Positions 1 to 64,000 of a stretch of DNA of 64,000 bases are shown here, in pieces (positions within the stretch are counted from its first letter, which is position 1; each line of letters begins with the position of its first letter). Below the pieces are notes generated by a model, which saw nothing but the letters and a program-made list of their open reading frames with translations, did not search any database and had not been told where the DNA came from. Source of the stretch: Bdellovibrio bacteriovorus (GTDB taxonomy: Bacteria; Bdellovibrionota; Bdellovibrionia; Bdellovibrionales; Bdellovibrionaceae). The position numbers were made by a program, and so were the translations under genes. The stretch is taken from contig NZ_LUKE01000001.1 of assembly GCF_001592735.1 (NCBI RefSeq), positions 1,399,018-1,463,017 of the forward strand, in the 5' to 3' direction.

Positions 1-219
1 ACTGTGACATTCAAATTGCCAGCTGGTGAAACAGATAAGCTTTTCGGTACTGTAACAACTACAGATATTTCTAAAGAGCTTCAAAAATCTGGTTACTCAA
101 TCGATCGTCGCGACATCCACTTGGAAGAGCCGATCAAAGTATTGGGTCAACACAAAGCTTTGGTAAAATACGCTGAAGGTTTGGAAGCAAAAATCCAAAT
201 TTCTGTAGAGCGCGCTTAA
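1..219 (+). CDS. rplI: 50S ribosomal protein L9, C-terminal part (gene begins before the window)
   Basis: The open frame enters from the left edge and ends with TAA at 217-219. The visible 72 or so residues match the C-terminal RNA-binding domain of ribosomal protein L9, including the IDRRDIHLEEPIKVLG segment and the end of the domain with ISVERA. L9 binds 23S rRNA at the base of the L1 stalk. In many bacteria rplI is followed by dnaB. Here dnaB lies about 2.4 kb downstream on the opposite strand. A strong intrinsic terminator follows at 244-273, so rplI is probably the last gene of its operon. Confidence 0.93.
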   Translation, partial: TVTFKLPAGETDKLFGTVTTTDISKELQKSGYSIDRRDIHLEEPIKVLGQHKALVKYAEGLEAKIQISVERA

Positions 220-243
220 TAGATTTACTGACGTAAATTTTAA

Positions 244-273
244 AAAGGGAGTCGGAAACGGCTCCCTTTTTTT
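244..273 (+). terminator. Intrinsic terminator of the rplI operon
   Basis: An 8-bp stem (247-254 with 259-266, one G-T pair) closes a GAAA tetraloop and is followed by a run of seven T. It lies 25 bases after the rplI stop. Confidence 0.9.
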
Positions 274-412
274 ATTCCTAAAATCATTCAGCCTTTGTAA
301 ATTCTTCCCGGTTAACGGTTTCCATAACAAACGCTTATGATCAGCATTTGAAAAATTGTATTGCCCTGGTTCCAAATTGGGTGTTTAACCACCCACCAAG
401 GGGAGGGGTTCC

Positions 413-1306
413 ATGAATTCCATGAATCTTTTGAAAGCTGCGGTTCTTACAAGCGTTTTATCTTTGTCAGTCATAGCGTGTTCTCAGAAAGCGCAAAACA
501 CTGAGGAAATCGCGGCAGCCGGTTCTTCTATAATCGGAGGCGTTCAAGTTGAAGCCCAAGATACAATCTCTAAATCAACGGTGGCGATCATCGCTTCGGT
601 GACGACAGAAGATGGTAAAGAAGGCCAATTCATCTGCACAGGTTCTCTTTTAAGCGATAATGTGGTTTTGACTGCGGGTCACTGCGTTCCTACCGAAAAA
701 GAATATAAATCTATCGCTCTTTATGTGATCTTCAGTCGCGATCTAAATAAGATGGAACGCACGGACGTTCGTTTGGTGACGGATGCTCTTATTCACCCAC
801 AATATGGATCTTCGACGGAAGGGGCGGATGCCCATGACGTAGCCGTGATTCGTTTTGCCGGAGCTAAAGCGAGCGGTTATGAAATCGCAAAATTCCTTGA
901 TGACGAATCTGTTTTAACTGAAGGTGCGGTGGTTACTTTAGCTGGTTATGGTTTGAATAAAACTGATGGGGTGAATACCGAAAGCGACAACACTCTTCGC
1001 AAAGTAAACGTTGAAGTTGCTGGTAATTTGGGAAAAAACGAAATCATACTTGATCAACAAAATGGTCGCGGTGCTTGCCACGGGGACTCTGGCGGTCCAG
1101 CATTCATCAATGTTGCCGGTGTTGAGTATGTATGGGGTGTAACAAGCCGGGGTGCTGGTAAAAATGGTGTCGACGACTGCTCTCTTGCAAGTGTTTACAC
1201 AAAAGTTAAATCAGAAAGAACATTCATCAATGCGGCTTTAACTCAGTTGTCTGTAAAACCGGGCTCTCTGTCAGATCTTGATGGACTTGATGGTGAAGGA
1301 ATCTAA
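413..1306 (+). CDS. Secreted trypsin-like serine protease (S1 family), probable lipoprotein
   Basis: A 297-residue protein with a signal peptide ending in a lipobox-like V-I-A-C, which would lipidate Cys23. The chymotrypsin fold is clear: an activation-type N-terminus IIGG at 40-43, TAGHC with catalytic His90, DVAV with Asp142, and GDSGGP with Ser226. The residue at the position equivalent to chymotrypsin 189 is Gly220, so trypsin-like Arg/Lys specificity is not supported; elastase- or chymotrypsin-like cleavage is more likely (inference). Cys222 and Cys256 could form the usual 191-220 disulfide. A purine-rich Shine-Dalgarno (GGGGAGGGG) sits before the start; a second ATG three codons later is also possible. 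The gene stands alone between terminators. Bdellovibrio encodes many such exported proteases, presumably for prey digestion. Confidence 0.9.
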   Translation: MNSMNLLKAAVLTSVLSLSVIACSQKAQNTEEIAAAGSSIIGGVQVEAQDTISKSTVAIIASVTTEDGKEGQFICTGSLLSDNVVLTAGHCVPTEKEYKSIALYVIFSRDLNKMERTDVRLVTDALIHPQYGSSTEGADAHDVAVIRFAGAKASGYEIAKFLDDESVLTEGAVVTLAGYGLNKTDGVNTESDNTLRKVNVEVAGNLGKNEIILDQQNGRGACHGDSGGPAFINVAGVEYVWGVTSRGAGKNGVDDCSLASVYTKVKSERTFINAALTQLSVKPGSLSDLDGLDGEGI

Positions 1307-1308
1307 AT

Positions 1309-1334
1309 CCTAAATTCAATTTAGGTGTTTTTTT
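1309..1334 (+). terminator. Intrinsic terminator after the protease gene
   Basis: CCTAAATT at 1309-1316 pairs with AATTTAGG at 1318-1325 (in practice a 6-bp stem with a 5-base loop), followed by TGT and a run of T. Confidence 0.6.
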
Positions 1335-1335
1335 G

Positions 1336-1364
1336 AAAAGGGCGCAACAGGGGCGCCCTTTTTT
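1336..1364. terminator. Bidirectional terminator between convergent genes
   Basis: GGGCGC at 1340-1345 pairs with GCGCCC at 1353-1358. There are six T on the right and four A on the left, so it can stop the protease transcript and the minus-strand small gene that ends at 1365. Confidence 0.8.
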
Positions 1365-1568
1365 CTATGCGCTGAGTTCGCGATTTTCTTCGGCAAGTTC
1401 TAAGAATACGATTTGAAGGTAGTCAGCCATTACTTCGCGCAACTCTTCTAAAGTCAGCTCGTCTTGGCTTTTTCCGTAACGTTCTAAAATTTTATTGAAC
1501 TCACGCTCAACCGGATCTTGTGGAAGTCCTGTTGCTGCGATCAGTTCCTGCGTCAAACCCTTAGCCAT
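1365..1568 (-). CDS. Small conserved-looking acidic protein, function unknown
   Basis: A 67-residue protein, rich in Glu and Leu, without signal peptide or membrane segment. It is predicted to be mostly helical, with a leucine/glutamate-rich C-terminal half. I do not recognise the family. It is probably real: it has a GGAGG ribosome binding site six bases before the ATG, its codon use resembles the neighbours, and the bidirectional terminator at 1336-1364 directly follows its stop. It appears to be a single-gene transcript. The size and composition would suit a small regulatory or adaptor protein, but nothing in the sequence shows this. Confidence 0.7.
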   Translation of the reverse strand: MAKGLTQELIAATGLPQDPVEREFNKILERYGKSQDELTLEELREVMADYLQIVFLELAEENRELSA

Positions 1569-1696
1569 GATCAGCCTCCGTGCTTATCAAGCGTGTCTCT
1601 ATCCATGAGACGCCCTTAGCAAATCAAGAGGTTAAAGGGAACTCAACAGCAAAGAAGCAAATAGGGCCTTGGTCCAGCAAAACCGCTCTGGGCAGG

Positions 1697-2626
1697 CTAT
1701 CGGCGCCGATGGGTGTAGTTTTTGGCCCAGTGTCGTGCGTTGGGTAAACACCAAAAAAGAAAAGGTAAAAGCAAACGGCGCGGCAGCAATCGGCGCAGGT
1801 AATAAAAAACAATAGCATCAAGTGTAACCGGCACCCATAAGGGAGGGTTTTCGGTTTTAATAACTTTTAAAATTTGTTGAGCGACCTTTTCTGGCGTCGT
1901 ACGCGAGAGATTCATCATCTTTCCCACAAAGGGATTCATATTCTGATAAAAATCACTGTACGGCCCGCTCCAATTCAAAGTCGGCTCAGAATGTTTGGTG
2001 TGATAAACATTTTTGAAAGAATCGCTGTGAATGAATCCGGGTTGCACAAGTACGATCCTGACACCAAAAGGTCGCATCTCGTACCAAAGAGCCTCGGACG
2101 CCCCCTCCAGAGCGAATTTGGAGGCGGTATAGGAGGCCATCGTCGGCATCGCTAGCATCCCGCTGACCGAAGAAATATTAATGATCTTTCCGCGGCCGGT
2201 ATCGCGCATATGAGGAATGCAAAGGCGAATCAAACTCATGGGGCCGAGATAATTTGTGGCTAACTGCAATTTTTCATCTTCTTCGGTCATGTGTTCCACG
2301 ACCGAACGATAAGAAATGCCGGCGTTGTTAATTAAAACATCCACCCCACCCCACAGCTTTTGGATATCATTGTAAAGTCGCGAACGATCTTCTTCGCTGG
2401 TCACATCCATCGGTAAAACTTGAAAGCGATCGTTTTGGGGAAATCGAGCCCTTGCTTCTTCCAGACTTTTTTCGCGAACCGTGGCGATCACGCGATATTC
2501 ATGACAGTGATAAAGCATCTGGGCTAGGGCTAAACCAATGCCGCGATTACAACCCGTCACTAAGATGACGGGTTTGAAGTTCTGATCAATATTATTTCGG
2601 CGAAACCAATACAGTACGGACTTCAT
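1697..2626 (-). CDS. Short-chain dehydrogenase/reductase (classical SDR)
   Basis: A 309-residue NAD(P)-dependent oxidoreductase of the classical SDR family. Visible hallmarks are the cofactor motif TGCNRGIG at 24-31, NNAG at 100-103, catalytic Ser153 in ISS, and the YxxxK pair Tyr166/Lys170. The C-terminal 60 residues are hydrophobic and basic (YYLRRLLPRRLLLPFLFW region), so the enzyme may associate with the membrane. Substrate cannot be read from the sequence; relatives act on retinol, steroids or long-chain alcohols. The start lies 15 bases after the dnaB stop in the same direction, so it is probably co-transcribed with dnaB. Confidence 0.88.
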   Translation of the reverse strand: MKSVLYWFRRNNIDQNFKPVILVTGCNRGIGLALAQMLYHCHEYRVIATVREKSLEEARARFPQNDRFQVLPMDVTSEEDRSRLYNDIQKLWGGVDVLINNAGISYRSVVEHMTEEDEKLQLATNYLGPMSLIRLCIPHMRDTGRGKIINISSVSGMLAMPTMASYTASKFALEGASEALWYEMRPFGVRIVLVQPGFIHSDSFKNVYHTKHSEPTLNWSGPYSDFYQNMNPFVGKMMNLSRTTPEKVAQQILKVIKTENPPLWVPVTLDAIVFYYLRRLLPRRLLLPFLFWCLPNARHWAKNYTHRRR

Positions 2627-2641
2627 AGAAATCCATCATAA

Positions 2642-4066
2642 CTATGCAGGAGCTCCTGGGGCAAAGTTTTTAGGTCTGCCGCCCGGCATAGGAGGTGGCG
2701 CTTGTGGTGGAGGCATTTGCGCAATGCCGCCCCCACTATGACCTTCTGGTTCCGCGTCACGGAATCTATTGTACTGAGCATCGAAACGTAATTTTACTGG
2801 GCCCGTGGCACCATTACGTTGCTTACCGACGATGACTTCCGCATGACCCTGTTTGTCGGGGTTTTCTTTGTCATAGTAGTCATCACGATAAAGCATCATG
2901 ATAACGTCGGCATCTTGCTCGATCGATCCGGACTCACGCAGATCCGATAACATTGGTTTTTTCTCGGTACGCCCCTCAACCCCACGATTCAGCTGGGCAA
3001 GGGCGATGATTGGAATCTGCAGTTCTTTGGCAATAGACTTTAAAGATTTTGAGATCTCTGCAACCTCTTGTTCACGCGAAGAGAACTTTTGCTTCATGCT
3101 CATCAACTGCAAGTAGTCGATCATGATAACATCAAGACCATGCTCTGCCTTTAAACGACGCGCGCGAGAACGAATCTCAAAGGGTGACATCCCTGGTGTA
3201 TCATCGATGAAAATCGAAGCTTCACTAAGAGCGCTGGCCGCGTTAATCAACTTGGGCCATGCCGAATCTTGAATACGACCATTACGGATTTCACTCATGC
3301 TGACTTTGGACTCCGCAGACAACATACGCATCATCATCGATTCTTTACCCATTTCTAAAGAGAAATAAGCAACCGTCTTTTTCAGACGAAGAGCAATATG
3401 TTGAGCGACGTTCAGAGAGAACGCGGTTTTACCCATTGACGGACGAGCGGCGATAATGGTCATTTCACCCGGGTGAAGACCCGCGGTCATTTCATCAAGC
3501 TTTTTAAAGCCTGTTCCGATACCGGTGATTTCGGCTTTATTTTTATAAAGCTCTTCGATTTTTTGAATCGAAGCCTTTACGATTTCCATTGAGCCCACAA
3601 GGCCCGTTTTGGTTTTGTTTTCGCCGATTTTAAAGATCTCGGATTCCGCTTGGTCTACGAAAGACTCCACGTCCGTAAAATCTTGTTCGTAAGCTTTTTC
3701 GATCAACTGGCTATTGATTTGGATCAAACGACGTAAAGTCGCCTTGTCTTTCACGATTTTAGCGTGTGAAGAAATATTAGCTGACGAAATGGTTTTATCT
3801 AAAAGACTGATTAAGTATTCAGGCCCACCGACCATATCCATGGAACCTTCGCCCTGAAGGACGTTGGTGACCGTGATGATATCAATCGGCTGATTTTTAC
3901 TGTGCAGATCTTTAATCGCGTTATAGATCTTTTGATGAGCGGGCTTATAGAAATCATCGGCCATCAAAAGATCGCCGATCTGATCTAAAGCCTCGCGGTC
4001 TAGCATTAGACCGCCCAAGATGGATTGTTCTGCCTCAAGATTCTGAGGTGGAATTCTCGTACTCAT
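2642..4066 (-). CDS. dnaB: Replicative DNA helicase DnaB
   Basis: A 474-residue hexameric helicase that unwinds DNA ahead of the replisome. The N-terminal primase-interaction domain covers about residues 5-105. The RecA-like motor carries Walker A ARPSMGKTAF at 207-216, Walker B DVIMIDYLQL at 312-321, the LSDLRESGSIEQDAD motif near 373-387, and a probable arginine finger in RDDYYD. No intein interrupts the Walker A region. The C-terminal 40 residues are a low-complexity Pro/Gly tail, which is longer than in E. coli. AGAGGGG precedes the ATG. Usually rplI and dnaB are co-directional; here they are on opposite strands. It lies downstream of queE and fis. Confidence 0.97.
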   Translation of the reverse strand: MSTRIPPQNLEAEQSILGGLMLDREALDQIGDLLMADDFYKPAHQKIYNAIKDLHSKNQPIDIITVTNVLQGEGSMDMVGGPEYLISLLDKTISSANISSHAKIVKDKATLRRLIQINSQLIEKAYEQDFTDVESFVDQAESEIFKIGENKTKTGLVGSMEIVKASIQKIEELYKNKAEITGIGTGFKKLDEMTAGLHPGEMTIIAARPSMGKTAFSLNVAQHIALRLKKTVAYFSLEMGKESMMMRMLSAESKVSMSEIRNGRIQDSAWPKLINAASALSEASIFIDDTPGMSPFEIRSRARRLKAEHGLDVIMIDYLQLMSMKQKFSSREQEVAEISKSLKSIAKELQIPIIALAQLNRGVEGRTEKKPMLSDLRESGSIEQDADVIMMLYRDDYYDKENPDKQGHAEVIVGKQRNGATGPVKLRFDAQYNRFRDAEPEGHSGGGIAQMPPPQAPPPMPGGRPKNFAPGAPA

Positions 4067-4157
4067 TGAACCCCTCTAAGAGTAACGAAATTAAAGACCA
4101 AGAAAAACAATTGCGGGTCAAAAACAAGTTGGTGGTTCTAAGAAGGCCCGCTGCTGC

Positions 4158-4457
4158 TTAATTCAATTTTTTTACGCGAATCTTGTAGTTGTCAATTTTC
4201 TTTTTAAGCGTGTTGCGGTTGATGCCAAGCATTTGTGCGGTTTTCACTTGGTTGCCGTTGTAGGCGCGAAGCGCAAGTTCAAGAAGTGGTTTTTCAACTT
4301 GTTCAATAACGACATTGTACAAACCGTTCAGTTCCACTTGAGCTTCTTTTTGTTGAGCGAAAAGAACTTCTAGCTTGCTCTTCACGAGCTTCTCTAGGCT
4401 CACGGACTGAAGATTAGCGACAAAAAGATTATCTGAACTGTTTAGGTTCGGCGTCAT
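4158..4457 (-). CDS. fis: Fis-family nucleoid-associated DNA-binding protein
   Basis: A 99-residue protein, almost exactly the length of E. coli Fis (98). The C-terminal half carries the Fis helix-turn-helix, with GNQVKTAQMLGINRNTL and the basic end KKKIDNY closely resembling E. coli GNQTRAALMMGINRGTL. The segment before it (LYNVVIEQVEKPLLELAL) matches the dimerisation helix. A longer frame runs upstream to 4523 but would enter the queE gene. The ATG at 4455-4457 has AGGGAG immediately upstream, so I chose it. Fis bends DNA and shapes the nucleoid; together with the histone at 18505 the window encodes two candidate chromatin proteins. It could also be an NtrC-type regulator fragment, but the length argues for Fis. 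Confidence 0.85.
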   Translation of the reverse strand: MTPNLNSSDNLFVANLQSVSLEKLVKSKLEVLFAQQKEAQVELNGLYNVVIEQVEKPLLELALRAYNGNQVKTAQMLGINRNTLKKKIDNYKIRVKKLN

Positions 4458-4495
4458 GGAACTCCCTAAAAATGTCTGCTTGTGTTGGTTGGAGA

Positions 4496-5134
4496 TTATA
4501 CTCCGCGTGTTTCGGGAGACCAAATATACTTATGCAGCTGCAATTGCAACCTCGCAGATGATTTTTTTTGCAGGATGCGCTCGGCCAACCAGCGTTCAGA
4601 TACTTGGCCGTATGATGGGCTGTATAAAACCACAAATTTTTCGAATAAATTATGTTGACGGCAGAATTCTTCAGACCAGTTCAGATCTTCGTCAGAACAG
4701 ATCACGAACTTGTACTCCGTGCTGGGTGTGGAAAAGCGAATGTTGTCCATGATGAATGAATCTGCCGCACCACTGTCTGGTGTTTTCACATCTAAAATAA
4801 TCTTTACGCGTGGATCAACATGCTCGATACTTTTTGAGCCACTTGTTTCTAAAGAAACTTTATAGCCGCGATCACACAAAATCTTCATCAAAGTGTGAAC
4901 TTCTTTTTGTAACAAAGGTTCGCCGCCTGTAACACACACTGCAGGCGCTTGATGCGAGTCGATTTCGTTCAAAATCTTTTCCAGATCTTGCATCTCGCCT
5001 TCATAGTACGAATATTTGGTGTCGCAATAAGTGCAGCGCAGATTGCAGGCTGTTAGGCGCACAAAGACTGTGGGAATTCCCACATAAGTCGTTTCGCCTT
5101 GAATACTATAGAAAATCTCATTTATTTTAAGCAT
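4496..5134 (-). CDS. queE: 7-carboxy-7-deazaguanine synthase (radical SAM)
   Basis: A 212-residue radical SAM enzyme that converts 6-carboxytetrahydropterin to 7-carboxy-7-deazaguanine in queuosine synthesis. It begins with the family signature KINEIFYSIQGET and carries the cluster-binding cysteines C30, C34 and C37 in the C-x3-C-x2-C spacing used by QueE and other radical SAM proteins. The GGEPLL motif near residue 106 contributes to SAM binding. A later enzyme of the pathway, QueF, is encoded at 60182-60694. The gene heads the minus-strand run queE-fis-dnaB-SDR and is divergent from ftsK. Confidence 0.92.
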   Translation of the reverse strand: MLKINEIFYSIQGETTYVGIPTVFVRLTACNLRCTYCDTKYSYYEGEMQDLEKILNEIDSHQAPAVCVTGGEPLLQKEVHTLMKILCDRGYKVSLETSGSKSIEHVDPRVKIILDVKTPDSGAADSFIMDNIRFSTPSTEYKFVICSDEDLNWSEEFCRQHNLFEKFVVLYSPSYGQVSERWLAERILQKKSSARLQLQLHKYIWSPETRGV

Positions 5135-5240
5135 TTGATGGGCCTGCGTTAGGACTAACTATGTGCCGTACCACAGGGCCTAGGTCAAGGTTCGCCTCCA
5201 GGAGAATGACTAACCTGGCGAAATTTCGTAAATTTTTTAA

Positions 5241-7604
5241 ATGAACCAATTCCTTAAAAAGTTTCGACAGGATGTCATCGCAATCAGCTTTTTAGGTATC
5301 GGGCTATTCCTTGCCCTATCCCTTGCCAGCTACAATCCATTTGATCCCTCTATGAATTCGATAGGTCAGGGCCTAAAGGCGCTGAATTATTGTGGGATTG
5401 TGGGAAGCTTTTTAGCGGATCTTTTGTACCAATTCTTGGGCTTAGCCGCTTGGGTGGTGGTATTTAGCTGTTTCCGTATGTCTTATGCGGCTTTTACTGG
5501 GGAATCTTTAAACCTGAAAAACATCCGTTTTGTCTGGTCGTTGCTTTTAATTGTGAATATCGCAGCGCTCTTTAGCCTGTATTTACCGACAACCAAGCTT
5601 TTCCGGGACCAAATTTATTTAGGCGGTCTATTGGGTTTAGGTGTTTCGGCGTCATTAATGCGCGCCTTTAACTCCGTGGGCGTTCAGGTGATCTTATGGT
5701 CTGTGATGGCTGTTCTTATCGTTTTCTATTTTGAAAAATCGGTCAAAGAATTGACCGAAGCGCCCCGGGCCTTGATCGGCTATATCCGCAAAAAGAAAAT
5801 TTTAGCGGCCATTGGCGCATTCTTTGGTGGAATGTTTGTTCAAGAAAAAAAGGTCAAAGTTAAAAAGACCGAAGAAAAACCAAAAGCCATCTTCCCGCTT
5901 TCGGATAAAAAATTCCTTGAAGGCAAGCCTGAACAACTGCCATTAAAATCCTTAGCCGAAGACGATGAAGAAGAAGTCGAAGAGCTGGAAGAAGAAGAAG
6001 AGGATTTTGAGGATGAAGAAACGCCGGCCTTAAAGCTTGCGCAAAAACGCAAAGTCGTGATGAAGGCCAAGCCTCCTCGTCGTATCGAAAACTGGGACAT
6101 GCCAAAGCTCGGGCTATTAGAAGACCCACCAGCCTCGCGTATTAAAATTGATAAAGCCGAAATTCAGCGTAAAGCGGATTTGCTGGTAGAAAAATTAAAA
6201 AACTTTTCTATCGAAGGACAAATTCAAGATGCCAAACCAGGTCCCCTGGTTACGATGTATGAATTTAAACCAAATGCGGACGTCAAGATTTCTAAGATCT
6301 CTGAGTTGGAAGATGACTTATCACTTGCCCTTTCATCTGAATCAGTGCGCGTTGTGGGTCATATTCCGGGAACGGATGTTGTCGGTATTGAAACTGCGAA
6401 CTTAAAGCGTGAAACGGTTTATTATAAAGATTTGATCGCCGAAGATCAGTTTTGGAATGACGACTTAGCCTTGCCGATGGCCGTGGGTCGTGCGGTGGAT
6501 GGTGAACCTAAAGTGGTGGATCTGCGCAAGATGCCGCATTTACTGATTGCCGGTACTACAGGTTCGGGTAAGTCGGTTTTTGTCGGATCCATCATTACCG
6601 GAATGCTGTTCCGTCATTCGCCCAAAACTTTGCGTTTAGTTTTGATCGATCCAAAAATGGTCGACTTAGCGCCGTTTGCGGGTGTTCCGCATTTGATTTT
6701 GCCACATGTGACGGAGCCCAAAAAAGCGGGAACGGCGTTAAAGTGGGCCGTGCGCGAAATGGAAAAGCGTTACAAATCGCTTTCTAAGTTCGGTGTCGGA
6801 AAAATTGAAGCGTTTAATGAAAAAACCGCGGGTCTTTCGAAAGACCAAATTGAAGAACACGAAAAAACCAATTTGGAATTAGAAGAGGGCAAAGCAAAAC
6901 TAGATCAGTATTATTACCAACCACTTCCATATATCGTGATTGTCGTGGATGAGTTGGCCGATCTGATGATCGTTGAAAAACAAAATATTGAAGAGCCGAT
7001 TCAGCGTTTAACGCAAAAAGCGCGTGCTTGCGGTATTCATCTTATTTTGGCCACACAATCTCCGCGTAAAGACGTGGTGACGGGTTTAATTAAGACGAAT
7101 ATTCCAGGTCGTGTGGCCTTAAAGGTCGCTTCTAAAATGGACTCGCGAATTATCATCGATGACTCCGGCGCGGAGCGCATGCTTCCAAACGGTGACATGC
7201 TTTTCCAAGCGCCAGGTGTCGGTAAACCCACTCGCCATCACGGTCCCTATTTGTCAGATAAAGAAATTGGCAATGTCGTTAAACATTGGGCGGATCAGGC
7301 AGAGCCTGAATATGACCCATTAGCAATGAAAGCCCTGGATGGTTTCTCTGGTGACGGAGCAGAAGCCGGGGGCGATGGCGGCGGCGGATTTGAAGAAGAA
7401 GAATACGACGAGCGTTATGATGAAATCTTAGCGTGGGCATCAGGACAAAAGGAAATTTCCGCATCCCTCATCCAGCGTAAATTCCGTTTGGGCTATCCAC
7501 GGGCCGCGCGCATGATTGAACTGTTTGAAAAAGAAGGTGTTGTGGGCCCGGCGAATGGCAGCAAGCCGCGTCAAGTTTTAGTAAGTAGTTTTAGCGATCG
7601 GTGA
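5241..7604 (+). CDS. ftsK: FtsK/SpoIIIE DNA translocase
   Basis: A 787-residue membrane-anchored motor that pumps chromosomal DNA at the division septum. The N-terminal 170 residues hold about four transmembrane segments. A short acidic linker (around 225-275, many Asp/Glu) replaces the long linker of E. coli FtsK. The motor has Walker A GTTGSGKS at 438-445 and Walker B IVIVVDELADLM near 563-575. The last 70 residues form the winged-helix gamma domain (EISASLIQRKFRLGYPRAARMI) that reads KOPS-type sites. No clear Shine-Dalgarno precedes the ATG; the leader is AT-rich. The gene is divergent from queE. The septum role in a filamentously growing predator is inferred. Confidence 0.95.
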   Translation: MNQFLKKFRQDVIAISFLGIGLFLALSLASYNPFDPSMNSIGQGLKALNYCGIVGSFLADLLYQFLGLAAWVVVFSCFRMSYAAFTGESLNLKNIRFVWSLLLIVNIAALFSLYLPTTKLFRDQIYLGGLLGLGVSASLMRAFNSVGVQVILWSVMAVLIVFYFEKSVKELTEAPRALIGYIRKKKILAAIGAFFGGMFVQEKKVKVKKTEEKPKAIFPLSDKKFLEGKPEQLPLKSLAEDDEEEVEELEEEEEDFEDEETPALKLAQKRKVVMKAKPPRRIENWDMPKLGLLEDPPASRIKIDKAEIQRKADLLVEKLKNFSIEGQIQDAKPGPLVTMYEFKPNADVKISKISELEDDLSLALSSESVRVVGHIPGTDVVGIETANLKRETVYYKDLIAEDQFWNDDLALPMAVGRAVDGEPKVVDLRKMPHLLIAGTTGSGKSVFVGSIITGMLFRHSPKTLRLVLIDPKMVDLAPFAGVPHLILPHVTEPKKAGTALKWAVREMEKRYKSLSKFGVGKIEAFNEKTAGLSKDQIEEHEKTNLELEEGKAKLDQYYYQPLPYIVIVVDELADLMIVEKQNIEEPIQRLTQKARACGIHLILATQSPRKDVVTGLIKTNIPGRVALKVASKMDSRIIIDDSGAERMLPNGDMLFQAPGVGKPTRHHGPYLSDKEIGNVVKHWADQAEPEYDPLAMKALDGFSGDGAEAGGDGGGGFEEEEYDERYDEILAWASGQKEISASLIQRKFRLGYPRAARMIELFEKEGVVGPANGSKPRQVLVSSFSDR

Positions 7605-7675
7605 TTTGAGACTTGACCGTACCTCCCTTGGTCGTGGTGTGATTAAAACACTAAAAACCATTCAAGGAGGATTTT

Positions 7676-8248
7676 ATGGTAAAGGCTTTAATCGCCGCTC
7701 TAGGTCTAGCGTTTTCATTGAACGCAGTTGCTGCACCATCTGCAGTAGAAGTAGTAACGTCTCTTCAACAACAAGCGATCATGGATCAAGCTCAAACAAT
7801 GGGTTTGGACTGGAAAGTTGGCGACCGCGCTGACTACAGCATCGACATGGGTTTCATCAAAGGAACTATGGTCATGTCTGTCACTCAAATTGTTGCTGAA
7901 GGTATCTGGATGACTCAAGATGCTGATCTTGGTTTCGCTGGAAAACAAAAAATTGAAACTTTGATGGATCCAAACACGGGTGAAATCAAAAAAATGCTAG
8001 TTAACGGTAAAGAGCAAGCTCCACCAAAACAAGATGTTGAAATCATCGAAGTTAAAGAGGACAAAATCACGGTTCCTGCTGGTACTTTCGAGTGCATCCA
8101 CGCACGTCTTAAAAACAAAGAAGACAACTCCGAAATCAACGCATGGATCAACCCACAAATCGTTCCACTTTCTGGAATGTTGAAACAAGTTGCTCCAAGC
8201 CAATTCGGTAACGTGACTGTTCTATTGAAATCTTTCAAAAAGAACTAA
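7676..8248 (+). CDS. Secreted protein of unknown function, probably abundant
   Basis: A 190-residue exported protein with a typical signal peptide that would be cleaved after the Ala-rich NAVAA segment near residue 20. The mature part has alternating beta-type sequence (VPAGTFECIHARLK, followed by INAWINPQIVPLSGMLK), reminiscent of the DUF3108/LolA-like beta-sheet proteins of the periplasm; this is a loose resemblance only. The near-perfect Shine-Dalgarno AAGGAGGA and frequent use of preferred codons suggest high expression. An intrinsic terminator 23 bases after the stop (8271-8300) lies inside the next gene. Confidence 0.8.
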   Translation: MVKALIAALGLAFSLNAVAAPSAVEVVTSLQQQAIMDQAQTMGLDWKVGDRADYSIDMGFIKGTMVMSVTQIVAEGIWMTQDADLGFAGKQKIETLMDPNTGEIKKMLVNGKEQAPPKQDVEIIEVKEDKITVPAGTFECIHARLKNKEDNSEINAWINPQIVPLSGMLKQVAPSQFGNVTVLLKSFKKN

Positions 8249-8251
8249 TTA

Positions 8252-9118
8252 ATGCGTTTACGTATGATAAGAGCCGTCCTTGCGACGGCTCTTTCATTTT
8301 CTAGTGTTGTTGTTTTGGCTCAAAGTAAAATGTCCCGCTCGGAAACCTATAAGGACATCATCGAAAAAGCCTACAACTTGAGTCTGCAAAAAGATCGACA
8401 GCAGGCTTTAAATATTCTTATGTCTGCTTTGCAGAAAGAGTCTCGTCCCGCCGCGGTGGCGGAAATCAAAAAAGCCGTCGATGAAATCGCGCATATTTTT
8501 TTTAGTGATAAAGCCCAGCAGTTATATGAGTCCGGAGTTTCTTTAAGAAAAAATGAACTTCCGCAGTCGTATGACAAGCTGATTGAAGCTTCGCGCATTG
8601 AACCTGACAACTTTGCTATTGCGGAAGAGCTGGCTCGGGTTATGATCGCGCGTAATGACTGTAAAAACGCACAAGAAACTGTCCAAAAGCAGCTTAACAC
8701 AGTTAAGCATGATGAAGATCTTAAGCTCACGCTGGCTCAATCGTTGGCCTGCCAGGATAAATGGGCCGAATACCAAAAAGTTTTTGAGTCCTTTCCGGTA
8801 AAGAAGTCGCCGAATATGAAATATTGGCTCGCTTTGGAAGTTGAAAAGAACATGAGCTCTAAAAGTATGACCAAGGCTCAAGAAAACCTGGCGAGTCTTA
8901 AAAAAGCCGACGAAAAGTACCCCGAAGCATTCTATTGGAGCTGGCGTTTTGACATGGCTCAAAAGCGTTCAAACTTAGAAGAAGCTCAGAAATACGTGAT
9001 GACCTGCAAAAACATTTCAGCCAACCAGTATAGACAGTATATGATAGACCCCATGCTCTGCCGACGCATTATTGAAGTCGAAGCCGAGATGAAGGGCGCT
9101 AATGGAAGACCTGAATAA
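8252..9118 (+). CDS. Exported TPR-like helical protein
   Basis: A 288-residue protein with a signal peptide (from the second Met, MIRAVLATALSF, ending near LAQS) and an all-helical body with TPR-like spacing, for example residues 85-150 and 150-250. It has no enzyme motif. It starts three bases after the previous stop and overlaps the next gene (lipoprotein at 9102) by 17 bases, so it probably opens the dap operon. Two starts are possible, 8252 and 8264, both without a good Shine-Dalgarno. Oddly, a strong intrinsic terminator (8271-8300) lies inside the signal-peptide codons. A scaffold role in the periplasm is a guess. Confidence 0.75.
   Translation: MRLRMIRAVLATALSFSSVVVLAQSKMSRSETYKDIIEKAYNLSLQKDRQQALNILMSALQKESRPAAVAEIKKAVDEIAHIFFSDKAQQLYESGVSLRKNELPQSYDKLIEASRIEPDNFAIAEELARVMIARNDCKNAQETVQKQLNTVKHDEDLKLTLAQSLACQDKWAEYQKVFESFPVKKSPNMKYWLALEVEKNMSSKSMTKAQENLASLKKADEKYPEAFYWSWRFDMAQKRSNLEEAQKYVMTCKNISANQYRQYMIDPMLCRRIIEVEAEMKGANGRPE
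8271..8300 (+). terminator. Intrinsic terminator inside the start of the TPR-like gene
   Basis: GAGCCGTC at 8271-8278 pairs perfectly with GACGGCTC at 8284-8291 across a 5-base loop, followed by TTTCATTTT. The position, 23 bases after the stop at 8248, is typical for terminating the secreted-protein gene, yet it overlaps codons of the following gene. Confidence 0.75.
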
Positions 9119-9245
9119 AAAAATCATATTCCTTGGACTATCTTTATTGATCGCCGGCTGCGGCGTTAAAGGTAAACCAAACCCGCCGAAAAACCCGCCT
9201 CCTTTAGGTCGTGGGGAGCCGATGTATAAAGGCAATGGACGATGA
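9102..9245 (+). CDS. lptM: Small LptM-like (YifL-like) lipoprotein upstream of dapF
   Basis: A 47-residue lipoprotein that automatic callers may miss. The signal peptide ends in a textbook lipobox LIAGC with the lipidated Cys at residue 20, followed by GVKGKPNPPKNPPP. E. coli LptM (YifL) has CGLKGP and a proline-rich tail and is likewise encoded directly before dapF. In E. coli LptM helps assemble the LptD-LptE lipopolysaccharide translocon at the outer membrane. The gene overlaps the TPR-like gene by 17 bases and dapF by ATGA, so it is part of the operon. Motif plus synteny supports the name; function in this organism is inference. Confidence 0.75.
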   Translation: MEDLNKKIIFLGLSLLIAGCGVKGKPNPPKNPPPLGRGEPMYKGNGR

Positions 9246-10096
9246 AGTTCGCTTCAGGTTTAGCAATGACCAAGATGTCGGGGGCTGGGAACACATTTGC
9301 ATTAATTGATGCGCGTGAAGGATCCGCATTTGCTAAACAAGAAGCTGGGTTAAAAAATTCTCGCCGTGAACTTGTGAAAAAAATCTGCAGTATCGTTGAT
9401 GGAGTTTCAACCGACGGTGTTTTATTTATCGGCACAGGATCCTCTGGTTTTGACTTTAACTGGGATTTTTACAACTCAGATGGTTCTACGGCAGAGATGT
9501 GTGGAAACGCGGCTCGATGTGCCGCTCGATTTGTGGCAGATGGCTTGGGTTTTTCTTCCGCAGTGGTAAAGTTTAAAACAGGTGCCGGCCTTATCACGAC
9601 GGAGTCCTTACCCGACCGCCGTATTCGCGTAATTATGTCGCCGGTAAAAATCGTGAATGAAAACTTAGAGCTTAAAACTCACACCGGTGCTTCAGAAAAG
9701 TTTTTTTTCGTAAATACCGGAGTTCCTCACTTAGTACAAAAAATTCACAACTTGGCAGACAGAGCAAATTTAAAAGAAATGGCCAAAGAGGTTCGTTCGC
9801 ACACAGATCTTGGTCCCGCGGGATCGAATGTGACTTTCTATGTGGAAACATCCTCTGGAAAAATTGAGGCAGTGACTTACGAGCGCGGTGTTGAAGATTA
9901 CACTCTGGCTTGTGGAACCGGAGCTGTTGCCGCGGCCATGGCTCACGCGAAAGAATCTAACAAAGAACATATCGAAGTGAAAATGCCGGGCGGACTTTTG
10001 GAGGTGGACTTCCCGTCTGCGGATCCGCATCCGCGGATGACGGGCGAAGCCGTGGCTATAGCTGATTTAATTTTTAATACAGAGGTATTTAGATGA
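9242..10096 (+). CDS. dapF: Diaminopimelate epimerase
   Basis: A 284-residue epimerase that interconverts LL- and meso-diaminopimelate, the precursor of lysine and of the peptidoglycan cross-link. The two catalytic cysteines are present: Cys87 in MCGNAARC and Cys224 in LACGTGA. The N-terminal GAGNTF segment is also conserved. The length is normal. The start overlaps the small lipoprotein by ATGA, and its own end overlaps dapA by ATGA, which indicates translational coupling across the operon. Confidence 0.95.
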   Translation: MKFASGLAMTKMSGAGNTFALIDAREGSAFAKQEAGLKNSRRELVKKICSIVDGVSTDGVLFIGTGSSGFDFNWDFYNSDGSTAEMCGNAARCAARFVADGLGFSSAVVKFKTGAGLITTESLPDRRIRVIMSPVKIVNENLELKTHTGASEKFFFVNTGVPHLVQKIHNLADRANLKEMAKEVRSHTDLGPAGSNVTFYVETSSGKIEAVTYERGVEDYTLACGTGAVAAAMAHAKESNKEHIEVKMPGGLLEVDFPSADPHPRMTGEAVAIADLIFNTEVFR

Positions 10097-10974
10097 AAAA
10101 TTTCAAAGGGACTTTTACCGCCCTCGCAACCCCGTTTAAAGACGACAAGATTGATTATAAATCTTTAGATCGTCTTTTAAAGCAGCAACTTGAAGGGGGC
10201 GTCGACGGTTTTGTTGTGAATGGTACGACCGCGGAAAGTCCAACGCTTACTTCGGCGGAAGTGGCAGAACTTTATAAACATATCCGCAGTTTTGTTGGCG
10301 CGTCGGTCCCTCTGGTTGTGGGAACAGGTTCTAACAGCACAGCTAAGACCATCGAGGACTCGCAAAAAGCAGAACAATGGGGCGCGGATGCGTTGTTAGT
10401 CGTTGTGCCTTATTACAACAAACCACCGCAACGCGGGCTTGTTGAACATTTTAAAAAAGTAGCAAGCTCGGTGAAAATTCCGACAATTCTATATAATGTT
10501 CCGGGCCGTACGATCACGTCGCTTTCTACGGAATCCATTTTAGAACTTTCTAAAACTCCTGGTGTGGTCGGAATTAAAGAGGCTAGCGGCAAGGTTGATT
10601 TTGACGCCGAGATTGCACATGTCTGCGGCTCAAACTTTGTTCTGCTTTCGGGCGATGACGGTACTTATGTGGAATTTTTAGGAGTGGGCGGCCACGGAGT
10701 TATTTCGGTTGCTAGCCACGTGATTCCGAAACAAATGGTTCAGTGGAAAAAATGGGTGGCCGAAGGTCAAATCACGCAAGCCCGCCAGGACATCCAAAAA
10801 TACATGAAGCTGATTGATTTGCTTTTCACCGAAGCAAATCCCATCCCGGTAAAAAAAGCGTTACAGCTGATGGGGATTTTTGAATCAGCAACGATGCGTC
10901 TGCCATTGATGGAGCTTACTCCTGTACATACGGAAGCTTTGAAAACTGAAATGCATAATCTAGGACTATTGTGA
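10093..10974 (+). CDS. dapA: 4-hydroxy-tetrahydrodipicolinate synthase
   Basis: A 293-residue TIM-barrel aldolase that condenses pyruvate with aspartate semialdehyde, the first committed step to diaminopimelate. Visible residues are GTTAES (Thr45/Thr46), YNVPGRT with Tyr134, and the Schiff-base Lys162 in GIKEASG. The length matches the family. It overlaps dapF by four bases (ATGA) and dapB by four (GTGA). Confidence 0.96.
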   Translation: MKNFKGTFTALATPFKDDKIDYKSLDRLLKQQLEGGVDGFVVNGTTAESPTLTSAEVAELYKHIRSFVGASVPLVVGTGSNSTAKTIEDSQKAEQWGADALLVVVPYYNKPPQRGLVEHFKKVASSVKIPTILYNVPGRTITSLSTESILELSKTPGVVGIKEASGKVDFDAEIAHVCGSNFVLLSGDDGTYVEFLGVGGHGVISVASHVIPKQMVQWKKWVAEGQITQARQDIQKYMKLIDLLFTEANPIPVKKALQLMGIFESATMRLPLMELTPVHTEALKTEMHNLGLL

Positions 10975-11657
10975 AAAAATTAAAAATCGGAATTGTCGGC
11001 GTCAACGGACGCATGGGTCAGGAAATTGCCAAGGTTGTAGAGCAAAGCGCTCATGATTTGTTTTATGCCCTGACTCGCGACGTGAAGCTAGATGAAAAGA
11101 AAGCGGCCAAAGTAGATGTATGGATTGATTTTACTTCTCCGCAAGCTTTGAAGTCCGTTTTACAAATGGCAGAAAAATATAAAAAGCCCGTGGTATGCGG
11201 AACGACAGGATTTTCCGCAGCGGAAAAAAAGCTTTTGGAAACATATTCTAAAAAGATTCCGGTTTTGTGGTCGTCAAACATGAGCTTGGGTGTAGCCTTA
11301 CTAAATGAAGCTTTGAAGTCCTTTGCGGCGGTTTCTGATTTTGATTTTCAAATCGAAGAATTTCACCACAACAAGAAAAAAGATAAGCCTTCAGGCACGG
11401 CCATTACTCTGCAAGAAAATCTGGAAAAAGCCGTTGGACGTAAATTGCCAGAGCCGTTAGCGATTCGTGGGGGCGGTATTTTTGGTGTTCATAAAATTTA
11501 CGCCATGAGCGATGAAGAGGTTCTTATGTTTGAACACACCGCTTTAAATCGCGCCGTTTTTGCCAAAGGCTCTGTGCAAGCGGCAGAATGGCTGGTTAAA
11601 CAAAAGCCCGGACTTTACGGAATTCGCGATGTTCTTTTTGGGAAGAAGGCAAAATGA
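10971..11657 (+). CDS. dapB: 4-hydroxy-tetrahydrodipicolinate reductase
   Basis: A 228-residue NAD(P)H-dependent reductase, the step after DapA. It has the Rossmann motif GVNGRMGQ at the N-terminus, CGTTGFS, and the catalytic and substrate-binding segment HHNKKKDKPSGTA. It is shorter than the E. coli enzyme (273 residues), resembling the compact DapB of other lineages. Translation starts with GTG in a GTGA overlap with the dapA stop. The next gene overlaps by ATGA. Confidence 0.94.
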   Translation: MKKLKIGIVGVNGRMGQEIAKVVEQSAHDLFYALTRDVKLDEKKAAKVDVWIDFTSPQALKSVLQMAEKYKKPVVCGTTGFSAAEKKLLETYSKKIPVLWSSNMSLGVALLNEALKSFAAVSDFDFQIEEFHHNKKKDKPSGTAITLQENLEKAVGRKLPEPLAIRGGGIFGVHKIYAMSDEEVLMFEHTALNRAVFAKGSVQAAEWLVKQKPGLYGIRDVLFGKKAK

Positions 11658-12163
11658 ATGGAGGACCTCATAATGCCTTAATTTACCTCGCCATAGACCT
11701 TGTTGGCGGCGTAGAAAAAGCAAAAGAGATTTTAAAAAAGCTCTCTGAGGTTGGTGAGATCGCCGCGATTTCGTCGGTGTATAAAAGATTTCTGACACCC
11801 GAACAAAAAGATATCAGTGCGCGCATTGAATTTGTGGTTCGTCTGGAAACAGCCCGCAATGTGGATCAGGTTTTACATTTGATCCTTTCATTTTGCCAAG
11901 ATGGACAGCCGGGACTAAATCGACAAAGCTTTGCGGAGCTCACGTTGCTTGCCTTTGATGATTTGATTTTGATGTCACCAAAACTGACACTTCCCCACCC
12001 GCAAATGCACCAAGATCCGCTGATTATTCGGGCGGCGGCGGAAGCGTGGGGTCAATATGCGCACCCCATCTACGAGAAAAACTTAAGTGAATTGTCAAAG
12101 AACGCGGCGCCCGCAAAGCAGGCGGAGTTTTATATGCAGGGAAAAAGCCTGGTTGATTTTTAG
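11654..12163 (+). CDS. Degenerate FolK-like protein (HPPK fold), probably not a normal pyrophosphokinase
   Basis: A 169-residue protein that resembles 6-hydroxymethyl-7,8-dihydropterin pyrophosphokinase in outline: the start ALIYLAIDLVGGVEKA, a SSVYKR segment, RIEFVVRLET, and a C-terminal LTLPHPQMHQDPLIIR like the family LxIPHPxMxxR. Key parts look lost. The RWGPRTIDLDILL segment with two metal-binding Asp is reduced to a stretch with FDDLILM, and the initial GSNLG is IDLVGG. It is translationally coupled to dapB (ATGA). It may be a diverged enzyme or a non-catalytic paralogue. The relation is by eye and needs a profile comparison. Confidence 0.55.
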   Translation: MNGGPHNALIYLAIDLVGGVEKAKEILKKLSEVGEIAAISSVYKRFLTPEQKDISARIEFVVRLETARNVDQVLHLILSFCQDGQPGLNRQSFAELTLLAFDDLILMSPKLTLPHPQMHQDPLIIRAAAEAWGQYAHPIYEKNLSELSKNAAPAKQAEFYMQGKSLVDF

Positions 12164-12221
12164 GCCCTGCCAACGTACAAATTGGGTATCTTAAAAACCC
12201 ACACCCCTTAAGGGAGATTCC

Positions 12222-12869
12222 ATGAAGTTTTTCATCGACACAGCTGAAATTGAAGAGATCCGCCAAGCCAATATGCGTGGTTGGGTTGATGGCGTAACGA
12301 CAAACCCCTCTTTGATCGCAAAATCTGGAAAAGACTTTCACACTGTGATCAAAGAAATCTGCAAAGAAATCTCTGGACCTGTGTCTGCCGAAGTTATCAG
12401 CTTGCAACACGAAGAAATGTTCCGCGAAGGCAAAGAGCTAGCGAAACTGGCGTCAAACGTCGTAGTTAAAGTTCCTATGTGTGAAGATGGTATGATCGCC
12501 GTTAAGAAATTCACGGCAGAAGGCATCAAGACTAACGTCACGTTGGTATTTTCTCCCATGCAAGCGTTGTTGGCTGCTAAAGCCGGAGCAACGATGGTTT
12601 CACCGTTCGTAGGGCGCCTTGATGATATTGGCGTTGAAGGTATGACCATGGTTGATCAGGTTATCCAAATGTACCAAAACTATGATTTCCAGACAGAAGT
12701 ATTGGTAGCCAGCGTGCGCAGCCCGATGCATATCCAAATTGCCGCGGAAATGGGGGCCGATATCGCAACGATTCCATTTAAAGTCATGCAACAAATGACC
12801 CATCATCCACTGACAGATAAAGGTATTAAGATGTTTATGGACGATTGGAACAAGGCCCAAAAGAAATAA
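12222..12869 (+). CDS. tal: Transaldolase / fructose-6-phosphate aldolase family (TalC type)
   Basis: A 215-residue short transaldolase. The enzyme moves a dihydroxyacetone unit between sugar phosphates in the non-oxidative pentose phosphate pathway. The Schiff-base lysine is Lys83 in NVVVKVPM. Family segments [24 protein letters not shown], and [15 protein letters not shown] are intact. The small size separates it from the 316-residue E. coli TalB type; FSA and TalC cannot be told apart with certainty. AAGGGAG precedes the ATG. The next gene starts directly after the stop codon. Confidence 0.92.
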
Positions 12870-13310
12870 ATGAAAAAGACACTTTGCTTTCTAGCGATCT
12901 CATTCTCTCTGCTTTTGTCCAGTTGTCGAACTGGAGGGGTGATTTTGCGCGAAACGCCATTAAGTGTCAGTGAGACTCGCCGTACGATTGTGTCAGTTAT
13001 CGGCGAGCCGCGATCGGTCAGTCAGAACGGTCGCGAAATCATTTCCAAATTTTATGATCGCAAAGATAAAGCCATTCCCCGCATGGAAATGGCCAAAGAA
13101 CGCTATTACACGCATGTTACTGTTTTAGGTGATCGTCGTCCTTATGACATTCAGGTAGATGTCCTGGTCGAAGGTCGCAATCCTGATGGAGCATTTGAGG
13201 TGATAGGACGCGATGACAACAAAGCCACGATAATAGCGGAAAAGCTGCGTCAGGCACTTAACCAAAGTCGCGACACCCGTAACGTTATTGACGACTTCAG
13301 ATCATTCTAA
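12870..13310 (+). CDS. Small lipoprotein, function unknown
   Basis: A 146-residue predicted lipoprotein with the lipobox L-S-S-C and acylated Cys19. The mature part is basic and has a beta-rich stretch (HVTVLGDRRPYDIQVDVLV) and a C-terminal helix. No family is recognised. It begins on the base after the transaldolase stop, so the two genes are coupled. The lack of Asp after the Cys favours outer-membrane sorting by the classical rule, if that rule holds here. Confidence 0.75.
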   Translation: MKKTLCFLAISFSLLLSSCRTGGVILRETPLSVSETRRTIVSVIGEPRSVSQNGREIISKFYDRKDKAIPRMEMAKERYYTHVTVLGDRRPYDIQVDVLVEGRNPDGAFEVIGRDDNKATIIAEKLRQALNQSRDTRNVIDDFRSF

Positions 13311-13364
13311 ATACGATAGAGTTAAGAGTAGTCAGGATTGACTAACCTTTTGAAGAGGTGAAAC

Positions 13365-15635
13365 TTGCAAGGAATGCGGCTCAAGCGGCTTATACCGTTT
13401 GTTGTTTTAGCTTTGGGCATATTCTGGTCAAGCTCCATGGGGGGCTTGCGGTTCACCCCTATTTACGAAGCTCTTAGTATTAAAGCGCAAAAAAATTCTC
13501 CGCCCCACATCGCCTTTGAAGAGCTTATTGAATCAGAACGCATCCAAAAAACAGCGCAAATGCAAATAGAGCCGGTACGTGTAGTTTTACTTGGATCAGA
13601 TAAAAATTCTTCTGCTCCTTTATATAGTCAACGTGTGCAACTTGCAGAGATGGTGATCACAAAAAATGTTGAAACTCTTCACCATGCGACCACACAAGTA
13701 GCCTCTCTTCCCTCGCAAGATGCCAACTACACGGTGGCTTCAGAAGGTTCCACTTCTTGGATGAGTGAGCTTCCGCGCGAACAAGCTCATCGTTTACGCG
13801 AAGCTAATCAGCGCAGCGAAGTTCTAAATCAAGATTGGACCTCAGGAACGACATGGGCCGAAATGGCTAAAGACGTATTAGAAAAATCTGGTGCATTAAA
13901 AGAACAAGCACCTGCGGCTAGCACAAATAAAGTTTATGTCGCCTCCACGGACGCTAATGGACAAGTTCGCACTCGCCCATCACAAGCGCATGTCAGTGTT
14001 AGGGATGACGGCGGAAATAATAATTATAAAGACTACGAAGCCACATTTGCTTCTCCGGAAGATGAAAAAAGATACCTAGCCTCAATTGCTAACAAAACAG
14101 AGACAGCAGGTGAATCGGCGGGCTCAACAACTATTGCCAGTGTCGACTATGATAGATTCAAAGGGGCTAGCACCGTCGCGGATTTGCCGACGTTCTTAAG
14201 AATTCAAGGGCCTCTTGAAATCACGGGTGGCTTGGCAGTTACTAATGAACACCATATTGAAGTTCGTCGCAGCGACGAGGGTGTTTTAAAGGAATTAGGA
14301 AAAGTTGATTTAACTCAAGGTCTTTATAATATCCAAGTGGAAGGATCCACCGGAACTATCTTGGCTCGCCTTGTGAGCAAAGAAGGCAAGATCATGGGAG
14401 AAGGCTCTTTCCGTCTTAGTCAGTTGGCGATAGCTAAAGGCTTTAATCAAGGTCCGAAAATTAAAATTACTCCGCAACCGGATTTTTCAGGCGTAACTAC
14501 AAGCGCTTATAATCCCGCGGTGATGGACAGTGCGCCGGCAAATACTCGAGTTACTTTTGTTAAAGGGGCTAGCGAAGTTTTAGCAAAAAAAGATGGCCTT
14601 GTGGCTATGGATAATGTTGCCAAAGGATCAAGCACGATCTTGCGGGCGGCCGCGCCTAAGCATTTGCAAACGGCATCAATTATTGTATCAGGTCAAGAAT
14701 TCAAAGCACCCCTTTATCCGGAAACCATGATCGCGGCGTTACAAGACATCGTATCCCAACAGCGCGCCACATCGTTTGAAGGTGCGCCAACAATCGTCTG
14801 GGGAAAAACAAGTCTTGATGGTAAACCCGTCTCGGGAATCACTGTCAGTGTGGAATCCGATCCAAGTTTGCAGCCAGTTTACTTTGATCAATTCATGATT
14901 CCAAATCCACAACTTCAAGCTACCAGCGAGAACGGAATTTTTGCGTTCGTATCTGTAACGCCAGGATTTCACTCGTTACTAGCGACTCGCGGAGATGCGA
15001 TCTTTGGTTATCAAAACGTGATGGTTGAAGAAGGTTCGGTGGCTTTAGGTGATGTGGAAGCCACGATGAAGTTTGAATCTGTTCCAATGCGCGTTTATGA
15101 CGCCTTTACCGGTGAAGGAAGAGCGGCGCAAATTACGATGCAAAGCCTTTCAGACGAACTGGAAGTCAAAGACGGTTTAGCGATGATCAATCTACCGCAG
15201 ATCAGTCGTTTAGGAATGATGCGCGTTCAGCCTGAAGGCTCCGACTATGTAGCAGCAAGATATATTTATAACGATAAAGACGCCTTCGTGCATCTACCCC
15301 TGGTTCACTGGTCATGGCTAAGTGCGATTAAGACATACTTAAAGATTGATGATGCGCCCAGCGCAGGGTTCATCGTGGGTTTTGTTCCGGATGAAAACTT
15401 TGAGGTTTATCTTGCGGGATATGATCAGTTTGATGCCCGACATATTGTTTATTTTGATATGCAAGGTCGCATTCTGCAAAACCGTAAAGGGATCGCGGGC
15501 GGCGGATTTATTCTTTACAATGTTCCCGAAGACACCCACGAAGTTGTTGTGGTGGGGGAGCGCACGCAGAAAATTTATTCTCGCGTGATCCCGGTTGATG
15601 CAAACTCTTTATCTGTATTAAACTTCCGCGAATAG
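13365..15635 (+). CDS. Large exported envelope protein with carboxypeptidase-regulatory-like beta domain
   Basis: A 756-residue protein, apparently starting with TTG: GAGGTG lies four bases before it, whereas the ATG three codons later is too far from this site. Residues 8-30 form a signal peptide or anchor. Residues 50-270 are low in structure and rich in Ser, Ala and Gln. The C-terminal half is beta-rich; TSLDGKPVSGITVSVE followed by ATSENGIFAFVSVTPG resembles the carboxypeptidase regulatory-like (CNA-B-like) domain, often found in surface and TonB-dependent proteins. No enzyme motif is visible. The last 18 bases overlap the end of murD on the other strand, with no terminator between them. 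Confidence 0.75.
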   Translation: MQGMRLKRLIPFVVLALGIFWSSSMGGLRFTPIYEALSIKAQKNSPPHIAFEELIESERIQKTAQMQIEPVRVVLLGSDKNSSAPLYSQRVQLAEMVITKNVETLHHATTQVASLPSQDANYTVASEGSTSWMSELPREQAHRLREANQRSEVLNQDWTSGTTWAEMAKDVLEKSGALKEQAPAASTNKVYVASTDANGQVRTRPSQAHVSVRDDGGNNNYKDYEATFASPEDEKRYLASIANKTETAGESAGSTTIASVDYDRFKGASTVADLPTFLRIQGPLEITGGLAVTNEHHIEVRRSDEGVLKELGKVDLTQGLYNIQVEGSTGTILARLVSKEGKIMGEGSFRLSQLAIAKGFNQGPKIKITPQPDFSGVTTSAYNPAVMDSAPANTRVTFVKGASEVLAKKDGLVAMDNVAKGSSTILRAAAPKHLQTASIIVSGQEFKAPLYPETMIAALQDIVSQQRATSFEGAPTIVWGKTSLDGKPVSGITVSVESDPSLQPVYFDQFMIPNPQLQATSENGIFAFVSVTPGFHSLLATRGDAIFGYQNVMVEEGSVALGDVEATMKFESVPMRVYDAFTGEGRAAQITMQSLSDELEVKDGLAMINLPQISRLGMMRVQPEGSDYVAARYIYNDKDAFVHLPLVHWSWLSAIKTYLKIDDAPSAGFIVGFVPDENFEVYLAGYDQFDARHIVYFDMQGRILQNRKGIAGGGFILYNVPEDTHEVVVVGERTQKIYSRVIPVDANSLSVLNFRE

Positions 15636-16919
15636 TTTCACGCGAGATTTAAAAAAATCACCGCGATCTTCAAAAGATTTAAATTCATCCCAACTGGTTC
15701 CGCCAGGACTTAATAAGACCGTGTCACCGGCGCGAGCTTCTTTAAAAACATGATCTAAGGCCTCACCTAATTTTTCGTAAGAGGAGCCCGGAAGGCCGGA
15801 CTTTTCTTTAGCAAGATCACGGCATTCGCCGAAGAAAACAAAAACACAGTCAGAATAGTTTTTTAAAGACGCTAAATCTTGCCAAGGCAGGCTTTTGTTT
15901 CGACCACCTAAAAGCATAAACATGCGACCGTTTTTTTCTTTAGTTTGATGAGCCGCTTCAGCCGCAATAAGAACGCTATCCATAGCGGTGGCTTTACTGT
16001 CGTTAATAAAACGAATGGATTTAAAATTTCCGACATTTTCAAGACGATGAACAAGGCCACCGAAATTCTTCATTCCATCAAACGCTTTTTGGGGCCAACC
16101 TGCGGCTAAGGCAATGGTAGCCGCAAGCGCTAAGTTGTCTTGATTGTGCTTACCAATCAGCCGCGCTTCTTCAAGATGCAAAGATTTTAGGAGCACATCA
16201 TCTTTAGATACTACGCGCACCTTGGGCGATGCATTTTTTTCTGAATAACTAACCAGGTCACCGCCGCCGCTATTTAAGAACATATTTTTTGCGGTCATTG
16301 AAAGAATGTTCCATTTAGTTTGGTAATAATCTTCAAGACTGTCATAACGCTCAAGATGATTTGAAGTCAGATAGGTGATCGCCGAAAACTCTAAGCGCAG
16401 GTTTTCGCAGTTTTCTAACTGATAACTAGAAAGCTCTAAAACCACCCAGTCCGCGCGAGAACGTTTTCCCTCTAAAACCTCAACGGCGTATTGAGAAAAA
16501 GGAATTCCTAAGTTTCCGCCCACAAATCCTGAAGAAGAAAAGGCTTGCAAGCCGGCACCGATGAGGGAAACGGTCGTACTTTTTCCGACTGATCCTGTAA
16601 CGCCAATGATTTTTTCGCTCTCAAGGCACGAGCACGCCAAAGAAAGTTCGCTTGTAATCTTCACCCCTGTGGTTTTAGCTCTTTGAATCCAATCGAGACC
16701 CAAAGGCACGCCGGGAGAAACGACCAGAGTCATGGGCTTACCTTGGTCCATTAAAACCTGAGGATCGTTGAAGTTAGCCGTGGGAAGTTTGGTATCAAAC
16801 GTAAGAATTAAGCTAGGATCGACTCCATTGAGCAAAAGAAGCTGTTTTGCTGCCTCGCCACTTCTTGCCATGCCTACAATTGCGATTGGTGTTTTCAGGT
16901 TCTTGATAAATGTGCTCAT
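15618..16919 (-). CDS. murD: UDP-N-acetylmuramoyl-L-alanine:D-glutamate ligase
   Basis: A Mur ligase that adds D-Glu to the peptidoglycan precursor in the cytoplasm. With the start at the ATG of MSTFIKNL the protein has 433 residues; a GTG start at 16967 with AAGG upstream would add 16. Seen are the ATP loop GVTGSVGKST at 106-115 (family usually GTNGKTT), the segment SNHLERYDS, NDSKAT, and the C-terminal SPGGTSWDEFKSFEDRG. It lies apart from other division and wall genes in this window. The start is 30 bases from the divergently read metallophosphoesterase, so the two promoters must overlap coding sequence. Confidence 0.93.
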   Translation of the reverse strand: MSTFIKNLKTPIAIVGMARSGEAAKQLLLLNGVDPSLILTFDTKLPTANFNDPQVLMDQGKPMTLVVSPGVPLGLDWIQRAKTTGVKITSELSLACSCLESEKIIGVTGSVGKSTTVSLIGAGLQAFSSSGFVGGNLGIPFSQYAVEVLEGKRSRADWVVLELSSYQLENCENLRLEFSAITYLTSNHLERYDSLEDYYQTKWNILSMTAKNMFLNSGGGDLVSYSEKNASPKVRVVSKDDVLLKSLHLEEARLIGKHNQDNLALAATIALAAGWPQKAFDGMKNFGGLVHRLENVGNFKSIRFINDSKATAMDSVLIAAEAAHQTKEKNGRMFMLLGGRNKSLPWQDLASLKNYSDCVFVFFGECRDLAKEKSGLPGSSYEKLGEALDHVFKEARAGDTVLLSPGGTSWDEFKSFEDRGDFFKSRVKLFAEV

Positions 16920-16948
16920 CTCGAGGATCATATTCTTGGGAGGAAGCT

Positions 16949-18409
16949 TTGCCCACATCTTTTTCACAAGCCTTACCGGATTTTAAATCAGCAACTCACA
17001 CGGCTATTATTAGCGATTTGCATCTTTGTGAAGCAGAGCCGGAAAATCCTAAATATCCGCTATGGAAGAAATTTAAAACTCGAGAATTCTTTTATGACGA
17101 TATTTTTGAAAACTTCTTAAAACACTGTGAAGAAAAAGCCCAAAACCGCCCGGTGGAACTTGTTTTAAACGGAGATATTTTTGATTTTGATAGTGTTCTA
17201 AATTTACCCGAAGAGCCGGTATTTAACGTGAGCTGGATTGAGCGCCATCGCGGCCTTCATCCTCGCGAAGAACGTTCGCGCCATAAAATCGAAGTTATTT
17301 TAAAAGACCATGCAGAGTTTGTGCGCGCCCTAAGAGATTTTATCGTGCGCGGAAATCGTGCCGTTTTTGTTATTGGAAACCATGACCTGGAACTTCATTA
17401 TCCAAGCGTCCAAGAAGAAATCTTGAGGCATTTGCATTTGCCAGAAGACAAGCGCCAAGAAGTGCGATTTGTTGAATGGTTTTATATCAGCAACCAAGAC
17501 ACATTGATTGAACATGGCAATCAATACGATCCTTATTGTATGTGTGAGGATCCGGTAAATCCCTACGTTCGGGGTTACAACTATGTTTCGCTAAAGTTGC
17601 CGTTTGGGAACTTGGCTTGTCGTTACATAATGAATGGGATGGGATTTTTTAATCCGCATGTGGATTCAAATTACATCATGACTTTGCCTCAATACGTTCG
17701 CTTCTTTTTTAAATATGTGGCAAAGGCGCAACCCGGATTGATCTTAACTTGGTTTTGGGGATCATTAGCGACTTTAGTTCATACGTTCTTTGATCGATTG
17801 TCGTCCCCGATTCGCAATCCCCTCAAAATCGAAGATCACGTTTCTTCTATTGCCGAAAGGGCGAACGCGGAACCGAGAATGGTGCGAGAGCTTAAGGAGC
17901 TTTTTGCCGCCCCGGCAGCCAGCAATCCGTTCTTATTAATGCGCGAACTTTGGCTAGACCGGGCTTTTATAATTTTTGTGGCCTTCTTTTTGATCTTTCA
18001 GCTGATGGCGTTTATTCGTTCGGTATATGAAATTTCGTTTTTTTGGGCGTTTATTCCCCTCTTTTTGTTGTTACCGTTTTTCTTGTTTTACAGTAAATCA
18101 ATTGCCTCCCTTGTGTCCGGATACAAAGAGCCGGATGATCGCACACTGGCAATGGCCAGCGCGATTACCAAAGCGCAGCGCATCGTATTTGGACATACCC
18201 ACCATGCACGGCACGAAATTATTGGTTCGGTTGAGCATTTGAACAGTGGTTGTTGGTCGCCGGCATTTTTGGATGTGGAATGTACTAAGCCACTGGATCA
18301 GAAAACCTTTGTGTGGATTTCACCTGGTGAAAACGGACCTCGCCAAGCCGAGCTGTTTAAATTCATTGATGGGAAATCAGAGCTTTTGACCAACCCGGGT
18401 CGCACATAA
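16949..18409 (+). CDS. Membrane-bound calcineurin-like metallophosphoesterase
   Basis: A 486-residue phosphoesterase with the dimetal motifs in order: SDLHL (Asp23, His25), NGDIFD (Asp76), GNHDLELH (143-150), and a C-terminal FGHTHHARHE. An EHGNQYDP segment and the overall order resemble LpxH-type and related UDP-2,3-diacylglucosamine hydrolases, but it is twice their size. About residues 333-378 form two hydrophobic transmembrane spans inserted between the catalytic halves, an unusual position. The reading frame is open upstream to 16910, but a TTG at 16949 has GGGAGG five bases before it, which I take as the start. Substrate is unknown; a nucleotide-sugar lipid is a guess. Confidence 0.8.
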   Translation: MPTSFSQALPDFKSATHTAIISDLHLCEAEPENPKYPLWKKFKTREFFYDDIFENFLKHCEEKAQNRPVELVLNGDIFDFDSVLNLPEEPVFNVSWIERHRGLHPREERSRHKIEVILKDHAEFVRALRDFIVRGNRAVFVIGNHDLELHYPSVQEEILRHLHLPEDKRQEVRFVEWFYISNQDTLIEHGNQYDPYCMCEDPVNPYVRGYNYVSLKLPFGNLACRYIMNGMGFFNPHVDSNYIMTLPQYVRFFFKYVAKAQPGLILTWFWGSLATLVHTFFDRLSSPIRNPLKIEDHVSSIAERANAEPRMVRELKELFAAPAASNPFLLMRELWLDRAFIIFVAFFLIFQLMAFIRSVYEISFFWAFIPLFLLLPFFLFYSKSIASLVSGYKEPDDRTLAMASAITKAQRIVFGHTHHARHEIIGSVEHLNSGCWSPAFLDVECTKPLDQKTFVWISPGENGPRQAELFKFIDGKSELLTNPGRT

Positions 18410-18504
18410 ACATTGTGCGGCGCAAAAGGGATTTCATATTGTCATTCCTAGGACCCTATGCAACCCTTTTATTGTTTTAAACACAAGGATGGAGAGGTTT
18501 AATC

Positions 18505-18699
18505 ATGGCAGAAGTACTTGTTGTCACCAGCAAAGTAAAAAAACTTATCAAAGAAAAAGGTCAAATGAACACCTCTGCTGAGACAATTGATGTTCTTAGC
18601 AAGGCGATCGAACAACTTTGCTTAAAAGGTGTTGAAAGCGCGAAAGCGGACGGTCGTAAGACAGTTATGGCTCGCGATATCGTTATCGATCATCTTTAA
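18505..18699 (+). CDS. Bacterial histone-fold protein (Bd0055 / HBb type)
   Basis: A 64-residue protein that is a single histone fold: helix 1 VTSKVKKLIKEKG, a long helix 2 SAETIDVLSKAIEQLCLKGVESAKADG, and helix 3 after the loop RKTVMARDIVI. The RKTVMARD segment corresponds to the archaeal GRKTIKAED loop with the Arg-Asp clamp. It fits my recollection of B. bacteriovorus Bd0055, reported as a dimeric, essential, highly abundant nucleoid protein with unusual DNA binding. There are no tails. It has a GGAGAGG ribosome binding site and its own terminator, so it is a monocistronic and probably strongly expressed gene. Family assignment is confident; identity to Bd0055 is from memory. Confidence 0.92.
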   Translation: MAEVLVVTSKVKKLIKEKGQMNTSAETIDVLSKAIEQLCLKGVESAKADGRKTVMARDIVIDHL

Positions 18700-18722
18700 T
18701 TTTTAAAATTTAAAGACGTTAA

Positions 18723-18757
18723 AAAACCCGCACCGATAAACGGTGGCGGGTTTTTTA
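18723..18757 (+). terminator. Intrinsic terminator of the histone gene
   Basis: CCCGCACCG at 18727-18735 pairs with CGGTGGCGGG at 18741-18750 (one bulged base), followed by six T. Confidence 0.9.
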
Positions 18758-18857
18758 GTTTTAAAGCCCGGAGCTTTTCGACCAAGGTCCAGTGTCTCAA
18801 GTGAGTGCATGTTTAATCCGATAAAATGAACTGAATAATTTTATCTGAGGACTAGTC

Positions 18858-22894
<4,037 letters not shown>

Positions 22895-22977
22895 TTATCA
22901 TTCTTAAAGGTCTAGTCACGAGCCGCTGCATCGAGCAATGCGTGACCTCTTTGCAATTTCGCCTGTAGGCTAAGGGC

Positions 22978-23259
22978 ATGATTGATAAAAAAACCATCGA
23001 AAATGTAGCAAAATTGGCCCGCCTAAAAATTTCAGAGTCTGAGGCCCAGGAGTTCAGTCAACAGTTGGCAAAAGCCCTAGAACATTTTGCTAAAATCAGC
23101 CAAATCAACACCGAAGGTGTTGAAGCCCTAGTTACACCGACTGAAATTGAAGCTTATTGGCGCGAAGATGTCGTTGAACAAAATTATTCCGCAGAAGAAA
23201 TGACTGCAAATGCGCCTGAAAAGTCAGGTCATCTTTTTAAAGTTCCGCCGGTGGTTTAA
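22978..23259 (+). CDS. gatC: Asp-tRNA(Asn)/Glu-tRNA(Gln) amidotransferase subunit C
   Basis: A 93-residue subunit that stabilises the GatA-GatB interface. It shows the typical pattern with VAKLARLKISESEAQEF at the start and a C-terminal KSGHLFKVPPVV, matching the family end of the type FxVPxVV. It opens the gatCAB cluster. The presence of GatCAB implies indirect charging of Asn- or Gln-tRNA. Confidence 0.94.
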   Translation: MIDKKTIENVAKLARLKISESEAQEFSQQLAKALEHFAKISQINTEGVEALVTPTEIEAYWREDVVEQNYSAEEMTANAPEKSGHLFKVPPVV

Positions 23260-23260
23260 T

Positions 23261-24733
23261 ATGGATTTATTGAAAGCCTCTTTTTCTGACATTGCCGAAG
23301 CCGTTACATCTAAAGCCATCAGCGCAAAGGAAGTAAGTTCTTTCTTTCTTAAAAGAGCTCAGAGCTTAAATCCTAGAATCAACGCGATCACCTCGTTTAA
23401 CGATCACGCCCTCGCGGAAGCAGAAAAGATTGATGAAAAAATCGCCAAGAAAGAAAGTGTCGGTCCATTAGCCGGAGTTCCTTTTGGAATTAAAGAGATG
23501 TTTTGCACTAAGGGCTTAAAGACCACGGCCGCTTCTAAAATGCTAGCGAACTTTGTGCCGCCTTATGACGCCACGGCCGTGGAACGACTTAAAAACGCGG
23601 GAGCCATCGTTCTTGGAAAATTAAATCAAGATGAGTTCGCGATGGGGTCTTCCAACGAAAACTCCCTTCACGGTGTCGTTCGCAATCCTTGGGATGTGAC
23701 TTGTGTGCCGGGGGGCTCTTCCGGAGGATCTGCCGCCGCACAAGCCTCGCGGCTCATGGCGGGAACTTTGGGAACAGATACGGGTGGCTCGATTCGCCAG
23801 CCCGCCCATTTTTGTGGGGTGGTCGGGGTTAAACCCACTTATGGACGAGTCAGTCGTTTTGGAATCATCGCCTATGCCTCTTCATTAGACCAAGCGGGGC
23901 CGATTGTGAGTTCAGTGAAAGATGCCGCTTTATCATTAGAAGTTATTTCTGGATTTGATAAGAACGATGGCACAACATCACAAAAAGCGGTGCCCGCGTG
24001 GTCAAAGCAATTAAATGAAAATGTAAAAGGTTTGAAGGTCGGTCTTTTAAAACAGTGCATGAGTGGAGCGTTAAACGCCGACGTGCAAAAAGCTGTGGAT
24101 AACTCGCTGGATATCTTAAAAAAGTCCGGGGCTGAGATCGTGGAAGTCTCGGTCCCGCTGATCGAGTATGCCGTCCCGGTTTATTATTTAATTGCCGCAA
24201 GTGAGGCCTCATCAAATTTAGCTAGATACGACGGTGTGAAGTACGGATATCGCGCCGAATTTAAAAATCTTTCGGCGATCCCTCTAGAAGATTTTTATGG
24301 AGAAACTCGAGGGCAGGGCTTCGGGGCCGAAGTAAAACGTCGGATCATGTTAGGAACCTACTGTCTTTCAAGCGGTTATTATGACGCCTACTATACGAAG
24401 GCCGGCCAAGTGCGACGCCTGATGGTGCAACAATATCAAGAGGCGTTTAAATCTTGTGACGTTATTCTAAGTCCGGTCACCACTTCCACGGCTTTTAAAA
24501 TCGGCGAAAGAATTTCTGATCCGTTAGCGATGTACTTAAATGATATCTTTACGACGTCAACAAATCTAGCCGGTCTTCCAGGGATGAGTGTTCCGTTTTC
24601 ACTTTCTGCTGAAGGATTACCTATCGGAATACAGCTAACTGCCAATCATTTTGATGAACAGCGCATGTTGAACGTAGGATTGGCCCTGGAAAACGCGTCA
24701 TCGGTGAGAGGAAAAAATCCAAATGTCTTTTAG
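23261..24733 (+). CDS. gatA: Asp/Glu-tRNA amidotransferase subunit A
   Basis: The glutaminase subunit, 490 residues, releases ammonia from glutamine for transamidation. The amidase-signature triad is complete: Lys78 in GIKEMF, Ser153 in PGGSSGGS, and the nucleophile Ser177 in TDTGGSIRQ. I chose the ATG one base after the gatC stop; a longer frame from 23210 lies inside gatC. Its end overlaps gatB by 11 bases. Confidence 0.96.
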   Translation: MDLLKASFSDIAEAVTSKAISAKEVSSFFLKRAQSLNPRINAITSFNDHALAEAEKIDEKIAKKESVGPLAGVPFGIKEMFCTKGLKTTAASKMLANFVPPYDATAVERLKNAGAIVLGKLNQDEFAMGSSNENSLHGVVRNPWDVTCVPGGSSGGSAAAQASRLMAGTLGTDTGGSIRQPAHFCGVVGVKPTYGRVSRFGIIAYASSLDQAGPIVSSVKDAALSLEVISGFDKNDGTTSQKAVPAWSKQLNENVKGLKVGLLKQCMSGALNADVQKAVDNSLDILKKSGAEIVEVSVPLIEYAVPVYYLIAASEASSNLARYDGVKYGYRAEFKNLSAIPLEDFYGETRGQGFGAEVKRRIMLGTYCLSSGYYDAYYTKAGQVRRLMVQQYQEAFKSCDVILSPVTTSTAFKIGERISDPLAMYLNDIFTTSTNLAGLPGMSVPFSLSAEGLPIGIQLTANHFDEQRMLNVGLALENASSVRGKNPNVF

Positions 24734-26156
24734 AGGGTTTGAAGCCGTCATCGGGATTGAAATTCACGTGCAACTAAGCACCCAGTCTAAAATATTTTCT
24801 GGTGATTCCACGCAATTCAATGCGGGGGATAACGAAAATACGTCCCCGGTCAGCGTGGGGATGCCCGGCAGTCTGCCCGTGCTCAACCGCAAGGCGGTTG
24901 AGTATTCTATTAAAACCGGCTTAGCCTTGGGCTGTAGGATTCGGGAAAAATCGGTCTTTGCGCGAAAAAATTATTTTTATCCCGATCTTGCTAAGGGTTA
25001 TCAGATTTCGCAATATGACCAGCCAATCTGTGAAGACGGTGAAATAACTTTTAAAGTTAATGGAGAATCAAAAACAGTTTCCATCACACGTGCGCATATG
25101 GAAGAAGACGCTGGTAAATCAAACCATCACGGCGATTATACGTTAATTAATTATAATCGTGCGGGCATCCCGTTATTAGAAATCGTTTCGGGTCCTGATA
25201 TGCATTCTGCCCAAGAAGCCGCCGAATATGCGCGCACCATTCGTCAAATTGTGCGCTATCTTGATGTTTGCGACGGCAATCTGGAAGAAGGTTCTTTAAG
25301 ATGCGACTGCAATGTCTCCGTCCGCAAAGTCGGTGAAAAGAAACTGGGAACAAAAGTAGAATTAAAAAATATAAACTCATTTCGTTTTGTCGAAAAGGCC
25401 ATTGAGTATGAAATCGAGCGTCAGATTGATGCCGTCGAAAGAAATGAAGCCATCATTCAAGAAACGCGTTTGTGGGACCCAGATAAGAACCGCACTTTTT
25501 CGATGCGCACCAAGGAAAACGCACAAGACTATCGCTATTTCCCTGACCCGGACTTGTTGCCGGTGACCGTTTCAAAAGAGATGATTGAAAAGTACCGCCA
25601 AAGCTTACCAGAACTACCTATTGCACGTGCAAAGAGATTTCAGGAAGAACAGGGTTTGCCGGAGCTCGACGCCTCGGTATTAACGACCGAAAAACCATTG
25701 GCCGATTTTTACGAAGCGGCAGCCAAGGTTTCTAAGAACTTCAAATCGACATCCAACTGGATCATGACGGAAGTTTTGCGCGAGCTCAATACTGCTAACA
25801 AGCTGATTCAAGATTCACCCATTAAGCCGGAACAGTTAGGTCAAATGATCGCCCTGATCGATAAGGGCGAGATCTCGGGTAAGATGGCAAAAACAGTTTT
25901 CCAGGAAATGTGGGCCAGCGGGAAAGATCCTGCGACCATAGTTAAAGAAAAGGGCTTAGTGCAAATTTCCGATGCCGGCGCGATTGAAAAATTGGTGGAA
26001 GAGGTTTTAGCGCAAAATGCGCAAGCCGTGGATGATCACCGCACCGGCAAGAAAAAAAATCTATTTGGATTTTTCGTCGGAGCTGTTATGAAAGCCTCCA
26101 AGGGCCAGGCAAATCCCGATATGGTAAATAAGATTCTGCAGGAGAAACTGAAGTAA
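24723..26156 (+). CDS. gatB: Asp/Glu-tRNA amidotransferase subunit B
   Basis: The 477-residue kinase/transamidase subunit that activates the misacylated tRNA. It begins with the family motif VIGIEIHVQL and has NYNRAGIPLLEIVS, GSLRCDCNVSV and KNINSFRFVEKAI. The C-terminal YqeY-like tail domain (about 330-477) binds tRNA. It shares the A of its TAA stop with the ATG of the ppx gene (TAATG). Confidence 0.96.
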   Translation: MSFRGFEAVIGIEIHVQLSTQSKIFSGDSTQFNAGDNENTSPVSVGMPGSLPVLNRKAVEYSIKTGLALGCRIREKSVFARKNYFYPDLAKGYQISQYDQPICEDGEITFKVNGESKTVSITRAHMEEDAGKSNHHGDYTLINYNRAGIPLLEIVSGPDMHSAQEAAEYARTIRQIVRYLDVCDGNLEEGSLRCDCNVSVRKVGEKKLGTKVELKNINSFRFVEKAIEYEIERQIDAVERNEAIIQETRLWDPDKNRTFSMRTKENAQDYRYFPDPDLLPVTVSKEMIEKYRQSLPELPIARAKRFQEEQGLPELDASVLTTEKPLADFYEAAAKVSKNFKSTSNWIMTEVLRELNTANKLIQDSPIKPEQLGQMIALIDKGEISGKMAKTVFQEMWASGKDPATIVKEKGLVQISDAGAIEKLVEEVLAQNAQAVDDHRTGKKKNLFGFFVGAVMKASKGQANPDMVNKILQEKLK

Positions 26157-27067
26157 TGAAGGTCGCTGCGTTAGATTTAGGAACAAATACTTTCTTGTGC
26201 CTTATTGCTGAGGGAAATGAGAAAGAGGGCATTACCAAAGTTTATAAGGACTTAATGCAAGTCGTGCGTTTAGGCCAAGACATTGATAAGACCAAGCGCC
26301 TTCATCCCGAAGCATTAAAAAGAGCTCGCACCTGCTTAGAAGAATTTAAAAAAGAAATCGACGCGCAAAAGGTAGATAAAATTTTAGCGATGGCAACCTC
26401 GGCCGCACGAGATGCTGAAAACGGTGAAGAGCTTTTTAATATCGGTAAAGACTTAGGTATCCCCATTGAAATTATTCCCGGCGAGGATGAAGCGCGCATC
26501 ACTTATCAGGGTGCCACCACGGGACGAGCGGCCGAAGGAAAAACCTTGTTGGTGGTTGATGTCGGCGGCGGTTCGACGGAATTTATTTTAGGAAAAGGAA
26601 ATCAGATTCTTTTCGGTGAAAGCCTCAATATTGGTGGGGTTCGTTTGACGGAAAGACATGTGACCCACCAACCGATCTCTGAAAAAGATCAGGCGGCCGT
26701 TAACGAACACATTCAAAAAGAACTGGCGACCATTTTGCCGGAATTAAAAAAACACGACATCGATGAAGTCATTACCGTGGCCGGAACACCGACCTCGCTT
26801 GTGGCGATTGAGGTCGGTGGTTTTGATGAAAAAAAAGTGGACGGATATCAGCTGCCAAGAGAGCGATTAAAGTACTGGGTGGATGAATTTGCAAACACAT
26901 CTGTGGAAGTAAAAAAAACGAAATACCAATTAGGTGGTCGCGCGGATATTATTTTTGCCGGCGCCTCAATTCTTTTAAAGGCTCTTGAAAGCTTAAATAA
27001 AAATACTATGGTAGTATCAACTAAAGGAGTTCGTTATGGCGTCGCGCTTGAGATGCTTCGTAAATAA
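26156..27067 (+). CDS. ppx: Ppx/GppA-family exopolyphosphatase
   Basis: A 303-residue protein of the ASKHA fold that cleaves terminal phosphate from polyphosphate or pppGpp. Visible motifs are ALDLGTNTF (phosphate loop 1), a conserved ATSAARDAENG, VVDVGGGSTEF (phosphate loop 2), and NIGGVRLTER. It consists of the catalytic domains only and lacks the C-terminal HD-like domain of E. coli Ppx. The start overlaps the gatB stop by one base and the end overlaps the DUF192 gene by 32 bases, so it belongs to the gat operon. Ppx and GppA cannot be separated by eye. Confidence 0.9.
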   Translation: MKVAALDLGTNTFLCLIAEGNEKEGITKVYKDLMQVVRLGQDIDKTKRLHPEALKRARTCLEEFKKEIDAQKVDKILAMATSAARDAENGEELFNIGKDLGIPIEIIPGEDEARITYQGATTGRAAEGKTLLVVDVGGGSTEFILGKGNQILFGESLNIGGVRLTERHVTHQPISEKDQAAVNEHIQKELATILPELKKHDIDEVITVAGTPTSLVAIEVGGFDEKKVDGYQLPRERLKYWVDEFANTSVEVKKTKYQLGGRADIIFAGASILLKALESLNKNTMVVSTKGVRYGVALEMLRK

Positions 27068-27506
27068 AAGCCTCGCCCTTCTATTAGTTGCATTTGTTTT
27101 TCTGACAGGCAGCTATTCTTTCGCGGCGAGTGAATTTCAAAAGAAAAAAATCACCCTCGGAACCAAGACCTTGGTCGTGGAAATTGCCGAAACTCCTGCC
27201 CAGCATGAACGTGGACTTATGTTTAGGAACAAGCTTGGCGAAAATGACGGCATGTTATTTATCTTTGACGGAGAACAAACACGCTTTTTCTGGATGAAGA
27301 ACACATTCATTGATCTTTCTATTGGATATTTTGATGGTTCGGGATCTTTGATCGATATCCAGGAAATGAAGTCGGGCAAAGGGATTCCGGACGCCGCCCT
27401 TGCCTCATACCCCAGTAGTAAGCCCGCCAAGTATGCTTTAGAAATGAATAAGGGTTGGTTTTCGAAAAATAAGATAAAATTGGGTACTAAATTGAAAATT
27501 AAGTAG
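27036..27506 (+). CDS. Exported DUF192 protein
   Basis: A 156-residue protein with a signal peptide (about 1-30, cut near SFAAS) and a DUF192 domain, recognised by the sequence AQHERGLMFRNKLGENDGMLF and FFWMKNTFIDLSIGYF. The domain is common in envelope proteins, with no settled function. AAGGAG precedes the ATG inside the ppx gene. It is the last gene of the gatCAB-ppx run; no clear terminator is seen after it. Confidence 0.88.
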   Translation: MASRLRCFVNKSLALLLVAFVFLTGSYSFAASEFQKKKITLGTKTLVVEIAETPAQHERGLMFRNKLGENDGMLFIFDGEQTRFFWMKNTFIDLSIGYFDGSGSLIDIQEMKSGKGIPDAALASYPSSKPAKYALEMNKGWFSKNKIKLGTKLKIK

Positions 27507-27624
27507 CCCCTAAGTCTAGGGCTCTTGTTATTAGTGTTTGCCGACCCAATAGCTTGTGTTTTAGATTTATTAGTAAGGCTTTATTGAAACAGTATGTTTC
27601 ATAGCATCAATCAAGGATGAAGAT

Positions 27625-28977
27625 ATGATGAAAAAACTAGTTATCGTGCTGGCGTTCTTAGGTCTTGTTTTACAAACAAGCTGTACGTCTAAAGACAGCC
27701 AACCGGAATCTGAAGTTGCTGCAGATTACGATTCAGCTGACCTCGAAAAGCTTGAGGGCGATGAAGCTCTGGAAATCGCGGGCGCTGACAACATGGCGAG
27801 CGACCAACTTCCTGAAGATGCTCTTGGCGAAACTACCACGACCACCGAGACAACCACCACTACTACTGAAACAAATCCCGGAGACAGCCTAGCAACAACC
27901 GAGCAAGTGGATGTTGCAACAAATACGGAAACGCTTCCGGCAGATCCGTTTGCAGAATCTTCACCATCAATTGACGCGCCATCTGATACTTCCACAACGA
28001 TCGTCGATGCACCTACTTCATCATCTCCCGATCAAACGGCCATGGTTGAAAGTTCTACCAGCACAGAGACTCACACGACCATCACCGAAACAGAGGCTCC
28101 GAAAAAACCACTTCCGTCTTTGCAAAAAGTGGCAATGACTCCCTGGAAAGTGGGCGGAACTCTTTACAACACGGTTTATTTCGCGCGTCCTGGAGACACC
28201 CTTAAATCCATCAGCCAAACGATCTATGGATCTAGTAATAAAGTGTCGGAACTTAAAAAAGGGAACACGATGTTTGAAAGCCGCGGTGTAAAACCGGGCG
28301 ATAAAGTGTATTACAACTCGCCTCACCGTCCAGATGACGCGGCTAAAGTGATCACTTATTTTGAAGATAACGGGATCGCTCCAGAAACATACGTTGCTAA
28401 AGAAGGCGACAATATTCGAAATATCGCTCCGCAACTTTTGGGTTACCCGCAAGCATGGAAAGAACTTTGGGCAAGTAACTCAGTGGATTCAAAACAAGAA
28501 ATCCCTGCAGGTACTGAGCTTCGTTATTGGAAAGGCAGCCCAGTAGCCGCGGCTCCGCCGGCGCCAATGCCAGAAATGGCTCAGTCGCAACCTCCGCAAG
28601 AGGCATTGCCACCGCCGCCGGATATGCCACCACAAGATATGGCGCAAGCTCCGCCACCAGACATGGGTCAGCCGATGGGAGACCTTCCTCCTCCGCCGGA
28701 CCAAGCCAGCATGGATATGCCACCTCCACCGCCGCCGATGGATATGGCTCAGCAAGAAGTTCCACCACCGCCACCACCTCCGCCAGCGGACCTGAATCCG
28801 CCGCACCAAGCTTCAACTGAAGAAGCGGCTCAGGGAATGGATAACGACACAACGATGGCTTTAGGAATCGTGGGTCTTGCGGCGGCTGGCTTAGCACTTC
28901 TGATCGTGGTCAGAAAAAAGCGTAAGCAAAAAGAGCTTGAGCAACAAGGTCTAGATAACACTCATGTCGGTACGTAA
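27625..28977 (+). CDS. LysM-type lipoprotein with proline-rich stalk and C-terminal membrane anchor
   Basis: A 450-residue protein. It has a signal peptide with a lipobox-like Q-T-S-C (Cys20), an acidic Thr-rich linker with TTTTE-type repeats (about 60-150), a LysM-like domain with VYFARPGDTLKSISQTIYG near 182-228, a second divergent one (YVAKEGDNIRNIAPQLLGYP) near 256-300, a Pro-rich region with repeated PPPDM units (305-400), and a C-terminal hydrophobic span (411-428) followed by RKKRKQK. LysM domains bind peptidoglycan glycan strands. Lipid at one end and a transmembrane helix at the other is unusual. A start one codon later is equally possible. A terminator follows at 29004-29036. Confidence 0.8.
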   Translation: MMKKLVIVLAFLGLVLQTSCTSKDSQPESEVAADYDSADLEKLEGDEALEIAGADNMASDQLPEDALGETTTTTETTTTTTETNPGDSLATTEQVDVATNTETLPADPFAESSPSIDAPSDTSTTIVDAPTSSSPDQTAMVESSTSTETHTTITETEAPKKPLPSLQKVAMTPWKVGGTLYNTVYFARPGDTLKSISQTIYGSSNKVSELKKGNTMFESRGVKPGDKVYYNSPHRPDDAAKVITYFEDNGIAPETYVAKEGDNIRNIAPQLLGYPQAWKELWASNSVDSKQEIPAGTELRYWKGSPVAAAPPAPMPEMAQSQPPQEALPPPPDMPPQDMAQAPPPDMGQPMGDLPPPPDQASMDMPPPPPPMDMAQQEVPPPPPPPPADLNPPHQASTEEAAQGMDNDTTMALGIVGLAAAGLALLIVVRKKRKQKELEQQGLDNTHVGT

Positions 28978-29003
28978 GTATAAAACGAAGTGATTAAAAA
29001 ATA

Positions 29004-29036
29004 AAAAAGAGCGAGTAACAACTCGCTCTTTTTTTA
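29004..29036. terminator. Bidirectional terminator between convergent genes
   Basis: A stem of about ten pairs, AAGAGCGAGT with ACTCGCTCTT, closes an AACA loop, with A-runs on the left and T-runs on the right. It serves the LysM lipoprotein gene and the convergent PilZ gene. Confidence 0.9.
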
Positions 29037-29062
29037 TTTCCCGTTTAAAGAGGAAACTCTAA

Positions 29063-29431
29063 TTAGCCTACTTTTTTAAAGATCGTATCCATCAAAGAAC
29101 GATTTTCAGTACGGCTGTTTTCTACGAAATAGATGAGATCATCGATGATTTGCACATCGCGATTGTTTGTCGGCATGAACTTCACGCCACAACCTGCTGA
29201 ATTTTTCCAAATGACGTGCGCAGCAACTTTACGCTCGCGGCCAGCAACGATAAACACTAAATTGAGTTTTTCATTGGCCCGAACATCGGCACCTTCGAAC
29301 TCCAAAAAAGCTCCGGAAAGGCTGATATTTTTAAGCGTACCTTTGGCTTCTTCACGCGCATAGTTGCGTTTGAAAGAAACTTCGAGATTCAGAGGTGTTC
29401 TAGGGGCTGGTACTGAAACAGTATCCTCCAC
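29063..29431 (-). CDS. PilZ-domain protein (probable cyclic-di-GMP receptor)
   Basis: A 122-residue single-domain PilZ protein. The two ligand motifs are visible: RNYAR (RxxxR) near residue 22, and NISLSGAFLEF matching [D/N]xSxxG near 39. Strands of the beta-barrel follow, including VAAHVIWKNSAGCGVKF. Such proteins bind cyclic di-GMP and pass the signal to motility or other systems; c-di-GMP is known to control the Bdellovibrio life cycle. The start is a GTG with AAGGAG eight bases upstream. No partner is encoded next to it. Confidence 0.88.
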   Translation of the reverse strand: MEDTVSVPAPRTPLNLEVSFKRNYAREEAKGTLKNISLSGAFLEFEGADVRANEKLNLVFIVAGRERKVAAHVIWKNSAGCGVKFMPTNNRDVQIIDDLIYFVENSRTENRSLMDTIFKKVG

Positions 29432-29962
29432 GTTGGACTCCTTATGCTTAACATTTAACGATTCGTGATAATAACCTTTCGGAATTGGCCTAAAAAAATG
29501 TAGAGCTGTGAGGGGGAAAATTTTAAAAATGACTTAAAAAAGGGCAAAACTAGACTGAGGACGGTTCATTGTTAAACGCCTAATAAAACTACGATTTTCT
29601 TGAACTGTTAAGCAACATAAAGCAGTTGGGGTTTCTAAGGTCGAGTCCCATTTCGAGCCATCTTAAAGATGTAATGGAAAAAATCGGGAGGATTAAGATT
29701 CGCAATAAACCTTTATTTCTAAGGGGTTTCAAATAGTTACATAATTTTCCAAGATTCGAGCCTTATTCGCAAAACAGGGTCCATATTGCTCCCGATGGAT
29801 TTCCGATTGACAGTCTAGCGAGCTTCAAGGAATAGTGAGGGCAAGCAAAACAAGTTAGATCCAATCGGATCAACCTCAAAAGGGATCTCTAAGGGATTTC
29901 GCATTAGAGACTGTCGTAAAGACGCCCCCACTTATTTCTTTATTTAATCCTACAAGGAGAAA
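29432..29962. other. Long intergenic region / leader before rho
   Basis: About 530 bases without a convincing gene. It must hold the PilZ promoter and the rho promoter and leader. I see no confident promoter hexamer pair, only short open frames (the longest plausible one about 20 codons at 29672-29734, without a ribosome binding site) and a small palindrome GATCC-AATC-GGATC near 29855-29868. Rho leaders are often long and autoregulated, which this length would suit; that is inference. Confidence 0.4.
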
Positions 29963-29966
29963 ATGT

Positions 29967-31724
29967 TTGTCTGAACCCAAAGATTCACAAGGTGTTGAAG
30001 TAGTTAAAAAACGTGGTCGCACAAAAGCAGCTGCCGAAGAAACTCCTGCCCCAGCCGCTGTAGCGCCAACTCCTCCCCCGGCGCCAGAACCCGTTGCTGC
30101 CGCAGCGCCACAAGCACCCGAAGCCGCAACTCCTCCTCCTGCAGCAAACCCCCCGGCTTCAAACAATGAAGATCGCCCACAAAGACAAGATCGTCCGCAG
30201 CATCAGCACCAACAACGTCGCGACTTCCGCCCCAATAACCGCGATAATAGAAATGATCGCAATGATCGCGGTGGACACCGTCATGGTGGTGACCGTGACC
30301 GCGGTGGGGATCGCGGTAATAACCAACGTCGTGACTTCCGTAATGATCGCAACGACCGTCATCGCGATGAAGGTCAACCAGGTGGTGATGATGTTCACGC
30401 AACACCTCCAGCACAAACTCAAGATGTGGACTTGGCAGATATCCAGTTAACCGATGAAGAAAAAAGCTGGTTGTCTTCAAAGGACTTAAAGTCAAAAAAC
30501 ATCACGCAGCTCACAGAGCTGGCAACTAAACTTAAAATTGAAAATGCCGCTGGTCTTCGCCGTCAAGACATGATCTTTGAGATCTTGAAACGTGCAGCAA
30601 AACTTGGACAGGATATTTACGGTTCAGGTGTTCTTGAAATCCTGCCCGATGGTTACGGTTTCTTGCGCTCGCCGGATTACAACTATCTTCCAGGTCCGGA
30701 TGATATCTATGTTTCTCCGTCACAAATTCGTCGCTTCGGTTTAAGAACCGGTGACACGGTAACGGGAACAGTTCGTCCACCTAAAGAAGGCGAACGATAC
30801 TTTGCTTTATTAAAAGTTGATTCATTGAACTTTGAAACAACTGAAAAAGGTAAAGATAAAATCCTTTTTGACAACTTAACGCCGCTTTATCCAAATGAGC
30901 GCCTTAAGCTTGAACACAGCCCTGGCGAATACACAACACGTGTTGTGGATTTGATGGCTCCACTTGGAAAGGGTCAACGTGCCCTTATTGTGGCACCGCC
31001 AAGAACTGGTAAAACAGTTTTGATGCAACAAATTGCCAATGCAATTACTCACAATCATCCCGAAGTTAAATTGATCGTACTATTGATCGATGAACGTCCG
31101 GAAGAGGTGACGGACATGCAACGCACCGTTAAGGGTGAAGTTGTGTCGTCAACATTTGATGAGCCACCCACTCGCCACGTTCAGGTTGCAGAAATGGTCA
31201 TCGAAAAAGCAAAACGTTTGGTTGAACACAAGCATGACGTTGTTATCTTGTTAGACTCTATCACTCGTTTAGCGCGTGCTTACAATACGGTTGTTCCGCC
31301 TTCTGGTAAGATCTTATCGGGTGGTGTGGATTCCAATGCCCTTCACAAACCAAAGCGTTTCTTCGGCGCGGCTCGTAATATCGAAGAAGGTGGATCATTA
31401 ACAATCATCGCGACCGCGTTGATCGATACCGGTTCTCGTATGGATGAGGTTATCTTCGAGGAATTTAAAGGTACTGGTAATGCCGAGATCCACTTGGATC
31501 GTAAGCTTATGGAGAAACGTATCTTCCCTTGTATGGACATCAACAAATCAGGAACTCGTAAAGAGGACTTGCTGGTTGAAAAAGGCGATCTGAACCGTCT
31601 GTGGATCTTGCGTAAGGTTCTTGCGCCAATGAATCCGATCGACGCGATGGAGTTCTTGTTGGATAAAGTGGAAAACACGAAAACCAATACGGACTTCTTG
31701 AAAGCCATGTCGGGTCCAGGTTAA
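29967..31724 (+). CDS. rho: Transcription termination factor Rho with long disordered N-terminal insert
   Basis: A 585-residue hexameric RNA helicase. Residues 1-50 are Ala/Pro-rich, and about 60-140 are an Arg/Asn/Asp/His-rich segment (repeats such as [13 protein letters not shown]) that lies before the Rho N-terminal domain. The RNA-binding domain follows, with [21 protein letters not shown], and then the ATPase with Walker [10 protein letters not shown] (Lys349) and [13 protein letters not shown]. Long inserts of this type occur in Rho of several phyla and can alter RNA binding or promote phase separation. Translation starts at TTG, eight bases after AAGGAG; an out-of-frame ATG four bases upstream encodes only MFV and overlaps the start. 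Confidence 0.96.
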
Positions 31725-31733
31725 AAATAAAAC

Positions 31734-31763
31734 AAAAAGGAGGCCGCAAGCCTCCTTTTTTTA
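31734..31763 (+). terminator. Intrinsic terminator of rho
   Basis: AGGAGGC at 31738-31744 pairs with GCCTCCT at 31750-31756 across CGCAA, followed by T-rich sequence and preceded by A-rich sequence. Confidence 0.88.
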
Positions 31764-31827
31764 TTCTAAGACTTGCCAAAACTTATTTCGGCCTTACATT
31801 AGCCCTATTGAAAAAGGAGCTTTTGTT

Positions 31828-33708
31828 ATGGCTAAAACGGTTCAGAATTTTAACGCGGAAATTAAGCAACTTTTAGATATTGTTATTCACTCGCTGTATT
31901 CGCAAAAAGAGATTTTTTTGCGTGAACTTTTGTCCAATGCCTCGGACGCAATTGATAAATTAAAATTTCAATCCCTGACCAATTCTTCGATCTTACCTGC
32001 TGGCTGGGAACCCCAGATCCGCCTGGTTCCCAACAAAGAATCAAAAACCCTGAGCATTATTGATAATGGGATCGGCATGACCACGGCCGAGGTCAACGAA
32101 TTCATCGGAACGATCGCGCGTTCTGGTGCTAAAGCCTTTATGAAAATGAATGAAGAAAATAAAACTAAGCCAGAGCTTATTGGGCAGTTCGGTGTCGGTT
32201 TCTATTCAGCTTTTATGGTGGCGGACCGCGTGACTTTGCATACCCAAAAAGCCGGTGAGAATGACGGCACTGTGTGGGAATCAACAGGAGATGGAACTTA
32301 TTCAATTGATCAAGTACCACGCCCTGAAGGCACGGGCACGACCCTCACACTTCATCTTAAAGAATTTAAGAACGAGGATGAGGTTTCCGATTTCACCGAT
32401 GCGTGGGTTTTAAAATCTCTGGTAAAAAAATATTCTGACTTCATCGCCTTTCCGATCAAGATGAAAAACGACAAAGGCGAAGAAGAAACTTTGAACTCAC
32501 AAAAAGCTCTGTGGCTGCGTTCGCCCTCGGAAGTGACGGCCGAGGAACACAAAGAGTTCTATCAACATCTTAGCCATGACTGGAATGAGCCGCTTAAAAC
32601 GATTCATTATAAAGCCGAAGGCACGATGGAATTTAATGCGTTATTATATATCCCAACCAAAAAGCCTTGGAATTTTAATACGGGCGACATGGCTTACGGA
32701 TTAAGCCTTTACATTAAGCGTGTCTTTATCATGGCTGACTGCAAGGATCTTTTGCCGACGTATCTTAGATTTGTAAAAGGCCTGGTAGATAGCAGTGATC
32801 TTTCGCTGAATGTTTCCCGTGAGCTTTTGCAACAAGATCGTCAGGTTACACAAATTCGTAAAAACGTGACCACAAAAATTTTGAGCACTTTGAAAGAGCT
32901 TCTTTTAAAGGACAGATCTGCTTATGAAAACTTTTGGAATGAGTTTGGCGCAACTTTAAAAGAAGGCTTGCCCGCAGATCCAGGCAACAAAGAAAAACTT
33001 CAAGACCTTTGTTTATTTCATTCGACTCATTCAGATAAGATGACAACGCTTGAAGAATACGTCGGTCGCATGAAGAACGAACAAAAAGAAATTTTCTATA
33101 TCACGGGCGACAACTTGGCGCAGATTCGCAACAGTCCTTATTTGGAGCGATTAAATGAAAAAGGTTTTGAAGTTCTTTTACTGGTAGACACGGTCGACGA
33201 GTGGATGATCGAAGCCTTAAGAGAATATAAAGAAAAGAAACTTCAATCTATCACCAAAGAAGGCTTAGATCTGGACACGGCCGAAGAAAAGGCTCGTCAT
33301 GAAGAAGAAAAAAAGCAGTCGGAGGTCACGTTAAAGCCTGTTTTAGAAGTGATGAAAAAAACTTTGGAAAGTCAGGTTAAAGATGTCGTTATTTCGGATC
33401 GATTAACAACGACACCGGTGTGCCTTGTTTCTGCTTCGAATGATCCATCAGCGCACTTGCAAAAGCTGATGTCCCGTTTGGGACAAGAGCAGTCCATGAT
33501 GAATGCGAAACGCATTATGGAAATTAATCCTAAGCATCCGGTATTCCAAAAAATGCTTGAAGCTGGCGCCGATCAGCAAGCAAAGTGGGCTGAAATTTTA
33601 TACAACCAAGCCTTACTTACTGAAGGATCGGCCCTGCCAGATCCAGTGAAATTTTCCCACCAAATCGCCGATCTTATGATCCAGGCCGCATCAGGTGTAA
33701 AACACTGA
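31828..33708 (+). CDS. htpG: Hsp90-family molecular chaperone HtpG
   Basis: A 626-residue cytoplasmic ATP-dependent chaperone. The GHKL ATPase motifs are clear: RELLSNASDAIDKL near 30-43, DNGIGMT, and GQFGVGFYSAFMVAD. The middle domain carries NVSRELLQQDRQV with the catalytic Arg, and the C-terminal dimerisation domain ends at ASGVKH. It starts 17 bases or less after a strong AAAAAGGAG. The A of its TGA overlaps with the asparaginase ATG (TGATG). Confidence 0.97.
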   Translation: MAKTVQNFNAEIKQLLDIVIHSLYSQKEIFLRELLSNASDAIDKLKFQSLTNSSILPAGWEPQIRLVPNKESKTLSIIDNGIGMTTAEVNEFIGTIARSGAKAFMKMNEENKTKPELIGQFGVGFYSAFMVADRVTLHTQKAGENDGTVWESTGDGTYSIDQVPRPEGTGTTLTLHLKEFKNEDEVSDFTDAWVLKSLVKKYSDFIAFPIKMKNDKGEEETLNSQKALWLRSPSEVTAEEHKEFYQHLSHDWNEPLKTIHYKAEGTMEFNALLYIPTKKPWNFNTGDMAYGLSLYIKRVFIMADCKDLLPTYLRFVKGLVDSSDLSLNVSRELLQQDRQVTQIRKNVTTKILSTLKELLLKDRSAYENFWNEFGATLKEGLPADPGNKEKLQDLCLFHSTHSDKMTTLEEYVGRMKNEQKEIFYITGDNLAQIRNSPYLERLNEKGFEVLLLVDTVDEWMIEALREYKEKKLQSITKEGLDLDTAEEKARHEEEKKQSEVTLKPVLEVMKKTLESQVKDVVISDRLTTTPVCLVSASNDPSAHLQKLMSRLGQEQSMMNAKRIMEINPKHPVFQKMLEAGADQQAKWAEILYNQALLTEGSALPDPVKFSHQIADLMIQAASGVKH

Positions 33709-34670
33709 TGAAAATTGTTGTGGAACGTGGGTCCCATGTTGAATCAATGCACCAAGTTTCGTACGTGGTCATGGATCCTCAAGGAAAAATCTTAGACTCT
33801 TCAGGCGATGTTGAAGAAAAGTTTTTCCCGCGTTCCGCAATTAAGATGATTCAGGTTTTACCCTTAGTTCGGTTTAAAAGGGAACGGGGTCTTCCGTCAT
33901 CACCTCATGAATTAGCGTGTGCTTGCGCTTCCCACGCAGGTGAGAAGGTTCACATCGAGATCGTTTCTAGCTGGTTAGAACGGCTCTCACTTAAAGAGTC
34001 GCATTTGATTTGTGGGGCGCATCTTCCGTTTAATGAAACGGCCGCGAAATTCTTTATCCAAAATAATGAAGCCCCCACTCGTTTGCATAACAACTGCTCT
34101 GGTAAACATACCGGCATGCTTGAATGGGCGCGGCTTTTAAATGCGTCCGTGGAAAATTACGCGGATATCAATCATCCCGTACAACAATCCATTCGTACGG
34201 AAATGCAGACGATGGCAGAAATTAAAATGCAAAACGAAGACTGGGCGATTGATGGTTGCGGAATTCCCGCCTGGCGAATGCCGTTAAAAAATATTGCGAC
34301 AATGCTATGGCATTTTTCTTCCGAAGCGGCGATCAAGGGATCCGCTGAGGAAGAAGTGTTTCAAGCGTGCGTGCAAAATCCAGTTTTAACCGCCGGAAGT
34401 GATGAGTTCTGCACACAGGCCATGAAGCAGCTTTCAGGAGAAGTTTTTTTAAAAGTCGGCGCTGAAGGTTTTATGACCGCGATATTACCCCACCGAAAAA
34501 AAGTGATCGTCCTTAAAGTTCACGACGGAGCAGAACGAGCGTCCGAAGTGGCAATCAGCCATTTGCTGGCACGCCATGTTCCCGAAATGAAAACGGCCCT
34601 TTCCGCGTGGACAGAGCCTCCCCTTTTTAACTGGGCGGGAACGGCTGTGGGTAGGATCAAGGCGATCTAA
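33708..34670 (+). CDS. Type II (rhizobial-type) L-asparaginase
   Basis: A 320-residue protein of the Asparaginase_II family, which is unrelated to E. coli AnsA and AnsB. Family segments are the SAIKMIQVLPLV stretch, ACACASHAGEKVH, the HNNCSGKHTGML core with the zinc/catalytic Cys-Ser-Gly-Lys, and DGCGIPAW. It hydrolyses asparagine to aspartate and ammonia in the cytoplasm; there is no signal peptide. It is coupled to htpG by TGATG. Amino acid catabolism fits a predator fed on prey protein (inference). Its stop overlaps the stop of the gene on the other strand by four bases. Confidence 0.9.
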   Translation: MKIVVERGSHVESMHQVSYVVMDPQGKILDSSGDVEEKFFPRSAIKMIQVLPLVRFKRERGLPSSPHELACACASHAGEKVHIEIVSSWLERLSLKESHLICGAHLPFNETAAKFFIQNNEAPTRLHNNCSGKHTGMLEWARLLNASVENYADINHPVQQSIRTEMQTMAEIKMQNEDWAIDGCGIPAWRMPLKNIATMLWHFSSEAAIKGSAEEEVFQACVQNPVLTAGSDEFCTQAMKQLSGEVFLKVGAEGFMTAILPHRKKVIVLKVHDGAERASEVAISHLLARHVPEMKTALSAWTEPPLFNWAGTAVGRIKAI

Positions 34671-37402
34671 AGACGATTTGCAATGAAATCTTTGATCTCC
34701 GGATTCTTGAATTCAGTCGCTAATGCTTTTATTTTTTGTACTTTTTCTAGATCACTCATCCCTAAGCCGAGGTGAAAATACATCAAGGTTTGTGTAAGGC
34801 CAAAGGAGCTAAATTTTTTTTCTTTGAGGTTCTTTTTGATTAAACCATAAAAATCAGATCCGCCGCTGTATTTTAAACACTCGTCGCTCGCCAAATTCTT
34901 TTCCACGAACTCTAGGCAGATAGACGCGGCCTTTTCCGGAGCTTGGAATAATAGGGCATCAAAAAGAAAGTTTTGACCATCGTCCGGTACGATATTCTTT
35001 CGTAGTTCTGTATTTATCGTATCGTCATTTAGATCAACCATGCGTAAAATTCCACTGGCGGTATAACGATCTTTACTCACAGCCAGCTTTACATCCGTAT
35101 TTAGCTTTTTACGATCTTTATACATTTTGAGAATCGTTTCGAAGCTGTACCGCGGTGAAGATTGCCGGGCGAAAAGTAAAATCGTGTAAAGTTCTTTAAC
35201 GCTTGAAACCGTTTCTTTAAACTGAACCATATTCTTGGTAATTTCAAGATTTGGAAAGTCTGATGCTTCAAAGAGCGGAAGACGATTGTCAAAATCAGCC
35301 AAGAGATAATTAAAAAGTCCCATAGTGACGGACTTTCTTTCGGCGAGATTGCCAGACTCTGCGCAATTAGAAAAATAGTTCTGGGCGGTTATTTGAACGA
35401 CCATAACGTTATCTTCTTTAATGCGATTTACCACCGCCTTAGACAAGACAGAACAATACTCTGAAGCGGAGCGAGTTCGCTTCAAGATTTCAAAATATTT
35501 CTTCAAAGCATCGAAGGAGATATTTAATTGTTCGTTATTGATGACCTTAGTGCGAATATTGTTAATAACCTCTGCCGAAATTCGGCTCGATTTATCTAAT
35601 GACTTGATAGCGACATCTCCACCAGGGGTGACCACAAATGAGAAATCAACCAGGGCTAACTGAACCTGTGGGTCGGCGAATACGGGATTGTTATTATCAA
35701 TATTTCTTTCTAAAGTTTCTGCAACAGGGCTGCCAAGGCTGTCTGGTTTTTTCATAGCTCTGTTGATCAAATCTAAAATCATCGGCGCGTCTAAGCGGAC
35801 GTAACAGCCGATATTCGCTAAATATTGCGTGTCTTCAATGAGGCCCGTATTTAGATTTTTGACCGGGATTAAAGGTCGGTGTTCCTCAGTTTCACAAAGA
35901 ATTTGATTTTGAAATTCACTAAGAATTTTTGAAGCATCATTCAGCTTCAGTTCTTTGTAAAGTCGTCCCGATCCGGATTCAGGGATCGCGATATTTCGGA
36001 AAAGCAAATTGTAAGCTCCAGACATTCGGCTATCATTTTTCGCGAACTCTTGAAATTCTTTAAGGGCCTTAAAAAAGAACCCCTCATTATAAAGTGCTAA
36101 GCAGCTCATTGCCTCAACAAACTCTTCGTCTTTCCAGCGTGCGGCCGGTATGGTTTTTTCATCAATGCTAACTTTCAACGAATTGGACTGAGCATAAGAA
36201 CAGATGAAATCTTTTTGATCGATACTAAAATCGCGATCCAAAGGCCCTAAAAGGTAAGAGACGATTTTTTGAGAATATTCTTCCTTCGGAAGCCAGCCAA
36301 AAAAATTCATAAATGTTAAAATTTTAAGCTGGACTGACAGCATCGAAGTGTCGCGTTTTTCGATGATGTGATGAAGCGAAGCCTTCAGGCGCTTGTCTCC
36401 CATGATCTTTTCTAAGGGCTCAAACTCTTTGTCTTCCCACTCATGCCCGCTGGCCGTGACTTGGCTCAGCCATTCGTTGATGGCCGGTAGGAACTGAAAT
36501 GATTTTTCGGATCTTAAAGAAGAGGCCACCCAGTTTGCTTTTTGGGTCAAACTGACTTTAGGATTATTCAGATAGCACACGGGCATTTGATCGCCATTAA
36601 ATTCTTTGGCGCCAGTGGACTGAGTTAAAGCAGTGCCCTTAAGCGCTTTTCCGAAAAGTTCATTAAACCCGCTGTTAAGATCATTGAGACCTTTTAAAGA
36701 ATAGTACTGCTGGGGATTGATGGATTTAAAATAGCTTGTTAATAGCGGCTTTACGGTTTTCCCGGAAGGACCCACAGAATCAAAGCCATAGATTCTTGAA
36801 GCTCCACGGAAAACTCGGCGCATGCGGTCTGCGTAAGAATCGCCTAATGGGGAATAGCGGAATGCGACGATTTGCTCAGCCTGATCAGCGCTAAAGCCAT
36901 CCTGCAAGAGCACGGCACGGTATTGTTCAGGCGTGCGGTGATCGCGACTTTTGCCAGCTAAGGTGTTGCAACCAAACAAATAGACCTCTTTAGGTTTTTG
37001 CAAAACCCCCGAACAAGCAGAGTCGCAGGACTTTTTTTCAAGTTCTTCCATGGAAAGATTCAATCCTGAGCTACCAAAAAAGCTGCCACCGAAATGGCCT
37101 GAAATCAGAAGCACATCGCAGCTGATCTTTTGTCGGCAGGCGCGACCTAAAAATTGCGCCTCATCGGCGACAGCTTGGGTTTCTATCGTGTCGGTTTCAT
37201 CTTCCGGAAGCTCTGTCAGCTCAATGAAATTGGCGTTTTTTTCACCGATGTGCTTTTTGAAAAGTTCAATTTCATCATTGGAATTGATCGTGATGCTGCA
37301 TATGTTGGGTTTGCCATTAGAAACGGCTGCAGCCCCAAAAGCATAAGATTGAAAGGCCAAGCATACGAACGCAACCATCGAAAAATAGAATTGTTTTTTC
37401 AT
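34667..37402 (-). CDS. Large exported protein with a caspase/CHAT-like His-Cys pair (putative clan CD peptidase)
   Basis: A 911-residue secreted protein starting at MKKQFYFSM with a signal peptide cut near the FGAAA segment; a frame ten codons longer exists. After the N-terminus comes a beta strand and DVLLISGHFGG with His103, then 40 residues later EVYLFGCNTLAG with Cys145. A hydrophobic strand ending in His plus Gly, then a second strand ending in a Cys, is the layout of clan CD cysteine peptidases (caspases, CHAT, gingipains). IYGFDSVGPSG near 220 could be a substrate-pocket segment. The remaining 650 residues are helical and Cys-poor, possibly an array of helical repeats. No family name is known to me. 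The catalytic assignment is an inference from the motifs. Confidence 0.7.
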   Translation of the reverse strand: MKKQFYFSMVAFVCLAFQSYAFGAAAVSNGKPNICSITINSNDEIELFKKHIGEKNANFIELTELPEDETDTIETQAVADEAQFLGRACRQKISCDVLLISGHFGGSFFGSSGLNLSMEELEKKSCDSACSGVLQKPKEVYLFGCNTLAGKSRDHRTPEQYRAVLLQDGFSADQAEQIVAFRYSPLGDSYADRMRRVFRGASRIYGFDSVGPSGKTVKPLLTSYFKSINPQQYYSLKGLNDLNSGFNELFGKALKGTALTQSTGAKEFNGDQMPVCYLNNPKVSLTQKANWVASSLRSEKSFQFLPAINEWLSQVTASGHEWEDKEFEPLEKIMGDKRLKASLHHIIEKRDTSMLSVQLKILTFMNFFGWLPKEEYSQKIVSYLLGPLDRDFSIDQKDFICSYAQSNSLKVSIDEKTIPAARWKDEEFVEAMSCLALYNEGFFFKALKEFQEFAKNDSRMSGAYNLLFRNIAIPESGSGRLYKELKLNDASKILSEFQNQILCETEEHRPLIPVKNLNTGLIEDTQYLANIGCYVRLDAPMILDLINRAMKKPDSLGSPVAETLERNIDNNNPVFADPQVQLALVDFSFVVTPGGDVAIKSLDKSSRISAEVINNIRTKVINNEQLNISFDALKKYFEILKRTRSASEYCSVLSKAVVNRIKEDNVMVVQITAQNYFSNCAESGNLAERKSVTMGLFNYLLADFDNRLPLFEASDFPNLEITKNMVQFKETVSSVKELYTILLFARQSSPRYSFETILKMYKDRKKLNTDVKLAVSKDRYTASGILRMVDLNDDTINTELRKNIVPDDGQNFLFDALLFQAPEKAASICLEFVEKNLASDECLKYSGGSDFYGLIKKNLKEKKFSSFGLTQTLMYFHLGLGMSDLEKVQKIKALATEFKNPEIKDFIANRL

Positions 37403-37535
37403 CCCCAGTTTCAAAGCAGGTTCTATGCCCATACTTTGAGGGCTTTATATACGCCAAGCCGTTTATATGCGTAATAGGCATATATCGGTGACATTTTACA
37501 GGGGACTTGCCCCAAAATGGCACAGCTCAACAACT

Positions 37536-37565
37536 AAAAAGGGGATGAGCAATCATCCCCTTTTT
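37536..37565. terminator. Terminator between two minus-strand genes (symmetric)
   Basis: GGGGATGA at 37541-37548 pairs with TCATCCCC at 37553-37560 across GCAA, flanked by AAAAA and TTTTT. It lies 25 bases downstream of the VOC gene stop in the minus direction. Confidence 0.9.
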
Positions 37566-37589
37566 AGTTAGAACTTTTGAAATTTAAAA

Positions 37590-38357
37590 CTATGTTTTAT
37601 TGGCCTTCGCCGTCATCTCGATCATCATCGTTTCGATTTGTTCAAGGTCGGTTTCGGTGATTTCATAAACTTGTTTGTCGCCCACTTTTGCCAAGATGGC
37701 TTCAAACAAATCTTTTTTAAAGAATGAAAGCACGTTTCCTGATTGATACTCGCGCTCCTTTTCATCGTAAAGACCTAAGAACGTTTCATCACGGAACCAG
37801 GATTGTTTGTTCGCTTTTTGGATAGTTGCAAGCTCGGAATCGCTTGGATCGCGTTGCAGGAACTCAAAGAAGAATCCTGAAGATTTGCTGCCCGGTAAGA
37901 ACCACTCGCCAGAGAAAACTTGGATCAAGTTTTCGTGATCGTCTTTTAAGATCGGGGTTACGAATTGAACCCCACGCTCAACACAGTGTTTGTGGAAAGC
38001 GATCAAATCTGGAGTGCGCAAAGCCAAATGCTGAACGTGGGCCACGGCATCGTGACCTTCAAGCATGGTGCGAACATGTGAAGGTGTTCCCGCGGGCTCA
38101 GAAGGTTGAACCAATGCGAAGATGGTGTTGAGTGGATCATTTTTTTCTTTTGGTTGCCATTCGCCCAAGCGGGTGGCGTAGGTCATAGAAACGTCTTTTT
38201 GGCCGTCTTTCCCTTTACGCTTTTTTTCATACAAAAGATCTTCAGGAGTTGTTCCGAAAATAATACGGAAAACCACATAAGACATGATGTAAAGTTTTGG
38301 GTGGAAAAGCATCGTCGTATGATCGATGGTAAAGTTCTGAAAAGGATGTTTTTTCAT
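37590..38357 (-). CDS. HPPD-like VOC-superfamily protein
   Basis: A 255-residue protein resembling 4-hydroxyphenylpyruvate dioxygenase but about two-thirds its length. Visible are an N-terminal IDHTTM, HVQHLALRTPDLIAFHKHCVERGVQF, and GFFFEFLQRD with a metal-ligand-like Glu, which together match the two His and one Glu of the iron site. The family's C-terminal gate helix region with GNFRALFE is replaced by ETFLGLYDE. It may be a dioxygenase acting on an aromatic or another alpha-keto acid. AGGGGAG precedes two adjacent start codons, GTG and ATG; I chose the ATG for spacing. Confidence 0.75.
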   Translation of the reverse strand: MKKHPFQNFTIDHTTMLFHPKLYIMSYVVFRIIFGTTPEDLLYEKKRKGKDGQKDVSMTYATRLGEWQPKEKNDPLNTIFALVQPSEPAGTPSHVRTMLEGHDAVAHVQHLALRTPDLIAFHKHCVERGVQFVTPILKDDHENLIQVFSGEWFLPGSKSSGFFFEFLQRDPSDSELATIQKANKQSWFRDETFLGLYDEKEREYQSGNVLSFFKKDLFEAILAKVGDKQVYEITETDLEQIETMMIEMTAKANKT

Positions 38358-38660
38358 CACGGGCTCCCCTTAAAGTTATTTAAACAAAACGTGATCTTAG
38401 GCGGTCATTTTCTCTAGTGCAAGAGCTCTGCCCGGCGTGACGGCAAGTCCCACGGGATTCCCACCCGGGGGGTTGGTTGCCGAGGTCCAATTTTTAAAAT
38501 GAGTTTAACAATTGGAGTTGGCCCAGCGAAAGGGGGGGTGATTAATTTTGCGACTCCACTTAAGTAATTGAAATTATGCGGAAAAATATCGCATACTACA
38601 CCTGGCAGGAGGGTTGCTTGGGGGTTGCTTGCTGCCAAAAAAAGCAGCGATTAATACTCG

Positions 38661-38680
38661 ACACAGGGGGTCCCCTGTGT
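38661..38680. promoter_or_regulatory. Perfect 9-bp inverted repeat, candidate operator before rpmE2
   Basis: ACACAGGGG at 38661-38669 is the exact reverse complement of CCCCTGTGT at 38672-38680, with a GT spacer. Its right arm touches the candidate -35 region of the rpmE2 promoter. A dimeric regulator could bind it. It does not resemble the E. coli Zur box. Confidence 0.5.
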
Positions 38681-38708
38681 TACATCCTTTGAGCTTACGA
38701 CCTATAGT
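38680..38708 (+). promoter_or_regulatory. Candidate rpmE2 promoter
   Basis: TATAGT at 38703-38708 is a good -10; TTACAT at 38680-38685 is a weak -35 at 17-bp spacing. Transcription would start about 20 bases before the ATG. Confidence 0.4.
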
Positions 38709-38735
38709 TTTAGAAAATTTAGAAGGAAATCGGTC

Positions 38736-38981
38736 ATGAAACAAAACATTCATCCAAAAGTTAACACAGTGGTATTCAAAGATATCTCTTGTGATTTCTC
38801 TTTCTTGGGCACTTCAACTCTTCACTCTAACGAAAAAGTTAAATGGGAAGATGGCCAAGAATATCCATTGATCAAAGTTGAGATCTCTTCTGAATCTCAC
38901 CCTTTCTACACTGGTAAACAACGTGTAATGGATACTGAAGGTCGTATCGACCGTTTCAAAAAACGTTACGGCAAAAAGTAA
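38736..38981 (+). CDS. rpmE2: 50S ribosomal protein L31 type B
   Basis: An 81-residue L31 of type B, a 50S protein near the central protuberance. It starts [16 protein letters not shown] and ends FKKRYGKK. It lacks the CxxC zinc motif of type A L31, as expected for the zinc-independent form (only one Cys near residue 14). In many bacteria type B L31 is repressed by Zur when zinc is plentiful; the palindrome at 38661-38680 may be the control site here. AGAAGGAAA precedes the ATG. Confidence 0.93.
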
Positions 38982-39016
38982 ATTCCAGACCTCCGTTCGG
39001 AGGACTTGTTTGCATG

Positions 39017-39052
39017 AAATGCGGTTCAAAATTCGAACCGCATTTTCATTTC
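39017..39052 (+). terminator. Intrinsic terminator of rpmE2
   Basis: AAATGCGGTTC at 39017-39027 pairs with GAACCGCATTT at 39035-39045, then TTTCATTT-like T-rich sequence. A smaller hairpin, CCTCCG-TTCGGAGG-type, lies before it near 38991. Confidence 0.7.
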
Positions 39053-39110
39053 CGATACTGGCGTTTTAGAATATCATCTTGAAGTACCAACAGATTTAGA
39101 GGCGGTTCTA

Positions 39111-40184
39111 ATGTTTTCGAAGTTAGATGAGGTGGAATCTCGTTATGAAGAAGTCAACATGGCTCTTCAAAGACCGGATATTGCTTCCAATCAAACTCAG
39201 TACCGCGCTTTGATGAAGGAACTAGGCAATCTGGAAAAGATTGTTTTGGTTTATCGTGACTACAAAAAGAAAACTGAAAATCTAAAAGCCAGCAAAGAGC
39301 TTTTAACCGCAGAACAAGACGCTGAAATGCGTGAAATGATCCGCGAAGAAGTTAAAGAGCTTGAAGCGGCTTTGCCAGATCTTGAACAACAGCTAAAAAT
39401 CGCTTTGATCCCTAAAGATCCTAACGATGATAAGAATATCATCCTAGAAATCCGTGCGGGCGCTGGTGGGGATGAGGCCTCGTTGTTTGCCGATGAACTT
39501 TTCCGCGGATATATGCACTATGCTTCACATCAGGGCTGGAAAGTCGAAATGCTTTCTTTTTCTGAAGGCAATGCCGGTGGCGCCAAAGAGATCATCGCAA
39601 GTATTTCTGGCGACTCAGTTTTCAGCAAACTGAAATTTGAATCTGGCGTACACCGTGTTCAGCGCGTTCCCAAAACGGAAGCCGCGGGACGTATTCACAC
39701 GTCAACAGTTACGGTGGCCGTGATTCCTGAAGTGGAAATCAATGAAATCAAGATCCCGATGTCCGATGTGCGCATTGAAACCATGAGATCGCAAGGTTCG
39801 GGTGGTCAATCGGTCAATAGAACAGAATCGGCAGTTCGTGTGGTCCATATCCCCACAGGTATTGACGTAAAATGCCAAGAAGGTAAATCCCAATCGGCCA
39901 ATCGTGAGCGGGCCTTCCAAATCCTTTACGCTAAATTACAGCAAATCGAAGACGACAGAGCTCGTAAAGAGGCTTCGGATGTGCGTTTAGATCAAATCGG
40001 TACTGGCGACCGTTCAGAGCGTATCCGTACTTACAACTTCCCTCAAACCCGCATCACTGATCACCGTATTGGTCTTACGATCCATCAATTGGATCAGGTG
40101 ATGAGTGGCGAGTTCGAATACCTTATTGATCCATTGGTTGCTAACTTCCAAGCGGAAGCTTTAAAGCGCCAAACAAACAACTAA
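39111..40184 (+). CDS. prfA: Peptide chain release factor 1
   Basis: A 357-residue release factor that reads UAA and UAG. The GGQ tripeptide that triggers peptide release is at 231-233 in [30 protein letters not shown] and [16 protein letters not shown] are family signatures of RF1. The length matches RF1 (360 residues). The next gene but one base group downstream is prmC, which methylates the GGQ glutamine, a classic pairing. Confidence 0.95.
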
Positions 40185-40260
40185 GAACGGTCCGGCTCTT
40201 AAGCGCTTTGAATTTGGGGCTTTTAAATGCTTTCTATCTGGAGTAGCTTATTGTTTAAGA

Positions 40261-41142
40261 ATGAAGCTCAAAGAGATCCTGGATAAAACCACCCAATTTT
40301 TTAAAGACAAAGGCATTGAAACTCCGCGCCTGGATGCGGAATTGCTTTTGGCTCATGGATTAAAATTAGAGCGCATTCAACTTTACCTAAAATTCGATCA
40401 ACCGATGAAAGAAGACGAGCTTGCGACTTTGCGCGAACTCGTTCGTCGTCGTGCTCAAGGCGAGCCGGTAGCTTATATTTTGGGTTACCGGGAATTTTAT
40501 AAATATCGATTTGAAGTGAATAACCATGTGTTGATTCCTCGTCCTGAGACAGAGCATGTGATTGAAGAAGTTTTGGCCTGGGCGAAAGATCAAAAGTCGG
40601 ATTTAGGTTTGATAGATTTAGGATTTGGTTCAGGTTGTATTGGCTTAACCTTGTTAAAAGAACTGCCTCAGGCGAAGCTCGTGGCCGTAGATATCTCCGC
40701 GGAAGCTTCGGCAGTTGCTAAGCGTAATGCCGAAAGCTTGGGCGTCCAAGATCGTGTCCGCTTCGTCAATGCGGATGCCGCAAATAGTGATGCGGTCTTG
40801 ACGGCTTACAAAGAGTTAACTGGCAACGACAAAATAGATGTCTTAGTCTCTAATCCACCTTACATCGCTAGCGATGACCCGCAGGTAGAAGCGAACGTGA
40901 AAAAGTTCGAACCAAACCTGGCGCTTTTTGCTGATGATCAGGGACTAGCGCTACTAAAAAACTGGTCTAAGATTTATTCCTCGCATCTAGCGGCTAAAGC
41001 TTGCGTGGTGATGGAAATGGGAATGACTCAAGGATCTGTGATGAAAGATTATTTTTCTAATTTCAATGTGTTCAGTGAAGTGAAGGTGATTAAAGACCTT
41101 GCGGGTTTAGATCGCCTGATATGTGGAGTAAAAAATGGATAA
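40261..41142 (+). CDS. prmC: Release factor glutamine N5-methyltransferase
   Basis: A 293-residue SAM-dependent methyltransferase that modifies the GGQ glutamine of release factors. It has an N-terminal helical domain with ETPRLDAELLL, the VLIPRPETEH segment, the SAM loop DLGFGSGCIG, and the NPPY catalytic motif at 198-201. It lies after prfA and overlaps murA by eight bases. Confidence 0.94.
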   Translation: MKLKEILDKTTQFFKDKGIETPRLDAELLLAHGLKLERIQLYLKFDQPMKEDELATLRELVRRRAQGEPVAYILGYREFYKYRFEVNNHVLIPRPETEHVIEEVLAWAKDQKSDLGLIDLGFGSGCIGLTLLKELPQAKLVAVDISAEASAVAKRNAESLGVQDRVRFVNADAANSDAVLTAYKELTGNDKIDVLVSNPPYIASDDPQVEANVKKFEPNLALFADDQGLALLKNWSKIYSSHLAAKACVVMEMGMTQGSVMKDYFSNFNVFSEVKVIKDLAGLDRLICGVKNG

Positions 41143-42388
41143 AATGGTAGTGATGGGCAATGGCCCACTTAATGGAACAGTGGCAGCAAGTGGTGCAAAG
41201 AATGCAGCGTTGCCGTTGTTATTTTCAACATTGTTAGCTGAAGGCGAACATGTGTTTTCAAATGTCCCAAAACTAAAGGACATTGAATCCACATCTGCGC
41301 TTTTAGAAAGTTTAGGATGTACGACTCGCTGGGATGGCGACAAGTTCATCGTGAAGGTTTCAAAGATTGATTCTTATGAAGCCAGTTATGACCTGGTTCG
41401 CAAGATGCGCGCCAGTTTCTTGTGTATGGGACCCCTGCTTGCAAAATATGGCGAGGCCGTCGTGTCTCAACCCGGTGGTTGCGCGATCGGCAGTCGTCCG
41501 ATTGATTTGCATTTAGATGGCTTTAAAGCCCTAGGCGCTGAGATCACGCAAAAAGAAGGTTACGTTCATGCGCAAGCAAAACGCCTTAAAGGCGGAAACT
41601 TTTTATTTGAAACCGTCACCGTGGGCGGCACTGAAAATGTGATGATGGCAGCGACTTTGGCGGAAGGACGAACAGTCTTAGAAAACGCCGCCAAAGAACC
41701 AGAAATCGTAGATCTTGCTGATTACCTTATTAAAATGGGCGCAAAAATCACGGGTCATGGGACAAGTGTCATCACTATTGATGGGGTTGAAAAATTAAAG
41801 CCTGCAGCTCATTCTGTTATGCCCGACCGTATCGAAGCGGGAACATTGCTTATCGCCGGCGCGATCACTAAAGGTGAAGTGACCGTGACAAAATGTATCC
41901 CGGCGCACTTAGAGCAATTAATCGCAAAAATGCGTGAAAGCGGATTTAAGATCGACACAACTAAAGACACAATGACAGTTCACAAGACCAACTCTTGGGA
42001 GGCTGTTGATATCACGACAGCTCCTCACCCACTTTTTGCAACCGATCTTCAAGCCCAATACATGGCTTTGATGACTGTGGCCGAAGGAAGATGTGTTATC
42101 ACGGAAACCGTTTTTGAAAATCGCTTTATGCACGTTCAAGAGTTGATTCGCTTAGGTGCAGATATCACTCCGAAAACTCGCGTGGCGGTGGTGCGTGGTA
42201 AGCCGGGTCAGTTGACTGGTGCCCCAGTGATGGCAACAGACTTGCGTGCCAGTGCCTCATTGGTTCTTGCCGGCATGGTGGCCAGTGGTGAAACGGTGGT
42301 AAATCGTATTTACCATTTGGATCGTGGATACGAAAAGTTGGAAGATAAACTTTCAAGCCTGGGCGCTAAAATCCGCCGTATTGAATAA
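41135..42388 (+). CDS. murA: UDP-N-acetylglucosamine 1-carboxyvinyltransferase
   Basis: A 417-residue enzyme that transfers enolpyruvate to UDP-GlcNAc, the first committed step of peptidoglycan synthesis. The catalytic Cys116 lies in QPGGCAIGSRP, the fosfomycin-target loop; because it is Cys rather than Asp, fosfomycin sensitivity is expected. The start SGAKNAALPLLF and the end YHLDRGYEKLEDKLSSLGA are family signatures. It follows prfA and prmC in an overlapping arrangement. Confidence 0.96.
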   Translation: MDKMVVMGNGPLNGTVAASGAKNAALPLLFSTLLAEGEHVFSNVPKLKDIESTSALLESLGCTTRWDGDKFIVKVSKIDSYEASYDLVRKMRASFLCMGPLLAKYGEAVVSQPGGCAIGSRPIDLHLDGFKALGAEITQKEGYVHAQAKRLKGGNFLFETVTVGGTENVMMAATLAEGRTVLENAAKEPEIVDLADYLIKMGAKITGHGTSVITIDGVEKLKPAAHSVMPDRIEAGTLLIAGAITKGEVTVTKCIPAHLEQLIAKMRESGFKIDTTKDTMTVHKTNSWEAVDITTAPHPLFATDLQAQYMALMTVAEGRCVITETVFENRFMHVQELIRLGADITPKTRVAVVRGKPGQLTGAPVMATDLRASASLVLAGMVASGETVVNRIYHLDRGYEKLEDKLSSLGAKIRRIE

Positions 42389-42518
42389 AGAGCTTTCAGG
42401 CTCCCGCTTCAGTGCCCAAATTGGGCGGGGGTTTGAAGTTTTAGGTGTATAAAATCCTGACACTCGCGAGGGGCGCTTGCCCAATGATAAATTCCTTCCT
42501 TTGACAGAGGGAGTTTTA

Positions 42519-43901
42519 ATGAATGTTCGCACGTCCTCCGCAGCAGTTCTTTCTTTTGTTCTAATATCTTCAAATGCTTTTGCTCACGGTGCTTATCGAG
42601 ATATTTGGCAAAACTCTGAATCGACAATTCAGTCATTCAAAAATGTTTCTAAATGTACGGAAAGAGTGTGGCCAGGTTTATCCTGGAAGGGCTATTCATT
42701 TCTTTCTGTGAATAATACCAAAGACCTTCAAGTGGCCTATGACGTGGATACCAATGAGACATATCGCATTTCTTTAAAAGATCTAGAAAACGCTAAAGGC
42801 GCATATCAGTCGTACGACTTTTTTAAAAGTAATGGAAAAGACTGGGTGTCTGTGAACGAAAGTTTTGTAAAACGGGGTGCAGGCAAGCAGGCGTTGTTTG
42901 CCCTTGGGGCGCATGAAAGCTTTCACTATATCGGGCAAAGAGGTTGGGCTTATAAAGAAGGCCGAGGAGGCCGTGGCACTGATATCCCCGTTCGCTGGGA
43001 ACCTCGTTTTTATCGTGCAAAGCTTTACGCCAACTTGCGCGAAGCTTTTTTAAAGCCTTCAACACAACAAGAGGCTTTGGGGAAAGCCTCGTTCTGGTTT
43101 AATAAATGGAAAACAGAGTTTCCGGCCGAAGTTCTTGCCGCGACGGACGGTTATGAAGGAACGGCGAAATATGCTGATCATATTTCTCAAGGACTTGCGA
43201 TTCATGGATGTAAGGCGACAGAAGAACAGTTGGCTCAAGTAGCTCGCGATTCTGTAGAGACCTCGCCGATCTTCAGGGACTTTATAAAATCTGATGGCGG
43301 GCTTGCCGCTGATCTTGAGGGTTACCCGATCGGCGCAGTGGCGTCGTTCCTATTAAGATGGCAATTTTCCGTAGATGGCTGGCAGTCGCGCGTGGCTTTA
43401 AAAGCAGATACTCCGTTGGAAATTCTTCTGGAAAACGTGGCACCCCTAAAGGATGATTTGTTAGCAAGCGAAACTGCGAAATTTATTAAATCTGCAGTTG
43501 CTGAGCAAAAGATCGTGGATGATTATATTGGCGATACGATAAATAAGCTTAAAGGCGACTATGTAGTTGTCTTAATTCCCCAAGACTACAAGCCTGGTGC
43601 CACTGGCTACTCGGGGTTTTATAACGATACCCAAAATGACTTCAGATACAGCATCTTGTCTCAGGCGTTGATGCTTAAAGGTAAGGCCGGATATTTCCGT
43701 ACGGCTGAAAATGCCGTGCAGTTTTCTGGAACATCGTCTCCTTGCCAAGCCTGGGGATGGCAATTTGTGGTTGCCGCTGATGAACTTAAAGTTTCTGGTG
43801 ACGCAGGATTTGTGCAAAGCCTTAAGATCGTCGGCCAAGCCAAAGGGTCTTTGAAAACCTCTTCAAAAAATTCCGTAAAATACTTTTGCGTGGGTGAGTA
43901 G
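42519..43901 (+). CDS. Exported protein with HExxH motif (putative zinc metallopeptidase)
   Basis: A 460-residue protein. The signal peptide is residues 1-22, cut after NAFA; the start at MNVRTSS has AGGGAG seven bases upstream, while a longer frame from 42477 has none. Residues 128-137 read ALGAHESFHY, giving an HExxH zinc site (His132, Glu133, His136). The rest shows no known family, with six or so Cys. It is monocistronic with a strong terminator. A periplasmic protease role would fit predation but rests on one motif. Confidence 0.7.
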   Translation: MNVRTSSAAVLSFVLISSNAFAHGAYRDIWQNSESTIQSFKNVSKCTERVWPGLSWKGYSFLSVNNTKDLQVAYDVDTNETYRISLKDLENAKGAYQSYDFFKSNGKDWVSVNESFVKRGAGKQALFALGAHESFHYIGQRGWAYKEGRGGRGTDIPVRWEPRFYRAKLYANLREAFLKPSTQQEALGKASFWFNKWKTEFPAEVLAATDGYEGTAKYADHISQGLAIHGCKATEEQLAQVARDSVETSPIFRDFIKSDGGLAADLEGYPIGAVASFLLRWQFSVDGWQSRVALKADTPLEILLENVAPLKDDLLASETAKFIKSAVAEQKIVDDYIGDTINKLKGDYVVVLIPQDYKPGATGYSGFYNDTQNDFRYSILSQALMLKGKAGYFRTAENAVQFSGTSSPCQAWGWQFVVAADELKVSGDAGFVQSLKIVGQAKGSLKTSSKNSVKYFCVGE

Positions 43902-43907
43902 AAAAAG

Positions 43908-43945
43908 AAAAAGGCCTAACAGGAGGGGGTCCGTAGGCCTTTTTA
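43908..43945 (+). terminator. Intrinsic terminator after the HExxH gene
   Basis: AAAAGGCCTA at 43909-43918 pairs with TAGGCCTTTT at 43934-43943, then T and A-rich sequence. The loop is long (15 bases). Confidence 0.8.
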
Positions 43946-43990
43946 AGAGAAAAAAACAAGTCTCAGCCACCGGAGGGGATGGGGCTGAGA
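43945..43990 (-). terminator. Intrinsic terminator of the minus-strand gene ending at 44007
   Basis: Read on the minus strand, TCTCAGCC pairs with GGCTGAGA (43961-43968 with 43983-43990), followed by CTTGTTTTTTT. Confidence 0.8.
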
Positions 43991-44006
43991 CCCTATGATC
44001 AGAAGA

Positions 44007-44405
44007 CTATTGAGTAATCTCCTTGATACCGAACACAAAGAAGATAACCGATTTGCTCTCAGAGTCGAAGCCAGGGAGGGGGTCCACAACTTCGTACCCA
44101 ATATTGGGAGCAAGATGATGTTCAAGTTCAATACCACTCATCATAACTTTAGAACCAACAAAAGGTGTTAGATCCATTTGTGACTTCAATACGAAGAAAG
44201 TTTGCTGATCATCCATCGCCAACACTAGCGACCCATCAGCCAAAGCCACAACTTCACCAACATGTGTTTTGTAGTTATAATTTTGAAGATCCGTGTTCGC
44301 AGTTTCGTAATCTTGTGCATTGTTTGGAAGTACACCTGCGCGTGCAACAGCGGAAATCGCTAGTACGGCTATGATGTAGACTGCTATCAATGCGTTTCGA
44401 ATCAC
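44007..44405 (-). CDS. Exported small protein, function unknown
   Basis: A 132-residue protein with an N-terminal signal peptide or anchor (ALIAVYIIAVLAISAVARA). The mature part is beta-rich (GEVVALADGSLVLAMDDQQTFFVLKS), suggestive of an OB-like or small beta-barrel domain, but no family is recognised. GGAGAGG lies before the ATG. It has its own terminator on the minus strand, and is divergent from the GYF/TPR gene. Confidence 0.75.
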   Translation of the reverse strand: MIRNALIAVYIIAVLAISAVARAGVLPNNAQDYETANTDLQNYNYKTHVGEVVALADGSLVLAMDDQQTFFVLKSQMDLTPFVGSKVMMSGIELEHHLAPNIGYEVVDPLPGFDSESKSVIFFVFGIKEITQ

Positions 44406-44678
44406 GAAGAACCTCTCCCCAAAAAAACAACTGACGAAATCCTCTAAAGCAAGGCGTGTGCCAAACTGATACAGGTGTTAGGTCGGGTTATTTTTCATTT
44501 GAGGTGCGGAATTCGATCGACCCAACTCAATTCGGAACCAAAGCCAATTCCAAACTGGGTCGAAGGTTCTACTTTGGAACCATTTTAATGCGTACAAGCG
44601 CGACTTAAGGACAGACCTTAAAGCCTAGGCCCCAAGGCCATGGTCGTTTGTCAAATACCCCAGTATAATCAGGTGTCT

Positions 44679-47558
44679 ATGTCGCGTATACAAGTCACTT
44701 GGGTCGTAAAAACAGGAAGGGGTCAGGTCAAAGGACCTTACTCCACAGAAGCCATTCTTAAAATGATTGGTGAGGGTGTTTTTTCGGGTCAAGAGATGAT
44801 CTCTAAACTTCCCGACGGACAGTGGACTCTCATTTCTAAAGAACCTTCTTTTTACGACAAACTTTTGGAAGCCCTTGAAGGTGTTGTCGATGTGGATCCG
44901 CGAAAAGCGCAAAAGATGGAAGCGGAAACGGTTATTATCCGTCCTCCCCGTCAACAGCGAAATGATCCGTTAAATTCTGGAAATCCATCTTTATCTGGTA
45001 TCGGCAATAGCCAACCAAAACCCAAAGTGGATGTTTACGAGCAAGCCCCAGTGGCGCCGGCGATGCCGTTACCCCAGACAAATCCGAATTCGGCCCACGA
45101 GGATTCCGTGATCGAGCTTTCCAACGTCAGCGAACACGCTAAAAAACTGATGATGGAAAATATCAAGATTCCATTGATTGCTTTAGCATTGATATTGCTA
45201 GTGGGCGTTTACTTCTTTTTAGACGACGGACCGGCTGATGGTGAAAAGATCCATCTTTTGGCGCCGAAAAAACCGACGGCGACACTTTCGGATGCTCAAG
45301 TAAAAGAAAAATTGAACGAAGCTTTATTTGCGATGGAGCAAGACACGTTTGAGTCCTACTATGCGGCCCAGAACAAACTTGTTTCTATAGTTGAAGGGTC
45401 ACCTCTTAATATAGAAGTGCGCGCCCTTCTTTGTGTCGTCTATAAGGAGCTGTGGCCCTATGCTTATCAAGACGCGCAAGATATCAAAGCAGTGGCGGGA
45501 TTAACTCAAGCCACAAGGGCTTTGAATGTCGTCAGTCCTTTTGGTCAAGTTTGTGAAGCGATCAAGCTTTTAACCTCGGGCCGCTTCAAAGAGGCCAAAG
45601 GTGTCGTTGAAGCGACGTTAGAAAGTAATGAACCATTTTCGCTGCTCCCCGTTTTATATTCTTTAAAAGCCGAACTTTTAGAGGGCGAAAAAGACTTTAT
45701 GAACGCTGCCCCTTATTATGAAAAATCAGCTCAGCTTTGGGATAAATGGCTGCATCCTGTTTCTGCTTTGGGTCGCGTTTATATGCAGCAAGGTGATTAT
45801 GCCTCAGCGTCGGCGGTGCTTAGCAAGGTGATTAAGAAAAATCCAAAACATCGTGAAGCAAAAATTCAAATGGGTATTATTGAATACCGTGGATTTAAAA
45901 AGATTGATGCAGCTTACGAATACTTACACACCTCTTTAGAAACGAAAGGGCGAGTCAATAAGCTGATTGAGTCTGAAGGCTATGCGGTTCTTGCAGAAAT
46001 TTATGTTTTGCGGGGTGAAAAACCAAAAGCTCTTTCGGTGGCGGAAAAAGGATTTTCTTTAAATCCGAACAACTCGGAACTTCGTCAGTTGGTGATTCGC
46101 TTAGGTGGTTCGGATAAAGTTAAAGACAAAGGTCAAAATACCGAATTGATTTATGTCGGCGATCAGTACATGCGCCAGGGGGATTATTTAGCCGCTCAAG
46201 CGGAATACAAAGCTGCGTTTGAAGTCGATCCCAAAAACGGAACGGCCGCGATGAAGGCCGCTAAAGCGTTGTGGCAGCTAAATCAAAGTTTTGAGGCCAT
46301 TGAGTGGTTAAATAAAGCGATTAAGGCCGAGCCCAAATTGTTGTCCGCTTATGTCCTGCAAGCTGACTATATGTCACAGCGTTTTGATTTTTTAAACGCG
46401 ACTCAAGTTTTAACTAATGCCACCCGTATTGCGCCCACCAATTACGAAGTATTGCGTGGACTTGCTTTGCTTGAATACCGCAAAAACAATATGCAAGGGG
46501 CGATTAATTACGCCATTCGCGCGATGAAAAATTATGATGGCGATATCGAAACTTATATCTTGTTATCAAAGGCAAATGGGGTGCTGACTCGATCCATTAT
46601 GCCCCTTAACAAGAAAGAAATTGAGCGCAAAGAAAATTCAGCTAAAGATGCCATTCGTTATGCCACGAAATCGGTGGAAATCGACGCGACCAATCCTGAG
46701 GCACAAATTAATTACGCGAAAACCTTGGCCCAGGCCAATGGGGTTGATTCGGGAATTGCCTATTTAAATGAACTGATCAAACGCTTTTCGTACACGATTG
46801 AATATCGAATTGCTTTAGCGGAAGTGTATAAGTCTGAAGACCGTTACAGCCAAGCCAAAGAGATCTATGAAAAGATCAATGAAATCGAGCCACGAAATAA
46901 AAAAGCCTGGCTAGGTTTGGGCGAATGCGAAAAGGCGATGGGCTTAAATGATAAAGCACTTCGGTCTTTTTTAAGCGCGGCGGCCTTAGATCCCACAGAT
47001 GGTGAAGCGTTATTCCAAGCCGGAAAGCTGTACTTAGAAACCAGCCGCTTTGAAGAGGCTATCAACCAATTTAAGCGGGTTCAAAGATTGAATCCGAACT
47101 ATCCGCGAACGTGGTATTACATTGGTAAGTCGGCCTTTTCGGCCGGGGATTTTGCGACGGCCTTAGAGGCCTCGAAGTCGGAAAAAAGATTAAACCCCAA
47201 TGTGGCCGATTCTTATATTCTGGCCGCTGAAGTCTATACCGCAAGAAAACAATTTGGCGAATGCGCGGGAGAATATTCCCAAGCCATGAAGCTGCGCCCA
47301 CAAGGGGCCGAGATTTATGTCAAAGCAGCGACTTGTTATCGTCAATCGGGTTCACTAGATGTCGCGGAAGATATGTTGGCCTTAGCCGCCGATCGAGAAA
47401 GTGGCTATGCCGAAATCTATCGGGAGCAAGGGGCGGTTTATGAACTTAAAGGGGATGCTCGCTCTGCGGCAAAATCTTATTATAAATATTTAGGACTCTC
47501 CCCAAATGCATTGGATCGTGCTGAAATAGAGAACAAGATTTCAAGACTCGGCAACTAG
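44679..47558 (+). CDS. Membrane protein with N-terminal GYF_2-like domain and long TPR array
   Basis: A 959-residue protein. Residues 1-65 resemble the GYF_2 (DUF4339) domain: WVVKTGRGQVKGPYST, then GEGVFSGQEMISKLPDGQW. Residues 95-160 are disordered. A single transmembrane helix is at about 163-182. Residues 210-955 form an array of more than ten TPR units, for example YASASAVLSKVIKKNPKHRE, and GEALFQAGKLYLETSRFEEA. The cytoplasmic GYF part with an exported TPR tail would suit a scaffold in the envelope. A longer frame from 44640 exists. It probably heads an operon with the next small membrane protein. Confidence 0.8.
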   Translation: MSRIQVTWVVKTGRGQVKGPYSTEAILKMIGEGVFSGQEMISKLPDGQWTLISKEPSFYDKLLEALEGVVDVDPRKAQKMEAETVIIRPPRQQRNDPLNSGNPSLSGIGNSQPKPKVDVYEQAPVAPAMPLPQTNPNSAHEDSVIELSNVSEHAKKLMMENIKIPLIALALILLVGVYFFLDDGPADGEKIHLLAPKKPTATLSDAQVKEKLNEALFAMEQDTFESYYAAQNKLVSIVEGSPLNIEVRALLCVVYKELWPYAYQDAQDIKAVAGLTQATRALNVVSPFGQVCEAIKLLTSGRFKEAKGVVEATLESNEPFSLLPVLYSLKAELLEGEKDFMNAAPYYEKSAQLWDKWLHPVSALGRVYMQQGDYASASAVLSKVIKKNPKHREAKIQMGIIEYRGFKKIDAAYEYLHTSLETKGRVNKLIESEGYAVLAEIYVLRGEKPKALSVAEKGFSLNPNNSELRQLVIRLGGSDKVKDKGQNTELIYVGDQYMRQGDYLAAQAEYKAAFEVDPKNGTAAMKAAKALWQLNQSFEAIEWLNKAIKAEPKLLSAYVLQADYMSQRFDFLNATQVLTNATRIAPTNYEVLRGLALLEYRKNNMQGAINYAIRAMKNYDGDIETYILLSKANGVLTRSIMPLNKKEIERKENSAKDAIRYATKSVEIDATNPEAQINYAKTLAQANGVDSGIAYLNELIKRFSYTIEYRIALAEVYKSEDRYSQAKEIYEKINEIEPRNKKAWLGLGECEKAMGLNDKALRSFLSAAALDPTDGEALFQAGKLYLETSRFEEAINQFKRVQRLNPNYPRTWYYIGKSAFSAGDFATALEASKSEKRLNPNVADSYILAAEVYTARKQFGECAGEYSQAMKLRPQGAEIYVKAATCYRQSGSLDVAEDMLALAADRESGYAEIYREQGAVYELKGDARSAAKSYYKYLGLSPNALDRAEIENKISRLGN

Positions 47559-47586
47559 AGAGCGGGACTAGGGAAGGATCACAGCC

Positions 47587-47895
47587 ATGGGAATCGGCGA
47601 TAAAATGAGAGGTTTTGCAACCAGCGCACAGGACGGCGTTAAGTCCTCAACTCTTTCATTGATGCATATATCGGTGCGCTTGATCACGGGTCTTTTTCTA
47701 GGATTGGTTTTGGGGCTTATTGGTCAAGAACTTTTGGGATATGGTACTTTTGCTCTCATCTTCGTGATGGTTGTCGTTATTGGCTTGATCATGAAGTTTA
47801 TGAGTGGCTGGTCGATGGGGAAAATTTTGATCTTTGATCTCATTTGCATCTTGGTCGCCATGTTACTGCGCATGTACATCCTAGTTGCACCTTAA
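47587..47895 (+). CDS. Small membrane protein with about three transmembrane segments
   Basis: A 102-residue protein with a soluble N-terminal 28 residues and three hydrophobic spans (about 29-50, 53-71, 80-100). No family is recognised. It starts 28 bases after the TPR gene and is followed by serS, so it may belong with either. A partnership with the TPR membrane protein is only a guess by position. Confidence 0.7.
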   Translation: MGIGDKMRGFATSAQDGVKSSTLSLMHISVRLITGLFLGLVLGLIGQELLGYGTFALIFVMVVVIGLIMKFMSGWSMGKILIFDLICILVAMLLRMYILVAP

Positions 47896-47955
47896 AAAAT
47901 ACATTCTGCCATACATACTTTTGTGCTATCTGTTCTGAACGGAAGAGGAACTTTT

Positions 47956-49248
47956 ATGATTGATATTAAACTTCTAGAGAAAAAAGCTGAAACTGGAACA
48001 TCTTATTACGATGAATATAAGCAAAGTTTGATCAATCGTGGAGCGTCCGCGGACATCTTAGATACCGTGATGGGTCTTAGTAAAAAACGCCGTGAGATGA
48101 TCACGGAGGCCGAAACGGCAAAAGCCAATCAAAACAAACTCAGCGGTGAAATTGGCAAACTAAAACGCGAGGGCAAAGATGCTTCGGCGATTTTAGCAGA
48201 AGTTGATAAACTAAAAAGCACGGTTAAAGATCTTGAAGCGAAAGCCGCGGAAGCGGATCTTGAAGTGACGAATTTGCTTTTGACGATGCCAAATAAACCG
48301 CACAGCTCTGTTCCGGTGGGGTCTGACGAAAAAGGAAATAAAATCCTTAAGACTGTCGGAACGCCGACAAGTTTTTCTTTTAAAGCAAAAGAGCATTTTG
48401 AGTTGGGTGAAAAATTAAACATCATCGATTTTGAACGCGCGGGTAAAACAACCGGAACTCGCTTTGCCTTTCTTAAGGGCGCGGCCGCGGCGATGGAGCG
48501 TGGCTTGATCCAGTTTATGATGGATCTGCACTCTCAAAAACATGGTTACACAGAAATGATTCCGCCATTCATGGTGAACAGCAACAGCTTGTTGGGCACG
48601 GGGCAGTTTCCAAAATTTAAAGAAGATGTTTTTAACTTAAGCGGGACAGATCTTTATTTGATTCCGACGGCGGAAGTGCCGGTCACTAACTATTATAACA
48701 ACGAAATTTTGGATGAAAAAGATTTGCCACAAAGTTTCTGCGCGTATTCTCCATGCTTCCGTTCAGAGGCCGGCAGTGCGGGCCGTGATACAAGGGGTTT
48801 AATCCGTCAGCATCAGTTCGATAAGGTTGAGTTGATGACCTTCTGTCACCCGGATAAATCTTATGAGGTGCACGAGGCGTTGACCACGCATGCAGAACAG
48901 GTCCTTTTGGATTTAGAGCTTCCATTCCGTCGTATGCTTTTGTGTACGGGGGATATGGGTTTTGGAGCAGCGAAAACGCACGATTTAGAAGTGTGGTTGC
49001 CGGGTCAGGGGGCTTATCGCGAGATTAGCTCATGCTCTAACTTTGAAGATTTCCAAGCAAGAAGAGCGAATATTCGCTTCCGCTCGGCCGGTGGAAAGCC
49101 GCAATTTGTGCATACATTGAATGGATCGGGCTTAGCGGTGGGCAGAACTCTTGTCGCCATCTTAGAAAACAACCAACGCGAAGACGGTTCAATCGCCATT
49201 CCAAAGGCACTGCAAAAATATATGGCAGGAAAAACCGAAATCCGCTAA
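47956..49248 (+). CDS. serS: Seryl-tRNA synthetase
   Basis: A 430-residue class II synthetase. The N-terminal helical arm (about 30-100) recognises the long variable arm of tRNA-Ser. The catalytic motifs are visible: [15 protein letters not shown], motif 2 [22 protein letters not shown], and motif 3 with [23 protein letters not shown] lies before the ATG; a longer frame upstream to 47923 is not favoured. A tRNA-Ser gene begins only 87 bases downstream with no terminator between. Confidence 0.96.
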
Positions 49249-49335
49249 AAGGTGCCTGGCTATTTTTTCTGGCTATGCCGCGTCAAGAGCAACAACTGCT
49301 TGAATACCTTCGTCAAAACCCATAAAACGGTCGAC

Positions 49336-49425
49336 GGAGAGTTGGTAGAGCGGTTGAATACACCAGTCTTGAAAACTGGCAGCCCTTCGCGGGGCTCGAG
49401 GGTTCGAATCCCTCACTCTCCGCCA
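49336..49425 (+). tRNA. tRNA-Ser (UGA anticodon), CCA encoded
   Basis: A 90-base cloverleaf with the acceptor stem GGAGAGT/ACTCTCC, discriminator G, encoded CCA, and the long variable arm GCCCTTCGCGGGGC typical of serine. The anticodon TGA is at 49370-49372 in the loop between CCAGT and ACTGG. The T arm is GAGGG-TTCGAAT-CCCTC. It directly follows serS. Confidence 0.97.
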
Positions 49426-49431
49426 TTTAAA

Positions 49432-49455
49432 AACCCGCCTTGCAGCGGGTTTTTT
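49432..49455. terminator. Terminator after tRNA-Ser
   Basis: AACCCGC at 49432-49438 pairs with GCGGGTT at 49445-49451, followed by T. It also suits the convergent gene ending at 49462. Confidence 0.88.
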
Positions 49456-49461
49456 CGTTTC

Positions 49462-49614
49462 TTATCTAGAGCCAAATACTAAAGCGATACAAACTGTGAT
49501 GATAATTGGAACTAATGCGTACAATGCAAAAGGCGCCATTTCGCGCGCAGACTCGGCGGCATTTTTTGCTTTTCGTTCGCTAGCTGGTAATGTCTCATTA
49601 TGTGAACTGTTCAT
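49462..49614 (-). CDS. Small single-pass membrane protein
   Basis: A 50-residue protein with a soluble polar N-terminus and one C-terminal hydrophobic span (APFALYALVPIIITVCIALVF). No family is recognised. The start is set by GGAGG six bases before the ATG at 49614; a longer frame to 49698 has no such site. It is too short to say more. Confidence 0.65.
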   Translation of the reverse strand: MNSSHNETLPASERKAKNAAESAREMAPFALYALVPIIITVCIALVFGSR

Positions 49615-49716
49615 TTCGAACCTCCGGAAATAATGATAAGCGGTAAACGATTGATTTTCAATACCACTACGGACATGAGACGAGCCTAAATTACTCATCT
49701 CACGTCTTTAGAATTT

Positions 49717-50034
49717 CTACTTTTGACGGCAGTTTTGAATTTCATCATTGATGAAATCAAAACGCAGTTGGGCCAACATCAAAATTTCTCTGTTTTCAGT
49801 GATGTGAGAAGTGGCAAAGCCTTTAGCTTCAGTTTGGATGATTTTTCCACCTTGTTGATAAGAGCGGCTCACCGTCATGTAAGGAACTTTAGCACTTCCT
49901 AAAGTGATGGTTTCAATTTTGATGACTCTGTCAGGAAGTCCAGAATCCCCAACTTTGCAATTGTAAGTGCCGTCTTTGTAGGCCAACGCTGTTGAAGTAA
50001 TTAGTGTCGCAAGAACGCAAATGATAGCTTTCAT
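49717..50034 (-). CDS. Exported small protein, function unknown
   Basis: A 105-residue protein with a signal peptide (cut after STALA, about residue 18) and two Cys in the mature part, one near each end, which could pair. The mature part reads as a small beta protein (KVPYMTVSRSY). AGGAG precedes the ATG. No family recognised. Confidence 0.75.
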   Translation of the reverse strand: MKAIICVLATLITSTALAYKDGTYNCKVGDSGLPDRVIKIETITLGSAKVPYMTVSRSYQQGGKIIQTEAKGFATSHITENREILMLAQLRFDFINDEIQNCRQK

Positions 50035-50129
50035 GGTTATCTCCTATGGGCCCTATCAGATCATAATCTGACGTGCTGTCATCAGGAATTTTCTTGCCCT
50101 TCGCACCAAATCCGTCGATCTTTAAACCC

Positions 50130-50771
50130 ATGATGGAATTTATCGATATCATGCTACATCTGGATAAACACATTCCTGAATGGATTGTGTTTTTTGGCCC
50201 ATGGCTTTACGTAATCATGTTCTTAGTGATCTTTGCTGAGACCGGATTGGTAGTTACGCCATTCTTACCTGGGGACTCATTGCTATTTGCCTTGGGGGCT
50301 TTTACCACAATGGAAGGTGGCTTAAACCTTTGGGTGCTTTTAATATCGCTGACGATTGCGGGAATTTTGGGTGATACCGTCAACTATCACGTCGGTAAAT
50401 ATCTGGGACCAAAAGTTTTCGAAGGTAACTCTCGCATTTTCAAAAAATCATACTTGGAACAAACCCACGCCTTTTATGCAAAATGGGGAGCCTTCACGAT
50501 TGTGGCGGCTCGCTTTGCGCCGATCGTTCGCACCTTTGCTCCGTTTGTCGCGGGTATCGGCGGGATGGATTATCGCAAATTCATCGTCTACAATATTTTT
50601 GGTGCAATATTGTGGGTTTTCACATTTATTTTAGCGGGCCATTTCTTTGGAAATCTTCCGATTGTTCAAAGAAACTTCCACATCGTGATCTTTGGTGTGA
50701 TTGGCGTTTCTTTATTGCCTATGGTGTGGCCGTGGGTATCTTCGAAATTACAAAAAAAACCGTCGGTTTAA
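50130..50771 (+). CDS. DedA-family membrane protein
   Basis: A 213-residue inner-membrane protein of the DedA/SNARE-associated superfamily, members of which include undecaprenyl-phosphate and phosphatidylethanolamine flippases. Signature segments are ETGLVVTPFLPGDSLLFALG, GDTVNYHVGKYLG and AARFAPIVRTFAPFVAGIG. It has about five hydrophobic segments. The start is uncertain: two ATG at 50130 and 50133 begin MMEFIDI, and no clear ribosome binding site is seen. Its stop codon lies in the loop of a bidirectional terminator. Confidence 0.88.
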   Translation: MMEFIDIMLHLDKHIPEWIVFFGPWLYVIMFLVIFAETGLVVTPFLPGDSLLFALGAFTTMEGGLNLWVLLISLTIAGILGDTVNYHVGKYLGPKVFEGNSRIFKKSYLEQTHAFYAKWGAFTIVAARFAPIVRTFAPFVAGIGGMDYRKFIVYNIFGAILWVFTFILAGHFFGNLPIVQRNFHIVIFGVIGVSLLPMVWPWVSSKLQKKPSV

Positions 50772-50786
50772 GCGGCGGTTTTTTTA
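50752..50786. terminator. Bidirectional terminator centred on two overlapping stop codons
   Basis: AACCGTCG at 50758-50765 pairs with CGGCGGTT at 50773-50780 (one G-T pair). Eight A precede and a T-run follows. The 7-base loop GTTTAAG contains TTAA, the stop of DedA on the plus strand and of the cyclase-HEAT gene on the minus strand. Confidence 0.88.
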
Positions 50787-52735
50787 TTTCTTAATCTCTC
50801 CATATAAGGACTTGCGGCAAAGAATACGGGATCGGCGGCCTGATAGTGATCTAAGATATTCTGTAAAGCGTATTCGCCGGATTTACGAGCTAAAGGATTC
50901 GGACTGGTTAACAGCCTTTCTAAAGCACGCATCAAATCTTCATTAAGTTGCTGTTTGGCGACTTCAACAATGGTATCGGCGGCGACTCGATTGTTCGGGG
51001 AATACATTTTCTCCCAGATTTTACGTGCGGGATATCCGTAACCACCTAGGACCAAGATAGCATTGGCTTGAACGCGTGCATCTTTATGATCTAAAAGTTG
51101 AACCAAAGATTTAGTCATTGTTGGTGGAGCTTGTTCTTTTGAAATCACTCGTCCCACAAGGCTTACAAGCGCTGAAAGGGATCGTGTCCCTAAAAGATTC
51201 TCACCTTCAGAGTGGATAAAGTGTTCTAGGGCTAGATCAATTTCTTTAATGACCGCGTCACTTGTTTTGTGAAAGTGGAATGGTTTTAGGGCCGCAAGAA
51301 TTTCTTCAACTTCTGAATCGCGCTTGGTCACGGCCATAAGACGAGCTTTTTTTAGTACAAAAAGAAGATGGCTGTCGCTACGGAAATAAGACAGGCGATC
51401 CCATTGCTTTGATTCATAAGCCCATTCGATCGAGTTAAAATCGCGCGAGCGGCAGATCATAGATTCTTCTTTAAAACCTTTAAGCTGATTCATTTTACGA
51501 TCAAAGATAAAAGCTAAGCCGTCGACATTTGCGGAAGCCTCACTAAAGAACGCCATGACCTGGTGACTTTTATCATCAATCAGCGATAGCAGTCTCACCG
51601 ATTCAATCAGCGGCAAGCCGCTTAATGCGTGTCCTTCATCAAGGGCGGTAAACCGCATCGTTCCGCGAGCAAAAGAGGCTTTTAGCTTAAAGTAATGACC
51701 TGCTTCCGGAGGCAAAGAATCTTCAATGATTTTTGCCTCTGCAAAAAGATCCCGAATACACGCGGCGGCCAGAGCTTCGCTTGAAAGGCCGTTAGCCATA
51801 TCATCTTTAAAATGAAAAACGATTTCGTCACCCACGAATTGATAAATCAAACCATCATAGCGTTCGATCACATCGCGAGCTTTGGCGAAATACTTATTTA
51901 AAATTTCAATGAGATATTTATCAGATTTTTCTAAAAAGATCTGAGTATACCCATTTAGATCAACCCGGCACATCGTCGCTTGAAAAGTGTATGGAGGCTT
52001 GTTCCCACTTTTAAGCTCATGGCGCAATGCGGGCCCTACCGTTTCGCCGTAGGTTTCACTAAGTTCGGCCAAACGAACACGTTCGCCTTCAAAGCCTTTA
52101 GAGGCGTTGATCAGTGCGTGTGCCTCCGCGGAAGTGGCCTTGATGTTTTGGATTTCTTCGCGGGTGGTGCTAGTGGAGAGTGCTTTGGAGAGGCTGATGA
52201 TGTCTTTAAGAAGCATGAAAACGATCAGTGCCACAATGGAGGTGACAATGGCGATATCTTGGACATACATCCATTTCATTAAGAGTGCTTGGTTCCAAAT
52301 TAACTTGGAGCGATTTTGGAAGACACCTACAGTTAATTTAACGTCTAAGATATTAATAGTGCGAAAAGCTAAGTCTTCATTTTCAAGAATACGACCGTAT
52401 TCCTGATAGTCCACATTAATGCCGTCCAGATTATTAAAATTATTGTACCAAGCCAGAACTCCTGATGGGCTTTGCACTATATAGAAATCGATAAAATTAA
52501 CAGCTCGCGCTTTTTCTAAGTTAGATTTAAGGGCATCATAGCTTTCAGACACCATTAGCGGTGCCAATGATTCCTGTACGTAAGTCATCGACCGTTGTCG
52601 GTCTGAAATAATCATGTCTGCGACATCTTTGGCGGTTTTATAGAACACCAAGCCGGTGACGACCACGTAAGATATCCAGAATGCCAGCACGATTAGAATA
52701 ACGACGGGTTTTTTACTTTTTGTTTTGGCGAACAA
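50768..52735 (-). CDS. Membrane class III cyclase-like protein with extracytoplasmic sensor and C-terminal HEAT repeats
   Basis: A 655-residue signalling protein. It has TM1 at about 10-32, a periplasmic sensor domain (35-155), TM2 at about 158-180, a class III adenylate/guanylate cyclase domain (about 250-395), and C-terminal HEAT repeats (about 555-640: LLDHKDARVQANAILVLGG, and SPNPLARKSGEYALQNIL). Metal-binding Asp259 in CRVDLNGYT and Asp303 in QFVGDEIVFHF are kept, but the transition-state Asn of the VNxAxRL segment appears replaced (LIESVRL, Arg kept). It may bind rather than make cyclic nucleotides. TTG start after GAGG. It overlaps the upstream secreted gene by 23 bases, so the two are co-transcribed. 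Confidence 0.8.
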   Translation of the reverse strand: MFAKTKSKKPVVILIVLAFWISYVVVTGLVFYKTAKDVADMIISDRQRSMTYVQESLAPLMVSESYDALKSNLEKARAVNFIDFYIVQSPSGVLAWYNNFNNLDGINVDYQEYGRILENEDLAFRTINILDVKLTVGVFQNRSKLIWNQALLMKWMYVQDIAIVTSIVALIVFMLLKDIISLSKALSTSTTREEIQNIKATSAEAHALINASKGFEGERVRLAELSETYGETVGPALRHELKSGNKPPYTFQATMCRVDLNGYTQIFLEKSDKYLIEILNKYFAKARDVIERYDGLIYQFVGDEIVFHFKDDMANGLSSEALAAACIRDLFAEAKIIEDSLPPEAGHYFKLKASFARGTMRFTALDEGHALSGLPLIESVRLLSLIDDKSHQVMAFFSEASANVDGLAFIFDRKMNQLKGFKEESMICRSRDFNSIEWAYESKQWDRLSYFRSDSHLLFVLKKARLMAVTKRDSEVEEILAALKPFHFHKTSDAVIKEIDLALEHFIHSEGENLLGTRSLSALVSLVGRVISKEQAPPTMTKSLVQLLDHKDARVQANAILVLGGYGYPARKIWEKMYSPNNRVAADTIVEVAKQQLNEDLMRALERLLTSPNPLARKSGEYALQNILDHYQAADPVFFAASPYMERLRNKKTAA

Positions 52736-54710
52736 ATCGTACCTCGTCGTCTAAGAATCTAACTTCACCCCTTCTCGCGCCATAGGAATTCCCTCTTGTA
52801 TCAATGATCGTGATACTGTGAGTTTCAAGCTGGCGTATAAATCCAGGATCTTTGAGTCGTTGTTTGGTTTCTTGATATTCACGTTGAGAGATAAATGATA
52901 CATACTCGTCCTGTGAACCTGTCTGAGAGGTGCCGCCACCGTTGCCACGATTTACGTTAGCTGGCTGTCTTTGGGTGTTTTGATTGCTAGCGCCAAGAGA
53001 TACCTGCTGGTTGCTCCCCACTGGATTAACTTGTGCGGCGCCAGAGTCAGGCCGTTGAGAATTAAGGCCCGCTGCTTGAGGTATATTACCAGAAGTTTCT
53101 GCGGCTGAAGGCAGACTTCTAGACTCAGAGGCAGGTAGGCGGCTATTTTGAACTTGTGAAGAAGAAGCATCAGCACGTGTCGCCACCGCAGGTTTCTGTG
53201 AATCCAAAGTGATGCTTTCAACGACAGTTTCATCGGCACCGATTTTATTTCTCGAAATCAAACCACCTGTAGAACCAGTTTTGGCAACTGCGCTTGTCGT
53301 TCCTGTCGCTTGCGCGGTCGAAGCAATTTCACGAATCTGATTTTTGGCCTGTGCCAATGAGGCAGCTGCCTGCGTATTCATCGCACCGGCAATATTATTT
53401 GCCGTCGCTAAGATTCCGCTGCTTTGAGATGTGGATTTGGAATACGCATTCGAAATGCCAGTCTCGGTTTTTTGATGGTTTGTATAAATAGTTTCAGATA
53501 AAGCCTCGCTTGATGGAATCTTTGTCTGAGCGACAGTCATGGATTTTGGAATGTTGGCCGAAGTATCAGAACTGGCGTTGACAGCGCTCTTGTATACCTC
53601 AGAGGTTTGATTTGAAGTAACTTTCGTCTCGGTACCCTTTTTATTATTTGAAGCTGTTTGGGTTGACTTTACGTCAGGAATGGCTATTTTTGCATCTTCC
53701 TTTTTTGAATTTTCGGCTTGTGCTTGTTTGGCAATTGAAACACTAGCCGGAGTGGTACCCGTGCTAGCTTCCGATAGATTTGCGAGCGACTCCCCCGCAA
53801 TGCCTTTATTTAGGTTTTCGCAATTTGTAGTAATCTGCTTAACGCTAGCCTCGGAAAAAAGGCCAACTTTGTGCAGCATCTCATGTTCAATTTTATCAGA
53901 ACTAACACCGTAGTTTTTGACTGTGTCTGCAACGGTGACATTGATCTTTCCGCCTTCAACAGTGGAAATACCCGGCTGCTTTCCTCGTCTCTCGTCGACA
54001 CTTTCGCACGTAATTAGCGGCTTTGTTTTTTCTGTGTCCTTCAGAAGCTTAGCTCTCTCCAGCGTGTAAGCCGTTTTAAGGACCTCTAGAGACAAGTCGT
54101 TCTCTTTCCCAGCAGGGAAAGTATTTCTAAATTTAGGCTCAGCAAGGCATTTTGAAATTTTGTCTTGTCCCTTTAGGAATTTTGTTAAGGACGAGCCAAG
54201 TAAATTATATCCAGAACCCAGAGTTTTTTTGCAGGATTCGTCAATAAGCGAGATGGCGATTGAGTTAGTAAAAAGGTTTTCGAAGCCGTCGTAAGAAGCT
54301 AGCTCTTTTTTTAATGGCTCGGACGACGTGGGACATTTATCATCGGGAGAAAAATGCATTAGAAATTTGCTTCGGGTTTGAGAAAACTCTAGGGATAAAT
54401 TTGAACCTTCTTTAACATACAATATCTCAACGACATCTTTTTCATAAATTTTTCTAATAAAGAGTTGGGACACATCGGCCTTATCGAATTTTACGTCGAC
54501 CATCAGCTCATCTTTTTTAACGCGCCAAAAATCTATTTTGCCGTCAAGATCTACGTCGAATCTCTGGTCCTCATATCCGTCTGAATACAAAACAAATTTT
54601 CCGGGTTTCTGCTCGGGGTTTAGGACTGCTAAGCCAAATTGATCAACAGCGGGATGCCCGGCCCCGAATGCGTTTTGTAAAAATATGACTAAGGAGATGG
54701 CTACTTTCAC
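52713..54710 (-). CDS. Exported Ser/Thr-rich protein with HExxHxxG motif
   Basis: A 665-residue secreted protein. The signal peptide is about residues 1-17. DVDLDGKIDFW at 52-62 resembles a calcium-binding loop. Residues 275-283 read EHEMLHKVG: HExxHxxG as in metzincins, with Ser where the third zinc His would be. Residues 310-600 are low complexity, rich in Ser, Thr, Ala, Gln and Asn, followed by a basic C-terminal domain (VSFISQREYQETKQRLKDP). GTG start with poor ribosome binding site. It is probably a zinc-dependent protease or an inactive relative; family unknown. It is divergent from the papain-like gene. Confidence 0.7.
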   Translation of the reverse strand: MKVAISLVIFLQNAFGAGHPAVDQFGLAVLNPEQKPGKFVLYSDGYEDQRFDVDLDGKIDFWRVKKDELMVDVKFDKADVSQLFIRKIYEKDVVEILYVKEGSNLSLEFSQTRSKFLMHFSPDDKCPTSSEPLKKELASYDGFENLFTNSIAISLIDESCKKTLGSGYNLLGSSLTKFLKGQDKISKCLAEPKFRNTFPAGKENDLSLEVLKTAYTLERAKLLKDTEKTKPLITCESVDERRGKQPGISTVEGGKINVTVADTVKNYGVSSDKIEHEMLHKVGLFSEASVKQITTNCENLNKGIAGESLANLSEASTGTTPASVSIAKQAQAENSKKEDAKIAIPDVKSTQTASNNKKGTETKVTSNQTSEVYKSAVNASSDTSANIPKSMTVAQTKIPSSEALSETIYTNHQKTETGISNAYSKSTSQSSGILATANNIAGAMNTQAAASLAQAKNQIREIASTAQATGTTSAVAKTGSTGGLISRNKIGADETVVESITLDSQKPAVATRADASSSQVQNSRLPASESRSLPSAAETSGNIPQAAGLNSQRPDSGAAQVNPVGSNQQVSLGASNQNTQRQPANVNRGNGGGTSQTGSQDEYVSFISQREYQETKQRLKDPGFIRQLETHSITIIDTRGNSYGARRGEVRFLDDEVRFVRQNKK

Positions 54711-54827
54711 CTAATTCTTTTCGGAAGTTATCAGTAAAATTGAATACATATCTATAAATTGCTGGACGTTTGCCCAGGGGAAAAACTTGTTGTTTCTCTT
54801 TATGAGACAATGAAAGAAAATTTTTAT

Positions 54828-55223
54828 ATGAACATTAGAAATATAGCACTTATAGGGCTATTACTTACTCTGAGTAATCCGGTTTTAGCCAAGGACATAA
54901 TACTTAAGAGATACATTCCTGCTAAAAAAGCCTCAATAGAAGTTAAGGCTGTAAGCTTTAAAGGATTTAGAATATCCAAAAATTGCGGTGGTAAAGAGCC
55001 CATGACTTGCATGGCGTGGAAATCCACCAGCATTAAAATTCAAAATAGAACGTCTGCCTCGGTTCCCCTGGTGGGTCATCCCGCCGCTAGAAACTGTCAA
55101 GATTTGCAAGGGGTGAGTTTAATTTTTCTGGATGATAAAAAAAATGAAGTCGATTATTGCGTTTTCAGAGACGAGTCATTTATAAATTCGTGGGATCTAT
55201 ATCATGCAACTAATAAAAATTAG
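54828..55223 (+). CDS. Exported small protein upstream of the papain-family protease
   Basis: A 131-residue exported protein with a signal peptide (MNIRNIALIGLLLTL, cut near VLA-KD) and four Cys in the mature part. No family is recognised. The start could be 54810 or 54828; both have weak ribosome binding sites. It overlaps the protease gene by 20 bases, so the two are coupled. Position and export make a chaperone or inhibitor of the protease conceivable, but there is no direct evidence. Codon use is AT-rich with many ATA and AGA. Confidence 0.65.
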   Translation: MNIRNIALIGLLLTLSNPVLAKDIILKRYIPAKKASIEVKAVSFKGFRISKNCGGKEPMTCMAWKSTSIKIQNRTSASVPLVGHPAARNCQDLQGVSLIFLDDKKNEVDYCVFRDESFINSWDLYHATNKN

Positions 55224-56346
55224 TCTTTTTTGCCTGATCGCCCAGTTTGCATGGGGCCAACAAAAAGGTGAATATGGTTTGAACCCTGTTCAGGTTGGTG
55301 AAAGTGTCGGCGAATTCGAGATATCGGACATGCCAAGAGTTCGCAGCCAAGACAGCTTGGGAATTTGTTATTCGTTTGCCGCAGCAACCTTACTTGACCG
55401 GCAGACATGCGTGGATAACCCAGATAAGATAAAGAAGTGCTCTGAAATGCCCGACAATTTTCGCGTGTCTCCTATCGATATGGCCCGCTTTGCGAGTATG
55501 CCCGAAGAGGGAAAATCTCGAGATGTAAGAGATAATTATTCGGGCATTAGCGAGTCCGGAAAGCTAGATCTTACCCTAATAAATGCACTTGAAGCGGGTT
55601 CTATTGCTAGCGAAGCATGTGCTCCATTCTATCAAATTGTTGCGAATAATCCTGATCCCGTGAAAAGGGAGGAAATCGAAAGGAATTTTTGGCAAAGATT
55701 AAGACATTTATACGAGAAATCCAAGGCCAAGCCGGGATGTTCAGATTGTGAAATTGAAACCGCTACTGCTATCGACAATTTTAGAAAAGATTTTGCGTTG
55801 AAATCCACGAATGAGGAAATTCTTCGAGCTTTTGGCCAAGATACCTTTGCTAAGTTTCTAGATAAAGCGTTAATTCCAGAAGACTGTAATTTTGCGGGAT
55901 TGGCGGAAACCAATCCAAAGTATAAGGTTAAAATATATCCGCCCGCAGACTTGCCAAGGAAACCCGGTAAACAATACGACGATAGTTATGAGAAATTGAT
56001 TGGTCAGATAAAAACTATTCTGAAAGAAAAAAAAGTGCCGATGGGACTTAATTTTTGTGCTCAACAAGGACCATTGACCTTTAAAAGTTTAAAGGAATGT
56101 TCGCCCAAACCGGATGAAACATCTTCTGTGACCGGCTTTGGCCACAGCTTAGTCATTAGCGGCTATCGCAAAATCTGTAAGACTAAAAACCCAGAAAACT
56201 GCTATGAGGCCTTGAAAGTCGAAAATTCGTGGGGCCAGCAGTGGCAGGACGACAATAATAAAGGCTGGGTTGACGCCAAAGAGCTCTTGAAAAGAAGTTT
56301 CTTTGCCAAGGCTTCCCTCACATGGCTCGAAAAAAGAGCACAGTAA
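55204..56346 (+). CDS. Exported papain-family (C1) cysteine protease
   Basis: A 380-residue secreted protein. The signal peptide is residues 1-18 (cut near FAWG). The papain active site is complete in order: oxyanion Gln49 in RVRSQDSLG, nucleophile Cys55 in GICYSFAA, His314 in GHSLVISGY, and Asn341 in VENSWGQQW. The mature enzyme begins nearly at the active-site region (YGLNPVQVGE), so there is no long propeptide. A 250-residue insertion between Cys and His is longer than in plant or animal papains and holds several further Cys. The start overlaps the upstream gene. Secreted cysteine protease in a predator suggests prey digestion (inference). Confidence 0.87.
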   Translation: MQLIKISLFCLIAQFAWGQQKGEYGLNPVQVGESVGEFEISDMPRVRSQDSLGICYSFAAATLLDRQTCVDNPDKIKKCSEMPDNFRVSPIDMARFASMPEEGKSRDVRDNYSGISESGKLDLTLINALEAGSIASEACAPFYQIVANNPDPVKREEIERNFWQRLRHLYEKSKAKPGCSDCEIETATAIDNFRKDFALKSTNEEILRAFGQDTFAKFLDKALIPEDCNFAGLAETNPKYKVKIYPPADLPRKPGKQYDDSYEKLIGQIKTILKEKKVPMGLNFCAQQGPLTFKSLKECSPKPDETSSVTGFGHSLVISGYRKICKTKNPENCYEALKVENSWGQQWQDDNNKGWVDAKELLKRSFFAKASLTWLEKRAQ

Positions 56347-56352
56347 AGATCG

Positions 56353-57150
56353 CTAATACTCAAACCAATCAATATTCAAACAATAAGAAACCTCAGGCGT
56401 CTCTGTTAACGATGCATTAATCCGTTTAATCTCCTCCAAAAGCTCTCCACGCAAGCGAACCGCGGCGTCGTGGGAGATCGCCATGGGGCAAGTATAGTGC
56501 AAATGTGTATCGCGGTAATAATCCATGCGATGGATGGCGCGTTGGCGCCAGTTTTGGTGGTGGCGCAAGATAAGTGGATGATTGGCATCGATGTGCGAAT
56601 AACCGCGGCGATAATGAAGGCCTTCGTCGTCTTTGCGTAAGAAGTCGATATCTAATAAAAACTGAACAACGGTTTCGATTTTTTCTTCGGATAAATTTAA
56701 CTTAGCCGCGATGTCTTTGATGGATTTGCCGTTTGCTGTGGGAACTAAATTGCGAACGCCAGTGTAAACCCAACTGCTGTAATAGGTGGCTTTTTGTTCT
56801 TCGGTCAGATGCGCGCGCGTGCTGACCTTCGCAGAAACTTGTTCAGCCTCTTTACGCATCTTGCGGATTTTTGCGCCGATGCGGTTTTTTAACTTCACCG
56901 TGCCGGCGCGGCCTAAATCTACAAGTAAGAAAAAATAGTCGGTTTCTTTTTCAGTAAAACCCACGTGCAAGGCCACTTCATAAGCTTGTTCTTGGGAAAG
57001 CTGCTTCACCTCGGACAATACTTGGGTCAAAAACGAGGTGCTCATCCCCGTCGCCTGAAGCAGCTCTTTACGGATTTTAGGGGAGTTGTCTTCCCGGGCC
57101 AGATAGGTCTTTAAATAGGCTCTATAGTCGTCGTATTCGAATATATTCAT
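56353..57150 (-). CDS. TIGR02147-family putative regulator
   Basis: A 265-residue protein of the TIGR02147 family, which is expanded in Fibrobacter and Bdellovibrio. The N-terminus reads NIFEYDDYRAYLKTYL, followed by a helix-turn-helix-like stretch with GMSTSFLTQVLSEVKQLSQEQA and a segment ETDYFFLLVDLGRAGT. A winged helix near 145-190 (SIKDIAAKLNLSEEKIETVVQFL) supports DNA binding. The start has GGAG upstream; a longer frame to 57183 has none. Family members are thought to be transcriptional regulators; target genes are not known. It is divergent from the histidine kinase gene. Confidence 0.85.
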   Translation of the reverse strand: MNIFEYDDYRAYLKTYLAREDNSPKIRKELLQATGMSTSFLTQVLSEVKQLSQEQAYEVALHVGFTEKETDYFFLLVDLGRAGTVKLKNRIGAKIRKMRKEAEQVSAKVSTRAHLTEEQKATYYSSWVYTGVRNLVPTANGKSIKDIAAKLNLSEEKIETVVQFLLDIDFLRKDDEGLHYRRGYSHIDANHPLILRHHQNWRQRAIHRMDYYRDTHLHYTCPMAISHDAAVRLRGELLEEIKRINASLTETPEVSYCLNIDWFEY

Positions 57151-57353
57151 TCCCAGGCTCCATTTAAGCATTCCCGTAAACATCAGATCGTCTAAATTTT
57201 AGTCAGGTTTAGGGCCGAAATCCATCTCTATTGTGGGGAGGTCCGGGAGTGTCCGTTTACCGTCCGTAAAAAAAACGGCCGAATTTTAAACCCCAAGTAA
57301 GTCGAGAAAAAAACGCCGCGAAGTTATTTTTGTTTCACGAAATGGAGTGCAAA

Positions 57354-58055
57354 ATGAACTTCGAAACTACACAAAAGCTGACTGAAGAGACTATGAAACT
57401 AGTTAAGCAAGCGGCTCACGATATCCGCTCGCCACTTTCAGTTTTAAGCTTGATCGCGTGCTCTGATAAAGTAGAGATGTGTGAAGAGTCAAGAGAGCTT
57501 GTTCGCACGGCCATCAAAAGAATTAACGATATCGCCGCCGAACTTTTGGCAGCTCAAGCAAATAACAACAACAAACAAGAAGTAAAAATTTCAGATAAAA
57601 AAGTATCAGTGAAGTCCTTGGTGGACGCGATCGTTTTAGAAAAACAAGTATTAGCCGCGGCCAAAAATGTTGAATTCAAAGTCGTATATAAAGGAGCAAA
57701 AAACGTAAACCTGCCAGACTTAGGCGGAAAATTTGAAAGAGCTCTTTCAAACCTTTTAGATAACGCGCTGGAGGCAATTGTAAATAAGGCCGGCAAGATC
57801 GTGATTTCGATCACCGAAAAAATGGGAAAGATTTTTTTAAGAATCACCGACAACGGCAAAGGCATTCCACAAGCGATCCTGGCATGTATCGGTACTGAAG
57901 GATTTAGCTATGGTAAGCAAAAGAAAATCAGCGGATTTGGTTTAGGTGTGTTTCAAGCCAAATCAGTTGCGGAATCTATCGGCGGCGCTTTAAAGCTTCA
58001 CAGCCTAGAAGGCCGCGGCACCACAGTTCTTATGGAATTGCCATCGGTTGTGTAG
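57354..58055 (+). CDS. Small soluble histidine kinase (HisKA + HATPase only)
   Basis: A 233-residue kinase without transmembrane, PAS or HAMP parts. The phosphoacceptor helix reads AHDIRSPLSV with His22. The ATP site has the N box SNLLDNALEAI (132-142), the G1 box DNGKG (166-170), and the G2 box GFGLG (194-198). An Asn-rich stretch lies at 70-75. It must be a partner of another receptor or act as a phosphotransfer enzyme; no response regulator is nearby. GGAG precedes the ATG at 57354. The gene is followed within 116 bases by a large lipoprotein gene. Confidence 0.9.
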   Translation: MNFETTQKLTEETMKLVKQAAHDIRSPLSVLSLIACSDKVEMCEESRELVRTAIKRINDIAAELLAAQANNNNKQEVKISDKKVSVKSLVDAIVLEKQVLAAAKNVEFKVVYKGAKNVNLPDLGGKFERALSNLLDNALEAIVNKAGKIVISITEKMGKIFLRITDNGKGIPQAILACIGTEGFSYGKQKKISGFGLGVFQAKSVAESIGGALKLHSLEGRGTTVLMELPSVV

Positions 58056-58170
58056 AGCGGTCTTGCGTCATTATGTGGAGCATGTGTATTGCGGCAGAAC
58101 TTCCGTACTAATGTCGGGGCAAAGGCTTTTAGGACTCCTCTCTGGAACATTTCTTATAGAAAATAATCAG

Positions 58171-60141
58171 ATGGATCGTTTTACGTCGTTATTTTCACTT
58201 CTCGTTTCAATTCTATTTTTAAGCGCTTGCGTGCATCCAGTAAAACCTATCCCTCGTGATATTGCTTCGCTGAACGAAGCTGGTAAAGTGGCTGGAATTT
58301 GGGTTTTACAAGGGACATCTTCTACCCGTGGTCCTTATAACGGTGAACTTGAGTTGCGTCCGTCACATGACGGAACTTTTGATGTTGTCCGTATTGTTAC
58401 TTATATCAATTATTTTTACGACGGACTTCGCGTTCAAGAAGTATGGACAGGAAAAGCCGTTCCAGACACCGACACATTGACGTTGTCGTATGATCTTCGT
58501 CAAGGCGAATACATAACTAAACTGGGGGAAACTTCTAAATCAACTAGAGATTTACAAACCCCCCTGACCGTCGCGATGCGATTTTTACCGACACCCGCAG
58601 GACTGGCTGCGCAGTTTTCCGATATGAAGGTTTCAGAATACTCAGAGTGGTTAACGACCAGTAGACCTTTAGAAGCACAACCATTGTGGAGAGGAGAAAA
58701 CCAGACAATAAGTGCGCAAGGAAAAACTATTCCAGCCACAGAACGAAAAAAAATTCGTGAGGCGCAAAAGATTCTTAACTTTACAAAAGACTCGTTTATT
58801 CAAAATTATAAAAGCAGACCCCAATTTAAAAATGAATTACCGGAGATTTTTGTCGAAGGTGTTGATCAGGGATTTTACCGCAGCAATAAAGATATTATCA
58901 GACTGGTAAATAAAATAACGGATGATGCTACGATCATGGAAGCGGTCTTAAGACAAAATGCCTACATGCCTTCACCTAAAGAAAAGGCCCTTCGTTATGA
59001 TGACTCCATTGAAAAAAGAAATTTCAGTCCGGCGAATCTAGTCGTGGTGCGCAAGGCCGTGCAGAACAATCTGAATGTCTTTAGTGAAGATCCTGATGCT
59101 GCGTTCACGACCGGAATGTATTTAGCGTCCCAAGCGATGCGCTTTAAGGTGACGCAAGAAATGCAAAGCATGCAAAACATGAAGCGTGCCTTGAGTGGAT
59201 TGCGTGGATTGACTGAAATTTCTAAAGAACAAATGCAAATCGCAAGTGTTATGGCCCCGGCCCCCCCAGATCTTCCCGAAGGTTGGATTCAAGGGACGGG
59301 AGGCTATCAAAAGTTTATTTGGACCCCAGGCAATCAAAAACAAAGTTTCATTGGAATGCTACACGGCCTTACTTGGGCTGCGATCGTGACACCAAGATCC
59401 GAATCTGACGTGTGGATGAATTTGCATGAAATTTTAAAAGAGCTAAATAAAAAAGATCTAGGCGTTCTTTCAGAAAATTTGCGAGCAACGTTAGAAGGTT
59501 TAAATGCCCTTGTCCTCGAAGACGGCTCAGCCCAAATTAGATTTTCAAATATGCGCGCCTCGCAAAAAGGCTTTTATTGGAACGGAAACGCGGATTGGGC
59601 GCGAGAATTTGAAAGCCTTTTAGAAGCGGTAAATAATATCCAGCTTGCGACCGCACTTAATAATATTTCGGCAGTAAAAGAATGGAAAAAATATTTAGCA
59701 GATGAAGGGCAAGTCTATGGCCCGATCCAACGACCTTTACGAATCCTTGCGAACTTTGGTTTCGGGGGAGCGAAAGACGATGGGAATACTTCGTCTGACG
59801 GCGTAAATGAAGCCTTGAGGGCATTAAACGAAGTGCCTTACCCGCGGCCTCGCCTGGATGTGAGAATTGATCATTCTGGGGACCCGGCCTGGGTGGCGTC
59901 CCCGGTACCAAGAAATTATTGGACGGTGACGGCTAAGAACTCAAAGTCCGTCGTCAGCTATTATCAAGGCTTACAGCAGATCCCTATTTATAAGCTCCCC
60001 GCAGTCACTAGCCGCTTTATCTGGAAAGAAGACGCCTTTCAGTATCAAGGCAAGGGCACGGGGGATATTGAGGCCACCGGCGTGGATTACGTTTATGCCT
60101 ACTGGCTAGCGCGTTTTTGTGGAGTTTCCAACCTCCAGTAA
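58171..60141 (+). CDS. Large lipoprotein, function unknown
   Basis: A 656-residue predicted lipoprotein: signal peptide with lipobox LSAC (Cys20). The mature part starts with a beta-rich domain (GIWVLQGTSSTRGPYNGELELRP) and continues with mixed helices and strands. No enzyme motif is recognised. The start is taken at MDRFTS because the signal peptide begins there; a longer frame from 58048 overlaps the kinase gene. There is no good ribosome binding site. The family is unknown to me. Confidence 0.75.
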   Translation: MDRFTSLFSLLVSILFLSACVHPVKPIPRDIASLNEAGKVAGIWVLQGTSSTRGPYNGELELRPSHDGTFDVVRIVTYINYFYDGLRVQEVWTGKAVPDTDTLTLSYDLRQGEYITKLGETSKSTRDLQTPLTVAMRFLPTPAGLAAQFSDMKVSEYSEWLTTSRPLEAQPLWRGENQTISAQGKTIPATERKKIREAQKILNFTKDSFIQNYKSRPQFKNELPEIFVEGVDQGFYRSNKDIIRLVNKITDDATIMEAVLRQNAYMPSPKEKALRYDDSIEKRNFSPANLVVVRKAVQNNLNVFSEDPDAAFTTGMYLASQAMRFKVTQEMQSMQNMKRALSGLRGLTEISKEQMQIASVMAPAPPDLPEGWIQGTGGYQKFIWTPGNQKQSFIGMLHGLTWAAIVTPRSESDVWMNLHEILKELNKKDLGVLSENLRATLEGLNALVLEDGSAQIRFSNMRASQKGFYWNGNADWAREFESLLEAVNNIQLATALNNISAVKEWKKYLADEGQVYGPIQRPLRILANFGFGGAKDDGNTSSDGVNEALRALNEVPYPRPRLDVRIDHSGDPAWVASPVPRNYWTVTAKNSKSVVSYYQGLQQIPIYKLPAVTSRFIWKEDAFQYQGKGTGDIEATGVDYVYAYWLARFCGVSNLQ

Positions 60142-60181
60142 TATGTGGATAAGTCTGGGGAGTCTGTGGTAAAAGGCCGCC

Positions 60182-60694
60182 ATGAAGAAAAAAACCGGCC
60201 GCGACCCTAAAGAGTTAAAAGATTTCGCCCTAGGTGAAAATGAAACCAAATATCCTGAAACATATGCTCCAGAAATTCTAGAGGCGTTTGATAATAAAAA
60301 CCCGGGCAAAATTTCCTGGACGACGTTTGTTTGTACTGAGTTTACTTCTCTGTGTCCAAAGACGGGGCAGCCTGATTTTGCAAAAATTTTCGTGAACTAT
60401 ATCGCTGATAAAAAGATGGTCGAATCTAAGTCATTGAAACTTTATCTTTTCAGCTTCCGTAACCATGGCGACTTCCACGAAGACTGCGTGCAAACGATTT
60501 GTGATGATTTAGTAAAACTAATGAAGCCCAAATATATCGAAGTTATTGGGGAGTTTACTCCACGCGGAGGCATTGCGATTTATCCTTACGCAAGCTTTGC
60601 GACCAAGGACAAGTTCTTCCAAGATCTTTATAAGAAACGCTTAAGCGAATATGCTCCGGGCAAATACTCCATGGAGCTCTCTAAACTTTATTGA
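60182..60694 (+). CDS. queF: NADPH-dependent 7-cyano-7-deazaguanine reductase (type I QueF)
   Basis: A 170-residue tunnel-fold enzyme that reduces preQ0 to preQ1 in queuosine synthesis. The nucleophile is Cys58 in EFTSLCPKTGQPD with Asp65; the QueF signature ESKSLKLYLFSFRNHGDFHE covers 81-100. The size fits the short (type I, YkvM) form rather than the 280-residue E. coli type. It complements queE at 4496-5134; tgt and the remaining que genes are not in the window. Confidence 0.95.
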   Translation: MKKKTGRDPKELKDFALGENETKYPETYAPEILEAFDNKNPGKISWTTFVCTEFTSLCPKTGQPDFAKIFVNYIADKKMVESKSLKLYLFSFRNHGDFHEDCVQTICDDLVKLMKPKYIEVIGEFTPRGGIAIYPYASFATKDKFFQDLYKKRLSEYAPGKYSMELSKLY

Positions 60695-60725
60695 CCGCTA
60701 AACAGATGACGGCGACAGTTGATAT

Positions 60726-61733
60726 ATGAAAACTGTCGCCTTATTTATTCTTTCGCTCTGTTTGCTTGTCACTTTTCCTGCGCATTCAGGGCCCCTTCGT
60801 GATCTGATCAAAGATCGCTGGGTTCAAAAACAAAAAAATAAGCCTGCCCCGGAAGCTCGCGAAGATATCAAGACGCCTCTAACACCTGGTGATTATACTT
60901 TTAAGATTTTATCTAGCGGTGAGCCGCGCTATTACAAGCTGCATGTTCCAAAAAGCTATGACGCCAAAAAGCCCACGCCGCTGATGTTTGCGATCCACGG
61001 TGGTGGCGGCAACATGGAAATACAAGCGGACGATAAATATTATGGCCAAATAACTAAGTCTGAGTCGGTGGGATATATCGTGGCCTTCCCGAATGGCTCA
61101 AGCCCATTTCAAAGTGGAAAAGTAGCCACGTGGAATGCCGGAGCCTGCTGTGGACAAGCCAGAGACAATAAGATCAATGACGTTCAATTCTTTAAAGACA
61201 TGGTTAAGACAATTTCCGGGCAGCTGAATATTGATCCTAAAAGAATCTATGCCGTGGGCATGTCCAATGGCGGGATGATGGCGTATCGTCTGGCTTGTGA
61301 AATGTCCGACACCTTCGCGGGCATTGCTTCAGTGGCAGGTACGGACAACACGATAGAATGCAAACCTAAGCGTTCGATTTCAGTTTTGCACATTCACGCT
61401 AAGGATGATGATCACGTTCTTTTTGGTGGGGGTGCTGGCAAAAAGGCTTTTAAGGATCTTTCTGCTGTAACGGAATTTAAATCTGTTCCTGATACAATTC
61501 AAAAATGGGTTTCACTCAATGCCTGCAAGTCAGGTGCAAGAAAGGTCTTAGAAAAAAATGGAGCTTTTTGTGAACGTTATACCGGCTGTAAGTCTGAAAC
61601 AGCGGTGCAACTTTGTGTGACTGAGGGCGGAGGGCATTCTTGGCCAGGAGGCACAAAGCCTCGAGCTGGAGCCGGAGCGACTCCGTCCACAGCTATTTCT
61701 GCGAACGAAGTCATCTGGGACTTTTTTAATTAA
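60726..61733 (+). CDS. Exported PHB-depolymerase-type / CE1 esterase
   Basis: A 335-residue secreted alpha/beta hydrolase. The signal peptide ends near residue 22. PLMFAIHGGGGN gives the oxyanion region, GMSNGGMM the nucleophile Ser180, DDDH the likely acid near 226, and GGGHSWPGG the catalytic His304. The family includes polyhydroxybutyrate depolymerases and feruloyl or acetyl-xylan esterases (LpqC type). Bdellovibrio has PHB-degrading activity, and prey may store PHB; this is inference. The stop overlaps the next convergent gene by four bases. Confidence 0.88.
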   Translation: MKTVALFILSLCLLVTFPAHSGPLRDLIKDRWVQKQKNKPAPEAREDIKTPLTPGDYTFKILSSGEPRYYKLHVPKSYDAKKPTPLMFAIHGGGGNMEIQADDKYYGQITKSESVGYIVAFPNGSSPFQSGKVATWNAGACCGQARDNKINDVQFFKDMVKTISGQLNIDPKRIYAVGMSNGGMMAYRLACEMSDTFAGIASVAGTDNTIECKPKRSISVLHIHAKDDDHVLFGGGAGKKAFKDLSAVTEFKSVPDTIQKWVSLNACKSGARKVLEKNGAFCERYTGCKSETAVQLCVTEGGGHSWPGGTKPRAGAGATPSTAISANEVIWDFFN

Positions 61734-62086
61734 TTGCAGATACGGGAATCTGTTGAAGTCACAGAAAGCAATTCGTAGGGATTGAAAGCGGGATTGCTGA
61801 CTTGATATTTCTTAATTTTTACTCTTACCTGTTTGTTAACGATGGTTTGCTCGTCGTTACCTAAGTAAGAAACTGCGAATACGGCCGTGTAAACGTAGTC
61901 ATGAATACCTTGATCTACAGCGATTTCTTGGATGCTAACATTTTCAAGCTTGAAGTTAGCGTCTGTTGGTAAAGTGCATTTTTCTAAAGCCGCTTCAACC
62001 ATCAAAGATTCAACTTCATAGTTAAAAGTTTTAGCGAAAGCAGATGCTGATAAAGATAAAGCGGCGACAAGAACTAGTTTCAACAT
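61730..62086 (-). CDS. Exported small protein, function unknown
   Basis: A 118-residue protein with a signal peptide (cut after SAFA, about residue 18) and two Cys in the mature part. No family is recognised. CGGAGAA lies before the ATG. It is convergent with the esterase gene. The following 219 bases up to the tRNA hold no other gene I can support. Confidence 0.7.
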   Translation of the reverse strand: MLKLVLVAALSLSASAFAKTFNYEVESLMVEAALEKCTLPTDANFKLENVSIQEIAVDQGIHDYVYTAVFAVSYLGNDEQTIVNKQVRVKIKKYQVSNPAFNPYELLSVTSTDSRICN

Positions 62087-62305
62087 AAATTCTCCGATTG
62101 GTTATTTGTGAACACCTGATACCCGAGAAGTTGCCGAAACTCGTGTTAGGATTTCGTTCCAGGAAAAAAATCCATGACTTGGGCTTCTGGGCGACTCAAT
62201 GCTCACGACTCTCTGTTGTAAAACGCTAAATTCTTACCGGAAGTTCTTGATGAAATACCTGAGTTTTTTTTGTATTAAATAGGCGCAGACTATATCGGAT
62301 TAAAA

Positions 62306-62396
62306 TGGCGGAGAAGGAGGGATTCGAACCCTCGGTACACTTTTGGTGTACGAGCATTTAGCAAACGCTTGGTTTCAGCCACTCACCCACCTCTCC
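62306..62396 (-). tRNA. tRNA-Ser (GCU anticodon), CCA encoded
   Basis: A 91-base minus-strand cloverleaf. The acceptor stem is GGAGAGG/CTTCTCC (one G-T pair), discriminator G, encoded CCA. It has a long variable arm and the anticodon GCT (62360-62362 on the plus strand reads AGC). It is the second tRNA-Ser in the window. Confidence 0.96.
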
Positions 62397-62493
62397 GCGG
62401 ACGATTTAACGTGCTGAAGGTAAGAAATTGCCATAGGCGCCCCCCATAATCAAGGATTAGCCCGGGTTCTTTTTGTAAATTTCGCAAGAATGC

Positions 62494-62522
62494 TTGCTTT
62501 TTGTCTGGCCGCGGACTATCAA
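62494..62522 (+). promoter_or_regulatory. Candidate promoter of tRNA-Arg
   Basis: TTGCTT at 62494-62499 and TATCAA at 62517-62522, with a 17-base spacer, lie 18 bases before the tRNA. Matches are 3 of 6 and 4 of 6 to the consensus. Confidence 0.35.
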
Positions 62523-62540
62523 TACGTCTCCTTTACACGT

Positions 62541-62617
62541 GCACTCGTAGCTCAGCTGGATAGAGTACTTGACTACGAATCAAGTGGTCAGAGGTTCGAA
62601 TCCTCTCGAGTGCACCA
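62541..62617 (+). tRNA. tRNA-Arg (ACG anticodon), CCA encoded
   Basis: A 77-base cloverleaf: acceptor GCACTCG/CGAGTGC, discriminator A, encoded CCA, anticodon ACG in the loop between CTTGA and TCAAG, T arm GAGG-TTCGAAT-CCTC. ACG becomes ICG by TadA and reads CGU, CGC and CGA codons. Confidence 0.97.
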
Positions 62618-62746
62618 TTTTTCTCCCTTTAGTCATTCCCGGAACGACAATCAGTTTTGACCCCAAAATGTATATTTTCATTTGACGCACAGCTCATATT
62701 TCTAAGGAATAGCTGTACCCACGTTTGAGCCGTAAAATGCTATGAA

Positions 62747-63724
62747 ATGAAATTGCTAAAATATTCAGCAGCCAGCGTGTGTGCGGTCTTCTTGTTTGTT
62801 GGGGGGGCCGTCGCGGCGCCTTTGGGGACTATTCCATTTATCGATACGCAGTTTTTAAGGATCATCTTAGATCTTAGATCGGACCTGTGGAGATCCCCCT
62901 ATTCTTATAAGGCCTCACCCATACGCATCATAAACGGAGAGTTTCGTATTCCGGTCGCTTATGGGGATTCTTGGAATATCTCGGCGAATATTTCAAATGA
63001 AAGTCTGAGCCTTAGCAATACCGAGTTTCACGTCGCTGATCGCGACGTCTTCATTGGTAATAATTTGCAGACGCAATCCATTGGTTTAGGTATTAATAAG
63101 ACCTTCAGTGATAGTTCGGTTTTAATGTTTATGGGGGCTTATGCCACGGCCAGTGATAATCCCTATGCCGAACCTCGGGATCGCTGGTTTGAGGGTAATT
63201 TGGTTTACAGATCCAAATCACTAGGGAGTTACAAATATATTTTAGCCGTGAATCAGTCTGCCAATCGGGGCTTGGCGAATGATCGACCGTTTCCTTATTT
63301 AGGGGTTATTTTTCAGCCCAATGATAACTTTGAAGTTCATGTTGGTTTTCCGTTCATGCGGATCCTTTGGCAAAAGGAAAATGATTGGCGAAGAATTGCA
63401 CATGTCACTCCATTTGGAGCGTACTTTGATATCGAAAAAAATCTTACGGATGACTTTGTTTATCATGGTCGCGCCGAGTACGCCATTCGATCGTATCTTT
63501 ATAAAAACCGCTTAGAAGATGAAACGCGTCTCTACTTTCAAGAAATGAGCCTTGAAGGTGGTATCAGAAAAGAACTGACGGTGACGACAACAGTCGGGCT
63601 GGCCCTCGGTTATGCATTCGATCGTCGTTTGTACGAGTCGAGATCTGTTTATGAACCTCGGGAAGCAAAAACGGCATTAGATTCTGATCTTTACGGCCGC
63701 CTTCGATTGGAATTCAACTTATGA
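62747..63724 (+). CDS. Putative outer-membrane beta-barrel protein
   Basis: A 325-residue exported protein with a signal peptide (cut near AVAAP, residue 24). The body alternates hydrophobic and polar residues in strands (for example SWNISANISNESLSL, SVLMFMGAYATA, and TVGLALGYAFDRRLY), and the last strand ends RLRLEFNL, which suits a barrel but not the usual terminal Phe. No family is recognised. It overlaps the next gene by ATGA. Size and arrangement would fit a porin or an adhesin-type barrel. Confidence 0.75.
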   Translation: MKLLKYSAASVCAVFLFVGGAVAAPLGTIPFIDTQFLRIILDLRSDLWRSPYSYKASPIRIINGEFRIPVAYGDSWNISANISNESLSLSNTEFHVADRDVFIGNNLQTQSIGLGINKTFSDSSVLMFMGAYATASDNPYAEPRDRWFEGNLVYRSKSLGSYKYILAVNQSANRGLANDRPFPYLGVIFQPNDNFEVHVGFPFMRILWQKENDWRRIAHVTPFGAYFDIEKNLTDDFVYHGRAEYAIRSYLYKNRLEDETRLYFQEMSLEGGIRKELTVTTTVGLALGYAFDRRLYESRSVYEPREAKTALDSDLYGRLRLEFNL

Positions 63725-64000
63725 TTCAGTTTATTTTTCTTTGCTGCTTATTTTTTGTGACAAGCTCTTGCGCGCCCTTTGTGGATTCACCCTTTTCAGA
63801 TCAACTTCTAAGACCCGACCGAAATATCAATCAAAAGTCCATTGATTCATTGGGGGATATTGAGGCGGACGGCACCATTCGCATTGCCCTATTTGCAGAC
63901 CCCCATCAGAACTATAAAGATTTAGATCGCGTGCTTTTTGAAATCAACCAAGAGACTGCCATTGATTTTGTTGTCGGTTTAGGAGACTACACCAATAGTG
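63721..64000 (+). CDS. Lipoprotein metallophosphoesterase, N-terminal part (runs off the window)
   Basis: The open frame begins with ATG in an ATGA overlap with the barrel gene and runs to the window end. The signal peptide ends in a lipobox-like T-S-S-C (Cys17). Residues 53-65 (RIALFADPHQNYK) and 84-93 (VVGLGDYTN) match the first two metal-binding motifs of the calcineurin-like phosphoesterase family (D-x-H and GD). The rest of the protein is outside the window. Confidence 0.78.
   Translation, partial: MIQFIFLCCLFFVTSSCAPFVDSPFSDQLLRPDRNINQKSIDSLGDIEADGTIRIALFADPHQNYKDLDRVLFEINQETAIDFVVGLGDYTNS

Follow-up and report, generated by a model that had tools for sequence, protein, structure and literature searches.

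Work on bacterial relatives of the caspases has mostly dealt with cytoplasmic proteins of defence or cell death, and the gingipains (C25) and clostripain and iotapain (C11) are exported bacterial peptidases of the same clan, clan CD. The CHAT proteins (PF12770; SAVED-CHAT, TPR-CHAT/Csx29 and HetF) pair the caspase-like fold with a helical region. Legumain (C13) and PIGK of the GPI transamidase both work outside the cytosol, and prolegumain carries a helical C-terminal region behind its catalytic domain, the LSAM-type cap being a legumain feature. Separase (C50), a cytosolic or nuclear protein of eukaryotes, combines a caspase-fold protease with a large helical solenoid. The textbook motif of clan CD is HG...AC, and that of the metacaspases, which belong with the orthocaspases and caspases to C14, is YSGHG.

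Here we analyse a gene within a 64,000-nucleotide stretch of Bdellovibrio bacteriovorus DNA (the window), which in our judgement probably encodes a Sec-exported cysteine endopeptidase with a caspase-like fold, belonging to a family that has not been described. A first interpretation made from the letters alone, which we refer to as the sequence-only reading, had proposed a large exported protein with a His-Cys layout and a helical tail, and the open frame, the signal peptide, His103 and Cys145 and an all-helix model of the tail bear this out. It had also presented a secreted protein of this type as new, but in view of the exported peptidases of families C11 and C25, secretion by itself is no novelty.

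Gene and export signal

The coordinates of the gene and its features are collected in Table 1. The 911-residue protein starts with MKKQFYFSMVAFVCLAFQSYAFGA, a plain Sec-type signal sequence as read by eye, and a similar signal-peptide-like start is found in nearly all of its relatives. In a crude hydrophobicity scan, nearly all family members had no membrane segment past the signal peptide; the exceptions were two N-terminally extended frames with a membrane-type stretch, which is probably the signal peptide itself. There is a further in-frame ATG 30 bases upstream of the one given in Table 1.

Table 1 Features of the gene and its protein product in the window
Feature	Residues	Coordinates	Strand	Basis or remark
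Whole gene, exported caspase-fold protein	911 aa	34667..37402	(-)	Open frame, ATG at 37402
Putative signal peptide	~1-24	37331..37402	(-)	Cleavage site by eye; relatives alike
Predicted caspase-fold (clan CD-like) domain	~32-265	36608..37309	(-)	AF2, Foldseek, VIA-align
Strand and His motif, DVLLISGHF	96-104	37091..37117	(-)	His103 at 37094-37096
Strand and Cys motif, EVYLFGCNTL	139-148	36959..36988	(-)	Cys145 at 36968-36970
Six more conserved cysteines	35, 89, 95, 126, 130, 276	36575..37300	(-)	Presence/absence in ~150 relatives
Helical segment	263-470	35993..36616	(-)	pLDDT mostly 80-96, <70 from ~460
Divergent helical tail, solenoid-like	471-911	34670..35992	(-)	All helix, pLDDT ~40-89

The gene is convergent with an asparaginase II gene (33708-34670), the two overlapping tail to tail by 4 bases at 34667-34670, and a glyoxalase-like frame adjoins it. 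No conserved operon partner was found in 80 family loci. One apparent cluster of neighbours (c1) was rejected because, judged from its overlap, it seems to consist of long antisense frames that run across the tandem genes of GC-rich Betaproteobacteria.

Predicted structure

An AlphaFold2 model of residues 24-310, built from 106 sequences, reached a pLDDT of 92.8 and a pTM of 0.90. Strands 97-101 and 139-143 of this model are consecutive strands of the core, and His103 and Cys145 each follow two residues after their strand, His103 lying within DVLLISGHFGG and Cys145 within EVYLFGCNTLAG, at a spacing of 42 residues. At the level of the fold, the domain thus shows what is typical of clan CD: a caspase-like alpha-beta-alpha core, with the His after one core strand and the Cys after the next. 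A Foldseek search of the PDB placed caspase-9 first (6.6e-4, TM 0.38-0.44), followed mostly by caspases 7, 8 and 3, with TM-scores that are modest overall (0.27-0.44). Realignment with VIA-align, which ranked Foldseek's own candidates and is therefore a second look at the same list, gave a list whose top 34 rows all belong to peptidases of clan CD or to other relatives with a caspase fold. The best of these was SAVED-CHAT 8tl0 (Z 10.3, rmsd 3.1, 158 aligned), and GPI transamidase (Z 9.1), legumain (8.9), the asparaginyl ligases (8.3-8.8), the C11 peptidase iotapain (8.7) and the gingipain RgpB (8.1) also scored well, with separase (7.3) and metacaspase and caspases (about 7) lower down; values of Z 8-10 are only moderately above background. 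A viral fold library gave weak matches only.

Flavodoxin-like reductases, response regulators and a TIR domain appear among the weaker Foldseek matches, which is what one might expect if the fold assignment were wrong and the domain were some other Rossmann-like three-layer domain with a chance His-Cys pair. We regard this as very improbable, however, since clan CD members rank top in two methods and both clan-defining positions are occupied by the conserved His and Cys. The caspase-like core had been suggested by the sequence-only reading, with structure prediction named beforehand as the check, and the AlphaFold2 model, Foldseek and VIA-align support it as a predicted clan CD core.

From about residue 265 onwards the protein is helical, over about 640 residues, and a full-length model has a mean pLDDT of 77. 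The segment up to about residue 440 is confidently modelled and homologous in many relatives; for residues 471-911, sequence similarity was detected only in the three closest relatives. In a comparison of this far tail with known structures HEAT/ARM solenoids lead, with a Z near 10 that is not significant for helical proteins, and a search with repeat models gave no HEAT/ARM match in the window protein itself. HEAT_2 matches are found in 16 of 58 relatives (for example at locus L063), and because of these a HEAT/ARM-like solenoid is the likely reading of the modelled tail.

Comparison with known families

Searches with the Pfam, NCBIfam, PHROGs and PADLOC models gave no match to the window protein. 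The CHAT model (PF12770) gave no match for it either, and matched one of 106 family members at E 0.04, while the Pfam models for C14, C13, C11 and C25 gave no match. Profile-profile comparisons with CHAT, C14, C13 and C11 gave a probability under 1% in each case, in what is a limited test, as the CHAT set was homogeneous and the C11 set comprised two rows. Sequence searches of the PDB turned up no match that was both significant and convincing: caspase-2 appeared gapless at E 1.5 with the His off by one, and the ASH1L bromodomain, which appeared at 0.017 with a 40-row profile, was gone with a 106-row profile. A sample of 59 Bdellovibrionota genomes likewise yielded no CHAT. Because no library model matches and the profile comparisons fail, the protein appears, as far as sequence can tell, to represent a separate and apparently undescribed family, in agreement with what the sequence-only reading had supposed. 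The label "caspase/CHAT-like" given there holds for the fold, where SAVED-CHAT is the best match, and fails for CHAT membership, which sequence profiles do not support.

The resemblance to CHAT extends to the Cys motif, where GCNTLA in the window protein is similar to ACNT/ACET, and to the pairing with a helical region. In contrast to CHAT, the window protein is exported, has putative disulfides, and carries its catalytic domain at the N terminus, and its family has H[FYH] where CHAT has HG. Legumain and PIGK share the fold and work outside the cytosol, but show no sequence or profile match; the C11 and C25 peptidases are likewise exported bacterial members of the clan, but there is no sequence match, the tail differs, and no prodomain was recognised in the window protein. 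The C14 peptidases include the best Foldseek matches, and the "SGH" of the window protein resembles the metacaspase motif, whereas there is no Pfam match, the profile comparison fails, and no S1 pocket was identified in the window protein. Separase offers a parallel for a caspase-fold protease with a solenoid, although its domain order is opposite and it shows no sequence match.

The prominence of GPI transamidase and the asparaginyl ligases among the closest folds, together with dyad surroundings unlike those of classic peptidases, would also suit a caspase-fold enzyme that uses its His-Cys pair for ligation or transamidation, or for anchoring, as these enzymes do. Legumain-type enzymes hydrolyse too, however, so that the fold does not discriminate between the two activities, and none of the 80 loci provided a conserved neighbour gene as a possible substrate; we consider such an enzyme unlikely.

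The His-Cys pair and further cysteines

Among relatives collected by plain protein similarity, in which no motif patterns were used, the His and the Cys are both present in 43 of 43. The widest alignment has 151 rows, 22 of which were retrieved with a profile from 20 very divergent loci, and here the His is kept in 147/151 and the Cys in 148/151, counts which, as the rows are related, do not represent independent events. A pattern-based scan of contigs used patterns that include the His and Cys motifs, and is biased for counts of the dyad. Because the pair is retained to this extent in relatives, the layout is real and not a matter of chance, and the sequence-only reading, which had named homologues without a conserved His or Cys as a refuting finding, has held up in this check. 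The exceptions are the second copy at locus L120, with a gap at both positions, the protein at L082, with Glu in place of the His, and two divergent paralogues of a single genome (G359; L193 and L194), which have lost His and Cys together and are candidate pseudoenzymes.

Within the 151 rows, the family motif is H[FYH]...GC, the residue after the His being mostly F, Y or H and the Cys being preceded by Gly. The "His-Gly" of the sequence-only reading is therefore not literal, the His of the window protein being followed by Phe ("HF", then GG). Of the HG-spacer-AC signature the family keeps the hydrophobic blocks, with the Gly after the His and the Ala before the Cys replaced; HG...AC is a common signature and is not demanded by the clan CD fold.

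Six further cysteines are conserved and pair off by co-variation. Among about 150 relatives, positions 35 and 95 are both Cys in 144, with no case of a single one and 1 of neither; the corresponding numbers are 130, 1 and 14 for 89-130, and 124, 1 and 5 for 126-276, the rows again being related and the counts not independent events. This pattern suggests that the three pairs form disulfides, consistent with export. Cys145 has no co-varying partner, and would thus be a free cysteine, as expected for the nucleophile of an exported protein.

The non-canonical motif might alternatively indicate a non-catalytic scaffold or binding protein with a caspase fold, in which the conserved residues are structural. 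The long HEAT-like tail suggests a scaffold as well, and the two paralogues lacking the dyad and the one with Glu for His indicate that loss of the dyad need not abolish the fold. Nevertheless, that both residues are near-invariant in highly diverged relatives and are lost jointly, and that Cys145 stays unpaired among paired cysteines, is hard to explain without chemistry, and a purely structural role therefore seems rather unlikely to us.

Proposed activity

Against an exported cysteine endopeptidase, which remains our preferred reading, we counted the replaced HG/AC residues, the Glu for His at L082, the modest fold scores and the lack of a profile link to known peptidases. If it is correct, the protein would be exported through its Sec signal, after which the domain would be locked by three disulfides. 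His103 would activate Cys145, which would then attack a peptide bond in target proteins located in the periplasm, at the outer surface or in the surroundings, in a predator possibly within the prey. The helical solenoid could bind a substrate or partner, or cap the active site in the manner of the helical region at the C terminus of prolegumain, and could provide specificity or control of cleavage. Proteolytic activity, disulfides, substrate, location and the role of the tail are all inferred here. One could speculate further, with somewhat less than even confidence, that this is a new peptidase family of disulfide-locked exported caspase-like enzymes with HEAT-type solenoids, acting as specific, regulated processing proteases outside the cytoplasm (in Bdellovibrio possibly inside prey), as periplasmic counterparts of separase or Craspase. 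With a cysteine framework of its own, a solenoid-like tail and no model in the libraries searched, a widespread exported family of this kind would bring the caspase fold into what happens in the periplasm of Bdellovibrionota and Betaproteobacteria. The gene also offers a candidate protease that can be tested directly, in a predator amenable to culture and gene knockout.

Distribution and evolution of the family

By plain protein similarity, relatives are found in 33 of the 66 genomes that belong to the taxonomic family and, within the genus, in 17 of 24 including that of the window, leaving seven in which no copy was detectable. A profile search found relatives in 95 of 369 Bdellovibrionota genomes, and the pattern-based contig scan added the Betaproteobacteria Ramlibacter, Piscinibacter, Rubrivivax, Aquabacterium and Aromatoleum. 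The family is present in predatory bacteria as well as in ordinary bacteria of soil and water. The sequence-only reading had spoken of a protease in a predator, but the family is no predator trait: no copy was detectable in the seven genomes of the genus, and many Betaproteobacteria that are not known to be predators carry one. This argues against a role in predation only, and the link to predation, itself an inferred role, is weak.

In genome G003, which we take to be that of B. bacteriovorus HD100, the homologue (L176:8777-10600, at about 3.116 Mb of G003:C1) lies between murC and ftsQ-ftsA-ftsZ, the neighbours being named by eye from sequence, and chemoreceptor and universal stress protein genes are found nearby. 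FtsZ and FtsA are Bd3189 and Bd3190 (PMC12546842). Given this position beside ftsQ-ftsA-ftsZ, the homologue would probably have a number near Bd3194. Among the papers searched, we found none naming the gene and nothing on Bdellovibrio in connection with a caspase-like or cysteine protease, and searching by the likely gene number gave nothing on the homologue.

The host genome of the window contains a second copy (G000:C2:185019-187025, L002), a 936-aa open frame with 42% identity over residues 17-685. Members of the family in Ramlibacter and Piscinibacter often form tandem pairs. Tandem homologous pairs in which both copies have the dyad occur at L091, L096, L104, L113, L114, L119, L122 and L124 and in other Betaproteobacteria, and L116 has three genes. 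In a quick tree with several long branches, the betaproteobacterial copies form one group, within which first and second tandem copies fall mostly into two subgroups, and this separation suggests that the duplication is old and has been retained. The first tandem copy of Ramlibacter montanisoli (G369:C1:900897-901737, L094) has its match split between two segments that lie in different frames, and is probably frameshifted. At L047:4980-6116, the caspase-like domain is in frame with the end of a histidine-kinase ATPase domain; we did not accept this as a true architecture, as it has neither a membrane segment nor a phosphoacceptor region and may be a decayed fusion or a MAG artefact. One Bdellovibrionota genome carries three divergent members one after another (L177, G192:C43:13000-23000).
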